A stretch of 64,000 nt of DNA from Pseudonocardia sp. GTDB taxonomy: Bacteria; Actinomycetota; Actinomycetes; Mycobacteriales; Pseudonocardiaceae. Under the pieces are notes generated by a model. That model was not told the DNA's origin. It saw only the letters and a program-made list of their open reading frames with translations, and did no database searches. The position numbers were made by a program, and so were the translations under genes. Shown in pieces: positions 1-64,000 of the stretch; position 1 is the first letter of the stretch; the number at the start of each line of letters is the position of its first letter. The stretch lies in the NCBI RefSeq assembly GCF_025965585.1, contig NZ_JAOPWR010000208.1:1-64000 (forward strand), in the 5' to 3' direction.

Positions 1-5
1 CACCT

Positions 6-93
6 GGAAGCGTGGCAGAGCGGCCGAATGCACTCGCCTTGAAAGCGAGAGACCCGCAAGGGTCCGGGGGTTCAAATCCCTCCGCTTCCGCCA
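6..93 (+). tRNA. tRNA-Ser (anticodon TGA), CCA encoded
   Basis: A full cloverleaf can be drawn. The acceptor GGAAGCG pairs with CGCTTCC, the anticodon loop is CTTGAAA (TGA), there is a long class II variable arm, the T-arm is GGGGGTTCAAATCCCTC, and the 3' CCA is encoded. An integrase remnant lies 14 bp downstream on the opposite strand, so the 3' end of this gene was probably once an attachment site. Confidence 0.97.
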
Positions 94-107
94 GGTCAGC
101 AGCATGA

Positions 108-569
108 TCACTGGTCTTCCTCGTCGTTTGAGGGCGGATTGACGGCAACCGTTGACGGCAACGTCCCGGCGACGGCCGTCCCGAGCTGGGTGAGCGCCGC
201 GGCCTTCTCGTCCAGATGACCATGCGCGTAGACCGTCATCGTGACCTTGATGTCGCTGTGGCGGGCGATCTCCCGGACCACGTGCGGCGGCACGCCGAGG
301 GCCAGGAGCAGCGATACCGCGGAGTGGTGCAGGTCGTGGAAGCGCAGCGTTCCCAGGTCGGCCGCCGCGCGGACGTCGAGCCAGTACTTGACCAGAGTGA
401 ACGGCGACATCGGCCGGCCCTGCCGGGTGGTGAGGACGAACCCGGTGTCCTCCCACCTCTCGCAGGCATCGGGCCGTTCGGCCTCCTGTCGCTTCTGGTG
501 CTCGCGCAGTGCCGCCACGACGACATCGGGCAGTGGAATCACCCGTCGGGAGGCTCGCGACTTGGGCGG
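108..569 (-). pseudogene. Tyrosine recombinase (phage/AICE integrase), C-terminal remnant
   Basis: The reading frame matches the C-terminal catalytic half of actinobacterial integrases: SRRVIPLP, a block ending LHHSAVSLLLALGVP, GHSDI-like ARHSDIKVT, and Y in VYAHGH. The N-terminal arm and core-binding domains and box I are absent. The 41 residues upstream of the PPKS block do not look like integrase. The box II motif HDLRH reads HDLHH, so the catalytic Arg is replaced by His. It ends 14 bp from tRNA-Ser(TGA), the usual place for an element integrase. It is judged inactive and a relic of a lost element. Confidence 0.85.
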
Positions 570-692
570 GCCGACATGGCTTGAGGGAGCGCACGTATTC
601 GTGCTTCCTGACCGATGGTCATCCTTGAGCCTTGAGTAGCTCGCAGCGTCGAGGTGATGCTCACGAGCCGCAAACGCTATTAGTCGCTCCAC

Positions 693-1078
693 CAGAGGAC
701 TTTGTGTACGCCTTCAAGCCGGCTCTGACGGGCCGGGCGCAGCCCTCCCGCGCGCTCGGCCTTGCCGCTCCGCTCCCGGCCAGCGCCCCCGGGCCGCGCA
801 GAACCCGCAGACCAGTGAGAGGCGACGAAAGATCACCGAGCCAGGGGTGCGCCGTGCGAGAGGGCTTCCTCGTCCGCATCCAGCGTCATGGGCCGCACCG
901 GCCGCATCGACCCCGCTGCGTGCCTCGCCACCGACCCGGCCCGACGTGGGCAGCAGAGGTCACCACGCGATCGAAGGGAGCCGGGTCGGCGACGAGGTGT
1001 TCCAGAGTTGACCCGCCCGGTACGGGCCATGAAGCAGCCAGGACGACGAGGAAGGGGGCGAGCGACCCGGGCCGGCAG
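693..1078. other. Gene-free stretch
   Basis: About 385 bp between the integrase remnant and the lipoprotein gene. The ORFs here are Arg/Pro-rich shadow frames without family features, a strong ribosome binding site or GC3 bias in one frame. No repeat or RNA gene was recognised. It is probably residual sequence of the decayed element. Confidence 0.5.
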
Positions 1079-1705
1079 TCAGGCGTCGAACCGCACCGTT
1101 GAGAAGTCGCCCGTGCTGGACAGATCGGTCGTGTCCTGGAACCCCCATCCGATTACCGATGCGCTCGTCGGCACGAGGTAGACCCAGGTCATGTCAGCTT
1201 CGAAACCCGGCTGGAGCTGAGCGTTGCACTCCGGGTTGCCCTTGATCTTGTAAAGATCCTGGATCGCGTCGAAGTTGCGCTGCTGCGCGTCGATGAGCTT
1301 CGTGTTGATCGGCAGACTGCACGTCAGGTCGAGGCTCACTTGGGCGTTGTTGACCACGTGGGCGGTCACCATCACGAACCGCCCACCCGCATCGGGCAAG
1401 GTCTTCGTGTACTTCTCGTAGCCCGAGCCCGCCCGATAGCTCGACTCGTTCATCTCGATCGAGTCGACCGCGCGGGCCTGCTTGACCGTGAGCGTGATGC
1501 CCTTGTTCGTGACCGTCTGGCCCACCTGTGCGGACGGGGCTGCCGTGGGTGTCGGCGAAGGGGCCTCGTAGGTCGGGCTGCACCCGCTACCCCGGCAGGA
1601 GTCCGTGGACGCGGGGGACGTCGCGGGTGTGACGGGCTCCGCGCTGCACCCGGCCAGTGCAAGCAGGACGGCGACGACGACGAGGACGGGCGCAGCGGCG
1701 CGCAT
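1079..1705 (-). CDS. Secreted lipoprotein, DUF4352-like
   Basis: A 208-aa protein starting at an ATG preceded by GGAGG at good spacing; the longer ORF upstream is non-coding. Residues 1-20 form a lipoprotein signal (hydrophobic VLVVVAVLLALAGC) with lipobox Cys20. A Pro/Thr/Ser-rich linker follows to about residue 60. The rest is an Ig-like beta domain with the pattern of DUF4352 proteins: GITLTVKQARAVDS near the front, RFVMVTAHVVNNA, and a conserved Cys pair. Such proteins are membrane-tethered outside the cell and of unknown function. It stands alone, inside a region of decayed genes, but appears intact. Confidence 0.8.
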   Translation of the reverse strand: MRAAAPVLVVVAVLLALAGCSAEPVTPATSPASTDSCRGSGCSPTYEAPSPTPTAAPSAQVGQTVTNKGITLTVKQARAVDSIEMNESSYRAGSGYEKYTKTLPDAGGRFVMVTAHVVNNAQVSLDLTCSLPINTKLIDAQQRNFDAIQDLYKIKGNPECNAQLQPGFEADMTWVYLVPTSASVIGWGFQDTTDLSSTGDFSTVRFDA

Positions 1706-2037
1706 GGTGCCTCCGTAGTTCGAGGGATCTGCCTCCACATCGGCGAGCCCGCCCGTCCCATTACGCACTGATGACCTGACCATCACTTTTGATGCCAGCT
1801 CGCTCTTGACCACGACCACGACCACGACATCAACCCTGCCCGGACCTGGGGGACATGCGCGAACGCCATTGGACCGCTGACCAGCGCGAGGACCTCTGGG
1901 ACGGCGATCCTGCGGGCCCTGAAAGCGAGAGACAAGCGTGTCCGGTGATCTCGGTGGCCTTCGTGGTGAACTTGGCGAGGTAGCCGGCCACGGCTCATGT
2001 GGTGATCTCGCCACGGTCGTCGACGTCGCGGACGGTG
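1706..2037. other. Gene-free stretch with a short tandem repeat
   Basis: No convincing gene. It contains a small tandem repeat of ACCACG units around 1808-1828 and shadow ORFs only. It lies between the lipoprotein start and a transposase remnant, in the zone of decayed mobile DNA. Confidence 0.4.
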
Positions 2038-2378
2038 AGCCGACCTGCCGGGGGTCGAGCTGCTCACGCCATTCGATCGCCCAGCCCTCCTCGACGTCCT
2101 CCGTGCGGCCGGGGTGAAGGTGATCGTCGATCACGGCTACCGCGGTGCCGGTTCGAGGTCCCACAACGACGTCGCCCCGCCGACCCCACAACCGGCGAAC
2201 GTCGCAGGCTCTCGCGCAACCAGCGAGACGTGAACTCCGCCCATGCCCGTCAGCGCGGACCGGCGAGCGGGGTAACGCGCAGCTCAAGGCCTGGCGGATC
2301 CTCCGCAAGATCCGTTGCTGCCCCCGAAGGGCAACAGATCTCGTCAAGGCCGTCCTGGTCCTCATCCACGCTGGCTGA
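2038..2378 (+). pseudogene. IS5-type DDE transposase, C-terminal remnant with frameshifts
   Basis: Pieces of a transposase C-terminus appear in three different + frames in the right order: LDVLRAAGVKVIVDHGYRGA (the catalytic-D region), then NQRDVNSAHARQRGP, then GERGNAQLKAWRILRKIRCC followed by a short tail and a stop. This order (HARxRGPGERxNAQLKxWRIL) is typical of IS5-family transposases in actinobacteria. The N-terminal half and the terminal inverted repeats were not found. At least two frameshifts show it is dead. Confidence 0.75.
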
Positions 2379-2473
2379 CGCCAAGTGGAAAGGGCTCAAT
2401 GACTCGGCGCTCTCTTCTATGGCGCCTTCAGCACGACAAACCGCAGCGCGAAGACGGCGGCATCGGCGCCCTG

Positions 2474-2641
2474 TTACGCGTCGCGGTTGTAGACGGCGAC
2501 GACCGCCGCTCGACCTATCTCTTCAGCCAGCGTTCGCGCCGACTCATGGTCGGCACTCGAGAGCCGCAGGGTCTCGCCTGAGGCGAGCCGGCGGGCGATG
2601 ACCGATCCGATCCCTCCAGTGCCGATGATCGCAGTCGTCAT
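2474..2641 (-). pseudogene. NAD(P)-binding Rossmann protein (F420-reductase-like), N-terminal fragment
   Basis: The 55-aa frame begins MTTAIIGTGGIGSVIARRLA, a clear dinucleotide-binding motif of the NADPH:F420 reductase/YcdF-like family, and continues to LAEEIGRAAVVAVYNRD before a stop. Family members are about 200 aa or more, so about three quarters are missing. The annotated ORF extends upstream, but the family start is the internal ATG used here. It lies just downstream of a broken VOC gene on the same strand and is probably debris of one former operon. Confidence 0.7.
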
Positions 2642-2771
2642 GACCGGAACCTCGTTGGTAGCCTTCTCGGAATGACTGGTAGGGAGCTCCGTGTCTGGGG
2701 GCCGGCCACCCTCGATGGAAAGTATTTCGCCGGTGATCTTGACATTCACTCGGGTTCCTCGACTGGCGAAC

Positions 2772-3043
2772 TCAATGGCCAGTGAGCGCGCGACCAGTCC
2801 CCCTCCGGGTCGGTCGTCTGCCCACTTCGATCAGATGACCGTCGGGGTCGCGGATGTAGCAACGGATCTCGTACTGGTGCTGTTTAGGCGGCGTCAGGAA
2901 CTGTTGGATAGCGCGACGTAGGTCACGTCTCCGGAAAAAGCCATCGTGCCGCCCAGTACTTCGGTGTAAAAGCGGCGAGAACGCTCGACATCGTCTGAAA
3001 CGATGAAGTGTGCCAGAACCAATTCCTGGTCGATGCCGCTCAT
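2772..3043 (-). pseudogene. VOC/glyoxalase-family protein with internal deletion
   Basis: The gene starts with an ATG behind AAAGGAGG and reads SGIDQELVLAHFIVSDDVE and FYTEVLGG, the first half of a VOC domain, to YVALSNSS and a stop. One frame over, the sequence continues immediately with FLTPPKQHQYEIRCYIRDPD and GHLIEVG, the C-terminal end of the same domain. About 50 middle codons are missing at the junction and the frame is lost. The good start signal and unmutated ends suggest a fairly recent deletion. Confidence 0.85.
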
Positions 3044-3461
3044 AAACGGCCTCCTTTGTTGAAGCGGATTCGATAGTCGAGCCGTGGCCACGCGTCGTAC
3101 GCTGCCTTGGCCTCATTCGGCAGCTCCGCGATGGAGCCGGAGAAATTCGCCAGCGTTCAGCAAAGGCAGGCATGTTCACTCCAGAATCGATCTCAGCTTG
3201 TTCACCCCGATACTCGCAGCTGACGAATGTGCTTCGCACGTACCGCTGATCCCGCTCCTCGGCCCGGGATCGCCGTGTGATCCATCTCGGTGAAGGCCCG
3301 CAGAGCGAAGCGGTGCTCCGCGGAGTCCTGCAGAGCGCCGTTGGGCTGTTCGGCGGTGCATATCTATGGCATTCGCTGCTTATCGTCAGTTCCGTTGGCG
3401 GTGCGGGGACCGCGGCGAACGGGGTCCGGGGGGTCCGGATGCCCTGCTTGCTCGTGGGGGG
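3044..3461. other. Stretch without an intact gene
   Basis: About 420 bp upstream of the VOC pseudogene. Minus-strand frames contain short patches such as AELPNEAKAAYDAWPRLDYR that look like former coding sequence but cannot be assigned, interrupted by stops. No RNA gene or repeat was seen. It is treated as part of the decayed zone. Confidence 0.4.
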
Positions 3462-3716
3462 ATGATCGTCGTGGATGTTGTGCTGCTCGCTGCCGACAGC
3501 GGCTCCGGGAACACCGTACTGCTGGTGGTCGTGGTCGTCGTGGTGCTGGGCTGGCTGGTTTCGCTGGTGCTGCACCCCTGGACGGCCTGCTCGGCCTGCA
3601 AGGGCTCGCCCCGCCACTTCGGTTCGGTGGCGTCGAAGTCCTTCCGGCTTTGCTCGGCCTGTGGGGGCAGCGGCCGGCAGTTGCGTTTCGGCGCTCGCAT
3701 GTTTCGCGGGGAGTAA
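3462..3716 (+). CDS. Small membrane protein with two CxxCxG motifs
   Basis: An 84-aa product from the ATG following GTGGGGGG; the longer ORF start at 3366 is less likely. One strongly hydrophobic segment (VLLVVVVVVVLGWLVSLVL, about residues 18-38) is followed by a cytoplasmic-type tail with two DnaJ-like motifs, CSACKG and CSACGG, spaced about 20 residues apart. Similar small membrane proteins with paired zinc-binding CxxCxG motifs are common in actinobacteria and have no assigned role. The tail probably binds one zinc. It is intact in an otherwise decayed neighbourhood. Confidence 0.7.
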   Translation: MIVVDVVLLAADSGSGNTVLLVVVVVVVLGWLVSLVLHPWTACSACKGSPRHFGSVASKSFRLCSACGGSGRQLRFGARMFRGE

Positions 3717-3730
3717 CCCGCCCGAACTCC

Positions 3731-3958
3731 TCATGGCGCGCCGGCCGCCTGCGGCGACCGGCCTGACGCGTTTGATCGAGTTCGGCGCCCGACCGGAGCG
3801 GAGATCACCTGTTGACCCGCGCCGGCGGCGTCTCCCGCCGACTGGCCTCGAACTCGTGGAGGCGGTCGAGATGGCGGTGAGTCGGAGCCGACGACTCCCC
3901 AGCCCTCTTCGTCGTGCCGGACGCGGACCTTCCCTGTGGTCGCCGTGCCGAGCATCAT
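3731..3958 (-). pseudogene. Possible cold-shock-like gene fragment
   Basis: The frame begins MMLGTATTGKVRVRHDEEGW and continues GVVGSD, resembling the first beta strands of the short CspA-like proteins of actinobacteria (GxVxxxxDEEGWGVL). After that point the match stops: the expected CWAHFS segment is absent, and the rest is Pro/Arg-rich shadow sequence. Either the 5' piece of a broken gene or chance similarity. Confidence 0.35.
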
Positions 3959-4041
3959 GACCGACTTCCGCCAGCCCCGGTGATCGTCACGCCACGATCG
4001 AGGACTCCGCGCGGACCGGTTCGGGCAGTAGTCTTCGCGGT

Positions 4042-4341
4042 GTGACGCAGCACACCCGCAAGGACGCGGAAGTTCCGTTCACCCTGCCGCAGGGCTTCGT
4101 CGACGCCGAGGGGGTCGTGCACCGCGACGGCACCCTGCGCCTGACGTCGGGGCCGGACCAGGACGGGCACGACGCCCGCGACCGCGCCAACCCGGACCAC
4201 CTGCTGATCGAGCGGCTCTCGCGCGCGGTCGTGCGGCTCGGCGGGCTCGAGCACGTCGACACAGCGACGATCGAGGGGCTGTGCGCCTCGGACCTCTGGT
4301 ACCTCGACAGCCTTCAGCGTCGCGCCGCCGTCGAGGGATAG
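4042..4341 (+). CDS. Phage-tail-assembly-chaperone-like protein, orphan
   Basis: A 99-aa protein from a GTG start. The pattern PFTLPQGFVDAEGVVHRDG, then RLSRAVVRLGGLEHVD, then IEGLCASDLWYLDSLQRR resembles the short tail-assembly proteins encoded next to tail sheath/tube genes in actinobacterial prophages and contractile injection systems. No structural tail gene is near it, so it is either a leftover or a protein used elsewhere. GC3 bias and a clean frame suggest an expressed gene. Confidence 0.55.
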   Translation: MTQHTRKDAEVPFTLPQGFVDAEGVVHRDGTLRLTSGPDQDGHDARDRANPDHLLIERLSRAVVRLGGLEHVDTATIEGLCASDLWYLDSLQRRAAVEG

Positions 4342-4385
4342 GCGCCGGGATGTAGCGGCGGCGGCACTGGTCCATGATCGGCGGC

Positions 4386-5027
4386 ATGAGCGAGTCACTG
4401 GCGTCCGAGGCGGGCACGCTGGTCCTGTCCTACCTCGGCCTCCGCAAGGCCGTGGGGATCATCGGCATCACGCTGCCGTTCGTCCTACTCGTCGGCAAGC
4501 TGTTGGTCGACGGGGCCGGGCTGCCGGGGTCGATCAGCGCCTACTACTACACGGGCATGCGGAACGTGCTGGTCGGAGCGTTGTTCGCGATCGCGGTGTT
4601 CCTCATCTCGTACCGCTACGGCCCGCAGGACAACCGGGCGGGCACGCTCGCCGGCGTCATGGCGATCGGGGTGGCGCTCTTCCCGACATCGCCCGCGAAC
4701 CCGACGGCGCAGCAGCAGACGATCGGGATCGTGCACCTGGTCTGCGCCGGGGTCTTCTTCCTGACGCTCGCCTACTTCTCCTATTTCCTGTTCACCCGGA
4801 CCGACCCGGCCCGGCCCCCGACCCGGCGGAAGCTGCAGCGCAACGTCGTCTACCGGGTGTGCGGCGTGCTGATCGTGGTCTGCCTGGTGCTGGCGGTGCT
4901 GTCGGACAACCTGCTCGGCCGTGCGCTGGTCGACGCGCTGAACCCGGTGTTCTGGCTGGAGTCCGTGGCGATCGTGGCGTTCGGGGTGTCGTGGCTGGTC
5001 AAGGGCGAGACGATCCTGCGCGACTGA
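4386..5027 (+). CDS. Integral membrane protein, function unknown
   Basis: A 213-aa protein; the start at MSESLASEAG is preferred over the ATG 12 nt upstream, though neither has a strong ribosome binding site. About six hydrophobic segments are visible (for example GIIGITLPFVLLVGKLL, VLVGALFAIAVFLISY, IVHLVCAGVFFLTLAYFSY, VCGVLIVVCLVLAVL), with short polar loops and no extracellular domain. The family was not recognised with confidence. It follows the tail-chaperone-like gene by 44 bp and converges on a VOC remnant and a DinB-like gene. Confidence 0.75.
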   Translation: MSESLASEAGTLVLSYLGLRKAVGIIGITLPFVLLVGKLLVDGAGLPGSISAYYYTGMRNVLVGALFAIAVFLISYRYGPQDNRAGTLAGVMAIGVALFPTSPANPTAQQQTIGIVHLVCAGVFFLTLAYFSYFLFTRTDPARPPTRRKLQRNVVYRVCGVLIVVCLVLAVLSDNLLGRALVDALNPVFWLESVAIVAFGVSWLVKGETILRD

Positions 5028-5029
5028 CG

Positions 5030-5171
5030 TCCTCGGCCGGCTCGACCCGCCGCCCGTCCGGATCGACGACGACGGCGCGCACGCCCCACGGGCCTCCCGA
5101 CGGCGGTCGCTGCAGGGTGCCGTCCGCGTCGACGAGCGCGGTGACGGCGACCGCGACGAACCGCAACCCGT
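5030..5171 (-). pseudogene. Possible VOC-family C-terminal remnant
   Basis: In the minus strand, one frame reads LVDADGTLQRPPSGGPWGVR and then VVVDPDGRRVE, the usual end of a VOC/glyoxalase domain. It has no start and runs into the stop of the neighbouring gene. It abuts the 3' end of the DinB-like gene, so it could be the tail of a lost downstream cistron. Short and therefore uncertain. Confidence 0.4.
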
Positions 5172-5785
5172 CAGTCCAGGAAGGGGTGGGGGTCGCGGCC
5201 GGCGGTCAGCAGGAACTGGTCGCGCCACGACACGTGCCCCGGCGGGTAGGGGATCGGCTCGCGGAACACCCCGATCGACCGCCACTGCTCCGCCACGGGC
5301 GCGGTGCCGACGAACATGCCATTGGCGAGGTCCTCCGGCAGTGGGCAGGCGCGGGAGCCCAGCGCCATCGCGATCTCGTGGGCGAGGAAGCAGCGGGCGA
5401 TGTTGATCTGCCAGAAGTAGTCGCGGGCGGCGAAGTCGCCGAAGCTGCAGTGCACCACGGCCTCGCCGTCGGTGACCTCGCGCGCGGCGGCGCAGGCGGC
5501 CTCGGAGATGCGGACGACGCTGCCGTGGGGGTCGTCGCCGAGCAGGTCGCCGTCGAACTTGTCGCGGCCGACCTCGTCCATCGAGCGGCCCGCCAGCATG
5601 TCCGGCACCCACGCGTTGTCGGACGCGTACTGGTTGACCAGCGGACGCAGCGGCGTGGGCTTGTCCGAGCCGGGCATGTCGAACAGGGGCGGGATGAGGA
5701 GGCGCCAGTTGTCCCCGCGGATCCGGCCGATCACCTCGACCAGCATCTCCTCGGCCTTCACGAACAGCTCTGCTTCGTGAATCAT
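5171..5785 (-). CDS. DinB/mycothiol-dependent isomerase-like family protein (TIGR03086-like)
   Basis: A 204-aa protein from an ATG with GAAGGAG upstream. The pattern LRPLVNQYASDNAWVPDMLA, then FGDFAARDYFWQINIARCFLAHEIA, is that of the helical-bundle DinB/MDMPI superfamily common in actinobacteria, in which His residues bind a metal and some members use mycothiol as thiol cofactor. The substrate cannot be read from the sequence. It is a single gene with divergent or convergent neighbours. Confidence 0.75.
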   Translation of the reverse strand: MIHEAELFVKAEEMLVEVIGRIRGDNWRLLIPPLFDMPGSDKPTPLRPLVNQYASDNAWVPDMLAGRSMDEVGRDKFDGDLLGDDPHGSVVRISEAACAAAREVTDGEAVVHCSFGDFAARDYFWQINIARCFLAHEIAMALGSRACPLPEDLANGMFVGTAPVAEQWRSIGVFREPIPYPPGHVSWRDQFLLTAGRDPHPFLD

Positions 5786-5904
5786 CGCGCTCCTTCGCCC
5801 GGTGGGGCCCGATCACACCAGAATCCGGGCGGTTCGGAGGTCGAAATCTGAGACGCTCCCGCGATGGATGGTCGGAACGCCCGTCCCGACGCCGCCGACC
5901 TCCT

Positions 5905-6342
5905 CTAGGACCGCAGCGCGTCGACCACCTTCGTCACGCGCCGGGCGCGGGTCTCGATGGCCTTGGCGCCCTCCACCGACAGCACGTGGGCGCGCTGGTT
6001 GCTGTAGCTCATGGCGTCGAACGCCGCCCTGGTCGCCGGCTCGGCGTCCAGCGCTGCGGCCAGGTCGTCGGGGACGGCGACCTGGCGCGGCTGGTCGTCG
6101 AGCTCGACGTCGACATCCACCTCGTCGCCTGCCGCGACGCCGGCGTTCTTCCGCACCTCGGCGCTGACGGGGATCAGGTAGCGCCCGCCCATCGACGCGA
6201 TGGTGCTCGGATAGCTGTACCCGTTGATCGTCACGGTGACGGCGGGCCGCTTGCCCGGCCCGAGCCCGGTGACCACCTCTTCGGGGACCTCGATCCCCGT
6301 GGCGGTCTTGCGGGCGAGCTCGACGGTGGCGTGGAACATCAT
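5905..6342 (-). CDS. YdeI/OmpD-associated protein with DUF1905 domain
   Basis: The 145-aa reading starts at the double ATG (MMFHATVELARKTATGIEVP). The N-terminal half is a DUF1905 beta-barrel domain (VVTGLGPGKRPAVTVTINGY ... GGRYLIPVSAEVRKNAGVAAGDEVDV). The C-terminal half is the helical YdeI-type domain (VAVPDDLAAALDAEPATRAAFDAMSYSNQRAHV). Family members are small cytoplasmic proteins of unclear function, sometimes called bacteriocin-protection-like. The longer ORF upstream of MMFHA is not supported. Confidence 0.85.
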   Translation of the reverse strand: MMFHATVELARKTATGIEVPEEVVTGLGPGKRPAVTVTINGYSYPSTIASMGGRYLIPVSAEVRKNAGVAAGDEVDVDVELDDQPRQVAVPDDLAAALDAEPATRAAFDAMSYSNQRAHVLSVEGAKAIETRARRVTKVVDALRS

Positions 6343-6548
6343 GGCCCGGATTGTGCCGTCACGCCGTCGGCCGGCGCAGGGAGCGGCTCGTCGGCGCGCC
6401 GACGACCGGGCACTCGCCGAACATGATCTGCCCGCGCAGGACCGTCGGGTGACGGTCGAGCCGAACGCCGGCCCGCGGGACAACGTGTGCTCCTGAGTGG
6501 ACGCCGATGCGGCCGGGCCGCCGGAGTCCGGCGACCCGGCCGCCGGGC

Positions 6549-6734
6549 TCAGCCGGGCATCGGGGCGCTGGCGTTCCCGACGGGCGGGCTCGCGTCGCCG
6601 ACGGGCGGGCTCTGCTTACCGACGGTGGCGGCCGACGGCGTGGCGGCACCGGCCACGCCGGTGGACAGCGCCAGCCCGGCGCCGACCATCAGCACCACGG
6701 CGGCCTCGAGGACGATCTTCTTCTTCATGTTCAT
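6549..6734 (-). CDS. Small secreted peptide, translationally coupled to the polymerase gene
   Basis: A 61-aa protein starting MNMKKKIVLEAAVVLMVGAG with an AGGAGC ribosome site. Residues 1-30 are a typical Sec signal peptide (KKK, hydrophobic core, VAGA-A cleavage). The mature part is only about 30 residues and contains a repeated SPPVG(D/N)AS unit encoded by a 21-nt direct repeat. Its ATG overlaps the TGA of the upstream O-antigen-ligase-like gene (ATGA), so the two are probably co-translated. No family was recognised. It has no Cys and no sortase motif. Confidence 0.75.
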   Translation of the reverse strand: MNMKKKIVLEAAVVLMVGAGLALSTGVAGAATPSAATVGKQSPPVGDASPPVGNASAPMPG

Positions 6735-8080
6735 ACGTGCTCCTGTCGATCGGTGGTGAGGGAGGCGACGGCAAGGGTCATCAGCAGCGGCAGGACGGGA
6801 ACGTGCCAGAGGAAGTCGAACGCGCTGTGCACGGCGAACCCGGCCAGGATCGCGAGCGCGGCGGCGGCCTCGGGCGTCCGTCGGCGGACCGCGCCCGCCG
6901 CGAGCGCCACCGCACCGGCCAGCGCCAGCGCGAGGCCGACCACGCCCGTCTCGGTGGCGGTCTGGAGGAACTCGTCGTGCGTGTACTGCGCATGGACCGG
7001 CGCTCCCGTGTGGTCGACATAGTGCAGGTTCAGCAGGCCGGGCCCGACACCCGTCAGCGGTGACGACCAGAACTGCGCGGCGGTCACGCGCGTGAGGTCC
7101 GCGCGCTCGTCCGAGGTGGCGGTGAGCCGGGTCGTCGCGATCCCGGCGGCCGCGTGGCCGACGAGGCCGCGTCCCGTCGGCAGGACGAGGAGCAGCGCGA
7201 CGGCGAGCACCGCCACCAACGCCAGGTGCCGCAGCCGCAGGCGTCCGCCAACGACGAGCACGGCCGCGCCGACGACCAGCCCGGCCAGCGCCGGCAACGG
7301 CTGCGCGGCCCCGCCCACCGGCAGCGACGGCAGCAGCCCGACGAACGCCACCGCCACGGCCGGCAGCACCGGCATGAAGCGACGCCACCGCGCGACGTCA
7401 CGAACGAGGAAGGCGCAGACCACCGCGGCGACCACGAGGCCGAGCGCGCCCGCCCGGCTCATCGTCGTCGCCAGCCCGAGGAGCAGCACCGCGGCCAGTC
7501 CGTTCGTGAGCAGCCCCGGCGGCACGACGGTCACGGCCAGCACCAGTGCGACGACCAGGAACGCGGCGGTCACGTTGGCGTAGGTGATGGTCGACGACGC
7601 GCGCCACAGCCCGCTCGACGGCAGCGCCAGGGGCTCCAGGTGCAGCGCCACGCCCACCCAGCACGAGAGCGCCACCACGGCGGCCACCGCCAGCACGACG
7701 CTGAGCAGGATGCGCCGCGACTCCGCGAGCAGGCCCGACGCCGCCAGCGCCGACGCGGCCAGCCCGCAGGCCACCGCAGCGGTCGGCACGGCTGCGCCCA
7801 CGTCGGCGTGGATCAGCCCGCTGACCAGCGCCCACCCCGCGAAGAGCACCCAGCAGGCCGCCGCGATCGCCACGGCCCGCCCGACCGGCCTGCGCGTCAG
7901 GACACGGGCGACGGCCGCGACGGCCACCAGCACCAACACCGTCACGGCCTGGCGTCCGTAGAAACCGCCCTGTGCCAGCGCCGCGTAGGCGACGGCCGCA
8001 CCGAGACCCAGCACGACGACGCGGTCGGCGACGCCGGGCCGGGAGCCGGTCACGGGGAGTGCTGGTGCGATCACGATCAT
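6731..8080 (-). CDS. O-antigen ligase/polymerase-like (Wzy/WaaL) membrane protein
   Basis: A 449-aa protein with 11-12 predicted membrane segments throughout and a large polar loop near residues 310-370 containing RLTATSDERADLTRVTAAQF, WSSPLTGVGPGLL and HDEFLQTATETGVVGLAL. This is the H(D/N)xxL...ETGxxG signature of the Wzy_C/O-antigen ligase superfamily. Such proteins polymerise or attach glycans on the outer face of the membrane. No glycan biosynthesis genes are adjacent; the only partner is the tiny secreted peptide whose start overlaps its stop. Confidence 0.85.
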   Translation of the reverse strand: MIVIAPALPVTGSRPGVADRVVVLGLGAAVAYAALAQGGFYGRQAVTVLVLVAVAAVARVLTRRPVGRAVAIAAACWVLFAGWALVSGLIHADVGAAVPTAAVACGLAASALAASGLLAESRRILLSVVLAVAAVVALSCWVGVALHLEPLALPSSGLWRASSTITYANVTAAFLVVALVLAVTVVPPGLLTNGLAAVLLLGLATTMSRAGALGLVVAAVVCAFLVRDVARWRRFMPVLPAVAVAFVGLLPSLPVGGAAQPLPALAGLVVGAAVLVVGGRLRLRHLALVAVLAVALLLVLPTGRGLVGHAAAGIATTRLTATSDERADLTRVTAAQFWSSPLTGVGPGLLNLHYVDHTGAPVHAQYTHDEFLQTATETGVVGLALALAGAVALAAGAVRRRTPEAAAALAILAGFAVHSAFDFLWHVPVLPLLMTLAVASLTTDRQEHV

Positions 8081-8447
8081 CAGCGTGAGATGTGGAACGG
8101 CGGAGCGTGAAGATCCACGAGCGAGAAACCCCGGATCGGGTGTCCGTCGGTCGGGGCGTTCAGGAACGCTCGGGTGAATACGGGTGTCCTCGCCGGTGAC
8201 AACGTCTACCCTGACGCGCCGTGCCAGGTTGACGCACTCTCCCGCCCCGCGCTCGGCCGCTGTCCCGGCTGACCGTCGGCTGGGCGCTGCTGACCGACGT
8301 CATCCCCCTCTACCCGCTGTACGCGCTGCTGTTCGCCCCCGGGAGGCCCTGCTCCTGCCGAGGTCCCTCCGCACCTGACCCCCGCGAGTGGCCACGAACT
8401 CGGGGCGCGGCGCGGTGGGTGGCGGGTGACCGTGCCCCCGGGGAAAG
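8081..8447. other. Intergenic stretch holding an MFS transporter scrap
   Basis: No intact gene. On the + strand, around 8240-8335, one frame reads LSRLTVGWALLTDVIPLYPL then YALLFA, which matches the first membrane helix of MFS permeases. It has no start codon and ends after about 30 residues in unrelated sequence. The rest shows no recognisable feature. Confidence 0.5.
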
Positions 8448-9287
8448 TCACCCGCCGACAAGACGAGGCGTCCAGCGGCGTTCTGATACCTCCCCGCGCA
8501 CGAGACGTCGGGCTTCTTGGATGTTCGGGGGCGCCGGGACGTCGGGGAGCAGGTCCGTGACCGTGCGCAGGGTGCGCAACGCCACCGTGGTGCCGAGGTC
8601 CGTCGTGGGGGCGCCGGGAAGGCCGTAGAGGCGCCGTGCCCAGCGGGGGAGCGTGCCGAGCGACAACGTCGCGATCGCGGGGATCGCCAGCTTCACCCGC
8701 GACGGTGCGTCGCCGCGCGGGGCGAACAGGCTGCCGACCGCGGCCCGGGCCTCGTCGGTCAGCTTGAGCTCGGGCCGCACGCCGGCCAGGTACTCGCGCA
8801 TCTCCGCCCGCGACGACGGCGCGTCGTCCAGCCCGATCACCCGCGCGGCCCGGACGCTCTCGGCGAGGTAGCGCTCGACGCCGGCGTCGTCGAGGAGGCC
8901 GGAGCGGCGGGCGATCACGGCGTAGGAGTCGATCTCCGTGGCGTGCACCCACATCAGGTGCGACGGGTCGTCGAGGCGGAACGTGTACCCGGTGTCGGGG
9001 TCGTACCCGCGCAGCGACGCGTGCAGCCGCCGCACCCGGGACGCGACGCGCTCGACGTCGGCCGTCGCCCCGAACGTCCGCGTGCCGACGAACTCGACGG
9101 TGCGCTGGAACCGCGACCACGCCTTCTTCGGGTCGAACAGCGCGGAGTTCTGGTAGGTCCCCCGCATCACGCGCGGGTGCAGCGACTGCAGCAGCAGCGC
9201 GCGGAACCCGCCCACCCACATCACCGGTTCGAGATGGACCCGCCAGGTCACGGAATCCGGTCCGAACAAGCCGTGGTCCTGGGTCAT
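8448..9287 (-). CDS. Oxygenase MpaB family protein (DUF2236)
   Basis: A 279-aa protein from ATG MTQDHGLFGPDSVTWRVHLE. It contains the DUF2236/MpaB hallmarks: LLLQSLHPRVMRGTYQNSAL near residue 33, RFQRTVEFVGTRTFGATADV, and HLMWVHATEID further on. The family includes heme-dependent latex-clearing-protein relatives; its conserved His residues (HPRVM, WVHATE) are present and are likely heme or metal ligands. The substrate is unknown. The ORF-track start about 100 nt upstream runs into an MFS remnant. Confidence 0.85.
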   Translation of the reverse strand: MTQDHGLFGPDSVTWRVHLEPVMWVGGFRALLLQSLHPRVMRGTYQNSALFDPKKAWSRFQRTVEFVGTRTFGATADVERVASRVRRLHASLRGYDPDTGYTFRLDDPSHLMWVHATEIDSYAVIARRSGLLDDAGVERYLAESVRAARVIGLDDAPSSRAEMREYLAGVRPELKLTDEARAAVGSLFAPRGDAPSRVKLAIPAIATLSLGTLPRWARRLYGLPGAPTTDLGTTVALRTLRTVTDLLPDVPAPPNIQEARRLVRGEVSERRWTPRLVGG

Positions 9288-9301
9288 GGATCCAGTGTGG
9301 G

Positions 9302-9497
9302 TCAATCCTGGGCGGCGCGCCTGGGCATGAGGGCGAGGGCGATCGACGCGACGACGCAGCAGCCCAGGATGTAGACGCCGATCCACGTGCTCGACCCGGT
9401 GCTCGTGAGGATCGCCGCCGCGATCAGCGGCGCCGGGCCACCCGCGATGACGGACGCGAGCCGGTGGCCGATGCCCGCCCCACTCGCCGCCGACGGC
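9302..9497 (-). pseudogene. MFS transporter (MHS-type), C-terminal remnant
   Basis: The minus-strand frame reads GIGHRLASVIAGGPAPLIAA, AILTSTGSSTWIGVYILGCC and a final helix ending MPRRAAQD before a TGA. This is the end of a metabolite/H+ symporter (last two membrane helices). Upstream the frame is lost within about 65 residues, and the region meets the M18 peptidase stop. Perhaps the other end of the same lost transporter as the scrap near 8.3 kb, but the strands differ. Confidence 0.6.
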
Positions 9498-9576
9498 GAC
9501 GCCCTGCGGCAGCCGCTGGACCGTCAGCAGCAGCGGAGCGGCGTAGCCGACGGCCGTGCTGCTCCGCGTGAAGGGG

Positions 9577-10836
9577 TCAGACCGGGTCGGTCAGGAACGC
9601 CGTCGCGGCCGCGGCCAGGAACCCGGGGTCCGCAACGCCGCACAGCTCCCGCGCCGAGTGCATCGACAGCACCGGGATCCCGACGTCGACGGTGCGGATG
9701 CCCAGCCGTGTGGCCGTGATCGGCCCGACCGTGGACCCGCACGGCACCGTGTTCTTCCCGACGAACACCTGCGTCGGCACGCCCGCGTCGCGGCACGCCC
9801 GGTGCCACGCGGCGGCGCCGGGCGCGTCGGTGGCGTAGCGCTGGTTGGCGTTGACCTTCAGCGTCGGGCCCTGGTTGGGCAGCGAGCGGTGGTCGGGATC
9901 GTGCAGCTCGAGATAGTTCGGGTGCGCGGCGTGCGTGACGTCCACCGAGAGGCAGCGCGACGTCGCGAACACCGGCCCGCGGGCGTCGAAGCCGCCGGCG
10001 AGCTGCGTCAGTACCGTCTCCAGCAGCGGGCCCGCCGCGCCGGTGGCCGAGTTGCTGCCGATCTCCTCGTGGTCGAACCCGACGAACACGGGAATGACGC
10101 CGTCGGCGTTGTCGGCGGCGGCGAGCAGCGCCCCGATCCCGGCGTGGACGGACGCCAGGTTGTCCAGCCGGGGCGCGGCCAGCAGGTCCTGCTCCTCGCC
10201 GAGGCGCGCGGGCGGGGTGAGGTCGTGCACGACGAGGTCGTGGGCCGCGACGTCGTCGGCGTCGACGCCCACCTCGGCGGCCAGGAACTCCAGGAGATCG
10301 CCCTCGGCCGGGGCGCCGAGGCCCCAGATCGGCAGCAGGTGCTGCTGGGGGTCGAGCTTGAGGCCCTGGTTGACCTGCCGGTCGAGGTGGATCGCGAGCT
10401 GCGGCACGCGCAGCAGGGGCCGGTCGACGTTCACGAGCACGGTGGATCCGTCGTAGAGCGCCAGCCGCCCGGCGAGGCCCAGGTCGCGGTCGAGCCAGGA
10501 GTTCCACAGCGCCCCGCCGTAGACCTCGACGCCCACCTGCCGCCAGCCCCCGCGCCCGACGTCGGGGTTGGGCTTGACCTTGAGCGTCGGCGAGTCGGTG
10601 TGGGCGAGGAACACCCGGATCGGCGCGCCCGCCGGCACGCCCGCGGGGACGGACCAGGCGAGCACCGTGCCGTCGCGCACGAGGTAGCGGCCGCCGGGGC
10701 CGCCGGCCCACGGTGCCGTGGCGGGCTGCTCGGCGAACCCGGCCGCCTCCAGACGGCGGACGGCCTCGCCCACCGCGTGGTACGGCGAGGGCGCCACGGA
10801 GATGAAATCGGCGAGATCCTGTGCTAGATCGTCCAT
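9577..10836 (-). CDS. apeB: M18 family aminopeptidase
   Basis: A 419-aa cytoplasmic metallopeptidase, normal length for M18. Visible motifs are the zinc-ligand blocks FLAHTDSPTLKVKP (first His/Asp), FDHEEIGSNSATGA (Glu base and ligand), SVDVTHAAHPNY, and the C-terminal MHSARELCG ligand. It removes N-terminal residues, usually acidic ones, from peptides. The start at MDDLAQDLADF lies 9 nt after GGGGAGG; the alternative ATG 9 nt upstream touches that site. It is head-to-head with the GMC gene with almost no gap. Confidence 0.93.
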   Translation of the reverse strand: MDDLAQDLADFISVAPSPYHAVGEAVRRLEAAGFAEQPATAPWAGGPGGRYLVRDGTVLAWSVPAGVPAGAPIRVFLAHTDSPTLKVKPNPDVGRGGWRQVGVEVYGGALWNSWLDRDLGLAGRLALYDGSTVLVNVDRPLLRVPQLAIHLDRQVNQGLKLDPQQHLLPIWGLGAPAEGDLLEFLAAEVGVDADDVAAHDLVVHDLTPPARLGEEQDLLAAPRLDNLASVHAGIGALLAAADNADGVIPVFVGFDHEEIGSNSATGAAGPLLETVLTQLAGGFDARGPVFATSRCLSVDVTHAAHPNYLELHDPDHRSLPNQGPTLKVNANQRYATDAPGAAAWHRACRDAGVPTQVFVGKNTVPCGSTVGPITATRLGIRTVDVGIPVLSMHSARELCGVADPGFLAAAATAFLTDPV

Positions 10837-10839
10837 CGG

Positions 10840-12276
10840 GTGCATCCTCCCCCAGTGGCCCGGAACTACGACGTGGTGGTCGTCGGTGGGGGCTCCTCGG
10901 GCTGCGCGCTCGCGGGCCGCCTCACCGACCGCCCGGGGTTGCGCGTGCTCCTGCTGGAGGCGGGCCCCCTCGGGTCGCTGCCCGAGCTGCGCGACGCCAC
11001 GTCGCTGGCGGCCACGGCCCCGCGACACCCGCGCAACTGGGCCTACGCCGCCGAGCTGCGCCCGGGCAACTCCCACATCGTGCCGCGCGGGCGGGGGTTG
11101 GGCGGCTCCGGCGCGACCAACGGTGCCAACTGGACTCGCGTCACCCCCGCTGACGCCGACGACTGGGGCGTGCCGGGCTGGTCGTACGCCGACCTGCTGC
11201 CGCTCTACGTCCGCTCCGAGCACGACCACGACATGGCCGGGCCCGCGCACGGCGACCGGGGGCCCGTCCCCGTCCGGCGCGCGGCGGGGGAGCTGCGCCA
11301 TCCCGCCGTCGGGCGGTTCCTCACCGCCGCGGCGAGGCTCGGCTTCCCCGACGAGCTGGACAAGAACGGCGGCGGTCCGCCCGGGGCGGGGCTGGTCCCG
11401 TCCAACGCCTGCGACGGCGTGCGGATCGACGCCGCCACGGCCTACCTCACCGGCGAGCGGCCGGGCCTGACCGTGCGCGGGGGCATCCCGGTCGCCCGCG
11501 TGCTGGTCGACGGCGGCCGGGCCCACGGCATCGTCCTGCACAGCGGTGAGGTGATCGAGGCGGGGGAGGTGGTGCTCTCCGCGGGCGCCGTCGCGACGCC
11601 GCAGCTGCTGATGCTGTCGGGGATCGGCCCCCGAGGTGCCGTGGCCGACCTGCCCGGCGTGGGCCGCGGCTGGTCCGACCATCCCGCCGTGTTCCTGCCG
11701 ATGGCCGACGTGGACCCGCAGGCCCATCCGCACGCCCCCAGCAGCCCGGTGGCGCTGAACCTCGACTGCGGCGCCGACCCGGCGGGGGACGCCGAGGTGC
11801 TGTTGTTCGTCCGGCCGTTCGTGCCCGGGGGAGACCTGCACCTGATGTGTGCGCTGCAGGCCCCCGACAGCCGCGGCACGATCGAGCTGGTGTCCGACGA
11901 CCCGCGCGACCGCCCCCGCATCGCCTACGGCTACCTGCGCACCGAGCACGACCGCCGCCGGCTGCGCCACGCCATCCGAACCGCGGCCGAGCTGCTGCGC
12001 GCCGGGCTCGGCCGCCGCACCGCCCCCGACGGCGACGTCCTCGGCAACGACCGCGCGCTCGACGGCTGGATCGCCGACAACCTGACGACGTCGGTGCACC
12101 TGTGCGGGAGCGCCGCGATCGGGTCGGTGGTGGACGCCGAGCTGCGCGTGCTGGGGGTCGACGGACTGCGGGTGGCGGACACGTCGGTGCTGCCCACGGT
12201 GCCGCGCCGCGGTCCGTCGGCCACGGCCGTCGCGATCGGGGAGAAGGCGGCGGAGCTGCTGGCGGGGTGCGGCTGA
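10840..12276 (+). CDS. GMC-family FAD oxidoreductase (MftG-like)
   Basis: A 478-aa protein. The N-terminal FAD-binding motif is YDVVVVGGGSSGCALAGRL, followed by GRGLGGSGATNGANW (GMC signature 1 region) and the C-terminal GMC_oxred_C block HLCGSAAIGSVVD ... VADTSVLPTVPRRGPSATAV. Length and the C-terminal pattern resemble MftG, the GMC enzyme tied to the redox cofactor mycofactocin, but no mycofactocin biosynthesis genes are nearby. The start may be the GTG used here or the GTG 15 nt downstream; both lie next to the divergent M18 start. Confidence 0.85.
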   Translation: MHPPPVARNYDVVVVGGGSSGCALAGRLTDRPGLRVLLLEAGPLGSLPELRDATSLAATAPRHPRNWAYAAELRPGNSHIVPRGRGLGGSGATNGANWTRVTPADADDWGVPGWSYADLLPLYVRSEHDHDMAGPAHGDRGPVPVRRAAGELRHPAVGRFLTAAARLGFPDELDKNGGGPPGAGLVPSNACDGVRIDAATAYLTGERPGLTVRGGIPVARVLVDGGRAHGIVLHSGEVIEAGEVVLSAGAVATPQLLMLSGIGPRGAVADLPGVGRGWSDHPAVFLPMADVDPQAHPHAPSSPVALNLDCGADPAGDAEVLLFVRPFVPGGDLHLMCALQAPDSRGTIELVSDDPRDRPRIAYGYLRTEHDRRRLRHAIRTAAELLRAGLGRRTAPDGDVLGNDRALDGWIADNLTTSVHLCGSAAIGSVVDAELRVLGVDGLRVADTSVLPTVPRRGPSATAVAIGEKAAELLAGCG

Positions 12277-12304
12277 CGCCACACCGGGAGAGAACCGACG
12301 TCCG

Positions 12305-12694
12305 TCAGATCTCCAGGAACCGGCGCAACGGGGCGAACAACTCGCGCCCGCGCAACTCGTCGGGCGTCAACCAGGCCAGGTCGGTGGCCTTGTCCGGCTC
12401 CATGATCCGCGCCTCGCCCGCCACCGTCTCGCACGCCAGGAACAGCGTCACGTAGTGGCGTCCGATCTCGGGCATCGGGTCGTCGGTGAAGCCGAGCCGG
12501 GCCCTGGCGACGACGGTCAGGCCCGTCTCCTCGGCCACCTCGCGCACCGCCGTGCCCTCGGGCGACTCGCCGAACTCCTGGTGCCCGCCCGGCAGGCCCC
12601 ACGTCCCGGCGCCGTGCGCACCCGCGCGGCGCAGCACCAGCCAGCGCCCGCCGTCCTCGACCACCGCCGCGACCCCGACCCGCACGTGCTCCAC
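12305..12694 (-). CDS. NUDIX hydrolase
   Basis: A 129-aa NUDIX protein. The Nudix box reads GGHQEFGESPEGTAVREVAE followed by ETGL, with all catalytic Glu residues. The N-terminus RVGVAAVVEDGGRWLVLRR is typical. The GTG start (VEHVRVGV) is chosen because the open frame upstream is the antisense of the M3 peptidase gene. The C-terminus (KATDLAWLTPDEL) is the usual NUDIX end. Substrate undetermined. It diverges from the peptidase gene with a 6-nt gap. Confidence 0.88.
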   Translation of the reverse strand: MEHVRVGVAAVVEDGGRWLVLRRAGAHGAGTWGLPGGHQEFGESPEGTAVREVAEETGLTVVARARLGFTDDPMPEIGRHYVTLFLACETVAGEARIMEPDKATDLAWLTPDELRGRELFAPLRRFLEI

Positions 12695-12700
12695 CGACCT

Positions 12701-14731
12701 ATGCTCGCCCAGGTGAACCCGTTCCTCGCGCCCAGCCCGCTCCCGTACGAGTTTCCCGACTTCGACGCGATCCGCGAGGAGCACTACCTCCCCGCGTTCA
12801 CCGACGGGATGGCGCAGCAGCGCGCGGAGGTCGACGCGATCACCGCCGACCCGTCCGAGCCGACGTTCGAGAACACGATCGTCGCGCTCGAGCGCTCGGG
12901 TGCCGTGCTGCGCCGGGTGGCGTCGGTCTTCTTCACGCTGGTCAGCGCCACGAGTACGCCGGGGATCCGCGAGATCGAGGCCGAGGTGGCGCCGCAGCTC
13001 GCCGCCCACGCCGACGCCATCGCCCTCGACGCCGCGCTGTTCGCGCGCATCGAGGCGGTCGTCGCCGCAGCACCCGATCTCGACCCGGAGTCCCAGCGGC
13101 TGCTGGAGCGCTACCACCGCGACGCGGTGCGCGCCGGCGCCCGGCTCGGCCCGGCCGAACAGGCGCGGCTGCGGGAGCTCAACTCCGAGCTGTCGGCGCT
13201 CACCACCGACTTCGGCGCGAAGCTGCTGGCCGGGGCCAACGCGGCCGCGGTGCTGGTGGACGACCCCGCCCAGCTCGACGGCCTCTCCGCCGACGCCGTC
13301 TCCGCAGCGGCCCGCGCCGCGCAGTCCCGCGGGCTCGACGGCCACCTGCTCACGCTCGTGCTGCCCACCGGCCAGCCCGCGCTCGCCGACCTCTCCGACC
13401 GCGCCCTGCGCGAGCGCCTGCACACCGCTTCGGTCACGCGGGGGCTGGCGGGCGAGCACGACACCCGCGACCTCGTGCTGCGGCTGGCCACCCTGCGTGC
13501 CGAGCGTGCCCGGCTGCTCGGGCACCCGCACCACGCGTCGTGGGTGGTGGAGGTGGGCACCGCGGGCACGGTCGAGGCCATCGACGCGATGCTCGGCGCG
13601 ATGGCCCCGATCGCCGCCGCCAACGCCCGCGCCGAGGCGGACGAGCTCTCCGCCGACGCCGGCTACCCCATCGAGGCCTGGGACCGCGCGTTCCACGCCG
13701 AGCAGGTGCGTCGCAAGCGCTTCGACCTCGACGCCGCCGCCCTGCGTCCCTACTTCGAGCTGGAGCGCGTGCTGCACGACGGCGTCTTCCACGCGGCGGG
13801 CCTGCTCTACGGGCTGCGCTTCGCCGAGCGTCACGACCTGCCCGTCTACCACCCGGACGTCCGCGTCTTCGATGTCGCGGACGACGACGGGCCGCTCGGG
13901 CTGTTCGTCGCCGACTTCTACGCCCGCGACTCCAAGCGTGGCGGCGCGTGGATGAACTCGTTCGTCGAGCAGTCGCGGCTGCTGGGCACGAAGCCGGTGG
14001 TGCTCAACACCCTCAACATCGCGAAGCCGGCCGACGGCGAGCCCACCCTGCTCACCGTCGACAACGTGCGCACGATGTTCCACGAGTTCGGCCACGCGCT
14101 GCACGGCCTGTTCTCCGACGTGCGGTACCCGATGTTCTCCGGCACGTCGGTGCCCCGCGACTTCGTCGAGTACCCCTCGCAGGTCAACGAGATGTGGTTG
14201 GACACGCCCGAGATCCTCACGCACTACGCGCGCCACCACGTGACCGGCGAGCCGTTGCCCGTCGAGCTGGTGGAGCGGCTCGCCGCGTCCCGGGCGTTCG
14301 GCGAGGGCTTCGCGACCACCGAGTACCTCGCCGCCACGCTGCTCGACCAGGCCTGGCACCGTCTCGGCCCGGACGAGACGCCCGACGACGTCGAGCGCTT
14401 CGAGGCCGACGAGCTGGCCGCCGCGGGCGTGGACGTGCCCATCGCGCCGCCGCGCTACCGCAGCACCTACTTCAACCACATCTTCGGCGGCGGCTACAGC
14501 GCCGGGTACTACTCCTACATCTGGAGCGAGGTGCTCGACGCCGACACCGTCGAGTGGTTCACCGAGAACGGCGGCCTGAGCAGGAAGAACGGCGAGACGT
14601 TCCGCCGCGGGCTGCTCTCGCGCGGCGGCGCCGTCGACCCGATGGAGGCCTATCGCGCGTTCCGCGGGCGCGACCCGGAGACCGCGCCGCTGCTGGCCCG
14701 GCGCGGCCTCACGGCTCCTCCGACGAGCTGA
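12701..14731 (+). CDS. dcp: M3 family oligopeptidase (peptidyl-dipeptidase Dcp-type)
   Basis: A 676-aa zinc metallopeptidase of standard Dcp length. The catalytic motif is MFHEFGHALHGLF (HExxH), with the third-ligand region and the substrate loop FNHIFGGGYSAGYYSYIW near the C-terminus. N-termini of homologues begin NPxLAPSxLPY, so the GTG at 12713 may be the true start. It cleaves dipeptides from oligopeptides in the cytoplasm. The 3' end overlaps the convergent benE gene by 23 bp. Confidence 0.95.
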   Translation: MLAQVNPFLAPSPLPYEFPDFDAIREEHYLPAFTDGMAQQRAEVDAITADPSEPTFENTIVALERSGAVLRRVASVFFTLVSATSTPGIREIEAEVAPQLAAHADAIALDAALFARIEAVVAAAPDLDPESQRLLERYHRDAVRAGARLGPAEQARLRELNSELSALTTDFGAKLLAGANAAAVLVDDPAQLDGLSADAVSAAARAAQSRGLDGHLLTLVLPTGQPALADLSDRALRERLHTASVTRGLAGEHDTRDLVLRLATLRAERARLLGHPHHASWVVEVGTAGTVEAIDAMLGAMAPIAAANARAEADELSADAGYPIEAWDRAFHAEQVRRKRFDLDAAALRPYFELERVLHDGVFHAAGLLYGLRFAERHDLPVYHPDVRVFDVADDDGPLGLFVADFYARDSKRGGAWMNSFVEQSRLLGTKPVVLNTLNIAKPADGEPTLLTVDNVRTMFHEFGHALHGLFSDVRYPMFSGTSVPRDFVEYPSQVNEMWLDTPEILTHYARHHVTGEPLPVELVERLAASRAFGEGFATTEYLAATLLDQAWHRLGPDETPDDVERFEADELAAAGVDVPIAPPRYRSTYFNHIFGGGYSAGYYSYIWSEVLDADTVEWFTENGGLSRKNGETFRRGLLSRGGAVDPMEAYRAFRGRDPETAPLLARRGLTAPPTS

Positions 14732-15914
14732 CGCCCCTCACGGGCTCGTCGGCCCGTGCGGTGGCCCGCAGGCGCCGGCGCCGGTGCAGCAGCGTCATCG
14801 CGCCGCCGGCCAGCAGTCCCCAGAACGCCGAGCCCAGGCCGAGGAAGCCGATGCCCGCGGCCGTCACCACGAACGTGACGGCCGCGGCCTCGCGCCCCTC
14901 GGGCTCCGCCAGCGCCGAGGCGATCGACGCGGCCAGCGCCCCGAGCAGGGCCAGCCCGGCCACGGCCTCCACGAGCACGGGCGGCGACTGTGCGAGCACC
15001 GCCGTCGCCACGCCCGCGGCCAGCCCGAGCACGGCGAGCCCGAAGCCCGCGGTGACCGACGCGATCCAGCGCCGGTGGGCCGGGCCGGCGTCGGGCCCGG
15101 CGGCGAGCGCCGCGCTGATGGCGGCGAGGTTCACCGCGTGCCCGCCGAACGGGGCGCCGGCCAGCGTGGCGAGGCCGGTCGCGACCAGGATCGGCCGCAG
15201 CGACGGGTGGTAGCCGTACTGCGCGAGGACCGCCATGCCCGGCACGTTCTGCGACGCCATCGTGACGAGGAACAGCGGCAGCCCGATGCCGATCAGCGCC
15301 TGCGGCTCGAACACCGGCGGGGTCCACAGCAGCGCGGGGGCGAGGTCGACGCCGGTCAGGCCCGGTCCGGTGGTCATGATGAGGACCACGGCGACGGCCA
15401 GCGCGGCCGGCACCGCCCATGCCCGCGCGAACCGGCCCACCACCGCCCAGACGATGATCACCGGCGCCGCCAGCAGCGGCACCTCCGCCACGGCTCTCAC
15501 CGGGGCGAGGCACAGCTCCAGCAGCACGCCGGCCAGCATCGCGCCGGCGATGTGCGACGGGATCGCCTCGATCAGCCGCGCCAGCCCCGGCACCACCCCG
15601 GTCACGACGACGAGCGCCCCGCAGAGCAGGAACGCTCCCACCGCCGCGCCGAACCCGCCCGCCGGCGTGCCCGCCGCGAGGAGCAGCGCCGCACCGGGCG
15701 TCGACCACGCGATGCTGATCGGCATCCGCGTCCGCAGCCCGAGCACGAGTGCCACCAGCCCCGACCCGAGGCAGACCGCCAGCAGCCCCGACGCCGCTTG
15801 GGCCTCGTCGGCGCCCGCGGCGCGCAGCCCGGTGAGCACGACGGCGAAGGCCCCCGCGAACCCGACGAGCGCCGTGACCACGCCGGCGAGCAGCGGCTGC
15901 AGCACGCGCTCCAC
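14709..15914 (-). CDS. benE: Benzoate/H+ symporter family permease
   Basis: A 401-aa membrane protein of BenE type with about 12 hydrophobic helices. Recognisable stretches are ISIAWSTPGAALLLAAGTPA, AIPSHIAGAMLAGVLLELCL, TMASQNVPGMAVL and APFGGHAVNLAAISAA, which match the conserved core of the family. It probably imports an aromatic acid or related substrate with protons. The divergent XRE-cupin regulator gene and a perfect palindrome between them suggest local control. Confidence 0.92.
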   Translation of the reverse strand: MERVLQPLLAGVVTALVGFAGAFAVVLTGLRAAGADEAQAASGLLAVCLGSGLVALVLGLRTRMPISIAWSTPGAALLLAAGTPAGGFGAAVGAFLLCGALVVVTGVVPGLARLIEAIPSHIAGAMLAGVLLELCLAPVRAVAEVPLLAAPVIIVWAVVGRFARAWAVPAALAVAVVLIMTTGPGLTGVDLAPALLWTPPVFEPQALIGIGLPLFLVTMASQNVPGMAVLAQYGYHPSLRPILVATGLATLAGAPFGGHAVNLAAISAALAAGPDAGPAHRRWIASVTAGFGLAVLGLAAGVATAVLAQSPPVLVEAVAGLALLGALAASIASALAEPEGREAAAVTFVVTAAGIGFLGLGSAFWGLLAGGAMTLLHRRRRLRATARADEPVRGVSSSEEP

Positions 15915-15930
15915 GTCTCTCCCCTCCGAC

Positions 15931-15948
15931 CGTTCCGTTTACGGAACG
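15931..15948. promoter_or_regulatory. Perfect inverted repeat CGTTCCG-TTTA-CGGAACG, probable operator
   Basis: A 7-bp perfect inverted repeat with a 4-bp centre in the 61-bp gap between the divergent benE and XRE-cupin genes, 16 bp from the benE start. Its place and symmetry fit the binding site of the dimeric HTH regulator encoded next door, which could repress both genes. Confidence 0.6.
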
Positions 15949-15975
15949 TTTGCTCCGGGGGAGGACGATAGCTGC

Positions 15976-16539
15976 GTGACAGCAGCGGCGGAAGGGGGGC
16001 GGCCGGCGCTCCCGGCGGGCTCGGCGGAGGTCGGCCCGCGGGTGACGGCGCTGCGCGGCGAGCGCGGCTGGTCGCTGTCGGAGCTCGCGCGGCGCGCGTC
16101 GCTGGGGAAGGCGACGCTGTCCGGACTGGAGTCCGGCTCCCGCAACCCCACCCTCGACACGCTGCACGCCGTGGCCGCGGCGCTGGGCGTGCCGCTGACC
16201 ACGATCCTGGTCGTGCCCGACCCGGGGCCGGTGCGGGGCGCCGCCGTCGACATGGCGCTGCTGCGCGTGTTCGACGACGGGCCGGTGACCTACGAGCTCT
16301 ACCGGATGCGCATCCCCGCGGGCACGGCCCAGCAGTCCCCGCCGCACCACGCGGGCGTCACCGAGCACGCCACGGTGTTCGCCGGCGTCCTGGAGGCCGG
16401 GCCGGCCGCGCGGCCGGAGCGCGCGGGCCCGGGGGAGTACGTCGCGTGGGCGGCGGACGTGCCCCACGGCTACGCGGCGGTGGGTGAGGCGGACGTGCAG
16501 GCGAGCCTGCTGATCCGCTATCCCCGCCCGCCGGGCTGA
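15976..16539 (+). CDS. XRE-family regulator with C-terminal cupin sensor domain
   Basis: A 187-aa protein from a GTG start. Residues about 15-75 form an XRE helix-turn-helix (RVTALRGERGWSLSELARRA, SLGKATLSGLESGSRNPTLD). Residues about 105-185 form a small cupin (YELYRMRIPAGTAQQSPPHH ... VPHGYAAVGEADVQASLLI). Regulators of this design sense a small ligand through the cupin and often control an adjacent transporter gene. It is divergent from benE with a palindromic operator candidate between them. Confidence 0.9.
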   Translation: MTAAAEGGRPALPAGSAEVGPRVTALRGERGWSLSELARRASLGKATLSGLESGSRNPTLDTLHAVAAALGVPLTTILVVPDPGPVRGAAVDMALLRVFDDGPVTYELYRMRIPAGTAQQSPPHHAGVTEHATVFAGVLEAGPAARPERAGPGEYVAWAADVPHGYAAVGEADVQASLLIRYPRPPG

Positions 16540-16586
16540 TCCCCCGGCAGGAGAGCAGCCCGACCGCCGACGGCTACGCTGAGCAG

Positions 16587-16799
16587 GTGACCCACCCCAC
16601 CCCTTCCCCGAAGTCCGAGCAGCCCGCCGTCGAGGAGCCCGAGGTCGACGAGGCCGCCGCCGAGGTGGAGGCCCCCCTCAACCGCGCCGCCCGCCGGGCC
16701 AAGGCGAAGAAGGCCGCCCCGTCGCACGTCGGCCCGACTGCAGGACGCTCCGGCGAGGGCCACGGCCCCCGCAGCCACACCAAGCGCCAGATCAGCTGA
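16587..16799 (+). CDS. Small hydrophilic conserved protein
   Basis: A 70-aa protein from a GTG start. The first half is acidic (EEPEVDEAAAEVEAP); the second is basic and ends with AARRAKAKKAAPSHVG and RSHTKRQIS. It is predicted disordered, with no domain. Short proteins of this composition recur in actinobacterial genomes without assigned function. It lies alone between the cupin regulator and the LLM oxidoreductase. Confidence 0.6.
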   Translation: MTHPTPSPKSEQPAVEEPEVDEAAAEVEAPLNRAARRAKAKKAAPSHVGPTAGRSGEGHGPRSHTKRQIS

Positions 16800-16890
16800 G
16801 GCGGGGCGCCCCCTCCGCGCCACCCTATGCTCGCGCGCCACATCGTGTCGCCTCGCGGAATCGGTTGAGGGCCTCGCTGCGTTGTCGCCG

Positions 16891-17868
16891 ATGATGTCTC
16901 CGCACGTCAGGCTGTCGTTGCTCGATCGGTCGCGCACGCGGGCCGGTGAGCCCGACGCGGTCGCGCTGCGCCATACGCTCGAGCGGGCGCGGCGGGCCGA
17001 GGAGCTGGGCTACCACCGGTTCTGGGTGGCCGAGCACCACGCCGTGCCGGGTATCGCGAGCGGCAGCCCGCCCGTGCTGATGGCCGCGGTCGCGGCCACC
17101 ACCGAGCGGATCCGTGTCGGCTCCGGCGGCGTGATGCTGCCCAACCACCAGCCGCTCGTCGTCGCCGAGCAGGCCGCGATGCTCGAGGCGCTCTTCCCCG
17201 GCCGCATCGACCTGGGCGTGGGCCGCTCGCTGGGCTTCACCCCGCCCGTCCGACGGGCGCTGCGCCGCGACCGCGACGCCCCCGACACGTTCGCCGACGA
17301 CCTCGCGGAGCTCCGCGGCTACCTCGACGGCACGGCCGCGGTCACCCTGCGCCCACGCCTCGACAACCCGCCACCGGTGTTCGTGCTGGCCACCGGAAGC
17401 GGCCTGGCCGTCGCGGGTGACGCCGGGCTGCCCGTGGTGGTCGGCGGCCCCGTCCTCGACGACGACGCGGTGGGCGACCGGCTCGACGACTACCGCGTCC
17501 GAACCCGGGCCGCCGGCGGCGAGCCGTACGTCGTCGTGTCGCTCGACGTGCTGGTCGCCGACTCGGAGGCCGTCGCCCGGGAGCTGGCCCTGCCCGAGGC
17601 GTGGGCGCTGGCGGCGGCGCGCAGCACGGGCGAGTTCCCGGCACTCGAACCCGTGCACCCGGCGCGTCCGCTGACCGACCGGCAGCGCGCCGCAGTCGAC
17701 GCCGCCGTGGGCCGCACCGTGCACGGCGACGAGACCACGGTGGCCGCCCAGCTCGACGATCTCCTGGAGCGGACCCGGGCCGATGAGCTCCTCGCGTCCA
17801 CCTCGACCTTCGACCTCGACGCGCTGCGCGAGTCCGACACGCGCCTCGCGAGGCTGTTCGCCGGCTGA
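16891..17868 (+). CDS. LLM-class flavin-dependent oxidoreductase (MsnO8-like)
   Basis: A 325-aa luciferase-like TIM-barrel enzyme. Diagnostic blocks are VRLSLLDRSR, YHRFWVAEHHAVPGIASGSP, IRVGSGGVMLPNHQPLVVAE, and IDLGVGRSLGF. These match the MsnO8-type subgroup of LLM monooxygenases that use FMNH2 or F420H2. The start is set at MMSPHVRLSL; a TTG 9 nt upstream is possible. Physiological substrate unknown. It is convergent with the SPFH gene, with a 2-bp gap. Confidence 0.85.
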   Translation: MMSPHVRLSLLDRSRTRAGEPDAVALRHTLERARRAEELGYHRFWVAEHHAVPGIASGSPPVLMAAVAATTERIRVGSGGVMLPNHQPLVVAEQAAMLEALFPGRIDLGVGRSLGFTPPVRRALRRDRDAPDTFADDLAELRGYLDGTAAVTLRPRLDNPPPVFVLATGSGLAVAGDAGLPVVVGGPVLDDDAVGDRLDDYRVRTRAAGGEPYVVVSLDVLVADSEAVARELALPEAWALAAARSTGEFPALEPVHPARPLTDRQRAAVDAAVGRTVHGDETTVAAQLDDLLERTRADELLASTSTFDLDALRESDTRLARLFAG

Positions 17869-17870
17869 GA

Positions 17871-18704
17871 TCAGGCCGACGCGCGCCCGTTCTCGGCCTT
17901 CGCCCCCGGCATCTGGGTGGGCACGACGTGGCCGGAGTCGCGCGTGGCCTTGTCGGTGGCCGCCTCCAGGAACCGCAGCAGCTCCACCGGGAACGGCAGG
18001 ATCAGCGTGGAGTTCTTCTCCGACGCCACCTGCACCACCGTCTCCAGCAGCCGCAGCTGCAGCGCCGCGGGGTGCTCGGACATCGCCGCCGCCGCGAGTG
18101 CCAGCTTCTCCGACGCCTGCAGCTCGCCGTCGGCGCTGATCACGCGGGCCCGCCGCTCGCGCTCGGCCTCGGCCTGCCGCGACATCGAGCGCTTCATCGA
18201 CTCGGGCAGCGCCACGTCCTTGATCTCGACGCGGTCGATGTGCACACCCCAGCCAAGGGCCGGGCTGTCGATGATCAGCTCCAGGCCCTCGTTGAGGCGC
18301 TCGCGGTTGGCCAGCAGGTCGTCGAGGTCGCTCTTGCCGATGATCGACCGCAGCGACGTCTGGGCCACCTGGGCGATGGCCGACATGTAGTTCTGGACGT
18401 CGACGGTGGCCCGCACCGGGTCGATCACGTTGAAATAGACGACCGCGTCCACCCGCACCGTCACGTTGTCGCGGGTGATGCCGTCCTGGCCCGGCACGGG
18501 GAGCGTCACGATCTGCATGTTGACCTTGCGCATCTTGTCCATGCCCGGCTGGACCCGGGTCAGCCCCGGCCCGCGGACGTCGTCCTGCACCTTCCCGAAC
18601 CGGAAGACGACGCCGCGTTCGAACTGCCGGATCACCCGGAACCCGGCCCCGAACCAGACCACGGCGACGCTCGCGAGCCCCAGCACCACGTCCAGAACGA
18701 CCAT
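17871..18704 (-). CDS. SPFH/Band 7 (slipin-type) membrane scaffold protein
   Basis: A 277-aa protein with one N-terminal membrane segment (VVLDVVLGLASVAVVWFGAGF) followed by a Band 7 domain: FRVIRQFERGVVFRFGKVQD, GPGLTRVQPGMDKM, RDNVTVRVDAVVYFNVIDP and a coiled-coil stretch RQAEAERERRARVISADGE. Length and motifs match bacterial slipins. Members oligomerise at the membrane; NfeD is the usual partner but is absent here. The ORF-track extension upstream is not needed, since this ATG has GGGAG in front. Confidence 0.92.
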   Translation of the reverse strand: MVVLDVVLGLASVAVVWFGAGFRVIRQFERGVVFRFGKVQDDVRGPGLTRVQPGMDKMRKVNMQIVTLPVPGQDGITRDNVTVRVDAVVYFNVIDPVRATVDVQNYMSAIAQVAQTSLRSIIGKSDLDDLLANRERLNEGLELIIDSPALGWGVHIDRVEIKDVALPESMKRSMSRQAEAERERRARVISADGELQASEKLALAAAAMSEHPAALQLRLLETVVQVASEKNSTLILPFPVELLRFLEAATDKATRDSGHVVPTQMPGAKAENGRASA

Positions 18705-18915
18705 GACGCGCTCCCTGCCCGCCGGGACACGGCCCGGCCACGGGCACTCCTCAAGGTACGCCCAGCCAGGTGCCCTCGTACGCCGAAAAGGTCGCCATGT
18801 TGTTCCCCGGCAGCTCGGAACTTTCTCATCCGGGATGCGCGAGGGGGTCACGCGATGGCGGCCCGGGTTAACGTTCCCGTCCTACGCTGCCCCCTGACCA
18901 GCGGGAGGAGGGCCG

Positions 18916-20373
18916 ATGCGCCACGGTGCGCTCTCCGGTCTGCGCCACCGTTCCCCGGTGCACGGCCTGGACCGGCGCCGTCTCGGCCCGCTCGAGGTGC
19001 TCGCGCAGTCGGTGTCCACCGCGGCGCCCGCTGCCGCGATGGCGGCCGCCCCGGCCATCGCCGCCACCACCGCGGGCTCCGGCACCATCTGGTCGTTCGT
19101 CGTGGCCATGGCGGTGTCGCTGCTCATCGGCTCCTGCATCGGCCGCTTCACCCGCCGTATGGCCGTCGCGGGCTCGCTCTACAGCCTGACGGCCAAGGGC
19201 ATGGGGCCCGTCGCGGCGTTCACCTCCGGGGTGGCGCTGCTCGTCGGCTACGGCGTGCTGGCCACCGCCGCGCTGGTCGGCTCGGCCACCTACATCGGCG
19301 CATTCCTGGTCAGGCTGGGCATCGCGGCCGGCGGATCGCAGCCGGTCACGGTGGTGGCCGTGCTCGTGCTGGGCCTGCTCGCAACGGGCGGGGTGCTCGC
19401 TCGCGTGCGGCTCTCGGCCCGCGTCGTGCTGCTCGTCGAGGCGGTGTCGATCAGCCTGATGATCGGCGTGTTCGTGGTGCTGCTGAGCGTCACGCCGGGC
19501 GTCCCCGCGCCGGTCTCCGCGGCGCCCGGCCCGGGCCTGGCCGGGCTCGCGGCGGGCGTGCTGCCCGCGCTGAGCGCGTTCATCGGCTTCGAGGCGGCCA
19601 CGGCGCTGGGCGTGGAGGCGCGCCGGCCGTTCCGTGCGATCCCCCGCGTCGTGATGGGGACGGCAGGGGTGGCCGGGGTGCTCTACCTGTTCGCCACCTT
19701 CACGCAGCTGGTCGGGTTCGCGGGCACCTCGGCAGGGCTCGCCGCCGTGGCGGAGCCGGTGCCCGCCCTCGCGATCGCGCTCGGCCGGCCGTGGCTCGCG
19801 CTGGTGCTCGACCTCGGCATCGCGATGTCGTTCGCGGCCTGCTCGCTGGCGACCCTGAACGTGCTGGTCCGGGTGGTGTTCTCGATGGCCCGTGACGGGA
19901 TCGCCCCGGCAGCCCTCGGCGCCACGCACCGCCGGCTGCAGACCCCGCACATCGCGATCGCGGTGGTGATGCCGGTGGTCGTGGGCGTCCCGGCGGCGCT
20001 ACTCGCTGCGGGGCTCCCCGCCGCGCAGGTGCTGGCCGACCTGCTCACGCTGTCCACCTTCGGCTACCTGGTGGCCTACCTGCTCGTCTGCCTCGCCGCG
20101 CCCCTCTTCCTGCGCCGCATCGGCGAGCTCACCGCGCCCCCGGTGGTGGTCACCGCGGTGGTCGTGCCGGTGCTGCTGGTGGTGCTCGTCGCGTTCGTCG
20201 TCTCGGCGTGGGGCGGGGTGGTCCCGGTCCTCATCGGGGTGCTGCTCATCGTCGGACTCGCCTGGCTGGGATGGCTGCGCCTGCACCGTCCCGCGGCGCT
20301 GGCCGGCATCGGCGTCTACGACGAGACGGTGACGGCCGACGTGCTGGGTGCCGCACCGGGACGGGCCGCGTGA
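18916..20373 (+). CDS. APC-family amino acid/amine permease
   Basis: A 485-aa transporter from ATG with GGAGGAG upstream. About 12 membrane segments; the N-terminal region STAAPAAAMAAAPAIAATT and SFIGRFTRR-like SCIGRFTRRMAVAGSLYSLT match the APC superfamily (helix I and II), and LSAFIGFEAATALGVEARRP is the conserved helix VI region. It probably imports an amino acid or amine. The stop overlaps the start of the IclR-type regulator (GTGA), so the pair forms an operon. Confidence 0.88.
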   Translation: MRHGALSGLRHRSPVHGLDRRRLGPLEVLAQSVSTAAPAAAMAAAPAIAATTAGSGTIWSFVVAMAVSLLIGSCIGRFTRRMAVAGSLYSLTAKGMGPVAAFTSGVALLVGYGVLATAALVGSATYIGAFLVRLGIAAGGSQPVTVVAVLVLGLLATGGVLARVRLSARVVLLVEAVSISLMIGVFVVLLSVTPGVPAPVSAAPGPGLAGLAAGVLPALSAFIGFEAATALGVEARRPFRAIPRVVMGTAGVAGVLYLFATFTQLVGFAGTSAGLAAVAEPVPALAIALGRPWLALVLDLGIAMSFAACSLATLNVLVRVVFSMARDGIAPAALGATHRRLQTPHIAIAVVMPVVVGVPAALLAAGLPAAQVLADLLTLSTFGYLVAYLLVCLAAPLFLRRIGELTAPPVVVTAVVVPVLLVVLVAFVVSAWGGVVPVLIGVLLIVGLAWLGWLRLHRPAALAGIGVYDETVTADVLGAAPGRAA

Positions 20374-21122
20374 CGTCCCTCGACCCGGTCCCGATCTCCG
20401 GGCGCCAGCCCCGCGCGGTGCGCAGTGCGCTCGCGGTGCTCGAGGAGGTGGTCGCCGCGGGCCCCGGGGTCACGGCGAAGGAGATCTCGGCCGCCCTCCA
20501 GCTGCCCCAGGCCACCACCTACCGGCTGCTCAACCTTCTGGTCGGCGAGGAGTACCTGGTGCGCCTGCCCGATCTCAGGGGCTTCGCACTCGGCCGCCGG
20601 GCCGCCCGGCTCGCCCTGCCGGTGGTGCCGACGCCACCGGCCGCAGCGCGCGCCGTGCTGGGGCACCTGCGCGGGATGGTGCGCTGGGGCGTACACCTGG
20701 CGTCGTTCCGCACCGGGCAGGTGACGCTCGTCGACCGCGACCCCGACCACCCGCCGAGCGAGGACGTCGTGCTCGCCCGGCACCCGCACGCGTCGGCGCT
20801 GGGCCTGCTGCTGCTCGCCGACCAGCCCGACCGGCGCGCGCTGGCCCACGATCTGCGCCCGCTCACCGCGCACACCGTCACCGACCAGGGAGAGCTCGAC
20901 GCCCGGATCCACGCCGTCGGTGCGGCCGACCTCGCCCGGCAGTGCGGCCAGGTGCGCGCCGACCGCGGTTGCATCGCCGTCCCGGTGCGCGAGGCCGGCA
21001 CCGGCGCGCTCGTGGCCGGGCTCGCGCTGTGCGGGCCCGCCCAGCGCGTGGCCGAGCCCAACGAGGAGCTCGTCGCGCTGCTGCGGGAGCACGCCGAGCA
21101 CCTGGTGCCGCTGCTGTCCTGA
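20370..21122 (+). CDS. IclR-family transcriptional regulator
   Basis: A 250-aa protein. The N-terminal winged helix reads VLEEVVAAGPGVTAKEISAA and LQLPQATTYRLLNLLVGEEY. The C-terminal effector domain includes HPHASALGLLLLA and GCIAVPVREAGTGALVAGLA. It is coupled to the upstream permease by a 4-nt overlap and may control it in response to the transported compound. The effector domain is shorter before the ARHPHA block than in many IclR proteins. A strong hairpin follows the gene. Confidence 0.88.
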   Translation: MTSLDPVPISGRQPRAVRSALAVLEEVVAAGPGVTAKEISAALQLPQATTYRLLNLLVGEEYLVRLPDLRGFALGRRAARLALPVVPTPPAAARAVLGHLRGMVRWGVHLASFRTGQVTLVDRDPDHPPSEDVVLARHPHASALGLLLLADQPDRRALAHDLRPLTAHTVTDQGELDARIHAVGAADLARQCGQVRADRGCIAVPVREAGTGALVAGLALCGPAQRVAEPNEELVALLREHAEHLVPLLS

Positions 21123-21144
21123 CACGGCTGCTTCCCCCGGAACG

Positions 21145-21184
21145 ACCCGTCCCGCCCGGTGGGGAGCGCCGGGCGGGACGGGGT
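21145..21184. terminator. Strong GC hairpin between convergent genes
   Basis: CCCGTCCCGCCCGG pairs perfectly with CCGGGCGGGACGGG across a 9-nt loop. It sits between the convergent IclR and GH16 genes and probably terminates both. There is no long T run, as usual in high-GC actinobacteria. Confidence 0.8.
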
Positions 21185-21205
21185 GGAGCGGTGCGAGGAG
21201 GTCTG

Positions 21206-22300
21206 TTACTTGTAGATCCGCACGTAGTCCACCTGCATCTCGGCGGGTTGCATCGAGGTCCCGCCGAAGTTGTCGAGCTGGATCGCGAGGTGCATCGGTA
21301 CGTCCGGGATCGTCTCGCTCCGCGTGCTCTGGAACCACTGCTTGCCGTCGATGTAGCCGGTGACGCTGCCGGGCTCCCAGTCCACGGCGTAGTTGTGCCA
21401 CTGGGTGATGTCGAGGTTCTGCTGCGCCGACACCTGCTGGTTGGACGAGCTGAAGTGCAGGTTGAAGCTGACGTCGTTCGAGTCGCTGGTGGTCTCGGCG
21501 AAGTCGATCTCCGGCGGCCACCCGTTCTCCGGCCACAGCAGGAGCACGGGGTGGTAGAGGCCGCCGCCGCTCGGGAAGCGCGCGCGGACCTCCCACTTGC
21601 CGTAGGTCTGGTTGTCGTTCCAGGCCATGCCGCCGCTGTTGCCGCCCGAGTCGCCGTTGATGGTCAGCATGCCGTTCCCGACGCTGATCGCGTCCGGGGT
21701 GCGGCGGCCGTTGCCGCCGTTCCCCGCACCGTCGTAGGCCCCCCAGCTCGAACCCAGGCTGCTGCCGCCGAACTCGTCGCCGGCGATCTTGCTCCAGCCG
21801 AACGCGGCCGCGGCCTGCACACCGCCGGTCGCTGCGGCCACAGCCTTCTTGACCGGAGCGGGCACGGGCTTGCGCACCTTCGGCTTCGGTTCGGGCTTCG
21901 GCGTGATGGTCGGGGCCGCCGGCGTGGTGGTCGGCGTGTTGCCCGCGGAAGGGGCGGCCGGGGCGATCTCCAGCGGTGCGGGGTCGTTCGCCACCAGCGC
22001 CGAGCTGAGCTCGGGACCGGCCACGGTCTGCTCCTTCGGCGGGCTGACGATCGCGGCGATCGTGGCGGCCACCAGCATCACGACGGCACCGGCGGCCAGC
22101 GGGGCGAGACGGCGGGTCAGGGTGCGGTTCGACCCGGACCCGGACCCGGACCCGGACTCGGGAGCGGCGGTGGTGACGACGGCGGCACGGCGGTGCCGTC
22201 CTGTCTCCTCGGTCGGCGAGCCGTGCTCGGCCGAGATCCGCGCGATCAGCTCGGTCGGGGACTCCGAACGATCATCCGCAGCGGAACGTTTCCGTCGCAT
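21206..22300 (-). CDS. Membrane-anchored glycoside hydrolase family 16 protein
   Basis: A 364-aa protein (a GTG 12 nt upstream is possible). Residues 1-62 are cytoplasmic and polar, including a Gly-Ser run. A membrane helix (LAPLAAGAVVMLVAATIAAIV) follows, then a Pro/Thr/Lys-rich linker to about residue 135, and a GH16 beta-jelly-roll domain. The catalytic motif EIDFAE (ExDxxE) and TQWHNYAVDWEPG are present, so it should cleave a beta-glucan-type polymer outside the cell. The type II membrane anchor instead of a cleavable signal is unusual for the family. Confidence 0.9.
   Translation of the reverse strand: MRRKRSAADDRSESPTELIARISAEHGSPTEETGRHRRAAVVTTAAPESGSGSGSGSNRTLTRRLAPLAAGAVVMLVAATIAAIVSPPKEQTVAGPELSSALVANDPAPLEIAPAAPSAGNTPTTTPAAPTITPKPEPKPKVRKPVPAPVKKAVAAATGGVQAAAAFGWSKIAGDEFGGSSLGSSWGAYDGAGNGGNGRRTPDAISVGNGMLTINGDSGGNSGGMAWNDNQTYGKWEVRARFPSGGGLYHPVLLLWPENGWPPEIDFAETTSDSNDVSFNLHFSSSNQQVSAQQNLDITQWHNYAVDWEPGSVTGYIDGKQWFQSTRSETIPDVPMHLAIQLDNFGGTSMQPAEMQVDYVRIYK
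22134..22157. repeat. Hexanucleotide tandem repeat (CCGGAC)4
   Basis: Four perfect CCGGAC units inside the GH16 gene, encoding the Gly-Ser run before its membrane helix. Unit number could vary by slippage and change the linker by two residues per unit without breaking the frame. Confidence 0.8.
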
Positions 22301-22544
22301 GGCCCGTGACACTAGGGAAGGTCACACCCTGTGATCACTAAACCTGAGAGCGAAGGTTGCTCGTCGTCGCCCACAGGTCGCTCACGCGCGCCGGAATGCA
22401 CCCGAACGGTCGGTATTCTCAGGATCTGTACTCCGTTCGGAGCAGCGAGGCTCTCAGCTGTGGGGAAAAGCCTGCGATCAAGTGGGTGATGTCGCTCCGT
22501 TAGTCGATTGTTATCCCCGACCGGACGGGGCAAGGTGGACGGCG

Positions 22545-23279
22545 ATGCTCCCCGTCGCTCCCCCGGGGGGTGCGTCCTCGCCCGCGCCGACGGTCCTGTC
22601 GGCCCTGCGTGCGTCCGTACCCCCGAACGATCATGTCCTGCTGGCGCTGCCCCCCACGGCCGCGTCGGCCTCCGTGCTGCGCAGCCTCCGTTCCGATGGG
22701 GTCACGGTGAGCCCCGTCAGTGACGGCATCGGCGTACTCGACGCCGTGCGCTCGCGCGACCCCGCCCTGCTGGTGCTCGACGTCGAGCTACCGGGGCCCG
22801 ACCAGGCAGCGGTGCTGGCCGCCGTCCAGTCGGAGGCGCCGAACGTGCCGGTCATCGCCGTCACCCCCCGCGACCGGCGAGCGGCCCTGCTCGGCCAGCT
22901 GCGCGGCGACCGCGACGACTACGTGGTGCGCCCGTTCGCCGTCGACGAGCTCGCGGCGCGCATCCGGCTGCGGCTGCAGCTCGGCCAGGTCGTCGAGAAC
23001 ACCGTGCTGCGCCGGGGCGAGCTGACCGTCGACACCGAGTTCGGCGAGGTCAGCGTGGACGGCCAGGCGGTGTCGCTGTCGCCCACCGAGTACGCGCTGC
23101 TGATGGCGCTGCTCGGCGCACCCGGCCACGTCGTGCCGCCGGACCGGCTGGCCCGCGAGGTCTGGTCCGAGCCGGCGTCGGCCAACCTCGTGCAGGTCTA
23201 CATCTCCTACCTGCGCCGCAAGATCGGCCCGGAGCGCATCCGCACGGTGCGCGGCGAGGGGTACGTCCTGGAGGCCTGA
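22545..23279 (+). CDS. Orphan OmpR-type response regulator with atypical receiver
   Basis: A 244-aa protein starting at ATG MLPVAPPGG with AAGGTGGA upstream. Residues about 32-145 form a receiver domain: the phospho-acceptor-like Asp is present in LLVLDVELPG, but the acidic pair near the start is missing (HVLLALPP) and the conserved Lys is Arg (VVRPF). Residues about 155-240 form an OmpR winged helix (LSPTEYALLMALLGAPGHVV, RRKIGPERIRTVRGEGYVLE). No histidine kinase is adjacent. It may work without phosphorylation. Confidence 0.9.
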   Translation: MLPVAPPGGASSPAPTVLSALRASVPPNDHVLLALPPTAASASVLRSLRSDGVTVSPVSDGIGVLDAVRSRDPALLVLDVELPGPDQAAVLAAVQSEAPNVPVIAVTPRDRRAALLGQLRGDRDDYVVRPFAVDELAARIRLRLQLGQVVENTVLRRGELTVDTEFGEVSVDGQAVSLSPTEYALLMALLGAPGHVVPPDRLAREVWSEPASANLVQVYISYLRRKIGPERIRTVRGEGYVLEA

Positions 23280-23307
23280 AGCCGCTCCCGAAGCTCTGGG
23301 CTGAACG

Positions 23308-23342
23308 GGTGACGTCAGGTCGATAACACTTCGGACGTCACC
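23308..23342. promoter_or_regulatory. Inverted repeat GGTGACGTC-N17-GACGTCACC
   Basis: Two 9-bp arms match perfectly across 17 bp; the left arm contains the palindrome TGACGTCA and the right arm GACGTCA. It lies 29 bp after the response-regulator stop and about 100 bp before the GlsB-like gene. It could be a paired regulator site for the downstream gene or a weak long-loop terminator. Confidence 0.5.
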
Positions 23343-23437
23343 GCCGTTTGTGGCGTGCGCGACGGATTTGTCCGTGCTACTCAATGCGCACCGTAGTCGC
23401 GAGGGGCGCGACCCGGAGTCAGTCGGGAGACACAACC

Positions 23438-23710
23438 ATGCTCGGCAGCATCATCGGCGCGATCGTCATCGGTCTGATCCTCGGCGTGCTCGCACGGCTC
23501 ATCCTTCCGGGCAAGCAGGACATCCCGCTGTGGCTGACCATCGTGGTCGGCATCGTCGCGGCCTTCATCGGTACCTACATCGCCCGGCTGTTCCACGTGG
23601 ACCAGACGTCGGGATTCGACTGGATCAAGCACATCACCCAGCTCATCGTGGCGATCATCGGGATCGCCCTGGTGGCCGGCATCTACAGCAGGCGCGGGGT
23701 GAAGAGCTGA
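23438..23710 (+). CDS. GlsB/YeaQ/YmgE-family stress-response membrane protein
   Basis: A 90-aa protein with three membrane helices: MLGSIIGAIVIGLILGVLAR, IPLWLTIVVGIVAAFIGTYI and TQLIVAIIGIALVAGIYSRR. LARLILPGKQDIPLW is the family signature. These small integral proteins are often induced by general or cell-envelope stress. The ribosome site is GGGAGA. A strong terminator follows directly, so it is a single-gene unit. Confidence 0.9.
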   Translation: MLGSIIGAIVIGLILGVLARLILPGKQDIPLWLTIVVGIVAAFIGTYIARLFHVDQTSGFDWIKHITQLIVAIIGIALVAGIYSRRGVKS

Positions 23711-23727
23711 CGCACCTGCGGACCACG

Positions 23728-23761
23728 ACGGCCCGGTCCCGCTTCGGCGGGGCCGGGCCGT
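23728..23761 (+). terminator. Intrinsic terminator
   Basis: ACGGCCCGGTCCCGC and GCGGGGCCGGGCCGT form a stem (one mismatch) closed by the stable tetraloop TTCG, 17 bp after the GlsB-like gene. The convergent aminotransferase gene ends just beyond, so it may serve both directions. Confidence 0.88.
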
Positions 23762-23793
23762 TCGTCGTCCGGGGTGCGCAGGAGTGTCTGTAG

Positions 23794-24846
23794 CTATCGG
23801 TCGAAAGTCCCAGCCGCCGCCACGAACGTGTCGTTCTCCTCGGGGGCGGAGACGGTGACGCGCACGCCGTCGGGGTGGAACGGGCGCACCACGACCTTGT
23901 GGTCCAGGCAGTGCGCGGCGAAGTCGGCCGTGCGGTCGCCGAGGGAGACCCACACGAAGTTCGACTGGGTGGGCGGCACGGTGAAGCCGAGCGCCAGCAG
24001 GGCGTGGCGCACGCGGTCGCGTTCGGTGGCCACCTCGGCGCACGCGGCGAGCAGGTTCGCGGCGTCGTCCAGCGCCGCGACGGCGCCGGCCTGCGCGAGC
24101 GTGCTCACGCTGAACGGCGCGCAGACCTTGCGCAGCGCCGTGGCCACCTCGGGCGCGCCGACCGCGTAGCCGACCCGCAGCGCGGCCAGGCGGTAGGCCT
24201 TGGAGAACGTGCGGAGCACCACGAGGTTCGGGTGGGCGTCGATCAGGGACATGCCGTCCACGGCGTCGGGATCGGTGACGTACTCGTGGTAGGCCTCGTC
24301 CAGCGCCACGAGCACATCCGGGCCGACGGCGGCCAGGAAGCGCTCCATCTCGGCGCGCGTGACGGCGGTGCCCGTCGGGTTGTTGGGGCTGCACACCATG
24401 ATCAGGCGCGTGCGCGGGGTGACCGCGGCGGCCATCGCGTCGAGGTCGTGGCGGAAGTCCCCGTCCAGTGGCACCGTGACGGCGGTGGCCGCGCCGATCT
24501 GCGTGACGATCGGATAGGCCTCGAACGACCGCCAGGCGAAGATCACCTCGTCGGTGGGGTCGAAGCAGGCGATCTGCACGAGCTGCTGGCAGATGCTCAC
24601 CGATCCGCAGCCGACCGCGATCCGCGCCGCGTCCACGCCGAGGTACTCGGCCAGCCGCGCCGTGAGGCGTGTGGCCGCGAGGTCCGGGTAGCGGTTGCCG
24701 GCCGCCGCGGCCTCGGCGATCGCGGCGAGCACCGGGGCGCTCGGGGGCAGCGGCACCTCGTTGCTCGCGAGCTTGGTCAGCCCGGGGATCGCCCGGCCCG
24801 GCACGTAGGCGGGGAGGCTGTCGAGATCGGCGCGGATGAGCGTCAT
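23794..24846 (-). CDS. pat: Histidinol-phosphate/aromatic aminotransferase (HisC/Pat)
   Basis: A 350-aa fold-type I PLP aminotransferase from ATG MTLIRADLDSLPAYVPGR. It has ASNEVPLPPS near the start, the substrate/PLP block VCSPNNPTGTAVTRAE, ALDEAYHEYV, and the PLP lysine in RTFSKAYRLAALRVGYA. The N-terminal pattern YVPGRxxPGxxKLASNE is that of the second HisC-like enzyme of actinobacteria, usually assigned to aromatic amino acid transamination. It is not in a his operon, which supports Pat. Divergent from the hydrolase-like gene by 61 bp. Confidence 0.88.
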   Translation of the reverse strand: MTLIRADLDSLPAYVPGRAIPGLTKLASNEVPLPPSAPVLAAIAEAAAAGNRYPDLAATRLTARLAEYLGVDAARIAVGCGSVSICQQLVQIACFDPTDEVIFAWRSFEAYPIVTQIGAATAVTVPLDGDFRHDLDAMAAAVTPRTRLIMVCSPNNPTGTAVTRAEMERFLAAVGPDVLVALDEAYHEYVTDPDAVDGMSLIDAHPNLVVLRTFSKAYRLAALRVGYAVGAPEVATALRKVCAPFSVSTLAQAGAVAALDDAANLLAACAEVATERDRVRHALLALGFTVPPTQSNFVWVSLGDRTADFAAHCLDHKVVVRPFHPDGVRVTVSAPEENDTFVAAAGTFDR

Positions 24847-24907
24847 GAGAGTCACCCTAATTGCGCCCCGCGCGGTCCGTGGCAGGGTGTCGTGCCAGGC
24901 TGTGGGC

Positions 24908-25606
24908 ATGACCGACATCCGGACGGAGACCGTCCCCCTGGTGGACGGCAGCGCGCTGCGACTCACCGTGGCGGAGCCGGTCAGCTCGATCCGCGGCGGG
25001 ATCGTGGTGTTGCACGAGGCCCGGGGCGTCACCGACGCCGTGCGTGGGCTCGTGGGCGGGCTCGCCGGCGACGGCTGGCTGGTCGTGGCCCCCCACCTCT
25101 ACCACCGCGACGGCGCGGACGTGCTGGACGGCGACGAGGGGCAGGTGCAGGAACAGGTCGACCGGCTCGACGGCGAGCAGGTCATGGCCGACACCGACAC
25201 CGCGTTCGGCTGGCTGGCCGAGCACGACATCAGCGCCGACCGCATGGGCGTCATCGGGTTCGACCTGGGCGGCTCGGTTGCCCTGCTGGTGGCGGCCCAA
25301 CGCACGCTGGGCGCCGCCGTCACGGTGGCGGGTGACCGCGTCGGCGCCGCGCCGTCGGCCCAGCTGACGGCGCTGGTCGACGCCGCGAAGGGCCTCACCT
25401 GCCCGTGGCTGGGCATCTACGGCGAGTCGGCCGAGGGTGAGACGGACGCGGGGGTCGACCGGCTGCGCGTCGCGGCGTCGTCGTCGGAGGTGGCCACGGA
25501 CGTGGTGGTCTACCCCCGCCGGGAGAACCGCTTCGACGACGACCCCGACACCGCCGCCGACGCCTGGCAGCGCACGCTGAACTGGTTCGACTCCCACCTG
25601 CGGTGA
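24908..25606 (+). CDS. Dienelactone hydrolase-like protein, probably not catalytic in the usual way
   Basis: A 232-aa alpha/beta-hydrolase fold protein of the DLH family: GGIVVLHEARGVTDAVRGLV, GDGWLVVAPHLYHRDG, RMGVIGFDLGGSVALLVAA, and C-terminal DAWQRTLNWFDSHL. The nucleophile elbow normally reads GFCxGG, but here it is GFDLGG with Asp. The catalytic His region normally HxFxxD reads ENRFDDD with Arg. Two of the three triad residues are therefore replaced. It may bind rather than hydrolyse, or use different chemistry. Confidence 0.82.
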   Translation: MTDIRTETVPLVDGSALRLTVAEPVSSIRGGIVVLHEARGVTDAVRGLVGGLAGDGWLVVAPHLYHRDGADVLDGDEGQVQEQVDRLDGEQVMADTDTAFGWLAEHDISADRMGVIGFDLGGSVALLVAAQRTLGAAVTVAGDRVGAAPSAQLTALVDAAKGLTCPWLGIYGESAEGETDAGVDRLRVAASSSEVATDVVVYPRRENRFDDDPDTAADAWQRTLNWFDSHLR

Positions 25607-25674
25607 CCGCGCCGCGGTCGTGGCGTCCGGGGGCGGCTCTGGCGCGCCGCCCGCCGGGATTGCATGCTGACGGC

Positions 25675-27639
25675 ATGGCTGAGACCCCCGACGTCCTGTG
25701 GGTTCCCGATCCCGACCACGCGGGTCCGATGACCGCGTTCGCCGAGTGGGTGCACGAGCACCGCGGCGTCGACACGTCGGACTACTCGGCTCTGCACGCC
25801 TGGTCGGTGGCGGACCTCGACGGCTTCTGGTCGGCAGCGGCGGAGTTCCTCGGCGTCCGGTTCAGCACACCGCCCACGGCGGTCCTGGGGTCGCGGGAGA
25901 TGCCGGGCGCGGAGTGGTTCCCGGGCTCGACCCTCAACTACGCCGAACACGCCCTCGAGTCCGGCCCCGGTCGCGAGGACGACGACGTCGCCCTGATCTT
26001 CGCCCGCGAGGACGGCCTCGAGCGAACCGTCACCCACGCCGAACTCCGTGACGCCGTCGGGCGCGCCCGGGCCGGCCTCGTCCGCGCCGGTGTGGGTCGC
26101 GGTGACCGGGTGGTCGCGCTGGCCCCCAACTCCACCGAGACGCTCGTGGCGTTCCTGGCCGCGGCCAGCCTGGGCGCGATCTGGTCGTCCTGCTCGCCGG
26201 ACTTCGGCGCCCGAGCGGTGCACGACCGCTTCGCGCAGATCGAGCCGACCGTCCTCGTCGCCGTCGACGGGTACGTCTACGGCGGCAAGCGCTACGACAT
26301 CCGTCCGACGGTGACGGCGCTGCAGGCCCAGCTCCCCACGCTCCGGCAGACGGTCCTCGTCCCGTACCTCGACGACACGGCGACCCTCGATGCCACCACG
26401 CCGTGGGCGGAGTTCACCGCCGAGGCCGGGCCGCTGGAGTTCGAGCCGGTGCCGTTCGACCACCCGCTGTGGGTGCTCTACTCGTCGGGCACCACCGGCC
26501 TGCCCAAGGGCATCGTGCACGGCCACGGCGGCATCGTGATCGAGCACATGAAGGCGCTTCGCCTGCACATGGAGCTCGGCCCGGACGAGCGGTTCTTCTG
26601 GTTCACCACCACCGGCTGGATGATGTGGAACCTGCTCATCGGCGGGCTCCTCGTCGGTTCGACGATCGTGCTGTTCGACGGCAACCCCGGCTACCCCGAC
26701 CTCGGGACGCTGTGGAAGCTCGCGGAACGTCACCGCGTCACGTACTTCGGGGTGTCGGCGCCCTACATCCAGTCGTCGCTCAAGGCCGGTCTGCGTCCGC
26801 GCGACCAGTTCGACCTCGCCTCGCTGCGCGCCATCGGGTCCACCGGCGCGCCGCTGTCGGTGGAGGGTTTCCGCTGGGTCGGCGACGCCGTGGGCGAGCA
26901 CATCCAGATCTGCTCGGTCTCCGGCGGCACCGACGTGTGCGCCGCGTTCGTCGGGTCGGCGCCGACCGTGCCTGTGTGGCTCGGGGAGATCTCCTGCGCG
27001 GCGCTGGGCGCCGACGTGGTCGCCTACGACGAGTCGGGCGAGGAGCTCCACGACGAGGTGGGCGAGCTCGTGCTGACGAAGCCCACCCCGTCGATGCCGG
27101 TGATGTTCTGGAACGACCCGGACGGCACGCGCCTGCGCGAGGCCTACTTCGAGGAGTTCCCCGGCGTCTGGCGGCACGGCGACTGGGTACGCCTCACCCC
27201 GCGCGGTTCCTACGTGATCTACGGCCGCAGCGACTCCACGCTCAACCGCGGCGGCGTCCGCATGGGCACCGCCGACTTCTACGCGGTGGTCGAGGGCTTC
27301 GAGGAGATCGCCGACTCGCTGGTGATCGACACCACCGAGCTCGGCGCGAAGGACGAGGGGGCGCTGCTGTGTTTCCTCGTGCTCGCCGCCGGTGTCTCGA
27401 TCGAGGACGTCGAGCCCCGGCTGCGCAAGGTGCTGCGCTCCGAGCTCTCGCCCCGTCACGTGCCCGACCGGTTCGTCGTGGTCGACGCGATCCCGCGCAC
27501 CCTCAACGGCAAGAAGTGCGAGGTGCCGGTCAAGAAGATCCTGGCCGGAGTGGCCCCGGACAAGGCCGTGAGCCGCGGCGCGCTGCAGAACCCGGACGCC
27601 CTCGGCCCCTTCCTCGCCCTGGCGTCCGGGGGGTCGTGA
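25675..27639 (+). CDS. acsA: Acetoacetate-CoA ligase
   Basis: A 654-aa ANL-superfamily enzyme, standard length. Motifs are the ATP-binding YSSGTTGLPKGIVHGHGG, TTGWMMWN, the hinge block YGRSDSTLNRGGVRMG and the C-terminal catalytic-lysine region LNGKKCEVPVKKIL. The N-terminal ACAS_N domain and FSTPPTAVLGSREMPGAEWF are typical of acetoacetyl-CoA synthetase. It converts acetoacetate, ATP and CoA to acetoacetyl-CoA, AMP and pyrophosphate in the cytoplasm, linking ketone bodies, leucine breakdown or polymer turnover to central metabolism. (The symbol is AcsA/AACS-type; it is not acetyl-CoA synthetase.). Confidence 0.93.
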   Translation: MAETPDVLWVPDPDHAGPMTAFAEWVHEHRGVDTSDYSALHAWSVADLDGFWSAAAEFLGVRFSTPPTAVLGSREMPGAEWFPGSTLNYAEHALESGPGREDDDVALIFAREDGLERTVTHAELRDAVGRARAGLVRAGVGRGDRVVALAPNSTETLVAFLAAASLGAIWSSCSPDFGARAVHDRFAQIEPTVLVAVDGYVYGGKRYDIRPTVTALQAQLPTLRQTVLVPYLDDTATLDATTPWAEFTAEAGPLEFEPVPFDHPLWVLYSSGTTGLPKGIVHGHGGIVIEHMKALRLHMELGPDERFFWFTTTGWMMWNLLIGGLLVGSTIVLFDGNPGYPDLGTLWKLAERHRVTYFGVSAPYIQSSLKAGLRPRDQFDLASLRAIGSTGAPLSVEGFRWVGDAVGEHIQICSVSGGTDVCAAFVGSAPTVPVWLGEISCAALGADVVAYDESGEELHDEVGELVLTKPTPSMPVMFWNDPDGTRLREAYFEEFPGVWRHGDWVRLTPRGSYVIYGRSDSTLNRGGVRMGTADFYAVVEGFEEIADSLVIDTTELGAKDEGALLCFLVLAAGVSIEDVEPRLRKVLRSELSPRHVPDRFVVVDAIPRTLNGKKCEVPVKKILAGVAPDKAVSRGALQNPDALGPFLALASGGS

Positions 27640-27693
27640 AACCGCTGGACGGGCCTGTGTAACCTTGGGCCCGCAGGAGGCCGCAAGGCTTCG

Positions 27694-27783
27694 GGAGGCT
27701 TCGCCTAGTCTGGTCTATGGCGCCGCACTGCTAATGCGGTTTGGGGTCACCCCCCATCCCGGGTTCAAATCCCGGAGCCTCCG
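27694..27783 (+). tRNA. tRNA-Ser (anticodon GCT)
   Basis: The acceptor GGAGGCT pairs with AGCCTCC. The anticodon stem CCGCA/TGCGG holds the loop CTGCTAA (GCT). There is a long variable arm and a T-arm CCGGGTTCAAATCCCGG. No CCA is encoded. Confidence 0.96.
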
Positions 27784-27829
27784 CGCTGGGACGGCCTTGC
27801 TAGGCTGTCCCAGTACAACTCAAGATCAT

Positions 27830-27902
27830 GCGCCCGTAGCTCAACGGATAGAGCATCTGACTACGGATCAGAAGGTTGGGGGTTCGAATCCCTTCGGGCG
27901 CA
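27830..27902 (+). tRNA. tRNA-Arg (anticodon ACG)
   Basis: The acceptor GCGCCCG pairs with CGGGCGC. The anticodon loop is CTACGGA (ACG) and the T-arm is GGGGGTTCGAATCCCTT. The wobble A34 is the substrate of TadA, whose gene is at 56.6 kb. No CCA is encoded. Confidence 0.97.
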
Positions 27903-27913
27903 CAAGATCGACA

Positions 27914-27946
27914 CTAGCCCTGACCAGCATGACCGGTCAGGGCTAG
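27914..27946 (+). terminator. Intrinsic terminator after tRNA-Arg
   Basis: CTAGCCCTGACC and GGTCAGGGCTAG form a perfect 12-bp stem with a 9-nt loop, followed by GTTATTTCT. It starts 11 bp after the tRNA and probably ends the tRNA transcript. Confidence 0.9.
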
Positions 27947-28083
27947 GTTATTTCTCTAGCCGCATAGTTGATCTCTGGCCACGGTCCTGGCCACGAACGT
28001 GGGTAGCTTCCCCGCTGTGACCACGAGCGAGGTGCCCGCCGGTAGCCGGCGACGCGGCGGCATCCGTCGGCACGGCCCGGCGG

Positions 28084-29199
28084 TCACTTCTCGGGTCCAG
28101 CGCCGGGCGTGTGGTTGTCGACGGTGAGAACGGCCTGGATGGCATCGCGGCGTCTGGCAGCGAGGTCGGTGAGGAAGGCAGGCGCCATGCTGATGTCGAG
28201 CTGGTCGGTGATCATGTGTTCGCGGATGGATGGGCCGTTGGCCAGCAGCAGTGCGATGGTCTCCGCGGACAGTCGTTCCCGGTCCCATGTGTGTGCGGTG
28301 CCGCGGGGAACGCGTCCGATCTGGGCGCACCGGATGCCCAGGCCGTTGTGGTGGAACTCGGCGCCGAGCCGGAGCGCTGCACCGTCGTCGGTGTAGAAGG
28401 CCATGTCGATGACCGTGCCCTGGGGGCGCAGGAGCCGTAGCGCGGTGGCGAGCGAGGCGGTGCGGCCACGGCACTGGAAGACGACATCAGCTCCGCGGTC
28501 CCCGGGGCCGTGGCGCCAGCGGCTCTTGAGAACGGGCGCCGGATCGGTGGCGTCGGGATCGAGGACGTCGAGCCCGAGTGCCTCGGCGGCGTCGCGACGT
28601 CGTCGGGTGGGGTCGATGACCACGATCGACTCGGGGCCGTGGTGGCGGGCGAACAGGGCGGTGAGCAGGCCGACGACCCCGGCGCCGAGCACGGCGATGC
28701 GGCGTCCTCGTATCCCGTCGCCGAGGGAGCGGATGTCGGTGCCGCACGTCTCGGCGGCCGCGTGGAGCAGCCCGTTGGCGCAGATCGGCCCCATGTGGGC
28801 CACGTAGATCCCGAGGAGTGGATCGAGCTCGGGGGGCAGCACGACCATGCGCTCGCGCAGTGGGCTGGCCCGGTAGGAGGTGCGGTGACCGTAGGCCATG
28901 GCCACGACCTCCCCGGGAGCCGGGCCGATGCTTCCCAGGTTCTCCGCCACCAGGCCGACTTCCATGTAGCCGAGCCGATCCACCGGGTAGCCCGCTCCGG
29001 GCTGCTCGGGCCGGAACAGTCCGAGCTCGGTATCGAATCGGCTGTGCAGCGCGGGGTTGGTGCCGTTGAGGAAGGTGAGTTCGGTGCCGGCGGAGACACC
29101 GCTGAACAGGGTCTGGACGAGGATGGGGCCCTCGGTGGCGGGCACCGCTCGGAAGGCTGCGACGTTGGCCGATTCGATCACCACCGCGCGGTCGCTCAT
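28084..29199 (-). CDS. Medium-chain dehydrogenase/reductase lacking the usual zinc ligands
   Basis: A 371-aa MDR-superfamily protein. The Rossmann fold motif is RIAVLGAGVVGLLTALFARH with VVIDPTRRRRDAAEALG after it. The N-terminal region reads LFSGVSAGTELTFLNGTNP where zinc alcohol dehydrogenases have CGTD, and the GHE motif is GYMEVG. The SxGTE form is known from bacteriochlorophyllide dehydrogenase-like MDR proteins. No structural Cys cluster is present. Its start overlaps the Gfo/Idh stop (ATGA), so the two act together, perhaps in modifying a sugar or polyol. Confidence 0.82.
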   Translation of the reverse strand: MSDRAVVIESANVAAFRAVPATEGPILVQTLFSGVSAGTELTFLNGTNPALHSRFDTELGLFRPEQPGAGYPVDRLGYMEVGLVAENLGSIGPAPGEVVAMAYGHRTSYRASPLRERMVVLPPELDPLLGIYVAHMGPICANGLLHAAAETCGTDIRSLGDGIRGRRIAVLGAGVVGLLTALFARHHGPESIVVIDPTRRRRDAAEALGLDVLDPDATDPAPVLKSRWRHGPGDRGADVVFQCRGRTASLATALRLLRPQGTVIDMAFYTDDGAALRLGAEFHHNGLGIRCAQIGRVPRGTAHTWDRERLSAETIALLLANGPSIREHMITDQLDISMAPAFLTDLAARRRDAIQAVLTVDNHTPGAGPEK

Positions 29200-30191
29200 C
29201 GGAGGTGCTCCGGGGCGCCGGTCTGGGCGGATCGGGCCAGCGCACAGGCCAGGCGGTGGCTGTTCAGGGCTTCGGTGTGGTCGGGCAGCGTCGGAGCGCA
29301 GGTGTGGTCCGCGGGTGAAGCTGGGTTGCGGACGGCGTCGACGAAGGCGCGGTCCGCCGCGGCTCGCGCGACCGACGGATCGTAGGAGCTGCGCCGGGAC
29401 GTGACGCCGTCGCCTACTTCCAGCCAGTCCTCACCCACCCCGACCACCAGCCCGTCGGCCACGATCTCGACGCCTGCGCGGTGCTTGCCACTGAGCACAC
29501 AGGTTGTGGCGATCGTGCCGACAGCACCGCCGGCGAAGCGCAGCAGCGCCGCGGTGGCCGCATCGGTGTCGGAACCGGCCGGTCCGGCCGAGACTGCGTG
29601 CACCTCGGAGACCTCACCGACGAGCAGTCGCATCAGGTCCAGGACGTGCACCGCCTGTTCGACGAGCGGGCCACCGGACAGGTGCCGATCTCCCCACCAC
29701 GGCACCGGCGGGACCTTGTCCAGCCACCAACCGCCGACGAGCCGGACCCGGCGCCCCTTCAACAGGTCGTAGGCCCGCCGAACCGGTTCCGCGCAGCGCC
29801 AGTGCAGCCCAACCCTGGTCGTTACCCCGCCGGCAGCGAGGAGACCGGCCACCGTCTCGGCGGTGCCCGCGTCGGCCGCCAGGGGCTTCTCCACGAACGC
29901 GGCCACCCCGGCGTTGACCGCGGCCGATTCGGGGCCGCCATGGGCGAACGGCGGCACACAGATGTAGAGGGCGTCGAGGCCCAGCCCGATCAGCGCGTCG
30001 GTACCCGGAACCGCCTGGCCGCCGTACTGGGCGACGAACGCCTCAGCCCGATCCGGATCGACATCTGTGGCGCCGACGAGGTCCACGTCGGCGAAGGATC
30101 GCAAAACACCAGCGTGTCGCCGCGCAACACCGCCGGTTCCCACGAATCCGATACGGCATGTGGTGGGCGACTGTCTGCTCGTTGCTCCCAT
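29196..30191 (-). CDS. Gfo/Idh/MocA-family NAD(P)-dependent oxidoreductase
   Basis: A 331-aa protein with N-terminal Rossmann motif IGFVGTGGVARRHAGVLRSF, the EKP motif in FVEKPLAADAGTAETVAGLL and the HVLDLMRLLVGEV region with catalytic-type His. Family members oxidise or reduce sugars and cyclitols. It is the first gene of a two-gene unit with the MDR dehydrogenase and is divergent, by 47 bp, from a GT4 glycosyltransferase. The three may belong to one small-molecule glycosylation or sugar-modification island. Confidence 0.88.
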   Translation of the reverse strand: MGATSRQSPTTCRIGFVGTGGVARRHAGVLRSFADVDLVGATDVDPDRAEAFVAQYGGQAVPGTDALIGLGLDALYICVPPFAHGGPESAAVNAGVAAFVEKPLAADAGTAETVAGLLAAGGVTTRVGLHWRCAEPVRRAYDLLKGRRVRLVGGWWLDKVPPVPWWGDRHLSGGPLVEQAVHVLDLMRLLVGEVSEVHAVSAGPAGSDTDAATAALLRFAGGAVGTIATTCVLSGKHRAGVEIVADGLVVGVGEDWLEVGDGVTSRRSSYDPSVARAAADRAFVDAVRNPASPADHTCAPTLPDHTEALNSHRLACALARSAQTGAPEHLR

Positions 30192-30238
30192 ACTGTCAGC
30201 TACCTGTTTCGGTCCAGGTCAACCGGGCATAACGCGTC

Positions 30239-31402
30239 ATGCCCATGACAGTTCTCATCAATTCCGGCCCCTGGCTGTCGGTGCCACCGCCGGGCTACGG
30301 GGGGATCGAGAACGTTCTCGCCGCACTCGTTCCCGAACTTCGCTGCCGTGGGGTTCGGGTGATCCTGGCCGGTGTCGGGGACAGCACTCTGGCCGTCGAC
30401 GAACGCGTCTCGGTGTTCCGGACAGGGCAGTTCGCGCAACTTCAGCGCCCCTACAACCAAGTCATGGGGATAGCGGCGGCCCATCTCCACCGGGTGGTCA
30501 CCGAGCTGCGCCGTCGCGATGACGTGCTGCTCGTCCACGACCACCAGGAGGCGTTCGGCCTGACCGTTCTCGGGGCCATGAGCACCGACATGCCGCCGGT
30601 CCTGCACACCCTGCACTGGGACCTGCGCAAGCATCCGGAGCTCTACGGTGCCGTCGATGGCGGAGGCAGGATCTCGGTGAACGGGGTCTCCGCCGCCCAG
30701 CTCGCCACCGCCCCCCTGGCATTGCAGGCACTCAGCGTCGGGCACATCCACCTCTCGACCCCGTTGGCGGTCGATGCCGACCAACGGCCCGGCCCGGCCA
30801 AGGCCGGGCACCTCGTCGTCCTGGGACGCATCACCGCCTGCAAGGGGCAGCACACCGCTGCGCGGATCGCGCACCGTCTCGACCGCGACCTGGTGCTGGC
30901 CGGCCCCATCGGGCCACACCACAACCCCCGCGATCTCGCTGACGCCGATGAAGCCAACCCTGATGTCCGGTACTGGCACGAGCACGTCGAGCCCCTCGTC
31001 GACGGTAAGCGGGTTCGCTGGGTCGGCACCCTGCACGGCGCCGAACGCGACGCACTTCTGGCGACCGCGGCAGCGGCGTTGTTCCCCATCGACTGGGAGG
31101 AACCAGGCGGGACCACCGTCGTCGAATCACTCGCGGTCGGCACCCCGGTCGTGGGCTACCGTCGCGGCTGCCTGCCCGAACTGGTCGAGCACGGCCTCAC
31201 CGGTCTGCTCGTGGCGTCCGGTGACGAGGACCAACTCGCCAACGCCGTCACCGAGGCAACCGTCATCGATCCACAAGCATGCCGCAGCGCGGCAGCCCGC
31301 CGCTTCACGCCAGCCCGTATGGCCGAGCAATACCTGCGGCTCTACGACCGCGTCCTCGCACAAAGCGGAAGAACGCCGCGTGCACACCTGGTCAGACACT
31401 GA
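30239..31402 (+). CDS. GT4-family glycosyltransferase
   Basis: A 387-aa GT-B protein. The N-terminal half begins PPPGYGGIENVLAALVPELR, where a Gly-rich acceptor loop is expected. The C-terminal nucleotide-sugar domain includes GRITACKGQHTAARIAHRLD, VRWVGTLHGAERDALLATA and EEPGGTTVVESLAVGTPVV, the E-x7-E motif of retaining GT4 enzymes. Donor and acceptor cannot be deduced. It is the last intact gene before an integrase remnant. Confidence 0.9.
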   Translation: MPMTVLINSGPWLSVPPPGYGGIENVLAALVPELRCRGVRVILAGVGDSTLAVDERVSVFRTGQFAQLQRPYNQVMGIAAAHLHRVVTELRRRDDVLLVHDHQEAFGLTVLGAMSTDMPPVLHTLHWDLRKHPELYGAVDGGGRISVNGVSAAQLATAPLALQALSVGHIHLSTPLAVDADQRPGPAKAGHLVVLGRITACKGQHTAARIAHRLDRDLVLAGPIGPHHNPRDLADADEANPDVRYWHEHVEPLVDGKRVRWVGTLHGAERDALLATAAAALFPIDWEEPGGTTVVESLAVGTPVVGYRRGCLPELVEHGLTGLLVASGDEDQLANAVTEATVIDPQACRSAAARRFTPARMAEQYLRLYDRVLAQSGRTPRAHLVRH

Positions 31403-31424
31403 CAACGACCGCAGGTTAGGCAAA

Positions 31425-31725
31425 GCGGGTGGGCTCCATGACCAGCGATTGGATATCGCCATCCTGCCTGGCACGGGTGTCGATGCCTCGTGGGCACCGC
31501 GAGACGACGGAGATCGGGACGCCCGCCTTCTCCGTGAGCGACAGCGGTGCGACGTCCCTCATGCAGCCCGAGCCTCTTCACGCCGGCCCGTTTCGACACG
31601 CGGCCGAACTCGTCGGAGTACCACTCGGGATGCGCCGCACGGCTGAGCTCGTCAACGCCGACGTACCCGCTGTTCTCGTACCCCTCGCCTGCGGCGAGCC
31701 GCTCACGAGCCTGCTGGCGCGGAGC
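31425..31725 (-). pseudogene. Tyrosine recombinase (integrase) remnant with frameshift
   Basis: In the minus strand one frame reads RERLAAGEGYENSGYVGVDE, HPEWYSDEFGRVSKRAGVKR and LGLHEGRRTA, then another frame resumes EKAGVPISVVSR before the sequence is lost. This is the segment around box II (HxxR) of integrases resembling those of actinobacterial phages and elements; here HEGRRT. The N-terminal part and the box III-Tyr region are missing. It marks an old element whose other end may be near tRNA-Arg at 27.8 kb. Confidence 0.78.
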
Positions 31726-31745
31726 GTGCGGAGAGCTCGGCCACG

Positions 31746-31910
31746 TTGCAGCCGATGCTCGACCACCTGCCGCCCGGCACCCCCGCCCACCGGCCCCGAC
31801 GGGCCGGTCGCGGTGTTTGAGCGGCGGATCGCCGACCTGCTCCGCACGCCGTCCGCGCTGTTCTTCCCGACCGGTGCGATGGCCCTGCGGGTGCACGCCG
31901 GGTGCCGGGG
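31746..31910 (+). pseudogene. Threonine aldolase/beta-eliminating lyase N-terminal remnant
   Basis: Two + frames together give LQPMLDHLPPGT and then PDGPVAVFERRIADLLRTPS followed by ALFFPTGAMALRVHAG, the start of a PLP-dependent beta-eliminating lyase (threonine aldolase type). A frameshift lies between them and the rest of the gene (more than 250 codons) is absent. It abuts the integrase remnant, so the gene was probably broken by loss or arrival of the element. Confidence 0.7.
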
Positions 31911-32043
31911 GCGGCGCGGGCCGGCCCGGCCGCGGTCGACGGCCGGGCACAGTCTTCTCCGCGTTGATCGCCGGCTGTACGTTCTGCGGCGTGGCGACGC
32001 TCGCGGACGGCCAGGTGCTAGCCCGGCGCGGCCGTCTCCGCTG
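31911..32043. other. Unassigned sequence before the glycosyltransferase
   Basis: Together with the two remnants above, this makes a stretch of 640 bp (31403-32043) with no intact gene. The last 130 bp contain no recognisable coding or regulatory feature. Confidence 0.4.
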
Positions 32044-33141
32044 GTGAGGACCGCCCTGATCATGCCGACGATCCGGCCCCACGCGGGCCGGGTCGCGGAG
32101 CTGTTCCTCGACGATGCGCGGGCGGGCGGGATCGACCTGGCCGACGTCGCGCTGTACTTCTCCACCGACCCACCCCTCCCGGCCGGCGCGCCGACGGTCG
32201 ACGGGACAGGCCTCCGCCTGGTCCGCCACGTCGACGGCGAGCGGCGCCGTGCCCTCGCCCGCGAGCTGGCCGCGCGGTGCGACGTCGATCCCGGGGTGCT
32301 GGAACGGGCCGTCGTGCGGCGCGGTTACGCCTCGGCGCGCAACGCCGCGCTGGTGGAGGCCGTGCTCGACGGCAACGACGTGGCCGTGTTCGTCGACGAC
32401 GACGTGCATCCGCTCGGCGGGTTCCTGCCGTCGCACCTCGCCGGCCTGGCCGCGGGCGACGACGTGACCCGCGGCGGGTACCTCGGGCACAGCGCACCGC
32501 TGGTCGACCTCGCCCCGCTGCTGCCGGAGGTGTGCCGCGTGGAGCTGGGCCGGGCGTTGAGCCTGGGCAACGAGGTGCTCCCGCCGGACTGCCTGACCGC
32601 TCCGGGGCGCACGGCGGGGGAGCCGGCCCGCGGGCTCGTGGTCTACGGCGGCAACGTCGGGCTCTCGCTCGCCGCGCTCACCGGCGGTCGGCTGCCCGCG
32701 TTCTTCTGCCCGCCCGGGGCCCGCGGGGAGGACACGTTCTTCGGGCTCCTGCTCGCCGGCCGCGCGCGCGTCGGGTCGGGCGCCGCGCCCGTGTTGCACG
32801 ACCCGTTCCGGCTGGGTGTCGGCGCGGAGGGGGCCCGGGTGGAGCCCACCCCGGCCGCCCTGCGCCGCTTCGCCGGGGCCGTCCGGGGCTGGGTGTGCTA
32901 CGCCCCGCTGTGGGTCCGCACCCAGCACGACGATCCCGCGGCCGGTGACGCCGTGCTGCGCACCATCGCGACGATCTACGCCGGCCACGCCTCCTGCCTG
33001 GCCGTGCTGGGGCTGGCCGACGTGCCGGACGTCCTGGCCGCGGCCGTCGCGGCGGCGGAGGCCGAGCTCGCGCTGATGCAGGCGGTGGACCGGGCCTGGC
33101 GCGGGACGCTCATGCCCGCCCTGGCCGCATCAGCGGCGTAG
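32044..33141 (+). CDS. Putative GT-A-fold glycosyltransferase-like protein
   Basis: A 365-aa protein; the GTG start giving VRTALIMPTIRP supplies a first beta strand, with the ATG 18 nt later as alternative. A central stretch GNDVAVFVDDDVHPLGGFLP resembles the metal-binding DxD loop of GT-A glycosyltransferases, after RNAALVEAVLD, a common feature of that fold. The rest (RGGYLGHSAPLVDLAPLLPE, LSLGNEVLPPDCL) was not recognised. Neighbours are an element remnant upstream and a convergent ankyrin gene. Function is an inference from fold-like motifs only. Confidence 0.65.
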   Translation: MRTALIMPTIRPHAGRVAELFLDDARAGGIDLADVALYFSTDPPLPAGAPTVDGTGLRLVRHVDGERRRALARELAARCDVDPGVLERAVVRRGYASARNAALVEAVLDGNDVAVFVDDDVHPLGGFLPSHLAGLAAGDDVTRGGYLGHSAPLVDLAPLLPEVCRVELGRALSLGNEVLPPDCLTAPGRTAGEPARGLVVYGGNVGLSLAALTGGRLPAFFCPPGARGEDTFFGLLLAGRARVGSGAAPVLHDPFRLGVGAEGARVEPTPAALRRFAGAVRGWVCYAPLWVRTQHDDPAAGDAVLRTIATIYAGHASCLAVLGLADVPDVLAAAVAAAEAELALMQAVDRAWRGTLMPALAASAA

Positions 33142-33142
33142 G

Positions 33143-33526
33143 TCAGCGGCGCAGCAGCTCGGCCATCTCGGGCAGCTCGAAGAACTCGGCCGTGGCGATG
33201 GCCGACGGGGTGCCCTGGGCGGGGTCGGCGCCGGCGTCGAGCAGCGCGGTGACCGACTGGGCCGAGCGCTTGAACACCGCGGCCGAGAGCGCGGTCTGGC
33301 CGCGGTCGTTGGTGCGCGCGAGATCGGCACGCCGGGCGAGCAGCGACGCCACGGTGTCCGGGTGCCCGTAGTAGGCGGCCAGGATGAGGAAGGTGTCGCC
33401 CTTCGCGTTGGTGAGGTCCACCGGCACGCCCGAGTCGATGTAGGCCGCCAGCTGCTCCGTGCCGCCGTCGCGGGCGAGGTCGAACAGCTTGTCGGCGAAG
33501 GCCATGGCCTCGTCGTTCAGCTCCAC
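33143..33526 (-). CDS. Ankyrin-repeat protein
   Basis: A 127-aa cytoplasmic protein with about three ankyrin repeats: DLTNAKGDTFLILAAYYGHP, LARTNDRGQTALSAAVFKRS and the start of a third at GADPAQGTPSAIATAEFFEL. It begins with a helix, DEAMAFADKLFDLARDGG. Such small ankyrin proteins bind other proteins, with partners unknown. It converges on the glycosyltransferase-like gene with a 1-bp gap and sits 9 bp downstream of the sigma factor gene, so it may be co-transcribed with it. Confidence 0.88.
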   Translation of the reverse strand: MELNDEAMAFADKLFDLARDGGTEQLAAYIDSGVPVDLTNAKGDTFLILAAYYGHPDTVASLLARRADLARTNDRGQTALSAAVFKRSAQSVTALLDAGADPAQGTPSAIATAEFFELPEMAELLRR

Positions 33527-33535
33527 GCCGCAATC

Positions 33536-34711
33536 CTACGGCGCCCGAGGGGTGTCCAGCTCGATGAGCTTCCGCTCCAGCAGGCGCCGCTCGGCGTCGT
33601 CGTGGACGAGCGCGAGCGCCCGGCGGTAGGCCTCGCGCGCCTCCCCGGGGCGGCCCAGCCTGTGCAGCAGCTCGGCGCGCGTGGCGTGCAGGTAGCGGTA
33701 GTCGCCCAGGTCCAGGACGTCGACGAGCGCGAGTGCGGCCTCGGCGCCGTCGACCTCGGCGACCGCGACGGCCCGGCTCAGCTCCACCACCGCCGAGCCG
33801 GTGATCCGCGCGAGGGTCCCGTAGAGGGCGGCGATCTGGGCCCAGTCCCGCGGCTCGTCGGCGTGCAGTGCGGCGATGGCGGCCTGCACGACGTAGGGCC
33901 CGCGGCCGAGCAGGGCCAGCGACCGGTCCAGGACCTCCCGTCCCTCGGCGATCTGCGCGGCGTCCCACAGGGAGCGGTCCTGGTCGGCGAGCAGCACCAG
34001 GTCGCCGTCAGCGAACCGGGCGGCGCGCCGCGCGTCGTGCAGCAGCATCATGGCCAGCAGGCCCTGGCACTCGGGCTCGTCCGGCATGAGCTCCACCAGC
34101 GCCCGGCCGAGCCGGATCGCCTCGGTGGCGAGGTCGACGCGGCCGCCGTAGCCCTCGTTGAAGATCAGGTAGACGACGGCGAGCACCGCGACGAGACGGT
34201 CGGGCAGCAGATGGTCGGGCGGCACCCGGAACGGGATCCCGGCGGCCTTGATCTTGCGCTTGGCCCGCACCAGCCGCTGCGCCATCGTCGGCTCCGGTAC
34301 GAGGAACGCCCGGGCGATCTCGTCGGTGGTGAGCCCGCCCAGGGTGCGCAGGGTCAGCGCCACCTGCGCCTCCGTCGCGAGCGCGGGGTGGCAGCAGGTG
34401 AAGATCAGCTCGAGCCGCTCGTCGGGGAACGAGGAGACGTCCATCGGATCCGCCTCGGGCATCGTGAGCAGGTGGGCCTTCGCGGCCAGCGTGCGGTCGC
34501 GCCGGATGCGGTCGACCGCACGGTTGCGCGCGGTCGTCACCAGCCAGGCCCCCGGGTTGGACGGTGTGCCGTCCCGCGGCCAGCGCTCCGCGGCGATCGC
34601 GAAGGCCTCCTGGGCGGCCTCCTCGGCGAGGTCGATGTCGCCGAGGAAGCCGACCAGTGCTGCGAGGACGTAGCCCCACCGGTCCCGGAAGACCTGGTCG
34701 AGGACTACCAC
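33536..34711 (-). CDS. ECF-type sigma factor of the ECF42 group
   Basis: A 391-aa protein. Region 2 is [20 protein letters not shown], with [20 protein letters not shown]; region 4 contains [20 protein letters not shown] and [17 protein letters not shown]-terminal extension of about 200 residues ([20 protein letters not shown] ... TPR-like helices to the end) is characteristic of ECF42. The GTG start overlaps the upstream DGPF gene by 7 nt. No anti-sigma factor is present; the extension is thought to regulate activity in this group. Confidence 0.92.
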
Positions 34712-35061
34712 TCGGCGATCGGGCGGACCTCGACCGCGCCACCCATGGCCGCCGCGGGCACCATCGCGGCGATCGCGATGGCGGCGTCGAGGTCGTCGGC
34801 CTCGAGCAGGAAGTACCCGCCGATCGCCTCCTTGATCTCGGCGAACGGGCCGTCGGTGGTGAGCGTCCGGCCGTCCTCGACGCGCACGGTGGTGGCCGTC
34901 TCGGGGGACTGCAGGCCCGCGCCGGGCGTGACACCGGGCGTCTGGTTGATCGCCTGGTAGGCGGCGTAGACCTTGCCCTTGTCGGCCTCGGACAGGGCGT
35001 CCCACTCGGGCGTGCCGGGCAGCGGCGTGGAGCCCTGGTGGATCAGCAGCATGTACTTCAT
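34705..35061 (-). CDS. YCII-related DGPF-domain protein
   Basis: A 118-aa protein from [23 protein letters not shown] with GAAGGAGG upstream. It has the DGPF motif ([22 protein letters not shown]) and a YCII ferredoxin-like fold. DGPF proteins are regularly encoded with ECF42 sigma factors and are probable targets or partners of them; the biochemical role is unknown. It is the first gene of the sigma operon. Confidence 0.92.
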
Positions 35062-35241
35062 GGCGTCCTCCTTCTCGGAATGGTCTCCTACGAGACGAAC
35101 GGGGGACGCCCGGATCGACACCTGTCCGGAGGAATCCTTCCGCGAGCTTCACAGTGCAGCACGGCGTGGGCCCATCGGTGATCGACACCGTGTGTCCTGA
35201 GGCGGCGGGCGGGCAGCCGTCGCGCCGGCGGTCCACGGCGA

Positions 35242-35285
35242 GGGGCGGCCGGCCGCGACCGGTCCGGCCGCCCCGACCGGTCCGG
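35242..35285. promoter_or_regulatory. GC-rich 11-bp hairpin plus direct repeat upstream of the flavin monooxygenase
   Basis: GGGGCGGCCGG pairs perfectly with CCGGCCGCCCC across an 11-nt loop. The sequence GACCGGTCCGG occurs twice (35257 and 35275). It lies about 65-110 bp before the monooxygenase start, in the divergent region shared with the DGPF operon. It may be a regulator site or an RNA hairpin in the leader. Confidence 0.5.
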
Positions 35286-35349
35286 AGGGGTGCGCAGAGC
35301 GACTCGGCGAGGTTGACTGTTGCCGTCGTCACATCCGAGGAGGCCTTAC

Positions 35350-37155
35350 GTGAGTCAGACGGTCGATGCAGCCCGTTCCGAAGCCGCCGTCCGCGTCGAC
35401 GAGTGGTTGTCGGCGTTCCAGGACGCCCTCACCGCCCGTGACGCCGAGGCGGCCGGCGCCATGTTCGCGGCCGAGAGCTTCTGGCGCGACCTCGTGGCGT
35501 TCACCTGGAACATCCGCACCCTCGAGGGCCCGGCCGAGGTCGCCGACATGCTCCGCTCCCAGCTCGACGCGATCGACCCCACCGGGTTCCGCGTCACCGG
35601 GGAGCCCACCGAGGCCGGCGGCGTCGTCGACGCGTGGCTGGAGTTCGAGACCGCCGTCGGCCGGGGGAGCGGGCACCTGCGGCTCGTCGACGGCAAGGCG
35701 TGGACGCTCCTCACCACGCTCGACGAGCTGAAGGACCACGAGGAGCCGCAGAGCACCCGGCGCCCGATGGGAGCGGAGCACGGCGCCAACCCGGACCGCA
35801 TCACGTGGCTGGAGGCCCGCGAGAAGGAGGCGGCCGAGCTCGGCTACACCACCCAGCCCGACGTCGTCATCGTCGGCGGCGGGCAGGGCGGCATCGCGCT
35901 CGGTGCGCGGCTCCGCCAGCTCGGCGTCCCGACGATCATCGTGGAGCGCAACGAGAAGCCGGGCGACTCGTGGCGGCGGCGCTACAAGTCCCTCGCCCTG
36001 CACGATCCCGTCTGGTACGACCACCTGCCCTACATCGACTTTCCCAAGAACTGGCCCGTGTTCGCGCCGAAGGACAAGATCGGCGACTGGCTGGAGATGT
36101 ACGCGAAGGTCATGGAGCTCAACTACTGGGGCTCCACGACCTGCACGGAGGCCACGTACGACGGCTCGGAGTGGACGGTCGTGGTGGACCGCGCCGGCGA
36201 GCAGGTGACCCTGAAGCCCCGGCACCTCGTGCTGGCGCTGGGCGTCTCGGGCAAGCCGAACGTCCCGAGCTTCCCGGGCATGGAGAGGTTCCGCGGCGAC
36301 CAGCACCACTCGTCGCAGCACCCCGGCCCGGACGCCTACAAGGGCAAGAAGGCCGTGGTCGTCGGCTCCAACAACTCCGCGCACGACATCTGCGCGGCAC
36401 TATGGGAGGCCGGCGCGGACGTGACGATGGTGCAGCGGTCGTCCACGCACATCGTGCGGTCCGACTCGCTGATGGACCTCGGGCTCGGCGATCTCTACTC
36501 CGAGCGCGCAGTGGCGTCGGGCGTCACCACGCACAAGGCCGACACGATCTTCGCATCGCTGCCGTACCGGATCATGCACCAGTTCCAGAAGCCGACCTAC
36601 GACGCCATCCGCGAGCGCGATGCGGACTTCTACGCCGCGCTGGAGAAGGCCGGGTTCGAGCTGGACTTCGGTGACGACGAGTCGGGTCTGTTCATGAAGT
36701 ACCTGCGCCGCGGCTCGGGCTACTACATCGACGTCGGCGCGTCGCAGCTCGTGGCCGACGGCAAGATCAAGCTCGTGCGGGGGCAGGTGGCCGAGCTGAC
36801 CGAGGACGAGGTCGTGCTGTCGGACGGCACCCGCCTGCCGGCCGACCTCGTCGTCTACGCCACGGGGTACGGCTCGATGAACGGCCTCGCCGCCGACATC
36901 GTCGGGCAGGAGATCGCCGACAGGGTGGGCAAGGTGTGGGGCCTCGGCTCGGACACGACCAAGGACCCCGGCCCGTGGGAGGGCGAGCAGCGCAACATGT
37001 GGAAGCCGACGCAGCAGGAGGCGCTGTGGTTCCACGGCGGCAACCTGCACCAGTCGCGCTACTACTCGCTCTACCTCGCGCTACAGCTCAAGGCCCGCAA
37101 GGAGGGCATCCCGACGCCCGTCTACGGGCTGCAGGAGCGCCACCACACGTCCTGA
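35350..37155 (+). CDS. Flavin-containing monooxygenase with N-terminal NTF2/SnoaL-like domain
   Basis: A 601-aa protein from GTG with GAGGAGG upstream. Residues about 10-130 form an NTF2-like domain ([20 protein letters not shown] ... [17 protein letters not shown]). Residues 160-600 form a class B flavoprotein monooxygenase: FAD motif [25 protein letters not shown] motif [20 protein letters not shown] and the ATG-type [12 protein letters not shown]. The FxGxxxHxxxW fingerprint is degenerate ([11 protein letters not shown]), so it is closer to FMO/YUCCA than to Baeyer-Villiger types. It heads a run of oxidative genes. Confidence 0.88.
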
Positions 37156-37219
37156 CCGCGTTCCGCTGGGTGGACTCCCCGGCGTGCGTCCGCGTGCGCC
37201 GCGGTTCACAGTCGCAGAT

Positions 37220-38836
37220 GTGACCGCAGCGCAGCAGGAGCACGAGGACGTCGACGCCGTCGTGATCGGGGCCGGGTTCGCCGGCCTCTACATGCTCCAC
37301 CGGTTGCGTGGGTCGGGGATGTCGGTCGTGGTGCTCGAGGCGGGCGACGGCATCGGGGGCACGTGGTTCTGGAACCGCTACCCCGGCGCCCGCTGCGACT
37401 CCGAGAGCTCCTACTACTCCTACTCGTTCTCCGACGAGCTGCAGCAGGAGTGGGAGTGGACGGAGCGCTACCCGCGCCAGCCCGAGATCCTGGCCTATCT
37501 CAACCACGTGGCCGACCGGTTCGACCTGCGACGCGACATCCGGCTGGGGCGGCGCGTCACCGCCGCCACCTTCGACGACGGCGGCGACCGCTGGGAGGTG
37601 CTCACCGACACCGGTGAGCGCTGGTCGGCACCGTTCCTCGTCACGGCGGTGGGCTGCCTGTCGTCGGCCAACATCCCGAAGATCCCCGGGCTGGACGCGT
37701 TCGACGGCGAGTGGTTCCACACCGGCATGTGGCCGCACGAGGGCGTGTCGTTCGCGGGCAAGCGCGTCGGCGTGGTCGGCACCGGGTCCACGGGCATCCA
37801 GGCCATCCCGGTGATCGCCGCGGAGGCCGACCACCTGACGGTCTTCCAGCGCACCGCGAACTACAGCATCCCGGCGCGCAACGGCCCGCTCGCCCCGGCG
37901 GAGCAGGCCGAGGTCAAGCGCAACTACGACGCGATCCGCGATCTCCAGCGCTCCACCACCAACGGCCACCCCTACCGGATCAGCGAGCGCACCGCGCTGT
38001 CCGTGACCGACGACGAGCGCGACGCGATCTACGCGGCTGCGTGGGAGCGCGGCGGGCTGCGCTTCCGGGCGTCGTTCGCCGACCTGCTCACCGACGCCGA
38101 CGCGAACGAGACGGCGTCGGAGTTCATCCGCGCCCGCATCGCGGAGACGGTGCAGGACGCGGGGGTCGCGGAGATGCTGACGCCGCGCGACCATCCCTTC
38201 GCCACCAAGCGGCCGCCGATCGACACCCACTACTTCGAGACCTACAACCGGGACGACGTGACGCTCGTGGACGTGAAGGCGTCGCCGATCGAGGAGGTCA
38301 CGCCCACCGGCATGCGCACGGCGGCGGGCCACCACGAGCTCGACACGATCGTCTTCGCCACCGGCTTCGACGCGATGACGGGACCGCTGCTCGGCATCGA
38401 CGTCCGCGGCACGGGTGGGGCGACCCTGCGCGACGCGTGGGCGGAGGGGCCCAAGACCTACCTGGGCCTGCAGGTGGCGGGCTTCCCCAACCTGTTCACG
38501 ATCACCGGCCCGGGCAGCCCGTCGGTGCTCACGAACATGCCGACGTCCATCGAGCAGCACGTCGACTGGATCACCGACTGCATCGCCCACCTCCGCGAGC
38601 AGGGCGTCCGCCGGATCGAGGCGGTCCCGGAGGCGCAGGAGGCGTGGGTGGCGCACACCAACGAGGTGGCCGCGGCCACGCTCCTGCCCCGGGCCGGCAG
38701 CTCCTGGTACCTGGGCGCGAACGTGCCAGGCAAGCCGCGCGTCTTCATGCCCTACGCGGGCGGGTTCGCGGCCTACACGCGCCGGTGCGACGAGGTGGCC
38801 GCGGCGGGCTACGAGGGGTTCGCCCTCTCCCGTTGA
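37220..38836 (+). CDS. Baeyer-Villiger monooxygenase
   Basis: A 538-aa type I BVMO. It has the FAD motif AVVIGAGFAGLYMLHRLRGS, GGTWFWNRYPGARCDSESSY, the fingerprint FDGEWFHTGMWP (FxGxxxHxxxW) and the NADPH motif VGVVGTGSTGIQAIPVI. It inserts oxygen next to a ketone carbonyl to give an ester or lactone, using NADPH and O2. The close CHMO-like pattern does not fix the substrate. It follows the flavin monooxygenase by 64 bp and precedes SRPBCC and LLM genes; an esterase is further downstream. Confidence 0.93.
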   Translation: MTAAQQEHEDVDAVVIGAGFAGLYMLHRLRGSGMSVVVLEAGDGIGGTWFWNRYPGARCDSESSYYSYSFSDELQQEWEWTERYPRQPEILAYLNHVADRFDLRRDIRLGRRVTAATFDDGGDRWEVLTDTGERWSAPFLVTAVGCLSSANIPKIPGLDAFDGEWFHTGMWPHEGVSFAGKRVGVVGTGSTGIQAIPVIAAEADHLTVFQRTANYSIPARNGPLAPAEQAEVKRNYDAIRDLQRSTTNGHPYRISERTALSVTDDERDAIYAAAWERGGLRFRASFADLLTDADANETASEFIRARIAETVQDAGVAEMLTPRDHPFATKRPPIDTHYFETYNRDDVTLVDVKASPIEEVTPTGMRTAAGHHELDTIVFATGFDAMTGPLLGIDVRGTGGATLRDAWAEGPKTYLGLQVAGFPNLFTITGPGSPSVLTNMPTSIEQHVDWITDCIAHLREQGVRRIEAVPEAQEAWVAHTNEVAAATLLPRAGSSWYLGANVPGKPRVFMPYAGGFAAYTRRCDEVAAAGYEGFALSR

Positions 38837-38862
38837 CAGCTGGGTCTCCCTGCGAAACTCTG

Positions 38863-39378
38863 ATGGCCATGGAGTGGACCGGAGCCCGCTATGCCGACTG
38901 CCCGAGCGTCGAGGTCGAGACCCATGTCGACGCCCCGCCGGAGCGCGTCTGGGTGGTGGTGTCCGACGTGGAGCTCATGCCGTCGATGAGTGGGGAGCTG
39001 CAGCGCGTCGAGTGGGAGCACGGCGCAGGCGAGGTGGGCAGCAGCTTCGTCGGCCACAGCAAGCACCCGGCCATCGGTGAGTGGTCGACCACCTCGTACG
39101 TGATCGAGAGCGAGGCCCCCCGCGTCTTCGCCTGGGCCGTGGGTGACGCGACGCGGCCCGCCGCCTCCTGGCGGTTCAGTCTCGAGCGCGTCGACGGCGG
39201 CACCCGGCTGCGGCAGTGGATGCAGATGGGCCCCGCGCGGTCCGGACTGAGCTCCGCGATCGACCGGATGCCCGACAAGGAGCAGAAGATCGTCCACGGC
39301 CGGATGAGGGAGTTCGAGGCCAACATGACGGCCACGCTCGCCGCGATCAAGGAACGGGTCGAGCGAGTGAGCGACTGA
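38863..39378 (+). CDS. SRPBCC-family polyketide cyclase/START-like protein
   Basis: A 171-aa (or 169-aa from the second ATG) helix-grip-fold protein: VEVETHVDAPPERVWVVVSD, VGSSFVGHSKHP, ASWRFSLERVDGGTRLRQW, and a C-terminal helix MREFEANMTATLAAIKERVE. SRPBCC proteins bind hydrophobic ligands or act as cyclases. Its stop overlaps the next gene's start (TGATG), so it is translated with the LLM oxidoreductase and probably handles the same pathway intermediate. Confidence 0.9.
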   Translation: MAMEWTGARYADCPSVEVETHVDAPPERVWVVVSDVELMPSMSGELQRVEWEHGAGEVGSSFVGHSKHPAIGEWSTTSYVIESEAPRVFAWAVGDATRPAASWRFSLERVDGGTRLRQWMQMGPARSGLSSAIDRMPDKEQKIVHGRMREFEANMTATLAAIKERVERVSD

Positions 39379-40424
39379 TGCGCACCGCCACCACGGTCGA
39401 GGGCTCCGGCGGCACGTCGTTCCGGGAGACGCTCGACTACGTGGTCGAGGCCGAGAAGCTCGGCCTCGACGTCTGCTGGGTCGCGGAGGCCTGGGGGTCG
39501 GACGCCCCGTCCACGCTGGGCTACCTCGCCGCCCGCACCGAACGGCTGCTGCTGGGCTCCGGGATCATCCAGATCGGCACCCGCACCCCCGTCGCGATCG
39601 CGCAGGCGGCGCTGACGCTGGCAGACATGTCCGGCGGTCGGTTCCTGCTCGGCCTGGGCCCGTCGGGGCCGCAGGTGATCGAGGGACTGCACGGCGTCCC
39701 GTTCGCGAAGCCGCTCACGCGCATGCGCGAGACGGTGGCTGTGGTCCGGCAGGCCATGGCGGGGGAGAAGGTGGCCTACGACGGGTCGACCGTGCGCATC
39801 CCGTTGCCCGGCGGCGAGGGCCGTCCGATGGGCCTGTCCACGACGCCGAACCCCGACATCCCGATCTACCTGGCCACGATGTCGCCGAAGATGCTCGCGC
39901 TGACCGGTGAGGTCGCCGACGGCTGGCTCGGCACGAGCTTCGTCCCGGAGGGCTCGGCCGCCTACTTCACCCACCTCGACGCCGGGCTCGCCGCCTCCGG
40001 CCGCACCCGCAAGGACCTCGACGTCTGCGAGGGGGCCGAGGTGGCGTTCGCCGCCGACCAGGACGAGCTGCGTTCCATGGTGGCCGGCCGCAGGAAGGAG
40101 CTGGCGTTCAGCCTCGGCGGCATGGGCTCTGCGAGCACCAACTTCTACAACGACGCCTACAGCCGCCAGGGCTGGGCCGAGGTGGCCGCCGCGGTCAGGG
40201 AGCGCTGGCAGGGCGGCGACCGCGACGGAGCCGCCGGCCTCGTCACCGACGAGATGGTGCTGGGCACGACGCTCATCGGCACCGAGGACATGGTGCGCAC
40301 CCGGCTGGGCGTGTGGCGGGACGCGGGCGTCGACACCGTGCGCCTCTATCCCGCGGGCGACACTCTCGACGCGAAGCTCACCACCCTGGCCCGGGCGCTG
40401 GACCTGGTCCGCGAGGTCGGTTGA
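39378..40424 (+). CDS. LLM-class F420- or flavin-dependent oxidoreductase
   Basis: A 348-aa luciferase-like enzyme: AEKLGLDVCWVAEAWGSDAP, LLGSGIIQIGTRTPVAIAQA, GGRFLLGLGPSGPQVIEGLH, PIYLATMSPKMLALTGEVAD GW. The pattern is that of TIGR03559/F420-dependent mycobacterial-type LLM proteins. It overlaps the SRPBCC gene by 1 nt and ends the oxidative gene run that starts with the flavin monooxygenase. The actual reaction is unknown. Confidence 0.87.
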   Translation: MRTATTVEGSGGTSFRETLDYVVEAEKLGLDVCWVAEAWGSDAPSTLGYLAARTERLLLGSGIIQIGTRTPVAIAQAALTLADMSGGRFLLGLGPSGPQVIEGLHGVPFAKPLTRMRETVAVVRQAMAGEKVAYDGSTVRIPLPGGEGRPMGLSTTPNPDIPIYLATMSPKMLALTGEVADGWLGTSFVPEGSAAYFTHLDAGLAASGRTRKDLDVCEGAEVAFAADQDELRSMVAGRRKELAFSLGGMGSASTNFYNDAYSRQGWAEVAAAVRERWQGGDRDGAAGLVTDEMVLGTTLIGTEDMVRTRLGVWRDAGVDTVRLYPAGDTLDAKLTTLARALDLVREVG

Positions 40425-40615
40425 GGGCAGCTCGTCCCAGGCGGTGCGGCAGGCGCCCGCGGCGAACGCGGGTGCCGAGCCGGCGGCCGTGAGGTCGGAG
40501 GTGCCGGCCGAGGCCCTGCTGCTGCCGTCAAGAACACCGCTCTGCAAACTGGGCACTACTCTCAGGAGTCCATCGTCACCCGCGGGTGCGGCTGAACCGG
40601 GCGTACCGTTCGTCT

Positions 40616-41698
40616 GTGCACGGTTCGACGGTGCGGGTGCTGGTTCTGCGGTGGGGCTTCCGCGTTCTGTTCGGGCTGCCCAAGCGCGTGAAACGGCTGA
40701 TGGCGGGCCCGCCGATCCGGCGTGACGGCCAGGTGCTCGACCTGGACCTGCAGCTGCTCGGGAGGGTCGGGGCCCTGCTGGCGTCGTCCGACGGCGGCAC
40801 GCTCGACCAGTCCGTGCTCGCCGAGCAGCGGCGCCAGGCCGACTTCGCGGCCGAGGTGGCCGCCGAGCCCGGACTCGACGACATCGCGACGCGCGACCTG
40901 GAGGTGCCCGGCGCCGAGGGTCCGCTGCAGGCGCGGCTGTACGTGCCACCGTCGGCGCCGGTGAGCTCGGCGCTGCTCGTCTACTTCCACGGTGGCGGGT
41001 TCGTGCTCGGCAGCGTGGCGTCGATCGACCCGCTCTGCCGCCTCCTCGCCGCGCAGTCGGGCGTGCGCGTGCTGTCGGTGGACTACCGGCTCGCGCCCGA
41101 GCACCCCTACCCGGCTGCGCTCGAGGACGCGATCGCCGCGTTCCGCTGGGCACGCAAGCAGGCTGAGGACCTCGGAGCGCGCCCGGAGCTGGTCGCCGTG
41201 GGCGGCGACAGCGCCGGTGCGAACCTCGCCCTGGTCGTGGCCCACGAGCAGATTCTCGACGAGATGCCGGCGTTCGTCCTCGCGATGTACCCCGTGACCG
41301 ACGCCGAGCGCCACGGCGGCTCGCGCGAGATGTTCGGGACCGGTTTCGGGTTGACCTACGACTACCTGCAGGAGCTCGAGCGGCTCTACCTGCCCGACGG
41401 CGTCCCCACCGACGACACACGCGGCGCGATCCTGCGCGCGGCCGACCTGTCGGACATGCCGCCCGTCTACATCGCCACAGCCGGCTTCGACCCGCTGCGC
41501 GACGACGGCGAGGAGCTCGTCGACCGCCTCCGCGCCGACGGCGTGCCCCTCGTCGCCCGCCGGTTCCCGGGGCTGGTGCACGGCTACGCGAGCTTTACCG
41601 CCATCAGCGCCGCCGCGCGTGACGCCACCCTCGACGCGGCCAGCGCCCTGCGCGCGGCACTGGCGCTGGTGGAGAGCAGGCGCTCGGCGCGGAGATGA
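40616..41698 (+). CDS. Alpha/beta hydrolase, hormone-sensitive-lipase-type esterase
   Basis: A 360-aa protein (GTG starts at 40586 and 40616 are both possible). It has the HSL oxyanion motif YFHGGGFVLGSVASIDPLCR, the nucleophile GGDSAGANLALVVAHEQ, the acid in TAGFDPLRDDGEELVDRL and the His in FPGLVHGYASFTAIS. It should hydrolyse carboxylic esters. It lies 191 bp after the oxidative run that includes a Baeyer-Villiger enzyme, whose ester product would be a sensible substrate (inference). Confidence 0.9.
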   Translation: MHGSTVRVLVLRWGFRVLFGLPKRVKRLMAGPPIRRDGQVLDLDLQLLGRVGALLASSDGGTLDQSVLAEQRRQADFAAEVAAEPGLDDIATRDLEVPGAEGPLQARLYVPPSAPVSSALLVYFHGGGFVLGSVASIDPLCRLLAAQSGVRVLSVDYRLAPEHPYPAALEDAIAAFRWARKQAEDLGARPELVAVGGDSAGANLALVVAHEQILDEMPAFVLAMYPVTDAERHGGSREMFGTGFGLTYDYLQELERLYLPDGVPTDDTRGAILRAADLSDMPPVYIATAGFDPLRDDGEELVDRLRADGVPLVARRFPGLVHGYASFTAISAAARDATLDAASALRAALALVESRRSARR

Positions 41699-42073
41699 AT
41701 CGGGACATCCGATTCTGATGGTCTGATGTACATGAAGGAGATCTCGGCGTCCGCCGGCGGGACCGTCTCGTGTCGACGACCCGTTCGCGACCGCCGTCGC
41801 TGCGGCCGGCGACGTCCCCGCGGAGCTGGACGGCGGCCCTTCGCGCGACTGATCCCCGACACGGGCGTGCTCGTGGCCGGGGGCGCGCAGGCGCTCGGCC
41901 ACTCGGGCGTCAGGCCCGACCGCCGCGCCACGCTCCGGTGATCAGGACGAGCGTCTCCGCGATGGGGGCTCCTCGCTGAGGGGCCAACCGCATGGAGCGT
42001 TGGGTCGACGGTCGTCACCGAAATGGAACATTTTTCGCCGTAGGTAGGCTCACCGTCCGGTGAGGAGGTGGCG
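41699..42073. other. Stretch without an intact gene
   Basis: About 375 bp before the PaaX-type gene. ORFs are short, with no recognisable domain; one + frame ends RLIPDTGVLVAGGAQALGHS, which looks like old coding sequence but could not be assigned. The last 60 bp contain an AT-richer patch (GAACATTTTTCGCC) that may hold the promoter of the regulator gene. Confidence 0.4.
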
Positions 42074-42892
42074 ATGAAGGCCCGTTCGCTCGTGTTCGAC
42101 CTGTTCGGGGACTACCTCCGCTTTCGCGGCGGCGAGGCCCGCCTCCGCACACTGACCGCGCTCATGGCCTGCTTCGACGTGCCGGAGCCGACGGTGCGCG
42201 TCGTGGTCACGCGGCTGCGCCGCGAGGGCTGGCTGGAGAGCCGCCGCGACGGCCGGGAGGCCACCTACCTGCTCACCGACGCCGCGTGGCGACTGCTCGA
42301 CGAGGGGCGCTCCCGCATCTTCGACCGGGCCACGGGGCCCTGGAACGGGCAGTGGCACATGGTCATCTACTCGGTCCCCGAGACGGAGCGAGCGCTGCGC
42401 GACCAGCTGCGCAAGCGGCTGGCCTGGCTCGGGTTCGGGCCGCTCTCGCCCTCGGTCTGGCTCAGCTCGCACGATCGGGTCGCGCAGGTCCGGGCCGGCT
42501 TCGCCGACCGTCCGAACGTGCGGCTGGACGCCTTTCACGGCCGGTCCGACGGCCCCGCCGCCGACCGTGACATGGCCGACCGGTCCTGGGATCTCGCCGG
42601 CCTCGACCGCGACTACGCGGCGCTGCTCGCGGAGTACCGGCCGCGCCTGGAGCGGTTCCGGCGCGGCGAGGTGCAGGGACGCGACGCGCTGGTGGAGCGC
42701 ATGCGGCTGGTGCACGACTACCGTCGCTTCCCGTTCCGCGACCCGGACCTGCCGCCCGAGCTGCTGCCTGCCGGGTGGTCCGGGCGGGCGGCGCACGAGG
42801 TGTTCCTCGAGGCCCACGGGCTGCTGCGGGCGCCTGCGGAGGAGTTCGTCGACGGCCTGACCGGCCCGCTCGCCGGGCGGCCTGACATGTGA
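42074..42892 (+). CDS. PaaX-family transcriptional repressor
   Basis: A 272-aa protein from ATG MKARSLVFDLFGDYLRFRGG with GAGGAGG upstream. The N-terminal winged helix (LTALMACFDVPEPTVRVVVT RLRREGWL) is followed by the PaaX domain (GQWHMVIYSVPETERALRDQ LRKRLAWLGFG) and the C-terminal PaaX_C helix region. PaaX proteins sense aryl-CoA compounds and repress aromatic-CoA catabolic genes. Its place at the head of an aryl-CoA hydroxylase/ligase cluster fits. Confidence 0.92.
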   Translation: MKARSLVFDLFGDYLRFRGGEARLRTLTALMACFDVPEPTVRVVVTRLRREGWLESRRDGREATYLLTDAAWRLLDEGRSRIFDRATGPWNGQWHMVIYSVPETERALRDQLRKRLAWLGFGPLSPSVWLSSHDRVAQVRAGFADRPNVRLDAFHGRSDGPAADRDMADRSWDLAGLDRDYAALLAEYRPRLERFRRGEVQGRDALVERMRLVHDYRRFPFRDPDLPPELLPAGWSGRAAHEVFLEAHGLLRAPAEEFVDGLTGPLAGRPDM

Positions 42893-42956
42893 CAGATTCC
42901 CTACGACCGTCGGAGGATCGTTGTACTCTGTGGCCCGTGACGGGCAGCGTGACCGC

Positions 42957-44474
42957 ATGAGGGTCGCGGTCGTCGGCGGCGGCCCGGGCGGCTTGTTCCT
43001 CGCCGCCCTGCTGCGCAAGGCGGATCCGTCGGTCGAGGTGACCGTCGTCGAGCGCAACCGCGCCGACGACACGTTCGGCTTCGGCGTGGTGTTCTCCGAC
43101 CGCACCCTGGCCGCCATCGACGACGCCGATCCCGTGCTGCACGACGGACTCGCCGAGCACGGCGTGCACTGGGACGACATCGAGGTGCGCCTCAAGGGTG
43201 ATGTGCTGCGCTGCGGCGGCAACGGCATGGCCGCCATCTCGCGCAAGGTGCTGCTGGGGCTGCTGCAGGATCGCGCGCGGGAGTTCGGGGCCGAGCTGCG
43301 GTTCTCCACCGAGGTCCGGCTCGGTGACCTCGACGGGTACGACCTCGTGGTGGCCGCCGACGGCACGGGTTCGGCGATCCGCACCGAGGTCGGGCTGGAG
43401 TCCACCGTGGACACGGCCACCGCCAAGTTCATCTGGTTCGGCACCGACTACCTGTTCTCCGGCCTGACGTTCGTGCACGAGCGCGGGCCGCACGGCGTTT
43501 TCGCCGTGCACGGCTACCCGATCTCCGACTCCGTGAGCACGTTCATCGTCGAGACCGACGAGGAGTCGTGGCGGGCCGCGGGCCTCGACGAGTTCGACGT
43601 CACCCGGCCGCCCGGCGCGAGCGACGAGAAGACGAAGGCCTACCTGGAGGAGCTGTTCGCCGAACAGATCGACGGCCACAAGCTCCTCACCAACAACTCC
43701 CGCTGGGGCAACTTCCGCACCCGCCGCTCGCCGCGCTGGACCGCCACGGTGGCGCGTCCCGTCGCGTTCCTCGGCGACGCCGTGCACACCGCCCACTTCT
43801 CGGTGGGCTCCGGCACGAAGATGGCGATGGAGGATGCGGTGGCGCTCAGCGCCGCGCTCGTCGCGCATCCGGGGGACATGCCGGCGGCGCTCGAGGCCTA
43901 CGAGGCCGCCGCGCGTCCGTCGGTGGAGAAGATCCAGGGCTCGGCGCGTCCGAGTCTGGCCTGGTGGGAGCACTTCGGCCGCTACCACGATGTCTTCGAC
44001 CCCTGGCAGTTCGCCTACCACTTCCTCTCGCGCAGCATCACCGACGCGCGGCTGGCCCGGCGCGCGCCCGACTTCGTCGCGTCGAGCCACGAGAAGTGGG
44101 TGGCCGCGCACGGCGCCGAGCCGCTCGAGACGCCCCTGACGATCGGTGCGACGACGCTGCCCGGCCGGGTGGTCGTCCCGGATCCGGAGTGGCCCGCGGT
44201 CGAGGCACCTGCCGACGAGGCCGGGCTGTCACCGGTGTTCGCGCAGCTCGCCGACCTGGCCGCGGCCGGCACCGCGGTGGTTGCCGTGCAGGGCGGCACG
44301 AGCTTCACCCGCACGCTCCTCTGCGAGGAGGCCCGGATGCGGCACGGCCTCGTGGCCCTGCTCGTCGACCCCGATCTCGACCGCGACAAGGCGGTGACGG
44401 CGGTGCTCTCGGGCCGCGCCGACCTCGTCGGTGCGGACGGGTCGACCGCAGCCTCGTGGAGCGCCAGCCCGTGA
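42957..44474 (+). CDS. FAD-dependent aryl-CoA hydroxylase (salicylyl-CoA 5-hydroxylase-like)
   Basis: A 505-aa protein. The N-terminal FAD monooxygenase domain (about 1-385) has MRVAVVGGGPGGLFLAALLR, GDGxGSxxR-like DGTGSAIR, FLGDAVHTAHFSVGSGTKMA and the AMEDAVALSAAL tail; these are hallmarks of the salicylyl-CoA/2-aminobenzoyl-CoA monooxygenase group. The bifunctional homologues carry a long C-terminal old-yellow-enzyme barrel. Here only about 110 residues follow, ending in a barrel-like AVLSGRADLVG. That region is either a compact variant or deleted. Confidence 0.85.
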   Translation: MRVAVVGGGPGGLFLAALLRKADPSVEVTVVERNRADDTFGFGVVFSDRTLAAIDDADPVLHDGLAEHGVHWDDIEVRLKGDVLRCGGNGMAAISRKVLLGLLQDRAREFGAELRFSTEVRLGDLDGYDLVVAADGTGSAIRTEVGLESTVDTATAKFIWFGTDYLFSGLTFVHERGPHGVFAVHGYPISDSVSTFIVETDEESWRAAGLDEFDVTRPPGASDEKTKAYLEELFAEQIDGHKLLTNNSRWGNFRTRRSPRWTATVARPVAFLGDAVHTAHFSVGSGTKMAMEDAVALSAALVAHPGDMPAALEAYEAAARPSVEKIQGSARPSLAWWEHFGRYHDVFDPWQFAYHFLSRSITDARLARRAPDFVASSHEKWVAAHGAEPLETPLTIGATTLPGRVVVPDPEWPAVEAPADEAGLSPVFAQLADLAAAGTAVVAVQGGTSFTRTLLCEEARMRHGLVALLVDPDLDRDKAVTAVLSGRADLVGADGSTAASWSASP

Positions 44475-44624
44475 CGTCGGAGCGGTCCGGGACTGAAGAC
44501 CCTCGGAGACCCCTGCTCTGTGCACCACTGCGCAACGAGACCGAGGCGGCGGAGTCCGCCTGGGCGTGCGCACGCCCGCGGCGCCGGCCGAGGTCGTCGT
44601 TGCGCTCGGGCGCCGCTGCTCGAC

Positions 44625-44715
44625 CATCCCCACCTCGAGGACGTCGAGATCAACCCGCTGCGGCTCACCGCGGACGGGCTCGTCGCCCTCGACGCCGTTC
44701 TCATCGAGGAGACCC

Positions 44716-44735
<20 letters not shown>
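44625..44735 (+). pseudogene. ATP-grasp acyl-CoA synthetase (ADP-forming-type), C-terminal remnant
   Basis: The frame reads LLDHPHLEDVEINPLRLTAD and GLVALDAVLIEE before a stop. This is the conserved end of the ATP-grasp domain of acetate-CoA-ligase-type synthetases (EINPLxVxxxGxVALDA). Nothing else of the protein (about 650-700 aa) is present. It overlaps the ribosome site of the following AMP-ligase gene, as the normal upstream cistron would. Confidence 0.75.
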
Positions 44736-46355
<1,620 letters not shown>

Positions 46356-46359
<4 letters not shown>

Positions 46360-47063
46360 GTGTTCGGGACGTGGCCGTCACGGTGCCGTGGATGGGTGCC
46401 GGCACCGTGTTCCTGCTCCGGGAGGTCGATGCCCTGCCCGACGACGCGTTCGCGGCCCCGAGCAGCCTGCCCGGTTGGACCCGCGCGCACGTCGTCGCCC
46501 ACCTGGCGCGCAACGCCGAGGCGCTGACCAGGCTCGCGACGTGGGCGCGCACGGGCGTCGAGACGCCGATGTACGCCGATGCCGAGCAGCGCGCGAACGA
46601 GATCGAGTCCTCCTCCCGGGCGCCCGTCGCCACGCTGCGCCGGGAGCTGGAGAGCACCGCCGCCGAGCTGGACGCCGCGCTCGCCGCCCTCGACGACCGC
46701 ACCTGGCAGTCGGAGGTGCGCAGCGCGCTGGGGAGGACCATCCCGGCCGCCGAGGTGCCGTGGATGCGGGTGCGCGAGGTGTGGCTGCACGCGGTGGACA
46801 TCGACGCGGGCGTCTCGGTCGCCGACCTCCCCGACGGGGTCGTCGACACCCTCCTCGGGGACGTCACGGCTGTGCTGTCGGGCAAGGAGGGCTGCCCCTC
46901 CGTACTGCTGGCCCCCACCGACCGCGACCGCACCTGGACGCTCGGCGGCGACGGTGGTGCCGAGGTCCGGGGCGTGGCGGCGGACGTCCTGGCCTGGCTG
47001 ACCGGCCGCGCCTCCGGGGAGACCCTCACCGGCGAGGTCCCGACCCCACCCCGCTGGCTCTGA
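46356..47063 (+). CDS. Mycothiol-dependent maleylpyruvate isomerase family protein
   Basis: A 235-aa DinB-fold protein from GTG overlapping the ligase stop (GTGA). LPGWTRAHVVAHLARNAEAL carries the metal-binding His (helix 2). PWMRVREVWLHAVDIDAGVS carries the other ligands (HxxD). The C-terminal SCP2-like domain is present in reduced form (DVLAWLTGRASGETLTGEVP). It would turn maleylpyruvate, the gentisate ring-cleavage product, into fumarylpyruvate using mycothiol, which fits the cluster. Confidence 0.9.
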
Positions 47064-47070
47064 GTACCCC

Positions 47071-47127
47071 GCTCCGACGCCACCTTCCGATCTGCGCGGG
47101 TCGCGCGCGGGTCGGAGGCGTCAGAGC
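47071..47127. terminator. Hairpin between convergent genes
   Basis: GCTCCGACGCC and GGCGTCAGAGC pair with one mismatch; an inner GC-rich region (GCGCGGGTCGCGCGC) can add more structure. It overlaps the final codons of the nucleoside-phosphorylase-like gene and lies 7 bp after the isomerase stop, serving as a shared terminator. Confidence 0.6.
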
Positions 47128-47897
47128 GCAAGGGCGGCCTGTGCCGCCAGTCGGAACAGGCCCTCGCGGGCTTCGCGCGCCGTCGTCCAGCCGCGGTGGT
47201 CCCAGGCCTCGCCGGCGAGCGAGTCGGCCGCCAGCAGCAGCTGCGCGAACCGCACGCCCCGGTAGCGCGCCACCGCGATGAACGCCGACGCCTCCATCTC
47301 CACCACCGCGCAGCCCTCGGCCTGCCGGCGCTCGACGCGGGAGCGGGTCTCGCGGTAGATCGCGTCGGTGGTCCACGTGCGGGCGACGCGGTAGGGCACC
47401 TCGGCGGCGTCGAGCACGCGCGAGAGGACCTCCACACCGTGCGTGTCGGCGTCGACCGTGCGCCCGGGCGGCAGGTAGTGGAACGAGGTGCCCTCGTCGC
47501 GCACCGCGGACTCCACGACGATCGCGTGGCCGAGCGTCAGGTCGTGCAGCAGCGCCCCCGCCCCGCCGACGGCGACGAACCGCCGGCAGCCCAGCGCGAT
47601 GAGCTCCTCGAAGAACATCACCGCCAGCGGAGCCCCGACACCGGGCTGCATGACGGCGAGCCGCTGCCCGTCGACCTCCGTCTCCCACACCGGCGCCCGC
47701 CCGCGCTCCGACGACAGCCGGCAGATCCGCCGCGCCCCACTCGCCGCGAGCACTTCCACGACCTCGGGGAAGAAGCAGAGCACCGCCACCTCGGGCATGT
47801 CCTCCACGTGCAGGCCCACCAGCACGGTGGCAGGCTCCAGCACTCCGGGTGCGGTCAGGTCGTCCTCGAACAGCGGCAGGTCCACGTCCGCGATCAT
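47121..47897 (-). CDS. Nucleoside phosphorylase family protein
   Basis: A 258-aa protein with PNP/UDP phosphorylase features: VMQPGVGAPLAVMFFEELIA, CRRFVAVGGAGALLHDLTLG, VVESAVRDEGTSFHYLPPGR, and VVEMEASAFIAVARYRGVRF (the EMEA substrate motif). It probably cleaves a nucleoside with phosphate in the cytoplasm. The length and EMEA are typical; the base preference cannot be read. It diverges from the VOC gene, with a palindrome between. Confidence 0.9.
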   Translation of the reverse strand: MIADVDLPLFEDDLTAPGVLEPATVLVGLHVEDMPEVAVLCFFPEVVEVLAASGARRICRLSSERGRAPVWETEVDGQRLAVMQPGVGAPLAVMFFEELIALGCRRFVAVGGAGALLHDLTLGHAIVVESAVRDEGTSFHYLPPGRTVDADTHGVEVLSRVLDAAEVPYRVARTWTTDAIYRETRSRVERRQAEGCAVVEMEASAFIAVARYRGVRFAQLLLAADSLAGEAWDHRGWTTAREAREGLFRLAAQAALAL

Positions 47898-47922
47898 GCA
47901 CGGCTCCGGAATGTTGCACGCT

Positions 47923-47934
47923 CAACGATCGTTG
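47923..47934. promoter_or_regulatory. 12-bp palindrome CAACGATCGTTG
   Basis: A perfect palindrome in the 77-bp divergent gap between the nucleoside-phosphorylase-like and VOC genes, 26 bp from the former's start. The form (odd spacing of AACG/CGTT half-sites) fits a small dimeric repressor such as TetR type. No regulator gene is adjacent. Confidence 0.5.
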
Positions 47935-47974
47935 GACGGGCAGTCCGACGAAGGTTCGAACCAAGGAGGATCCG

Positions 47975-48496
47975 ATGCCGCAGCCCGAAGGCGCCGAGCT
48001 CGATGCCGTCCGCGCACGCCGTGCCGAGCTGAAGGACAAGTACCTGCATCCGCTGGCCGAGCGCCCGGCGAGCACCGTGCGTGGGGTGCACCACCTCGCG
48101 CTGATCGCCAAGGACGTCGAGGAGACGATCCGCTTCTACCAGGACCTGCTCGGGTTCCCGCTGGTCGAGCTCGTGGAGAACCGCGACTACCGCGGCTCCA
48201 GCCACTTCTTCTTCGACATCGGCAACCGCAACCTGCTGGGCTTCTTCGACTTCCCCGGCCACGACCACCCCGACTTCACCGAGACCATCGGCGGGGTACA
48301 GCACCTCGCGCTGTCGACGTCGCCGGAGGAGTTCGTCGCGGCAAGGAGGCGCCTCGACGCGGCCGGCATCACCTACATCGGCCCCGACCGCGGCATCGAC
48401 AACAGTCTCTACATCCGCGACCCCAACGGCGTCGGCATCGAGTTCTACGCCGAGGAGCTGGGCTTCTTCGAGGGTGAGCCGCTGCTCCGGCGGTAG
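47975..48496 (+). CDS. VOC-family protein (glyoxalase/extradiol-like)
   Basis: A 173-aa protein from ATG with AAGGAGG upstream. One VOC domain: VRGVHHLALIAKDVEETIRF, LLGFPLVELVENRDYRGSSH, FFFDIGNRNLLGFFDFPG, GGVQHLALS and IRDPNGVGIEFYAEELGFF. His and Glu residues at the metal positions (GVHHLAL, GVQHLAL, GIEFYA) are intact, so it may be a metal-dependent lyase or dioxygenase. Substrate unknown; it is not clearly part of the salicylate cluster. Confidence 0.87.
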   Translation: MPQPEGAELDAVRARRAELKDKYLHPLAERPASTVRGVHHLALIAKDVEETIRFYQDLLGFPLVELVENRDYRGSSHFFFDIGNRNLLGFFDFPGHDHPDFTETIGGVQHLALSTSPEEFVAARRRLDAAGITYIGPDRGIDNSLYIRDPNGVGIEFYAEELGFFEGEPLLRR

Positions 48497-48581
48497 ACCG
48501 GGAACCTGCTGACGGCCTGAGACGTCCTACTCCGGGTGGGGATGGGCGGCACGTCGGATCCCGGACGGGGATGATGTCGGC

Positions 48582-49769
48582 ATGAACGGTGACTACCGAG
48601 GGCCGGGTGGCCCACCACCCGGACGGCCCATCGGGCAGCCCCGTCGCGGTTCCGGCCCCGGCTGGGGCCAGCCGCAGCGCCCCCGTTCGCAGCCCCCGCT
48701 TCCCCCGATGGGAGCGCCTCGGGGGCGCCCGCCGCAGCCGACCGCGGTGATGCCGGCGGGTCGCGGGGCCGGCCGGGCCGCCCCTCCGCCTCCGCCTCCC
48801 ACGCGGCCCCCGGTCGCCCGTCCGAAGCGCCGTCCGCGCTGGGGTCGGCGCATCGGCATCTCCCTGCTGGTCCTCGTGCTGGCGATCGTGGCGTTCGGCG
48901 TCTACATCGACACCTCGCTGAGCCGCACCCCCGCGCTCGCGTCCGAGAGTTCCAACTCGTCGCAGGGCACCAACTGGCTGATCGTCGGCTCGGACAGCCG
49001 GCAGAAGCTCACCCCGGAGGAGCGGGCCAAGTACGCCACCGGCGACGAGACGTCGCAGCTCACCGACACGATCATGATCCTGCACACCGGCAGCGGCCCC
49101 ACCACGCTGGTCAGCGTCCCGCGCGACTCGCTGGTGAACATCCCCGGCTTCGGGCGCGCCCGGATCAACTCCGCCTACGGCAAGGGCGGTGGCCCGGACG
49201 GCGGCGGCCCCGCACTGCTCGTGAAGACCATCGAGCAGTCCACCGGGCTGCGCATCGACCACTACGCGGAGATCGGGTTCCTCGGCATCGTCTCGGTCGT
49301 GGACGCGGTCGGTGGCGTCACCCTCGACGTCCCGGAGTCGATCAAGGACCCGAAGGCGGCGCTGGACATCAAGGCCGGCGTCCAGACCCTCGACGGCGCC
49401 ACCGCGCTCGGCTACGTCCGCACCCGCGCCACGGCGTCGTCGGACCTCGGCCGCGTCGACCGTCAGCGGGCGCTGCTGTCGGCGCTGCTCAACAGGGTCG
49501 TGAGCCCGACGGTGCTGTTGAACCCGTTCCGGGTCGTGCCGCTGGTCGACGGGCTCAACAAGGCCATCACCGTCGACAGCGGCGACCACATCTGGAACCT
49601 CGCGCAGCTGGGGCTCGCGATGAAGGGGATCTCCAGCGGCATCTCCACCACGGTCCCGGTCACGCCCACCGGCACCGGCACGCTGAACTGGGACAAGACC
49701 CGCGCGAGCGAACTGTTCCAGGCCATCGCGGACGACCAGGCACCCCCGAAGGACGCGCTCGGCCCCTGA
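48582..49769 (+). CDS. LytR-CpsA-Psr (LCP) family cell-wall ligase
   Basis: A 395-aa protein. Residues 1-85 are Pro/Gly/Arg-rich and cytoplasmic, followed by a membrane helix (GISLLVLVLAIVAFGVYIDT). The extracellular LCP domain has NWLIVGSDSRQKLTPEERAK, QLTDTIMILHTGSG, TLVSVPRDSLVNIPGFGRAR and VRTRATASSDLGRVDRQR, where catalytic Arg and Asp residues sit. LCP enzymes attach glycopolymers such as arabinogalactan to peptidoglycan. The long Pro-rich tail may be a protein-binding or regulatory segment. Confidence 0.93.
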   Translation: MNGDYRGPGGPPPGRPIGQPRRGSGPGWGQPQRPRSQPPLPPMGAPRGRPPQPTAVMPAGRGAGRAAPPPPPPTRPPVARPKRRPRWGRRIGISLLVLVLAIVAFGVYIDTSLSRTPALASESSNSSQGTNWLIVGSDSRQKLTPEERAKYATGDETSQLTDTIMILHTGSGPTTLVSVPRDSLVNIPGFGRARINSAYGKGGGPDGGGPALLVKTIEQSTGLRIDHYAEIGFLGIVSVVDAVGGVTLDVPESIKDPKAALDIKAGVQTLDGATALGYVRTRATASSDLGRVDRQRALLSALLNRVVSPTVLLNPFRVVPLVDGLNKAITVDSGDHIWNLAQLGLAMKGISSGISTTVPVTPTGTGTLNWDKTRASELFQAIADDQAPPKDALGP

Positions 49770-49780
49770 GCCCGGCCCGC

Positions 49781-50737
49781 TCAGGCGGGCTTGCGGGTGC
49801 GCTTGCGCGGAGCGGCGGGCTCGTCGTCGGCCTTGGTGGCGGCCTTGCGCGGGGCGGCCTTCTTCGTGCCGCTCGACCGACTGCTCCGGCTGCGGGCGGC
49901 CGTCTCGTCCGCAGCCTCCTCCGGCTCCTCCTTCGCCGCGGCGGAGCCGCCCGACTTGGCCCGCGCGGCGTCCACGCTGGCCTGCAGGGCGCTGAGCAGG
50001 TCGGTCATGCTGTCGCCCTCGTCGGAGGCCGTCTTCTCGACCGGCGCGGGGCGGCTCTCCCCCGTGGTGCGCTTGCGCTCGATCATCTCCTCGACGGCGT
50101 CGCGGTACTCGTCGTGGAACTGGGTGGGATCGAAGTCGGCACCCAGGCTCTCGACCAGCGACGCGGCCATCGTCAGCTCCTGCGGCCGCAGCTCGACCTC
50201 GGTGTCGAGGATGTCGAACTCGGGTTCGCGCACCTCGTCGGGCCACAGCATCGTCTGCAGCACGATCGCGTTGCCCCGCACACGCAGCAGCGCGATGCTC
50301 TCCCGCTGCCGCAGCGCGAACCGGACCACGGCCATCCGGTCGGTCTGCACCAGCGCCTCGCGCAGCAGCGCGTAGGGCTTGGCCGCCTTGGCCTCGGGCT
50401 CGAGGTAGTAGCTCTTCTCGAACAGCATCGGGTCGATCTGGTCGGCGGGCACGAACTCGATGACGTCGATCTCGTGCCCGGACACCTGCGGCAGCGAGTC
50501 GAGGTCGGCGTCGTCGAGGGTGATCAGCTCGCCGTCGTCGGTCTCGTAGCCCTTGACGATGTCGGCGTAGTCCACCTCCTCGCCGTCCATCGAACAGGTG
50601 CGCTTGTACTTGATGCGCCCCCCGTCGGCCGCGTGCACCTGATGGAACCGGATGTCGTGGTTGGTGGTGGCGGAGTACAGCTTGATCGGCACGCTGACCA
50701 GGCCGAACGAGATCGCACCGCTCCACATTGCCCTCAT
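49781..50737 (-). CDS. ku: Non-homologous end-joining protein Ku
   Basis: A 318-aa bacterial Ku. The core begins MWSGAISFGLVSVPIKLYSA (typical Ku N-terminus) and includes HQVHAADGGRIKYKRTCSMD, DDADLDSLPQVSGHEIDVIE and the ring-forming segment. The C-terminal 60 residues are Lys/Ala/Arg-rich (KKAAPRKAATKADDEPAAPR), an extended DNA-binding tail common in actinobacteria. It binds double-strand breaks and recruits ligase. Its start is 18 bp from the divergent ligase start. Confidence 0.95.
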   Translation of the reverse strand: MRAMWSGAISFGLVSVPIKLYSATTNHDIRFHQVHAADGGRIKYKRTCSMDGEEVDYADIVKGYETDDGELITLDDADLDSLPQVSGHEIDVIEFVPADQIDPMLFEKSYYLEPEAKAAKPYALLREALVQTDRMAVVRFALRQRESIALLRVRGNAIVLQTMLWPDEVREPEFDILDTEVELRPQELTMAASLVESLGADFDPTQFHDEYRDAVEEMIERKRTTGESRPAPVEKTASDEGDSMTDLLSALQASVDAARAKSGGSAAAKEEPEEAADETAARSRSSRSSGTKKAAPRKAATKADDEPAAPRKRTRKPA

Positions 50738-50755
50738 GGGTGCCAGCATGACGGC

Positions 50756-51694
50756 GTGCAGCCCATGCTCGCCACCCCTGGGGGCCTCCCGAAAGGTCCG
50801 GGTTGGCTCTTCGAGGTGAAGTGGGACGGCATGCGGCTGCTGGCCGATGTCGTCGACGGCGTGCTGAACCTGCGCAGCCGCAGCGGCCGGGACGTCACCG
50901 CGAACTTCCCCGAGCTCGCCGGCCTGACCGCGCTGGCCCCCGACGTGCTGCTCGACGGCGAGGTCGTGCTGCTGGACAAGGGCGTGCCCAGCTTCGCCGC
51001 GCTCGCCGACCGCATGCACTCCCCGGTGGAGGAACGCGTCGCCCTGGCCCGGCCGGCCACGTTCATGGCGTTCGACGTGCTGCGCCTCTACGGCGTGCCG
51101 CTGCTGGACCGCACGTTCGACGAGCGGCGCGCCACCCTCGGGCGGCTCGACACGGCCGCCGTGCCGACGGTCGCGCTCTCGCCGACCTACACCGACGGAC
51201 AGGCCCTCTTCGACGCCACCGCCCAGCGCGGCATCGAGGGGGTCGTGGCCAAGCGCAGCGACGGCCTCTACCGGCCCGGACGCCGCAGCGAGGACTGGAT
51301 CAAGATCACCCACCGCCGCACGCAGGCGTGCGTCGTCGGGGGCTGGCGCCCGGAGAAGGTCGGCACGTCTCGGGTGAGCACCTCCCGCGTCGGGGCGCTG
51401 TTGCTCGGCGTCCCGGACGCCGACGGGGTGCTGCGGTACGCGGGCAGGGTCGGGTCCGGGCTCGCGTCGGAGGCGGCGCAGTGCGCCCTGCGCGCCCGCC
51501 TCGTGGACACCCACGCGCCGCCGTTCGCGGAGCGCCCCGATCGTCCGGATGCGGTCGGGGCCCGCTGGTGCGAGCCGACCGTCGTGGTCGAGGTGGTGTA
51601 CAAGGGATGGACGGACGGTGGGAAGCTGCGGCAACCGGTCTTCCGGGGCGTTCGGGATGATCTGGACGCCGACCAGGTGCATGCCGAACCGTGA
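50756..51694 (+). CDS. ligD: ATP-dependent DNA ligase (LigD-type ligase domain)
   Basis: A 312-aa stand-alone ligase domain: the adenylation lysine in FEVKWDGMRLLADVVDG (KxDG), the later motifs LLDGEVVLLDKGVPSFAALA, FMAFDVLRLYGVPLLDRTFD, EGVVAKRSDGLYRPGRRSED WIKI, and a C-terminal OB fold. It seals nicks and, with Ku, broken ends. Polymerase and nuclease domains of the classical LigD are absent and may be encoded elsewhere. The GTG start (VQPMLAT) is favoured over the ATG 9 nt later. Confidence 0.93.
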   Translation: MQPMLATPGGLPKGPGWLFEVKWDGMRLLADVVDGVLNLRSRSGRDVTANFPELAGLTALAPDVLLDGEVVLLDKGVPSFAALADRMHSPVEERVALARPATFMAFDVLRLYGVPLLDRTFDERRATLGRLDTAAVPTVALSPTYTDGQALFDATAQRGIEGVVAKRSDGLYRPGRRSEDWIKITHRRTQACVVGGWRPEKVGTSRVSTSRVGALLLGVPDADGVLRYAGRVGSGLASEAAQCALRARLVDTHAPPFAERPDRPDAVGARWCEPTVVVEVVYKGWTDGGKLRQPVFRGVRDDLDADQVHAEP

Positions 51695-51815
51695 TGGCGC
51701 CGGGAGTGGCCCGGCGCGACGCCCGGGTGCAGGATGTTGCCGGATCAACGCTCGAGAAGGGGGCGCTCTGTGATGGTGGACCGCAAGTGACGCGACGTCG
51801 TCTACGGTGTGCCCG

Positions 51816-52403
51816 ATGACCACCATGCTCACCTGGCAGGCCGACGACGGTCACGGGTTCGAGGGCACCCGCCTGCACTTCGGTACTGGCCACGGCTTCC
51901 GGGCACTGGGCCGGCTGGTCCGGGCCGATCCGGAGGGCGAGTTCACGGCGTCCTACCGTCTCGTGGTGCGTGAGGACGGCACGGTCGAGCGCGTCTCGCT
52001 CACCAGTGCCACGGCCACCCGCGAGAGGCACCTCACGATCAACCGCACCGAGGACGGCTACTGGCTCCTCGACACCGGGTCCGGCGGCACGCGCGCCGAG
52101 TTCGACGGTGCGGTGGACGTCGACCTCGCGGGCAGCCCGATGTTCAACTCGCTGCCGGTGCGCAGGCTGGGCCTGCACACCGAACCGGGCGAGCACACGA
52201 TCCCGGTGGTTTACGTGTCGCTGCCCGACCTCGAGGTCACGCTGGTGCAGCAGACCTACCGCACGGTCTCGGCGGGCGACGACCCCGTGGTCGAGTTCAG
52301 CTCCGACGGCGTCTCCGCCGAGCTGACGCTGGATGCCGACGGCGTGGTGGTCGCCTACCCGGGCCTGGCCACGCGTTACGCGCCCGCGCCCGCCGTCGGT
52401 TAG
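51816..52403 (+). CDS. Putative glycolipid-binding protein (DUF1089)
   Basis: A 195-aa protein that is all-beta by pattern: MLTWQADDGHGFEGTRLHFG, ASYRLVVREDGTVERVSLTS, LTINRTEDGYWLLDTGSGGT, VDVDLAGSPMFNSLPVRRLG, and VVYVSLPDLEVTLVQQTYRT. These match the DUF1089 family, annotated as putative glycolipid-binding from structural similarity to LppX/LolA-type folds. No signal peptide is visible, so the site of action is unclear. A small GC hairpin (52406-52423) follows the stop. Confidence 0.88.
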   Translation: MTTMLTWQADDGHGFEGTRLHFGTGHGFRALGRLVRADPEGEFTASYRLVVREDGTVERVSLTSATATRERHLTINRTEDGYWLLDTGSGGTRAEFDGAVDVDLAGSPMFNSLPVRRLGLHTEPGEHTIPVVYVSLPDLEVTLVQQTYRTVSAGDDPVVEFSSDGVSAELTLDADGVVVAYPGLATRYAPAPAVG

Positions 52404-52476
52404 TCCGGCGGCCCAGCCCGCCGCCCCGATATGCGCACCGGGCTTCCTGCGCGGGACACCAGGCTCAGGACCCGGC

Positions 52477-53421
52477 CTACTGCCAGCCCACCACGACGTC
52501 GCCGCGGCGGCCGATCTCGCGCAGCCTCGCCAGCGGGGCTCGTCCGGTGAGCGTCACGCGCACGGCCTGCGGCTCGCGGGCGGCGGCCCAGCGCTGCCGC
52601 CCGTCGTGCCCCGCGCGGACGGTGGCGGCCAGCCCGCCGGTGGACGCGAGCGCGCCGCGCATCGCCCCGAGCCGGCCCAGGGCGTCGTCGACGGCGCCGA
52701 GCAGGGCGTCCCGGTTGCCCTCGCACATCGCCAGCACGAGCTCGGGGCGGGTGCCGGCCACGCGCGTGCCGTCGGCGAACGAGCCCGCGGCCAGCGACAG
52801 TGCGAGGTCGTCCTCGCCCGCCGCGCCCACGGCGGCGAGCACGGCGGCCAGCAGGTGCGGCAGGTGGGAGATCCGGGCGACGGCGAGGTCGTGCTCGTCG
52901 GCCGCGGCCGGGACGACCCGCGCCCCGCAGGCCCAGGCGAGCTCGGCCAGGTCGCGCCAGACGTCGAGGTCGAGGCCGTCGTCGGCGGCCACCACCCACG
53001 CGGCCCCGTCGAACAGCGTGGCGCTGCCCGCCGCCCACCCCGACTCCGACGTGCCGGCCATCGGGTGCCCGCCCACGTAGCGGGCGCGCGGGGCGAAGCG
53101 GGCGACGTCGTCGGCCACCGCGACCTTGACGCTCACGGCGTCGGTCAGCCGGCAGGTGGGCGCCACGGCGTCGACGCGGCGCAGCACCTCGGGCAGCACG
53201 GGCAGCGGCACGCAGAGCACGACGAGCGCATCGGCCTCGGCGGCCCGACGCAGGGCGGCGTCGGTGTCGGTGGTGACGTCGAAGCCGTCGGCGCGGGCCT
53301 GCTCGGCAGTGTCCGCGGACGCGGCGGTGCCCCAGACGGTGCGCCCGGCCTTCTCGGCGGCCCGCATCAGGGACCCGCCGATCAGCCCGGCGCCGATCAC
53401 GCAAATCGCCCGCTCGGTCAC
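52477..53421 (-). CDS. tyrA: Prephenate dehydrogenase
   Basis: A 314-aa enzyme from a GTG start. Rossmann motif ICVIGAGLIGGSLMRAAEKA, the catalytic His region YVGGHPMAGTSESGWAAGSA, and helical dimer region HDLAVARISHLPHLLAAVLA. It converts prephenate to 4-hydroxyphenylpyruvate with NAD+ in tyrosine synthesis. No ACT domain follows, so feedback control by tyrosine via ACT is absent. The pat-like aminotransferase at 23.8 kb could do the next step. The gene order tyrA-TadA partner-tadA is common in related actinobacteria. Confidence 0.93.
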   Translation of the reverse strand: MTERAICVIGAGLIGGSLMRAAEKAGRTVWGTAASADTAEQARADGFDVTTDTDAALRRAAEADALVVLCVPLPVLPEVLRRVDAVAPTCRLTDAVSVKVAVADDVARFAPRARYVGGHPMAGTSESGWAAGSATLFDGAAWVVAADDGLDLDVWRDLAELAWACGARVVPAAADEHDLAVARISHLPHLLAAVLAAVGAAGEDDLALSLAAGSFADGTRVAGTRPELVLAMCEGNRDALLGAVDDALGRLGAMRGALASTGGLAATVRAGHDGRQRWAAAREPQAVRVTLTGRAPLARLREIGRRGDVVVGWQ

Positions 53422-53446
53422 AGCGAGAGAGTATCCGGGTGGTGGT

Positions 53447-54772
53447 TCACGACCGGGTGAGCGCCCCCGCCACCCGCAGCACCCCCCGCTCCTCCATGCC
53501 CACACCGACCACCTGGACGCCGACGGGGAGGCCGCCGTCGGACACGGCACCGGGCACCGACACCGCGGGCCATCCGGTGAGGTTGAACGGCAGCGTCAGT
53601 GCGAGCAACGACGCCCGGACCGGCACCTCCTTGCCGTCGACCTCGACCGTGTCGGCGCCGATGGGCGTCGCGCGCAGCCGGGTGGTGCCCAGCACGAGCA
53701 CGTCGACGTCGGCGGCCGCACGCAGCTCCGCCACGAGCCGCCGACGGGTGCGCAGCGCGTCGACGTAGGTGCGGGCGGCCATTCCGGCGTTCGGCGTGAT
53801 GCGCTCGCGCGTGGCGGGCTGGTAGTCCTGCGGGCGTGTCGTGATCCAGTCGGCGTGGGTGGCGAAGGCCTCGGCGCCGACGATCGTGCCGTAGACGTCC
53901 GCGAGCCCGTCGATCATCGGGGTGCGCACCTCGACCACGGACGCGCCCTGGTCCCGCAGCCGCGCCACGGCCGCGCCGACACCGGCGTCGATCACGGGGT
54001 CGGCCGCGCGCCAGTAGTCGTCGACGAGCACCCCCACGCGCACGCCCTTGACCCCGGGTAGCTGGATGCCGCCGCCGGTGCCGTCGGGGCGGGAGAGGAC
54101 GTCCCACGCGACCGATGCCGAGTGCACGTCGGCGGTGAGCAGCCCGACGTGGTCCAGGCTCTCCGACAGCGGGAACACCCGATCGGTGGACAGCCGCCCG
54201 AACGTCGGCTTGAGCCCCACCACCCCGCACAGCGCCGCGGGGGTGCGCACGCTCGCGCCGGTGTCGGTGCCCAGCGCCAGCGGCAGGTGCCCGGCGGCCA
54301 CCGCGGCCGCCGAGCCCGACGACGAGCCGCCGGTGATCCGCGTGGGGTCGTGCGGGTTGAGCGCGGGCCCGGTGGCGGCGACGTCGCCGGTGGGGCCGTA
54401 GGCGAACTCGTGGGTGTGCAGCTTGGCGACGACCACCGCACCGGCCTCGCGAAGCCGCGCCACGACGGGCCCGTCGGCGGTGGCGGGCGGGGCGTCGGCG
54501 AGGACGTCCGAGCCCGCGCGAGTGGGTAGGCCGGCCACGTCGAACAGGTCCTTCACCCCGACCGCGACGCCGTGCAGCGGGCCGCGCCACTCGCCGCGCG
54601 CCAGCTCGGCGTCGAGCACGGCGGCCTGCTCCAGGGCCCGCTCGGCGTCGAGGGTGATCACGGCGTTGTGGGTGTCGGCGGCGAGCCGGTGCAGGACGTC
54701 GGTGACGTGCTCGGTGGGGGAGAGCTCGCGGGAGCGCAGGGCCATCCCGAGCTCGCTCAGGGAGGAGATCAC
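53447..54772 (-). CDS. Amidase signature family enzyme
   Basis: A 441-aa protein from GTG. The amidase signature is complete: the catalytic Lys in HGVAVGVKDLFDVAGLPT, and the Ser-cisSer pair in DPTRITGGSSSGSAAAVAAG with the nucleophile in DTGASVRTPAALCGVVGLKP. It hydrolyses an amide, possibly a small amide or peptide. It is not GatA, as no gatB or gatC is present. It lies 30 bp downstream of the M20 hydrolase in the same direction, so the two may be co-transcribed. Confidence 0.9.
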   Translation of the reverse strand: MISSLSELGMALRSRELSPTEHVTDVLHRLAADTHNAVITLDAERALEQAAVLDAELARGEWRGPLHGVAVGVKDLFDVAGLPTRAGSDVLADAPPATADGPVVARLREAGAVVVAKLHTHEFAYGPTGDVAATGPALNPHDPTRITGGSSSGSAAAVAAGHLPLALGTDTGASVRTPAALCGVVGLKPTFGRLSTDRVFPLSESLDHVGLLTADVHSASVAWDVLSRPDGTGGGIQLPGVKGVRVGVLVDDYWRAADPVIDAGVGAAVARLRDQGASVVEVRTPMIDGLADVYGTIVGAEAFATHADWITTRPQDYQPATRERITPNAGMAARTYVDALRTRRRLVAELRAAADVDVLVLGTTRLRATPIGADTVEVDGKEVPVRASLLALTLPFNLTGWPAVSVPGAVSDGGLPVGVQVVGVGMEERGVLRVAGALTRS

Positions 54773-54802
54773 CGGGTCATCCTGCCCTCCGGGCCGCGGG
54801 CG

Positions 54803-56017
54803 TCAGCGCAGGGCGTCCAACGCCAGCCCGGCGTAGACCGCCACGCCCGAGGCCATCGCGGCCTCGTCGAAGACCACGCGGTTGGAGTGGTTGGGCGCGG
54901 CGTCGTACGGCTCGACGCCCGGCGGGCACGCGCCGAGGAACGCCAGTGCGCCGGGCACCTCGGACAGGACGTACGAGAAGTCCTCCGCGCCCATGATCGG
55001 CGCAGGCATCGTGGCGATGCGGCCGCGACCCAGCGTGCCGTCCACCACGGCCTCGAGCCGGTCGGTCGCGCCGGTGTCGTTGACGGTGACGGGGTAGCCG
55101 GTGCCGATCGCGATGTCGGCGGTGCAGCCGTAGGCGAGCGCGGTGTGCCGGCAGACGCGGTGGATCTCCTCGAGTAGCTGCGTGCGCGTCTGCGGCGAGA
55201 GCGTGCGCAGCGTGCCCTCCATGAACGCCGTCTCGGGGATGACGTTGTTGGTGGTGCCCGCCGAGATGTGCGCGATCGTCAGCACCGCCGGCTGGTGGGC
55301 GTCGATGCGCCGGGTGAGCGCGGTCTGCAGCGCCCCGACCATCGCCGCGGCCGCCGGTACCGGGTCGAGCGCGTCGTGCGGGGCGGACGCGTGCCCGCCG
55401 CGGCCCCGGACGGTGACCGCGATGGTGTCCGCCGCGGCCATCACCGGACCGGGGCGTGTGTGCACGTCGCCGCTGGGGACCGTGGAGGAGATGTGCAGGG
55501 CGAACGCGGAGTCGGGACGCCCGGCGGGACCGCTGGGGTCCAGCAGCCCCTCGTCGATCATGAAACGGGCCCCGTGCTGGCCCTCCTCGCCGGGCTGGAA
55601 CATGAACAGCACCCGTCCGGCGATCCCGTCCCGGTGCTCCGCCAGCACCCGGGCCGCGGAGGCGAGCATCGCCACGTGTGTGTCATGGCCGCAGGCGTGC
55701 ATCGCGCCCGGGGTGGCCGAGGAGAAGTCGAGCCCGGTGTCCTCGTGCATCGGCAGGGCGTCCATGTCGCCCCGCAACAGCACCGTGGGCCCCGGCCTGC
55801 GCCCCTCCAGCACCGCCACGACGGAGGTGACCGAGCGGCCCAGGTGCACCTGCAGCGGCAGGTCGGACAGCGCGGCCACGACGGCGTCGCGCGTCTGCGG
55901 CAGGTTCAGGCCGAGCTCGGGACACCGGTGCAGGGCCCTTCGCAACGCGACGGTGCGCGGCTGAACGGCTCGCGCCTGTGCCTGCAAGCCCGCGAGGCGC
56001 GCATCGACCGACGTCAT
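54803..56017 (-). CDS. M20-family amidohydrolase/peptidase (hippurate-hydrolase-like)
   Basis: A 404-aa M20D-type metallohydrolase. Motifs are LRRALHRCPELGLNLPQTRD, LLRGDMDALPMHEDTGLDFS, GAMHACGHDTHVAMLASAAR (two His ligands), FMFQPGEEGQHGARFMI (catalytic Glu pair), and GAEDFSYVLSEVPGALAFLG. It removes an N-acyl group from an amino-acid amide. It precedes the amidase gene by 30 bp, so both could process amide compounds. It is divergent from the TadA-partner gene. Confidence 0.92.
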   Translation of the reverse strand: MTSVDARLAGLQAQARAVQPRTVALRRALHRCPELGLNLPQTRDAVVAALSDLPLQVHLGRSVTSVVAVLEGRRPGPTVLLRGDMDALPMHEDTGLDFSSATPGAMHACGHDTHVAMLASAARVLAEHRDGIAGRVLFMFQPGEEGQHGARFMIDEGLLDPSGPAGRPDSAFALHISSTVPSGDVHTRPGPVMAAADTIAVTVRGRGGHASAPHDALDPVPAAAAMVGALQTALTRRIDAHQPAVLTIAHISAGTTNNVIPETAFMEGTLRTLSPQTRTQLLEEIHRVCRHTALAYGCTADIAIGTGYPVTVNDTGATDRLEAVVDGTLGRGRIATMPAPIMGAEDFSYVLSEVPGALAFLGACPPGVEPYDAAPNHSNRVVFDEAAMASGVAVYAGLALDALR

Positions 56018-56108
56018 GCGCCGATCCTGGCACCTCCGGAAGGTGCCGTGCCGGACATCTTCGGGTTGTGGTTTGGACCACAGTCGTTTCGAGGCCTACC
56101 GTAGGCTC

Positions 56109-56627
56109 ATGGCGGTACAGAGCGTCGAAGCCCCGGCGGGCGTGCGGGAACAGGCCCTGCCCGGGTACGCCGTCGCGGCGATCCGGGAGGACGGGCGATG
56201 GCGCTGTACCCGGCTCACGCCGGAGGCGTTGCTCGATCTCGACGCCGCCATCACCGAGCTGCGGGAACTGCGTTCCACGGGCGCCGTCCTCGGCCTGCTC
56301 GACGTCGACGACGAGTTCTTCGTGCTGCTGCGGCCCACGCCGGGCGGGGTGTCGCTGATGGTGTCCGACGCCGTCGCCGCCCTGGACTACGACGTGGCCG
56401 CCGACGTGCTCGACCTGCTGCGCATCGACCTCCCCCCGGACGACGAGGCGCTCGACGAGCCGTGGCCCGAGGGCGACCTCGCGATCCTCGCCGACCTCGG
56501 CCTGCCCGCCGACGAGCTCGAGGTGCTGGCAGGCGAGATCGAGCTCTACCCCGACGAGCAGCTGGCCGCCATCAGCCGTCGCTGCGGTTTCGCCGATGCC
56601 CTCGCAGAGGTCGTCGACATCCGGTGA
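56109..56627 (+). CDS. tRNA adenosine deaminase-associated protein
   Basis: A 172-aa acidic protein, starting MAVQSVEAPAGVREQALPGY. Its segments RWRCTRLTPEALLDLDAAIT, LLDVDDEFFVLLRPTPGGVS, VAADVLDLLRIDLPPDDEAL, and PEGDLAILADLGLPADELEV are those of the actinobacterial protein encoded directly before tadA. The role is unknown; its constant coupling (GTGA overlap) suggests an association with the deaminase. The start is the ATG at the end of a TAGGCT-containing stretch, which may form a -10 box close to a leaderless start. Confidence 0.88.
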   Translation: MAVQSVEAPAGVREQALPGYAVAAIREDGRWRCTRLTPEALLDLDAAITELRELRSTGAVLGLLDVDDEFFVLLRPTPGGVSLMVSDAVAALDYDVAADVLDLLRIDLPPDDEALDEPWPEGDLAILADLGLPADELEVLAGEIELYPDEQLAAISRRCGFADALAEVVDIR

Positions 56628-57106
56628 CGGCAGCGCGCATCGGCCCCGTCCCCGGCGATGCGGACGAGGCCCTGGTCAGGCGGGCGCTGGAGGTCGCGGC
56701 GTGCGCTCCGCGCACCGGCGACGTGCCCATCGGTGCGGTGGTCGTCGACGCCGAGGGGCGCGAGCTCGCCGCCGCCTGCAACGGCCGGGAGGCCATCGGC
56801 GACCCCACCGCCCACGCCGAGATCCTCGCCCTGCGCGCCGCCGCGGCGATGGTGGGCGAGTGGCGGCTGGAGGGCTGCACGCTGGTCGTCACCATCGAGC
56901 CCTGCACGATGTGCGCGGGCGCCATCGGCCTGGCCCGCGTCGCGCGCGTGGTGTTCGGCGCCTGGGAGCCCAAGACCGGCGCCGCCGGATCGCTGTGGGA
57001 CGTGCTGCGCGACCGCAGGCTCAACCACCGTCCCGAGGTCGTCGCGGGCGTGCTGGCGAGGGAGTGCGGGGCGCTGCTGGAGTCGTTCTTCGCCGACCAG
57101 CGTTGA
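56624..57106 (+). CDS. tadA: tRNA-specific adenosine deaminase
   Basis: A 160-aa deaminase. The zinc and catalytic motifs are PTAHAEILALRAAAAMVGEW (HAE) and VTIEPCTMCAGAIGLARVAR (PCxxC), with VFGAWEPKTGAAGSLWDVLR near the end. It converts A34 to inosine in tRNA-Arg(ACG), whose gene is at 27.8 kb in this window. The GTG start overlaps the partner gene's stop. Length and motifs are standard. Confidence 0.95.
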   Translation: MTAARIGPVPGDADEALVRRALEVAACAPRTGDVPIGAVVVDAEGRELAAACNGREAIGDPTAHAEILALRAAAAMVGEWRLEGCTLVVTIEPCTMCAGAIGLARVARVVFGAWEPKTGAAGSLWDVLRDRRLNHRPEVVAGVLARECGALLESFFADQR

Positions 57107-57126
57107 GCGCCCGTTAGCCTGCCGGG

Positions 57127-57549
57127 ATGAGCCAGGTCGAGCAGCAGACACGTGTCGGGGCCTACGTCGTGATCGTCCGCGACGGCGCGATCCTGCTCAG
57201 CCGCTTCGTGCGCAGCGGGCGGTGGACGTTGCCCGGCGGCGGCATCGACCACGGCGAACGACCCGAGGACGCGGCCGTCCGTGAGGTGATGGAGGAGACC
57301 GGCTACCGGGTCGTCCTCGGCCCGCTGGTCGGCGTCGACTCCGCCCGCTGGGAGCGCGGCCACGACGGCCGCGCCCTCGACATGCACGCGCTGCGCATCA
57401 TCTACACCGGCGAGGTGGTGGGCGGCGATCTGCGCTTCGAGGAGGGCGGCAGCACCGACAGGGCGGAGTGGGTGCCGCTGGCGGACGTGCCCGCCCGCCA
57501 CCGCGGCACGCTGGTGGACATCGGCATGACCGCAGCGGGTGTCCGCTGA
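57127..57549 (+). CDS. NUDIX hydrolase
   Basis: A 140-aa protein. The Nudix box is GGIDHGERPEDAAVREVMEETGY with complete catalytic residues, after VIVRDGAILLSRFVRSGRWT. The C-terminal RAEWVPLADVPARHRGTLVD is typical. It hydrolyses a nucleoside diphosphate derivative; substrate undetermined. It is the third gene in the tadA direction, 20 bp after tadA, so it may be in the same transcript. Confidence 0.9.
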   Translation: MSQVEQQTRVGAYVVIVRDGAILLSRFVRSGRWTLPGGGIDHGERPEDAAVREVMEETGYRVVLGPLVGVDSARWERGHDGRALDMHALRIIYTGEVVGGDLRFEEGGSTDRAEWVPLADVPARHRGTLVDIGMTAAGVR

Positions 57550-57550
57550 G

Positions 57551-57840
57551 CGGGTCCTGGGGCACCCCCTTCAGCCGCAGCGCCGGCAGCCCGAAGCCGA
57601 TCAGGTAGAGCGCAATCAGCAGCGGCACGCCGCGGACCAGGTCGACGTAGCCGGTGGCGAGCGCGCGTAGCGGGAAGAACACCGGCCGCCGAGCGTCCGC
57701 AGCGACGCGACGACCAGGCCCAGCACCAGGATCCCGATCTCCGCGACCACCAGCACCCGGATGTCGAGCCACAGGCCCTCAAGGATCGGGGCGGCGACGA
57801 CCACGGCCACGACGGCCTGCTTGACGATCGGTTCGCGCCG
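57551..57840 (-). pseudogene. Amino-acid ABC transporter permease remnant, frameshifted
   Basis: In the minus strand one frame gives ILEGLWLDIRVLVVAEIGIL followed by VLGLVVASLRTLGG. Then another frame gives VFFPLRALATGYVDLVRGVP and LLIALYLIGFGLPALRLKGV. These are consecutive parts of a His/Glu/Gln/Arg-type ABC permease N-terminal half. A frameshift lies between them, and the EAA-loop half is missing. It stands right beside the tRNA-Ser(CGA) integration site. Confidence 0.75.
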
Positions 57841-57890
57841 TGCCGTACCAGGGGGCGGCGGCGGCGCGGGCCTCTTGTAAGCTTCTCGGC

Positions 57891-57978
57891 GGTAGCGTGT
57901 CCGAGCGGCCGAAGGAGCACGCCTCGAAAGCGTGTGAGGTGCAAGCCTCCGTGGGTTCAAATCCCACCGCTACCGCCA
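57891..57978 (+). tRNA. tRNA-Ser (anticodon CGA), CCA encoded; AICE attachment site
   Basis: The acceptor GGTAGCG pairs with CGCTACC. The anticodon loop is CTCGAAA (CGA), the variable arm is long, the T-arm is GTGGGTTCAAATCCCAC, and CCA is encoded. The integrase stop is 76 bp downstream on the opposite strand, the usual geometry when the 3' end of the tRNA gene is attB. Confidence 0.96.
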
Positions 57979-58053
57979 GCCTCACCAGGCAGAACGCCGG
58001 AAGGGTCCACCAGGATCCGACCGGCGTTTCTGCTTCTAGTCTCAGTTCTAGTC

Positions 58054-59277
58054 TCATTCGCTATCCGCGGGCCCCTCGTTGACCTGCCAGATCAGGCCGC
58101 CGACCCGCGACGCGATGTCGCGCTGGATGGCCGATGTGACGTGCTGGTACCGCGCCGCCATCGCCGTGTGCGACCACCCCATGATGCCCATGACCGCCCG
58201 TTCCGGGACGCCAAGCAGGAGCAGCACCGTCGCCGCGGTGTGGCGGGCATCGTGCAGCCGGCCGTCACGAACGCCGGCCCGGACGAGGAGCTTCTTCCAG
58301 TCGTCCCAGTCGGTGCGCGGGTTCAGCGGGGCGCCGGTCGGGGTGGCGAACAGCCAGTCGCCGTCCTTCCAGAGCTGCGCCGCGATCTCCCGTTCCCGGT
58401 CCTGTTCGACCCGGTGCGCCTTCAGCAGCTCCACGAGCTCCGCCGGTAGCCCGATTCCCCGGCGGCCCGCGCGCGACTTGGTCTCCGCCGTCTCGTCACG
58501 CTCGGGTTGACGCTGCGGGCAGTGGCCGGCGTACTTCCGACCGCAGGTGTCGCCGCACCCGTGCCGCCACCGAGGACGCAGCCGACCTCGCCGAACGAAC
58601 ATCGACCCGGCGTCGAGATTGACGTCGGACCACTTCAACCCGAGCGCTTCGCCTTGCCGCAGCCCGAGCGCGAGAGCGACGGCCCAGCGAGCCCCGTTCC
58701 GTCCGTCGAGCGCGGTCTTCAGAAGGAGCCGGATCTCGTCCACGGAGTACGGCTCGATCTCGTGTTCAATGAGCCGCGGAGCCTTCGCCAGCGTCGCCGG
58801 ATTCCGCGCGAGGTAGCCCCGCTTCACCGCCTCGTTGAGCGCCGTCCGCAGCGTCCGGTGGGCCTGATGTGCTGTGGCCGCCGCGCTGCCGTTCTTCATC
58901 ATGCGGACGTAGAGCTTCTCCAGGTGCTCCGGCTCCAGGCGGTCGAGGCGGTGCTTCCCGATGCCGGGGATCAGATGCACGTTCACGGCCACGCGGTAGC
59001 CGGAGATCGTGTTCTCGCGGACGAACGGCGCCGCGATGTTCTCCACCCAGTGCGTGAGCCACTTCTCGACCGTCCACGTCGGGCCCGACTTGCGAATGGT
59101 TCCAGCGTCGCGACCCTTCTCCAGCGCACGAACCTTGCGCGTCACCTCTGCCCGGGTGCCCATGACGTGCCGCCGATCAGGCCGGCCGTCGTCCTTCACC
59201 CCGACCGTGACGCGGCCGTGCCAGTACCCGTCCTTCCCGAGGTAGATGCTCGAAGCACCGTTCGGTGAGCGCGCCAT
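58054..59277 (-). CDS. int: Site-specific integrase of the AICE (tyrosine recombinase)
   Basis: A 407-aa protein from ATG MARSPNGASSIYLGKDGYWH. It has an AP2-like arm-binding N-terminus, the SAM-like core-binding domain (WLTHWVENIAAPFVRENTIS), and the catalytic domain with box I LGLRQGEALGLKW, box II HDARHTAATVLLLLGVPERA and Tyr in AARYQHVT. A Cys-rich insert (HGCGDTCGRKYAGHC) is seen in related integrases. All catalytic residues are intact, so it should integrate at the adjacent tRNA-Ser. It overlaps xis by 1 nt. Confidence 0.95.
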   Translation of the reverse strand: MARSPNGASSIYLGKDGYWHGRVTVGVKDDGRPDRRHVMGTRAEVTRKVRALEKGRDAGTIRKSGPTWTVEKWLTHWVENIAAPFVRENTISGYRVAVNVHLIPGIGKHRLDRLEPEHLEKLYVRMMKNGSAAATAHQAHRTLRTALNEAVKRGYLARNPATLAKAPRLIEHEIEPYSVDEIRLLLKTALDGRNGARWAVALALGLRQGEALGLKWSDVNLDAGSMFVRRGRLRPRWRHGCGDTCGRKYAGHCPQRQPERDETAETKSRAGRRGIGLPAELVELLKAHRVEQDREREIAAQLWKDGDWLFATPTGAPLNPRTDWDDWKKLLVRAGVRDGRLHDARHTAATVLLLLGVPERAVMGIMGWSHTAMAARYQHVTSAIQRDIASRVGGLIWQVNEGPADSE

Positions 59278-59492
59278 CACGCAGCCTCCGGACCATGCGG
59301 GCACGCGCGCAGCCGCAGGACGTAGGAGTCCAGCGCGTCCGTCGGAATGCGCCGCAGGCGGCCGATCCGCACCGATTCCACCTCACCGGCCGTGACCAGT
59401 GCGTACATCAGCGTCCGGCCGATTCCGAGCCGTTCCGCGGCTTCCTCGACGGTGAGCACGATCCGCAATGGCCGTGCGGTTCCGGTCTCCAT
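59277..59492 (-). CDS. xis: Excisionase (helix-turn-helix, MerR/AlpA-like)
   Basis: A 71-aa protein: PLRIVLTVEEAAERLGIGRT LMYALVTAGEVESVRIGRLR RIPTDALDSYV. This is the winged-HTH excisionase type (HTH_17) that is encoded directly before integrases. GAGGAGG precedes the ATG. It starts within the Rep stop (TGATG) and ends within the Int start, so excision, replication and integration functions are coupled. Confidence 0.93.
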   Translation of the reverse strand: METGTARPLRIVLTVEEAAERLGIGRTLMYALVTAGEVESVRIGRLRRIPTDALDSYVLRLRACPHGPEAA

Positions 59493-61159
59493 CACGCTGC
59501 CTCCTCGGTAGTTGCCGAACGGTCGGGCGGATCGCCGCCGGCCACGAGTTGGGCGGCGTCGTAGTCGGCTTTCCAGCGTTGTCGCTCGGAGATCGCAGCC
59601 AGGAGCAACGCGGGTCGGGTGGGCACGTCCGGGTCGCCGGCCTTCGTGCGTTCCCACTCGAACGGCCCGTCGTCCACCGCGTAGCCGGGCCGCACGCCGG
59701 CGCGGTCGAGAAGTTGCCGAACGAACGCCGAGCGCTCAGCCCGGTGATCGTCCAGGGTCTTCCCGGACCACTTGCGCGAGACCAAGACGCGGCGCCCGGC
59801 GATGCCCAGGTGCTCCGGCTTGTGCGCCTTGCCCTTGCACTGGCCCGGCACCGTGGCCAGGCGGGCGCCCTTGGGCTGGATGCCGTAGAGCAGCCACACT
59901 CCGCAGCGCGGCGAGCACGGCGTGACGCGGAGTTCGGCGACCAAGCGGTCACGGTGCCGGCGGGCCCGGTCGGTGGCGCTGTCGGCGAGGCCGGCGGCGT
60001 GGGCGACGTCCTTGGTCAGGTACTTGGTGAGGTAGCCGATGTGCCGGCCGGCTTCCTCGGTGCCGCCGAGGATGCCCTTCACGTGGACCTGCGCCCCGAA
60101 CGTCACCACGTGCGCGGGCGCGTTGAGGTCTTCGCAGGCGTCGTCGAAGGTGGGCAGGGGTTCTCGGGTGTCGGGGTCGACGAATCCCTTGGTGCGGTCG
60201 TCCCACCGGGGCACGTGGTCGCCGCGGTAGCGGATCTCGTCGTGGGCCGGCCACCACACCTGGTGATAGGTGGCGGCCGCGATCGCCCGCAGCTCCGCTC
60301 GCGGGATGGTCCCGCGGATAGCGGCATGGAAGTGCGGCGCCCCGCGCCGTTGCGGCTCGATGGTGCCGAAGTACTGGACATCCCAGCCCACGCACCGGCG
60401 GGTGTTCTGCCAGAACCGGTCCAGCAGGGCCGGGAAGTGGATCGCGTCCCGGGCGGCACGTCGGTAGTCGTAGCGGTCGGGGTCGAGCGCGGCCCCGTCT
60501 CCGTCCACCCGCCCATAGCTGTCCAGGGTGAGCGTCAGGAAGGTGGAGGGCCGGTACTTCTGCCGGAAGACCTGCCCGAGCGTGCGTTTCTCCACCGGCC
60601 GGCGCGGGAGGTTGGGTGCGTCCTGCCGCCGCCGGGTCGAGCGCTTGCGGGCGGGGCGGTCGGGTGGGTCGAGGGGTTCGAGCCGGCCGCGTACCCCGAG
60701 GCCGCGTAGTTGCTCGTCGACGACCTCGACGGCGTCGCGGATCTCCTCACACTCGGTGTCGTCGCCGTCGGCGCGGGCGAGCTGGTAGGCGGCGTGCAGA
60801 TCGGCCCGGACCGCCATGAGTTCCTTCTGCGCCTCCGAAGGGTCGGCCGGCTTGACGAGGGGTTCGTGCTCGAGGTGCCAGCCTTCCCGGCACTGGACCA
60901 TCCGCAGGCGGCGTTGCTTCTCCGCGCACGGCGGGCAGATGTCGTCGCGGCGGGCCCCGCACGGCACCGGCACCACATCGACGCGGCCCGAGGTGAGATC
61001 GATGCGGCGCAGGGCCAGGGGTCGGACGCAGACGCCGTGATCCTCGGCGAGCTGCCGGGCGACATCGCCGGTGAGGGCGAGCAGGGCCTTCTGTGCGCGG
61101 GTGAGCTGGTCCTGATCCACCCACTCCGGAGCATCGGTCATGGTGGTCTCGGTGGTCAT
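59492..61159 (-). CDS. repSA: Replication initiator protein of RepSA type
   Basis: A 555-aa protein from ATG MTTETTMTDAPEW behind GGAGG. The N-terminal Cys cluster (CGARRDDICPPCAEKQRRLR) is a probable zinc motif. A long central region follows (YRPSTFLTLTLDSYGRVDGD), then the HUH-type motif APHFHAAIRGTIPRAELRAI, and the putative catalytic-Tyr region GYLTKYLTKDVAHAAG. These match the rolling-circle initiators of pSAM2-type AICEs. Its start overlaps the transfer gene stop (ATGA) and its stop overlaps xis. Apparently intact. Confidence 0.9.
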   Translation of the reverse strand: MTTETTMTDAPEWVDQDQLTRAQKALLALTGDVARQLAEDHGVCVRPLALRRIDLTSGRVDVVPVPCGARRDDICPPCAEKQRRLRMVQCREGWHLEHEPLVKPADPSEAQKELMAVRADLHAAYQLARADGDDTECEEIRDAVEVVDEQLRGLGVRGRLEPLDPPDRPARKRSTRRRQDAPNLPRRPVEKRTLGQVFRQKYRPSTFLTLTLDSYGRVDGDGAALDPDRYDYRRAARDAIHFPALLDRFWQNTRRCVGWDVQYFGTIEPQRRGAPHFHAAIRGTIPRAELRAIAAATYHQVWWPAHDEIRYRGDHVPRWDDRTKGFVDPDTREPLPTFDDACEDLNAPAHVVTFGAQVHVKGILGGTEEAGRHIGYLTKYLTKDVAHAAGLADSATDRARRHRDRLVAELRVTPCSPRCGVWLLYGIQPKGARLATVPGQCKGKAHKPEHLGIAGRRVLVSRKWSGKTLDDHRAERSAFVRQLLDRAGVRPGYAVDDGPFEWERTKAGDPDVPTRPALLLAAISERQRWKADYDAAQLVAGGDPPDRSATTEEAA

Positions 61160-62736
61160 CGGGTGCCTCCGGCAGGGAGGGGGACGGGCTTCCACAACGA
61201 CGGGGCCTGCTCGGGGATGGCCGCGTGGACAGGCCGGGTGACGAAGGTTTCGAGGTGCTTGATCGTCTCGTCGGGCACCCACCCGGCCCGCACCCGCACT
61301 GGTTCGCGGATGCCCTCGCCGAACAGGTACCCGACACCCGGCTCCGATTCGCCGATGCGGTTGGCCCAGGCGCCGCGGTCGTAGGCGTGCTCACCGAGCA
61401 CCATGCTGACGTGGCTCTTGGACGCGACGCGCAGGCAGATGCGGCGCGGGAACAGCTCCCGGACCGGGACGGTGTCCTTGGTCGGCTCCTGCACGTAGCC
61501 GCGCACGGTGTAGCCCAGAGCCCGGCCCTGGGTGGTCAGCAACGCCACCCTCTCAGTGATCGCTTCCCGGGTCTTACGGTCCCCGACGTAGCGCACGAGG
61601 GCGCCGATCTCGTCGAACTCGACGAGTTCGAGGGGGTGCTCGCGGCTGATCGGCACGGTCCGGACCCGTCCGGCGAACTCGACCTTCCGGGCTTCCATCC
61701 CGGCCACCAGGTCATCGAGCAGGTCGAGGGCGTCGCGCGAGGTGACGGCGTAGCGGTGGAAGACCCGGCGGCCGTAGGCCAGTTCCATGGCCTTCGGGTC
61801 GATCCCGGAGACGCGGACGAGGCCGTCGCGGATGGCCGGGGCGATGGACACGATGGGCGCCCACATCACCGAGTTCTTCCCCGCCCCCGTCGACCCGGCC
61901 GTGAGGGTGTGCCCTCCGGCGAGGGGTTGGTGCCAGTCGGTGCCGTACTCGGTGCGCCCGGATCACACCTTGCGCAGGTCCAGCCCCGCGCCGGCCACAC
62001 CCGCCAGGGCGCCGAGGTCGGTGCAGGGGACAACGTCGGCGAGGCGGTCGCGGCGCTGGTAATCGATCGACACCAGGTTCGGCCCGAGTTCGCGAATCTG
62101 GCAGCGGGCCACGCCCCGGGCGACTGCCAGCGAGCGGGCGGCCTGGTCGAAGTCCTCCGGTGTCTGCCCCGCCACCAGGCGCACGCGGACTTCGTCCCAG
62201 GAGGCGCCCGAGCGCACCCCGATCACCCGCGGCGACTGGTCACGGCGGGGCGCGGCCTTGGGCGGGACGGCGGAGCGGCGGAAGGGGTTGACCTGCACCG
62301 TCACCCCGGGCCCGTGATCGGCGACGGTGAGCCCGCAGGCGCGCAGCCATCGCGGCATGCGCGGGGCGTAGACGATCCAGCGCTGCCACCACGCCCGAAG
62401 CCACCGGCCCGCCAGCGGCTCGAAGGACTCCCGAGCAGCCCAGCGCCAGCCGAGCAGCCCGACCGCGACCACGGCGGCGGTGATGGTGAGGGAGAGCCAG
62501 CCGAGCCAGTAGCACCAGACCACCACCGCAGTTGTGGTGAGGCTGGTGCGCCAGTGGCGGACGATCTGCCGCCCGGCCCACCACAGCCCCTTGACCGCGA
62601 GCCACGCGGTCACGAACACCACGGCGATCGCGGCGGCGGCTTCCAGGATCTTGGTGACGGCCTGCCCGACCTTGTGCAGCACCCACAGCCCCGCGCCGGC
62701 CCCGGTCAGGACGAGGAGGAGTTGTCCGGTGGTCAT
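61156..62736 (-). pseudogene. traSA: FtsK/SpoIIIE-type transfer ATPase (TraSA), in-frame stop before Walker A
   Basis: A 526-codon reading interrupted at 61963-61965 by an in-frame TGA. The N-terminal part (from ATG behind GGGAGG) has membrane helices (LLLVLTGAGAGLWVLHKVGQ, TTTAVVVWCYWLGWLSLTIT) and an N-terminal domain ending AGAGLDLRKV. After the TGA the same frame continues SGRTEYGTDWHQPLAGGHTL and the Walker A TAGSTGAGKNSV, then the FtsK ATPase to the end. Restart codons after the TGA and before Walker A are absent, so any downstream product (VMWAP) lacks the P-loop. Either a nonsense mutation, or a sequencing error. Confidence 0.85.
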
Positions 62737-63062
62737 CACGCGACCTCCCGAACCAACGCCCCAGCCGGAGATCCCCAGCGCTGGTGGGCGGCCTGGCGGG
62801 TGACCCCGAGCCGGGAGGCGATCTCGCCCCACGAGTAGCCGGCCGCCCGCAGCCCGACCACCGCATCGGCGATCGCGGCTTCAAGGTCAGCCGCGAGCGC
62901 CGCGAGGTGGGGGAGGGCGTCGACGTCCCCGGTGGTGATGCGCCGGCCAGCAGCGCGCAGGATGCGGCGGGAGAAGGCGGTGAACTCGTCGTTCTCCATC
63001 ACCCGCCGTACCCCACCCGGTGTCAAGCCGGTCTTGACAGTCGACCGCGACCGCGGGCTCAT
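62736..63062 (-). CDS. Helix-turn-helix protein of the AICE
   Basis: A 108-aa protein. Residues about 40-80 are helical. The C-terminal HTH reads ADAVVGLRAAGYSWGEIASR and LGVTRQAAHQRWG, as in small DNA-binding proteins found before the transfer gene in pSAM2-like elements. It overlaps the transfer gene start (TGATG) and the Wbl gene stop (ATGA). It may regulate transfer or replication of the element. Confidence 0.85.
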   Translation of the reverse strand: MSPRSRSTVKTGLTPGGVRRVMENDEFTAFSRRILRAAGRRITTGDVDALPHLAALAADLEAAIADAVVGLRAAGYSWGEIASRLGVTRQAAHQRWGSPAGALVREVA

Positions 63063-63349
63063 GCGGCCACCGCCCCGGACCCGGCGACCGGGAGCCGCTC
63101 CGCGAGGAACAGGGCGTGTCGCTCGTCGGGAGTCGTGCCACCGATGACACCCCACCGGTGCGCCGGGTCCTCCCCGGCCATTGCGTCGAGCAGGCACGCA
63201 GCCTGAACAGGGCAGCGTGCGCAGACCCGCTTGGCCAGCTCCACGGCCGGCGCGGTCGAGGTGACGTCGACGGGGTAGAAGATCTCCGGGTCCGCATCCG
63301 CGCACAGCGCGCGGGTGCGCCAGTCCCGCCCGGCCGGTTCGCGGATCAT
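63059..63349 (-). CDS. WhiB-like (Wbl) iron-sulphur protein
   Basis: A 96-aa protein with four conserved Cys of the Wbl family: ALCADADPEIFYP, then KRVCARCPVQAACLLDAM (CxxC-x5-C). WGVIGGTTPDERHAL is the G(V/I)WGG-like turn (here WGVIGG). Wbl proteins bind a 4Fe-4S cluster and act with sigma factors. Encoded inside the element, it may sense redox or host state to set element gene expression. Overlaps both neighbours by 4 nt. Confidence 0.93.
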   Translation of the reverse strand: MIREPAGRDWRTRALCADADPEIFYPVDVTSTAPAVELAKRVCARCPVQAACLLDAMAGEDPAHRWGVIGGTTPDERHALFLAERLPVAGSGAVAA

Positions 63350-63489
63350 GCCGACACCCCCAGCTCAGCCCAGTTCGACAGCGCGCCGGCCGCATCGGAG
63401 GTAGGCCGACGTTCGGCACGGGCCTGCCAGTCCGCGGCGGAGTCGCGCCAGAACCGGGCCCGGTCCTGCTCGGTGTACTGAGCGGTCAT
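63346..63489 (-). CDS. Small AICE protein (47 aa), possibly the 3' part of a frameshifted longer gene
   Basis: The frame from ATG reads MTAQYTEQDRARFWRDSAAD WQARAERRPTSDAA. It overlaps the wbl start by 4 nt. Upstream the same frame stays GC3-rich and protein-like (GVLAREAYQFPHPHGALFGKA) back to 63561, inside the preceding ORF. The 82-aa upstream ORF may therefore be a frameshifted version of one longer protein. Function unknown. Confidence 0.6.
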   Translation of the reverse strand: MTAQYTEQDRARFWRDSAADWQARAERRPTSDAAGALSNWAELGVSA

Positions 63490-63734
63490 CGCGGCCTTCC
63501 CGAACAGCGCGCCGTGCGGGTGCGGGAACTGGTATGCCTCGCGGGCCAGCACGCCCACCACGCCGACGTGCGGGCGCAGACCAGGGCCAGGCGGGCGCAG
63601 CGGGCGACGTTCTCCCAGTCGTCGCGGTGCGGCATGTCCAGGGCGGCCCGCTGGTCGGCGCCGCAGGCGTCGAGCGCGGCCGCGAGGCGGGCCACGAACT
63701 CGTTCGCGGTCATGAACTCGTCGGTGGTGCTCAT
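63486..63734 (-). CDS. Small AICE protein (82 aa), tail of doubtful frame
   Basis: Starts MSTTDEFMTANEFVARLAAA then LDACGADQRAALDMPHRDDW, ENVARCARLALVCAR. The first 55 residues look like a real helical protein. The last 27 (AWWACWPARHTSSRTRTARC) are Ser/Arg-rich and have poor GC3, while the neighbouring frame is better there. Either the gene ends as given and overlaps the next by 4 nt, or a single-base indel near 63560 split a longer gene. Function unknown. Confidence 0.6.
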   Translation of the reverse strand: MSTTDEFMTANEFVARLAAALDACGADQRAALDMPHRDDWENVARCARLALVCARTSAWWACWPARHTSSRTRTARCSGRPR

Positions 63735-63798
63735 CTAGGTTGGTGTCCTTCCGGATGCTCGGTTCCTTTGCCAGGGGTTGGGATTTCCAGGGAGATCA

Positions 63799-63832
63799 GG
63801 AGGGGAGCCCGGTTGCCGCCGAGCTCCCCTCC
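63799..63832. terminator. Perfect 10-bp inverted repeat, probable terminator or leader hairpin
   Basis: GGAGGGGAGC pairs with GCTCCCCTCC across a 14-nt loop. It lies between the last gene in view and the start of the small-ORF/Wbl/Tra/Rep/Xis/Int chain, so it separates two transcription units of the element. Confidence 0.7.
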
Positions 63833-63844
63833 GCCAGCACTGGG

Positions 63845-64000
63845 TCAAGCCGCCTCCGAGTTCGCCCGCGGCGTCGGCTTCGAGCCCTGCTGTGGGGCCC
63901 GCATGCCGGTGGCGCGGATGCTGTAGGCGACCCGGTTGCGCTTGTCGTCCAGGTACGGGGTGACGGTCAGGCCCTCGAACTCGACCGGCCGGAACGGCAT
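63845..64000 (-). CDS. AICE protein, runs to the window edge
   Basis: The minus-strand frame gives MPFRPVEFEGLTVTPYLDDK and RNRVAYSIRATGMRAPQQG, then a Pro/Ala-rich end and TGA. The ATG lies exactly at the window end, so it may be complete at 51 aa or the tail of a longer protein. The VEFEGLTVTPYLDDKRxR pattern is protein-like and GC3-rich. Function unknown. Confidence 0.55.
   Translation of the reverse strand: MPFRPVEFEGLTVTPYLDDKRNRVAYSIRATGMRAPQQGSKPTPRANSEAA

Follow-up and report, generated by a model that had tools for sequence, protein, structure and literature searches.

A glycan-ligase-like membrane enzyme and its dedicated secreted partner in the Actinomycetota: a putative protein O-glycosylation pair

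The window examined here, a stretch of 64,000 nucleotides from the soil actinobacterium Pseudonocardia sp. (contig NZ_JAOPWR010000208.1), carries a gene for an O-antigen-ligase-like membrane protein, and the stop codon of this gene shares bases with the start codon of a short secreted-peptide gene. This pairing defines a clade of ligase-like enzymes across the Actinomycetota, and its recurrence together with a conserved Ser-(x)-Pro tag suggests an undescribed protein-glycosylation system, one where each ligase would attach sugars to the partner encoded beside it. The initial annotation had proposed the peptide to be a partner or substrate of the ligase-like enzyme, for example a glycosylated one, or an accessory factor. 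The coupling behind this proposal is real, and a Ser-glycosylated substrate gains indirect backing from a tag that recurs in partners whose architectures are unrelated but is absent from unlinked paralogues; the accessory factor persists as a rival. The pairing is also far wider than that annotation had guessed.

The gene pair in the window

The features of the locus are as follows.

6731..8080, minus strand: Wzy_C/O-antigen-ligase-like membrane protein P0002, 449 aa (PF04932, AF2 fold, H368)
6549..6734, minus strand: secreted peptide P0001, 61 aa, putative dedicated acceptor (open reading frame, sequence, relatives beside the ligase, dN/dS)
6731..6734, minus strand: start/stop overlap ATGA (sequence; peptide ATG at 6734-6732, ligase stop TGA)
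6740..6744, minus strand: Shine-Dalgarno AGGAG of the peptide (sequence)
6645..6734, minus strand: predicted signal peptide, residues 1-30 (sequence; hydrophobic core score 2.54)
6552..6614, minus strand: mature tag repeats QSPPVGD-ASPPVGN-ASAPMPG, residues 41-61 (sequence, enrichment tests, heptads in other partners)
about 6511..6541, minus strand: G+C-rich hairpin, some 10 bases 3' of the peptide stop, without a U tract
8451-9287, minus strand: neighbouring MPAB/Lcp-type oxygenase
5908-6342, minus strand: neighbouring DUF1905/OmdA protein
4374-5027, plus strand: neighbouring membrane protein weakly like DUF7103 (below cut-off)

Both reading frames and the ATGA overlap lie where the initial annotation had placed them, on the minus strand, and the predicted signal peptide and short, repeated mature part that it described are likewise apparent from the sequence. 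P0001 displays a basic start, a hydrophobic core and an AGA-A type cleavage site, placed by eye between GVAGA and ATPS, followed by ATPSAATVGKQSPPVGDASPPVGNASAPMPG; the mature chain comprises about 31 residues and has KQSPPVGDASPPVGNASAPMPG as its C-terminal end. Ser42, Ser49 and Ser56 follow one another at intervals of exactly seven residues and are the candidate acceptor sites. The 81 nucleotides from 6480 to 6560 fold with -50.6 kcal/mol (z -3.2), and the hairpin past the peptide stop possibly marks the end of the operon. Scans of the locus for a U-tract terminator and a sigma-70 promoter found neither, a result of low information since the DNA is so rich in G+C. The neighbours with Pfam matches have functions unrelated to the pair, and none of the oxygenase, the DUF1905/OmdA protein or the DUF7103-like protein is kept beside it in relatives.

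Conservation of the pairing

The ligase or a close homologue is present in 11 of 62 Pseudonocardia genomes, and a secreted open reading frame is found at the ligase stop in all 11, two of these loci being identical in sequence. The majority share the 4-nt overlap, one partner starts just past the stop, and in two loci the ligase frame extends into the partner gene, which makes the overlap longer. Every peptide match with E < 0.001 across the 62 genomes, self excluded, adjoins a ligase, and no convincing orphan peptide, weaker matches included, was found in Pseudonocardia genomes lacking the ligase. The dN/dS ratios of close peptide pairs (0.08-0.55) indicate purifying selection, while the most diverged comparisons with the window peptide give 0.6-0.9, near saturation. 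A chance reading frame is ruled out by this selection together with the clade-wide conservation.

Profile searches of family, phylum and named genomes extended the clade to other Pseudonocardiaceae, Micromonosporaceae (Asanoa, Dactylosporangium), Acidimicrobiia and unclassified actinobacterial MAGs. The profile scores are bimodal: clade members exceed 190 bits, and no other Wzy_C protein rises above about 125. In all, 46 of 49 distinct clade members have a secreted open reading frame at the ligase stop or close to it, compared to 2 of 21 lower-scoring Wzy_C genes (Fisher 4.5e-12, uncorrected for kinship). The initial annotation had named the absence of the small gene beside homologous ligases as grounds for abandoning its idea; that absence was not found, since the coupling is real and deeply conserved. 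The three clade members counted as non-carriers are L096, L116 and L092, the last because its overlapping partner has extra membrane segments; L034, L060 and L092 were read by hand, having been missed by the automatic filter. The overlap measures 4 nt in 36 of the 49 members, L092 among them, and the counted partners of L085, L093 and L081 start 33-102 nt downstream. Neither of the two lower-scoring controls with a possible exported reading frame (L125 and L138) overlaps. In a tree built by a quick method, the coupled sequences occupy one side of a single branch, with a support of 69, or of 99 with the uncoupled L096 included.

Across flanks of up to 10 kb at 25 loci, the ligase and its partner are the sole widely common genes, and the pair is therefore considered to be stand-alone. 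No Wzx, Wzz or glycosyltransferase gene is conserved near the pair at these loci, nor was any lipid-linked glycan or glycan-synthesis gene cluster found linked to it, a result that counts against the partner being a glycan acceptor. Weaker Wzy_C genes in the same family (L106-L108) are followed by glycosyltransferase-like genes, and the second Wzy_C gene of this genome (L097/L099, G000:C456:19754-20191) adjoins glycosyltransferase-like and chain-length-kinase-like genes. This second copy is probably a polysaccharide polymerase, and its locus is a possible source of lipid-linked glycan.

Local rearrangements were also observed. The entire ligase-partner pair is duplicated in tandem at L104:7543-11400 (G291), and at L200 (G304) the partner alone is duplicated in tandem within the operon; all copies at both loci bear the tag. 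Outside the clade, a gene for a secreted protein lies downstream of the Wzy_C gene L105 (G185:C30), and this protein has a GDSYASGEG motif like that of SGNH hydrolases.

The ligase-like enzyme

P0002 matches PF04932 (Wzy_C) with E 3e-11 and 43.8 bits, above the curated cut-off of 31.7. The top PDB fold match of its AF2 model (pLDDT 93.2) is the O-antigen ligase WaaL (7tpg; E 5.6e-6, TM about 0.5); a sequence search of the PDB gave no match. H368 is invariant in 48 sequences, and an hhalign comparison with WaaL of E. coli K-12 aligned the HLHNEI region alone, placing H338 on H368 and E340 on E370 over 39 columns at low overall probability. Also invariant in these sequences are R209, R318, R326 and N169, the Arg residues being candidate counterparts of WaaL R215/R288, an equivalence outside the aligned region; as sequence features, these residues would be consistent with the WaaL/PglL active site (PMC3643930). 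The enzyme is a putative protein O-oligosaccharyltransferase, an assignment against which the missing PglL_A (PF15864) and Wzy_C_2 (IPR021797) domains are counted, neither having matched P0002 in a Pfam scan up to E 0.1. The ligases of L040 and L041 (P. kujensis and P. terrae) contain a repeated insertion of the RSGRRLPLATRSGRRLPL type, differing in length, ahead of the last membrane helices.

The modelled fold and the catalytic His motif are shared with WaaL, but the acceptor of WaaL is the lipid A-core. Actinomycetota have neither lipopolysaccharide nor a lipid A-core, and a WaaL-type acceptor is therefore unlikely.

Partner architectures

The 30-residue peptide described by the initial annotation is indeed the partner in the window, but it is only one form, as most relatives encode Ig-like proteins of about 145 aa or larger surface proteins. 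Partner types include the 31-residue peptides, proteins of Cys/Val-Pro repeats (L032, L034, L037) or Ser-Asp repeats (L033, L035), large proteins of 430-970 aa (L082, L085, L093) and a Pro-Thr-rich protein (L115), the commonest remaining type being a secreted protein of about 145 aa with a two-Cys Ig-like domain. The scanned partners matched no family in Pfam or NCBIfam. An AF2 model of the 145-aa type reveals a β-sandwich with a mean pLDDT of 85.5, exceeding 90 from about residue 40, and an N-terminus of low confidence; from this model, the tag probably sits in a flexible N-terminus ahead of a well-folded domain. A PDB fold search with this partner returned generic Ig-like matches only, with TM-scores of about 0.5 or less, and for that reason no function is read from the fold. 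The partners bear Sec-type signals with repeats or Ig-like domains and do not resemble type IV pilins.

Several partners have unusual compositions. Those of L033:2830-3320 and L035 (reverse strand), each from a different Pseudonocardia species, have long C-terminal tracts of GDSGSGDSGS (Ser-Asp/Gly) repeats, unequal in copy number, which resemble the Ser-Asp stalks of surface adhesins; in both, the ligase frame extends about 40 codons into the partner gene. The partners of L114 and L115, distant members of the clade, start with Tyr/Ser-rich segments (YTSRYASTHHSSHGG and SYYSVGYYYSYYQPY, respectively), and that of L115 runs on into a mucin-like PTPTP region. In the partner of L092, extra N-terminal membrane segments and RRRFFVTSGALLGGALLAPL, a Tat-like signal, are followed directly by ASSPPAPCDC and a Cys-rich tail.

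The Ser-(x)-Pro tag and its loss in unlinked paralogues

Directly past the signal peptide, nearly all partners present a Ser with a Pro one or two residues later, exemplified by QSPPVGD, RFSPP, QFSPP, SAQSPS, QSESPP, QLSPP, SSPVGDESGPVGDD, NSAPVGDHSAPVGDH and DQSPVAGQSPVA. The Ser-x-Pro-Val-Gly heptads of the window peptide recur in the unrelated partners of L082 and L093. Among 26 non-redundant partners, Pro at +1 or +2 of Ser occurs more than twice as often as in shuffled segments and the reverse orders are not enriched (S.P 36 observed vs 13.9 shuffled; P.S 10 vs 13.9), nor is Thr-Pro (4 vs 5.7 expected). With a single protein taken per architecture (n=14), S-x-P is found 27 times vs 9.9 (0/5000 shuffles) and S[APGE]PV 9 times vs 0.4; the excess of SP by itself is smaller (16 vs 10.2; 154/5000 shuffles), and the share of proteins with any S.?P (13/14; 427/5000 shuffles) is not significant in so small a set. 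The same pattern is present in 24/26 partners as opposed to 10/42 secreted proteins of a Pseudonocardia genome (Fisher 3.4e-8), the latter being crudely predicted and including some false secreted calls. In the partners of L083, L094 and L114, the first part of the mature chain shows no clear S-(x)-P, and these count against a role of the tag as acceptor.

A natural control is provided by the Ig-like partner profile, which detects second copies at sites remote from the ligase gene in many Pseudonocardiaceae, several of them in genomes with no clade-type ligase match. These unlinked paralogues (L188-L199, L201, L204-L207) keep the signal peptide, the domain and the cysteines, and the Ser-Pro tag is absent. 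The invariant Ser is found in 31/31 linked and 0/17 unlinked Ig-like copies (Fisher 2.4e-13), a value that overstates independence because the unlinked copies form one clade and the contrast may reflect a single evolutionary event. The Ser tag accordingly goes with linkage to the ligase.

Proposed mechanism and known systems

Read from these sequence features, the pair is rather likely to consist of a protein O-oligosaccharyltransferase and its own acceptor, glycosylated at the tag Ser, similar to TfpO, PglS and PglL in their action on pilins but Gram-positive, with non-pilin acceptors and without PglL_A. Sequence and computation establish the layout of the operon, the export signal, the coupling across the clade, a WaaL-like fold model with the conserved His, and a Ser tag that accompanies ligase linkage. 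What we infer is the transfer of glycan to protein, together with the residues that accept it, its donor and its origin. The two-gene operon would encode a WaaL/PglL-type membrane glycan ligase and its dedicated acceptor, with the ligase translated first and the secreted protein next through translational coupling. The signal peptide would export the partner through Sec, and the ligase would then move a glycan from a polyprenyl-diphosphate carrier to Ser in the Ser-(x)-Pro stretch at the start of the mature chain, the modified residues of the window peptide being the three regularly spaced Ser. The glycan may come from an unlinked exopolysaccharide pathway.

The closest precedents are the pilin-dedicated O-oligosaccharyltransferases, encoded beside their acceptors, the type IV pilins of Gram-negative bacteria (PMC3643930, PMC12645811). 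TfpO/PilO, TfpM and PglS likewise place a Wzy_C/WaaL-like ligase beside a single acceptor modified at Ser, and PglL_A and Wzy_C_2 are also absent from TfpO and TfpM (PMC12645811); the defining adjacency of acceptor gene and ligase is matched here by a candidate acceptor at those same 46 clade ligases. TfpO, TfpM and PglS differ in belonging to Gram-negative hosts and in modifying type IV pilins C-terminally or internally, whereas the present hosts are Actinomycetota and the partner is a non-pilin protein with a tag at its mature N-terminus. PglL of Neisseria offers an analogy for the tag, acting on flexible Ser/Ala/Pro segments with a favourable Pro at +2, as in WPAAASAP, and modifying AniA at the SAP repeats GAAPAASAPAASAP (PMC4850263). 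Unlike the window enzyme, PglL has PglL_A and Wzy_C_2, and it is usually unlinked to its acceptors.

The initial annotation did not recognize the pairing as a described system, and no description of it was found in the open-access literature, subscription papers being mostly outside that scope; its general kind is nevertheless that already described for the Gram-negative pilins. Relative to those systems, the novelty would lie in hosts, acceptors, tag position and domain content. The O-oligosaccharyltransferases of the cited sources come from Gram-negative bacteria, and work on O-glycosylation in actinobacteria has dealt with mannosylation by protein O-mannosyltransferases (PMTs).

Alternative explanations

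The partner might instead be an accessory subunit that binds the ligase or polymerase through its N-terminal Ser-Pro segment and, unglycosylated, controls polymer length, activity or export. This is improbable, even though a binding interface would likewise yield tight coupling and a conserved tag, and one partner type combines a short tag (SAQSPS) with a well-conserved folded domain. Partner folds and sizes are wholly different, and some partners are mere tag repeats or Ser-rich stretches, which is what an acceptor should look like but would be surprising in a subunit; the polar residue that is conserved is, moreover, a Ser in the low-complexity Ser/Pro/Ala setting of known O-oligosaccharyltransferase acceptors.

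Modification of the tag by a PMT, with another role for the ligase, is considerably harder to credit. PMTs of actinobacteria (GT39) also O-glycosylate, and indeed prefer, Pro-rich segments of secreted proteins (PMC12757957), and PF02366 matches are present in this genome. They belong, however, to another enzyme family, with polyprenyl-phosphate mannose as donor, PMC12757957 describes no comparable gene coupling, and they would leave unexplained both the coupling to one ligase clade and the loss of the tag in unlinked paralogues; the lack of Thr-Pro enrichment also argues against them.

Equally far-fetched is an ordinary Wzy polymerase whose operon simply happens to retain the gene of an unrelated secreted protein, since, common as gene overlaps are in compact actinobacterial operons, and often as Wzy_C proteins are polysaccharide polymerases (probably including the second copy in this genome), the coupling is near-universal inside the clade and near-absent outside it, partners of different architecture bear the same tag, and the Wzy polymerases of actinobacterial exopolysaccharide clusters, members of the same Pfam family like that second copy, lie among the glycosyltransferase, Wzx and Wzz genes that are not conserved around this stand-alone pair.

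None of these alternatives accounts for the coupling, the common tag and its loss together as well as does glycosylation of a dedicated acceptor.

Significance

A bolder form of this proposal, offered tentatively and as less likely than not, sees in these ligases an undescribed Gram-positive branch of bacterial protein O-glycosylation: a clade of O-oligosaccharyltransferases that would use a Ser-(x)-Pro sequon at the N-terminus. One enzyme type would then have been joined to acceptors of separate origins, the smallest of them 31-residue peptides that would serve only to carry a long glycan, in effect a minimal secreted proteoglycan. If glycosylation of the partner is true, a separate en-bloc route of protein glycosylation would extend across the Actinomycetota. 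Its acceptor tag would be short and definable, and the tag-less unlinked paralogues would serve as a natural control already at hand. The pairs would likewise make up a family of compact enzyme/acceptor combinations for glycoengineering, and a directly testable function would be assigned to dozens of secreted proteins outside all known families.

Follow-up and report, generated by a model that had tools for sequence, protein, structure and literature searches.

The element at the tRNA-Ser(CGA) gene

The window, i.e. the whole 64,000-nucleotide stretch of Pseudonocardia DNA that was analysed, contains a tRNA-Ser(CGA) gene on the plus strand (57891..57978; tRNA search), followed on the minus strand by a set of genes typical of AICEs of the pSAM2 type. 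Nearest to the tRNA is a tyrosine integrase gene with an intact frame (58054..59304; PF00589, E 7.5e-21), then a gene for a small helix-turn-helix protein that is Xis-like by position (59277..59657; PF12728, E 2.9e-11) and an intact frame for a RepSA replication initiator (59492..61282; PF20199, E 1.5e-102), whose 5' part overlaps the end of the transfer gene tra; the starts of the latter two genes are not fixed. The NCBIfam equivalog model for RepSA was not reached (17 of 700 bits). On the other side, tra is adjoined by a WhiB-like regulator gene (63059..63349, minus strand; PF02467, E 1.6e-17), and L206, a related element in a different Pseudonocardia genome, carries a 98-aa gene at the equivalent position as judged from gene layout only. 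RepSA and the integrase adjoin tra in L206 as well.

The tRNA gene serves as the integration target. An attL of 114 bp (57922..58035, plus strand) agrees at 112 positions with an attR-like copy found elsewhere in the genome, on contig C40, where no complete tRNA is present, as attR should show. The gene that follows attR on C40 is presumably threonine dehydratase-like, a name we took from its translation; within the loci examined, no tRNA was found beside this gene in relatives, where one was sought as a sign of an empty site. Immediately within each of its two termini, the element has a 26-bp repeat, CTAGTCTCAGT..TAGTCTCATTCGC, with 24 of 26 positions identical (58036-58061 in the window, 1356-1381 in L128), and these repeats are possibly arm sites of the integrase. 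Because contig C437 stops at 65186, the assembly leaves the middle or right portion of the element unlinked. Related elements in other Pseudonocardia genomes adjoin tRNA-Lys, tRNA-Tyr and tRNA-Gln genes.

The earlier note on this DNA had assigned the element to the pSAM2-like AICEs, and the assignment holds: there is an integrase (PF00589) beside a tRNA gene with flanking att repeats (112/114 bp), a replication initiator of the RepSA/RepAM/Prim-Pol kind (PF20199) and an FtsK/SpoIIIE transfer protein (PF01580), though the frame of the last is interrupted here. These genes and repeats identify the locus as the left portion of a RepSA-class AICE integrated at the tRNA-Ser(CGA) gene of a Pseudonocardia.

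The tra reading frame and its in-frame TGA

The tra gene is encoded on the minus strand, from an ATG at 62736 to a stop codon at 61158-61156, with the coding frame spanning 62736 to 61159; an in-frame GTG at 62832, upstream of the ATG, is an alternative start. The plus-strand TCA at 61963-61965 is a TGA on the minus strand, at tra codon 258. It is the single internal stop in the whole frame and is located 26 codons ahead of the GAGKNS P-loop. The listed minus-strand open reading frames run from 62832/62736 to 61963 (N-terminal part) and from 61869 to 61156 (C-terminal part, first start GTG), and a full-length Tra read through the TGA would have about 526 aa. The earlier note, which named no strand, was thus right that one in-frame TGA splits an AICE transfer ATPase gene.

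The N-terminal part (codons 1-257; 61966..62736) consists of hydrophobic membrane stretches at residues ~23-55 and 71-97, seen in 19-residue hydropathy windows, and a linker. A Pfam search assigned it to no family, and it shows in-frame homology to intact Tra proteins. The C-terminal part, which includes the normal stop (61156..61962), contains the FtsK/SpoIIIE ATPase domain (PF01580, 32.2 bits against a Pfam cut-off of 24) with Walker A GSTGAGKNS and Walker B LELVEFDE. Hydropathy, the PF01580 match and end-to-end homology therefore all agree with the proposed picture of a frame open on either side of the TGA, with a membrane part before it and an FtsK ATPase part after it. The P-loop GAGKNS occupies codons 284-289 (61887-61870, in the segment 61868..61887), and downstream of the TGA no ATG, GTG or TTG comes before the GTG of codon 290 (61869-61867), the codon next to the P-loop. 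Since this first start codon follows GAGKNS, a restart downstream of the TGA would give an ATPase without Walker A, as had been predicted. The textbook P-loop is GK[ST], from which the GAGKNS of this Tra family departs; the residue after the lysine is Asn in 62 and Gly in 11 of 73 full-length relatives. A long plus-strand frame antisense to tra (61225-62838) was also considered and set aside as the complement of a conserved gene.

Read through the TGA, the tra frame aligns end to end and in the same frame with intact Pseudonocardia proteins. Identity is ~80-81% to L033 (81% over residues 21-519), 79% to L037 and 77% to L034, and both sides of the TGA match the same homologue in one frame, at ~73-80% in the nearest Pseudonocardia relatives. 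The alignment to related AICE Tra proteins, suggested earlier as a check, gave an end-to-end match, with exactly one stop in the window's own copy. As these alignments indicate, the split tra is one interrupted gene and not a chance alignment of frames. Among 73 distinct full-length relatives, codon 258 is Trp TGG in 57 and Phe, Leu, Val or Tyr in the remainder; neither a stop nor Cys occurs in any of the 73, so the split belongs to this sequence alone and does not characterise the family. The earlier note had said that its claim would be refuted by homologues in which two separate genes meet at this very position; these were looked for in the same set and none was seen. Plasmid sequences gave tra relatives of <60% identity only, and viral contigs gave none. 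An in-frame stop that homologues lack, with homology continuing on both sides of it, is the pattern of a pseudogene.

The rest of the gene appears sound. The alignment with the 73 relatives has 180 columns with >=95% conservation; the window Tra departs in 2 of them, compared with 0-10 departures in intact relatives. Its dN/dS against close relatives has a median of 0.30 (Nei-Gojobori), close to the median of 0.31 for pairs of relatives, and is raised in neither half. The catalytic P-loop Lys and the Walker B Asp-Glu are retained. Conserved columns, dN/dS and the intact Walker A and B motifs thus bear out the view that the frame around the TGA has not decayed further, which suggests that the stop is either young or not real. 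As the nearest full-length homologue is only ~80% identical, this absence of decay is all that limits how old the mutation can be.

Origin and possible decoding of the stop codon

The earlier note had left the choice between a recent mutation and a sequencing error, and this pair remains the best-supported reading given that no other decay is seen and that none of the 73 full-length relatives has the stop. Between the two, we favour a recent nonsense mutation in tra that disables the autonomous transfer of the AICE, and we put the probability of this reading as a whole at about 0.83. An error of sequencing or assembly, or a low-frequency variant from a mixed sample, would leave the gene intact in the organism. 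This is improbable, though it deserves to be taken seriously: the remainder of tra looks fully constrained, the draft assembly comprises 555 contigs and has an estimated contamination of 5%, and TGA differs by just one base from the usual TGG. As a control for the error rate, we scanned 268 kb of the same assembly, comprising 156 coding-like segments, for frames with a single stop. Besides tra, nine same-frame stop candidates were obtained, six of which have Pfam domains all on one side or of different families on each side, while three have no Pfam match. The scan therefore contains no other Pfam-supported stop-split gene, and none of the nine candidates was shown to be split, which argues against frequent errors and tips the balance slightly towards a real mutation. 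Other Pseudonocardia genomes also contain broken tra copies, and AICE decay (DAICEs) has been reported in Streptomyces (PMC9513070), so a real mutation would not be surprising. Overall, we regard the TGA base as quite probably real rather than an assembly error.

A true TGA could still be decoded. Programmed or leaky UGA readthrough, by a near-cognate tRNA-Trp or by the host selenocysteine (Sec) machinery, would yield a little full-length Tra and so act as a brake on a kil-type transfer protein. The fully preserved frame downstream of the TGA would fit such a brake, and so would the tRNA-Sec in the genome (75.6 bits, anticodon TCA). We nevertheless consider it very unlikely. The TGA is private to this one sequence, and at codon 258 the relatives have Trp, Phe, Leu, Val or Tyr, never Cys and never a stop. 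No SECIS family matched after the TGA, and the folding of the 63 nt that begin at the TGA is not better than that of shuffled sequences (z 0.62). With bulky hydrophobic residues in the homologues, no SECIS match and no unusual fold, Sec insertion is not expected, and selenoprotein recoding, for which we looked for a SECIS together with Cys or Sec in homologues, was rejected despite the tRNA-Sec. A suppressor tRNA was rejected as well: on reading the anticodons of all 41 tRNA matches and the tRNA-Sec, UCA was found solely in tRNA-Sec, and tRNA-Trp has only the anticodon CCA. The tRNA-Sec gene is at G000:C22:17787-17878 (L193), and given its presence the organism may make selenoproteins. Finally, that tra is now two genes whose membrane and motor halves cooperate is hardly credible even though both halves are long open frames, since the sole restart falls after the P-loop, leaving the motor half without Walker A, and no relative is split at codon 258.

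Consequences for transfer and comparison with known elements

Under the favoured reading, a recent nonsense mutation, the tra gene of a RepSA-class AICE would have gained a stop codon where relatives have Trp TGG. The ribosome would halt after 257 residues and leave a membrane stub without the motor. No start codon of the motor half lies far enough upstream to retain Walker A, so a functional FtsK-type DNA pump is not expected. Excision, replication and re-integration should still be possible, since the frames for int, the xis-like gene and rep are all intact, and the movement of the element between cells would be blocked unless an intact Tra were supplied in trans. Transfer in Actinobacteria needs one FtsK/SpoIIIE-like protein (PMC3218068), and TraB is likewise described as a single transfer protein (PMC5365140). 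A search of the genome for a second intact tra found none; the only match, to a frame of 869 codons, is weak (31% identity, E 4e-5) and is taken to be the cell's own FtsK. We infer that the cell makes no full-length Tra and that the element has lost transfer; by analogy with these systems, it would be unable to transfer alone. With a premature stop in the sole gene needed to move between cells, this small mobile element of a Pseudonocardia soil bacterium is probably stranded.

A possible motive for the loss comes from regulation. In pSAM2, traSA is a kil function kept in check by korSA (PMC8584621). The window's genome yielded no close GntR match, the best having 32% identity and lying on contig C238; the middle of the element is not on C437 or C40. 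By analogy with the kil-type traSA, loss of tra might be favoured here, where a KorSA-like regulator was not found in the incompletely assembled element. In L206, a GntR-UTRA (KorSA-like) regulator gene (7007-7753) is located upstream of tra.

In summary, we regard tra as a pseudogene at an early stage of decay, carried by an element of a known kind; a small chance remains that the base is an error. If real, it represents a clean early step of AICE decay in which excision and replication should be kept and just transfer is lost. It does not change the view of how AICEs work, being ordinary recent gene decay without a new mechanism, and it carries a warning for annotation, as the element should not be counted as self-transmissible.

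Compared with pSAM2-type AICEs (RepSA class; TraSA), the element has the same parts, namely a tyrosine integrase by a tRNA, a helix-turn-helix Xis-like protein, RepSA, an FtsK/SpoIIIE-type Tra and att direct repeats, but its tra is interrupted by a stop and the assembled parts examined contain no GntR (KorSA-like) regulator. Its Tra resembles those of other Pseudonocardia AICEs (L033, L034 and L037; e.g. P. alaniniphila and P. oceani), with ~75-80% identity and the same Walker A and B motifs, and their tra genes also adjoin RepSA and Int, yet these genes are uninterrupted. Damaged copies elsewhere in Pseudonocardia, which the present case fits, include tra genes with one-base frameshifts (L113 and L120) and with 5' truncations away from contig ends (L117, L118 and L119). 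What is left of tra in L119 is ~89% identical, and from a point within the P-loop its alignment continues ~3 kb further along the window's element. This pattern fits a deletion in which L119 lost the 5' region of tra, ~3 kb being absent by comparison with the element in the window. Another genome, G044 (L121 and L122), holds numerous tra copies, and in several the similarity ends at about residue 451; short C-terminal fragments are present as well. Like these five damaged Pseudonocardia tra genes and the Streptomyces DAICEs, the window holds an integrated element with a disabled gene; however, the published Streptomyces DAICEs lost integrase or replicase genes, whereas here a single base is changed and tra alone is affected.
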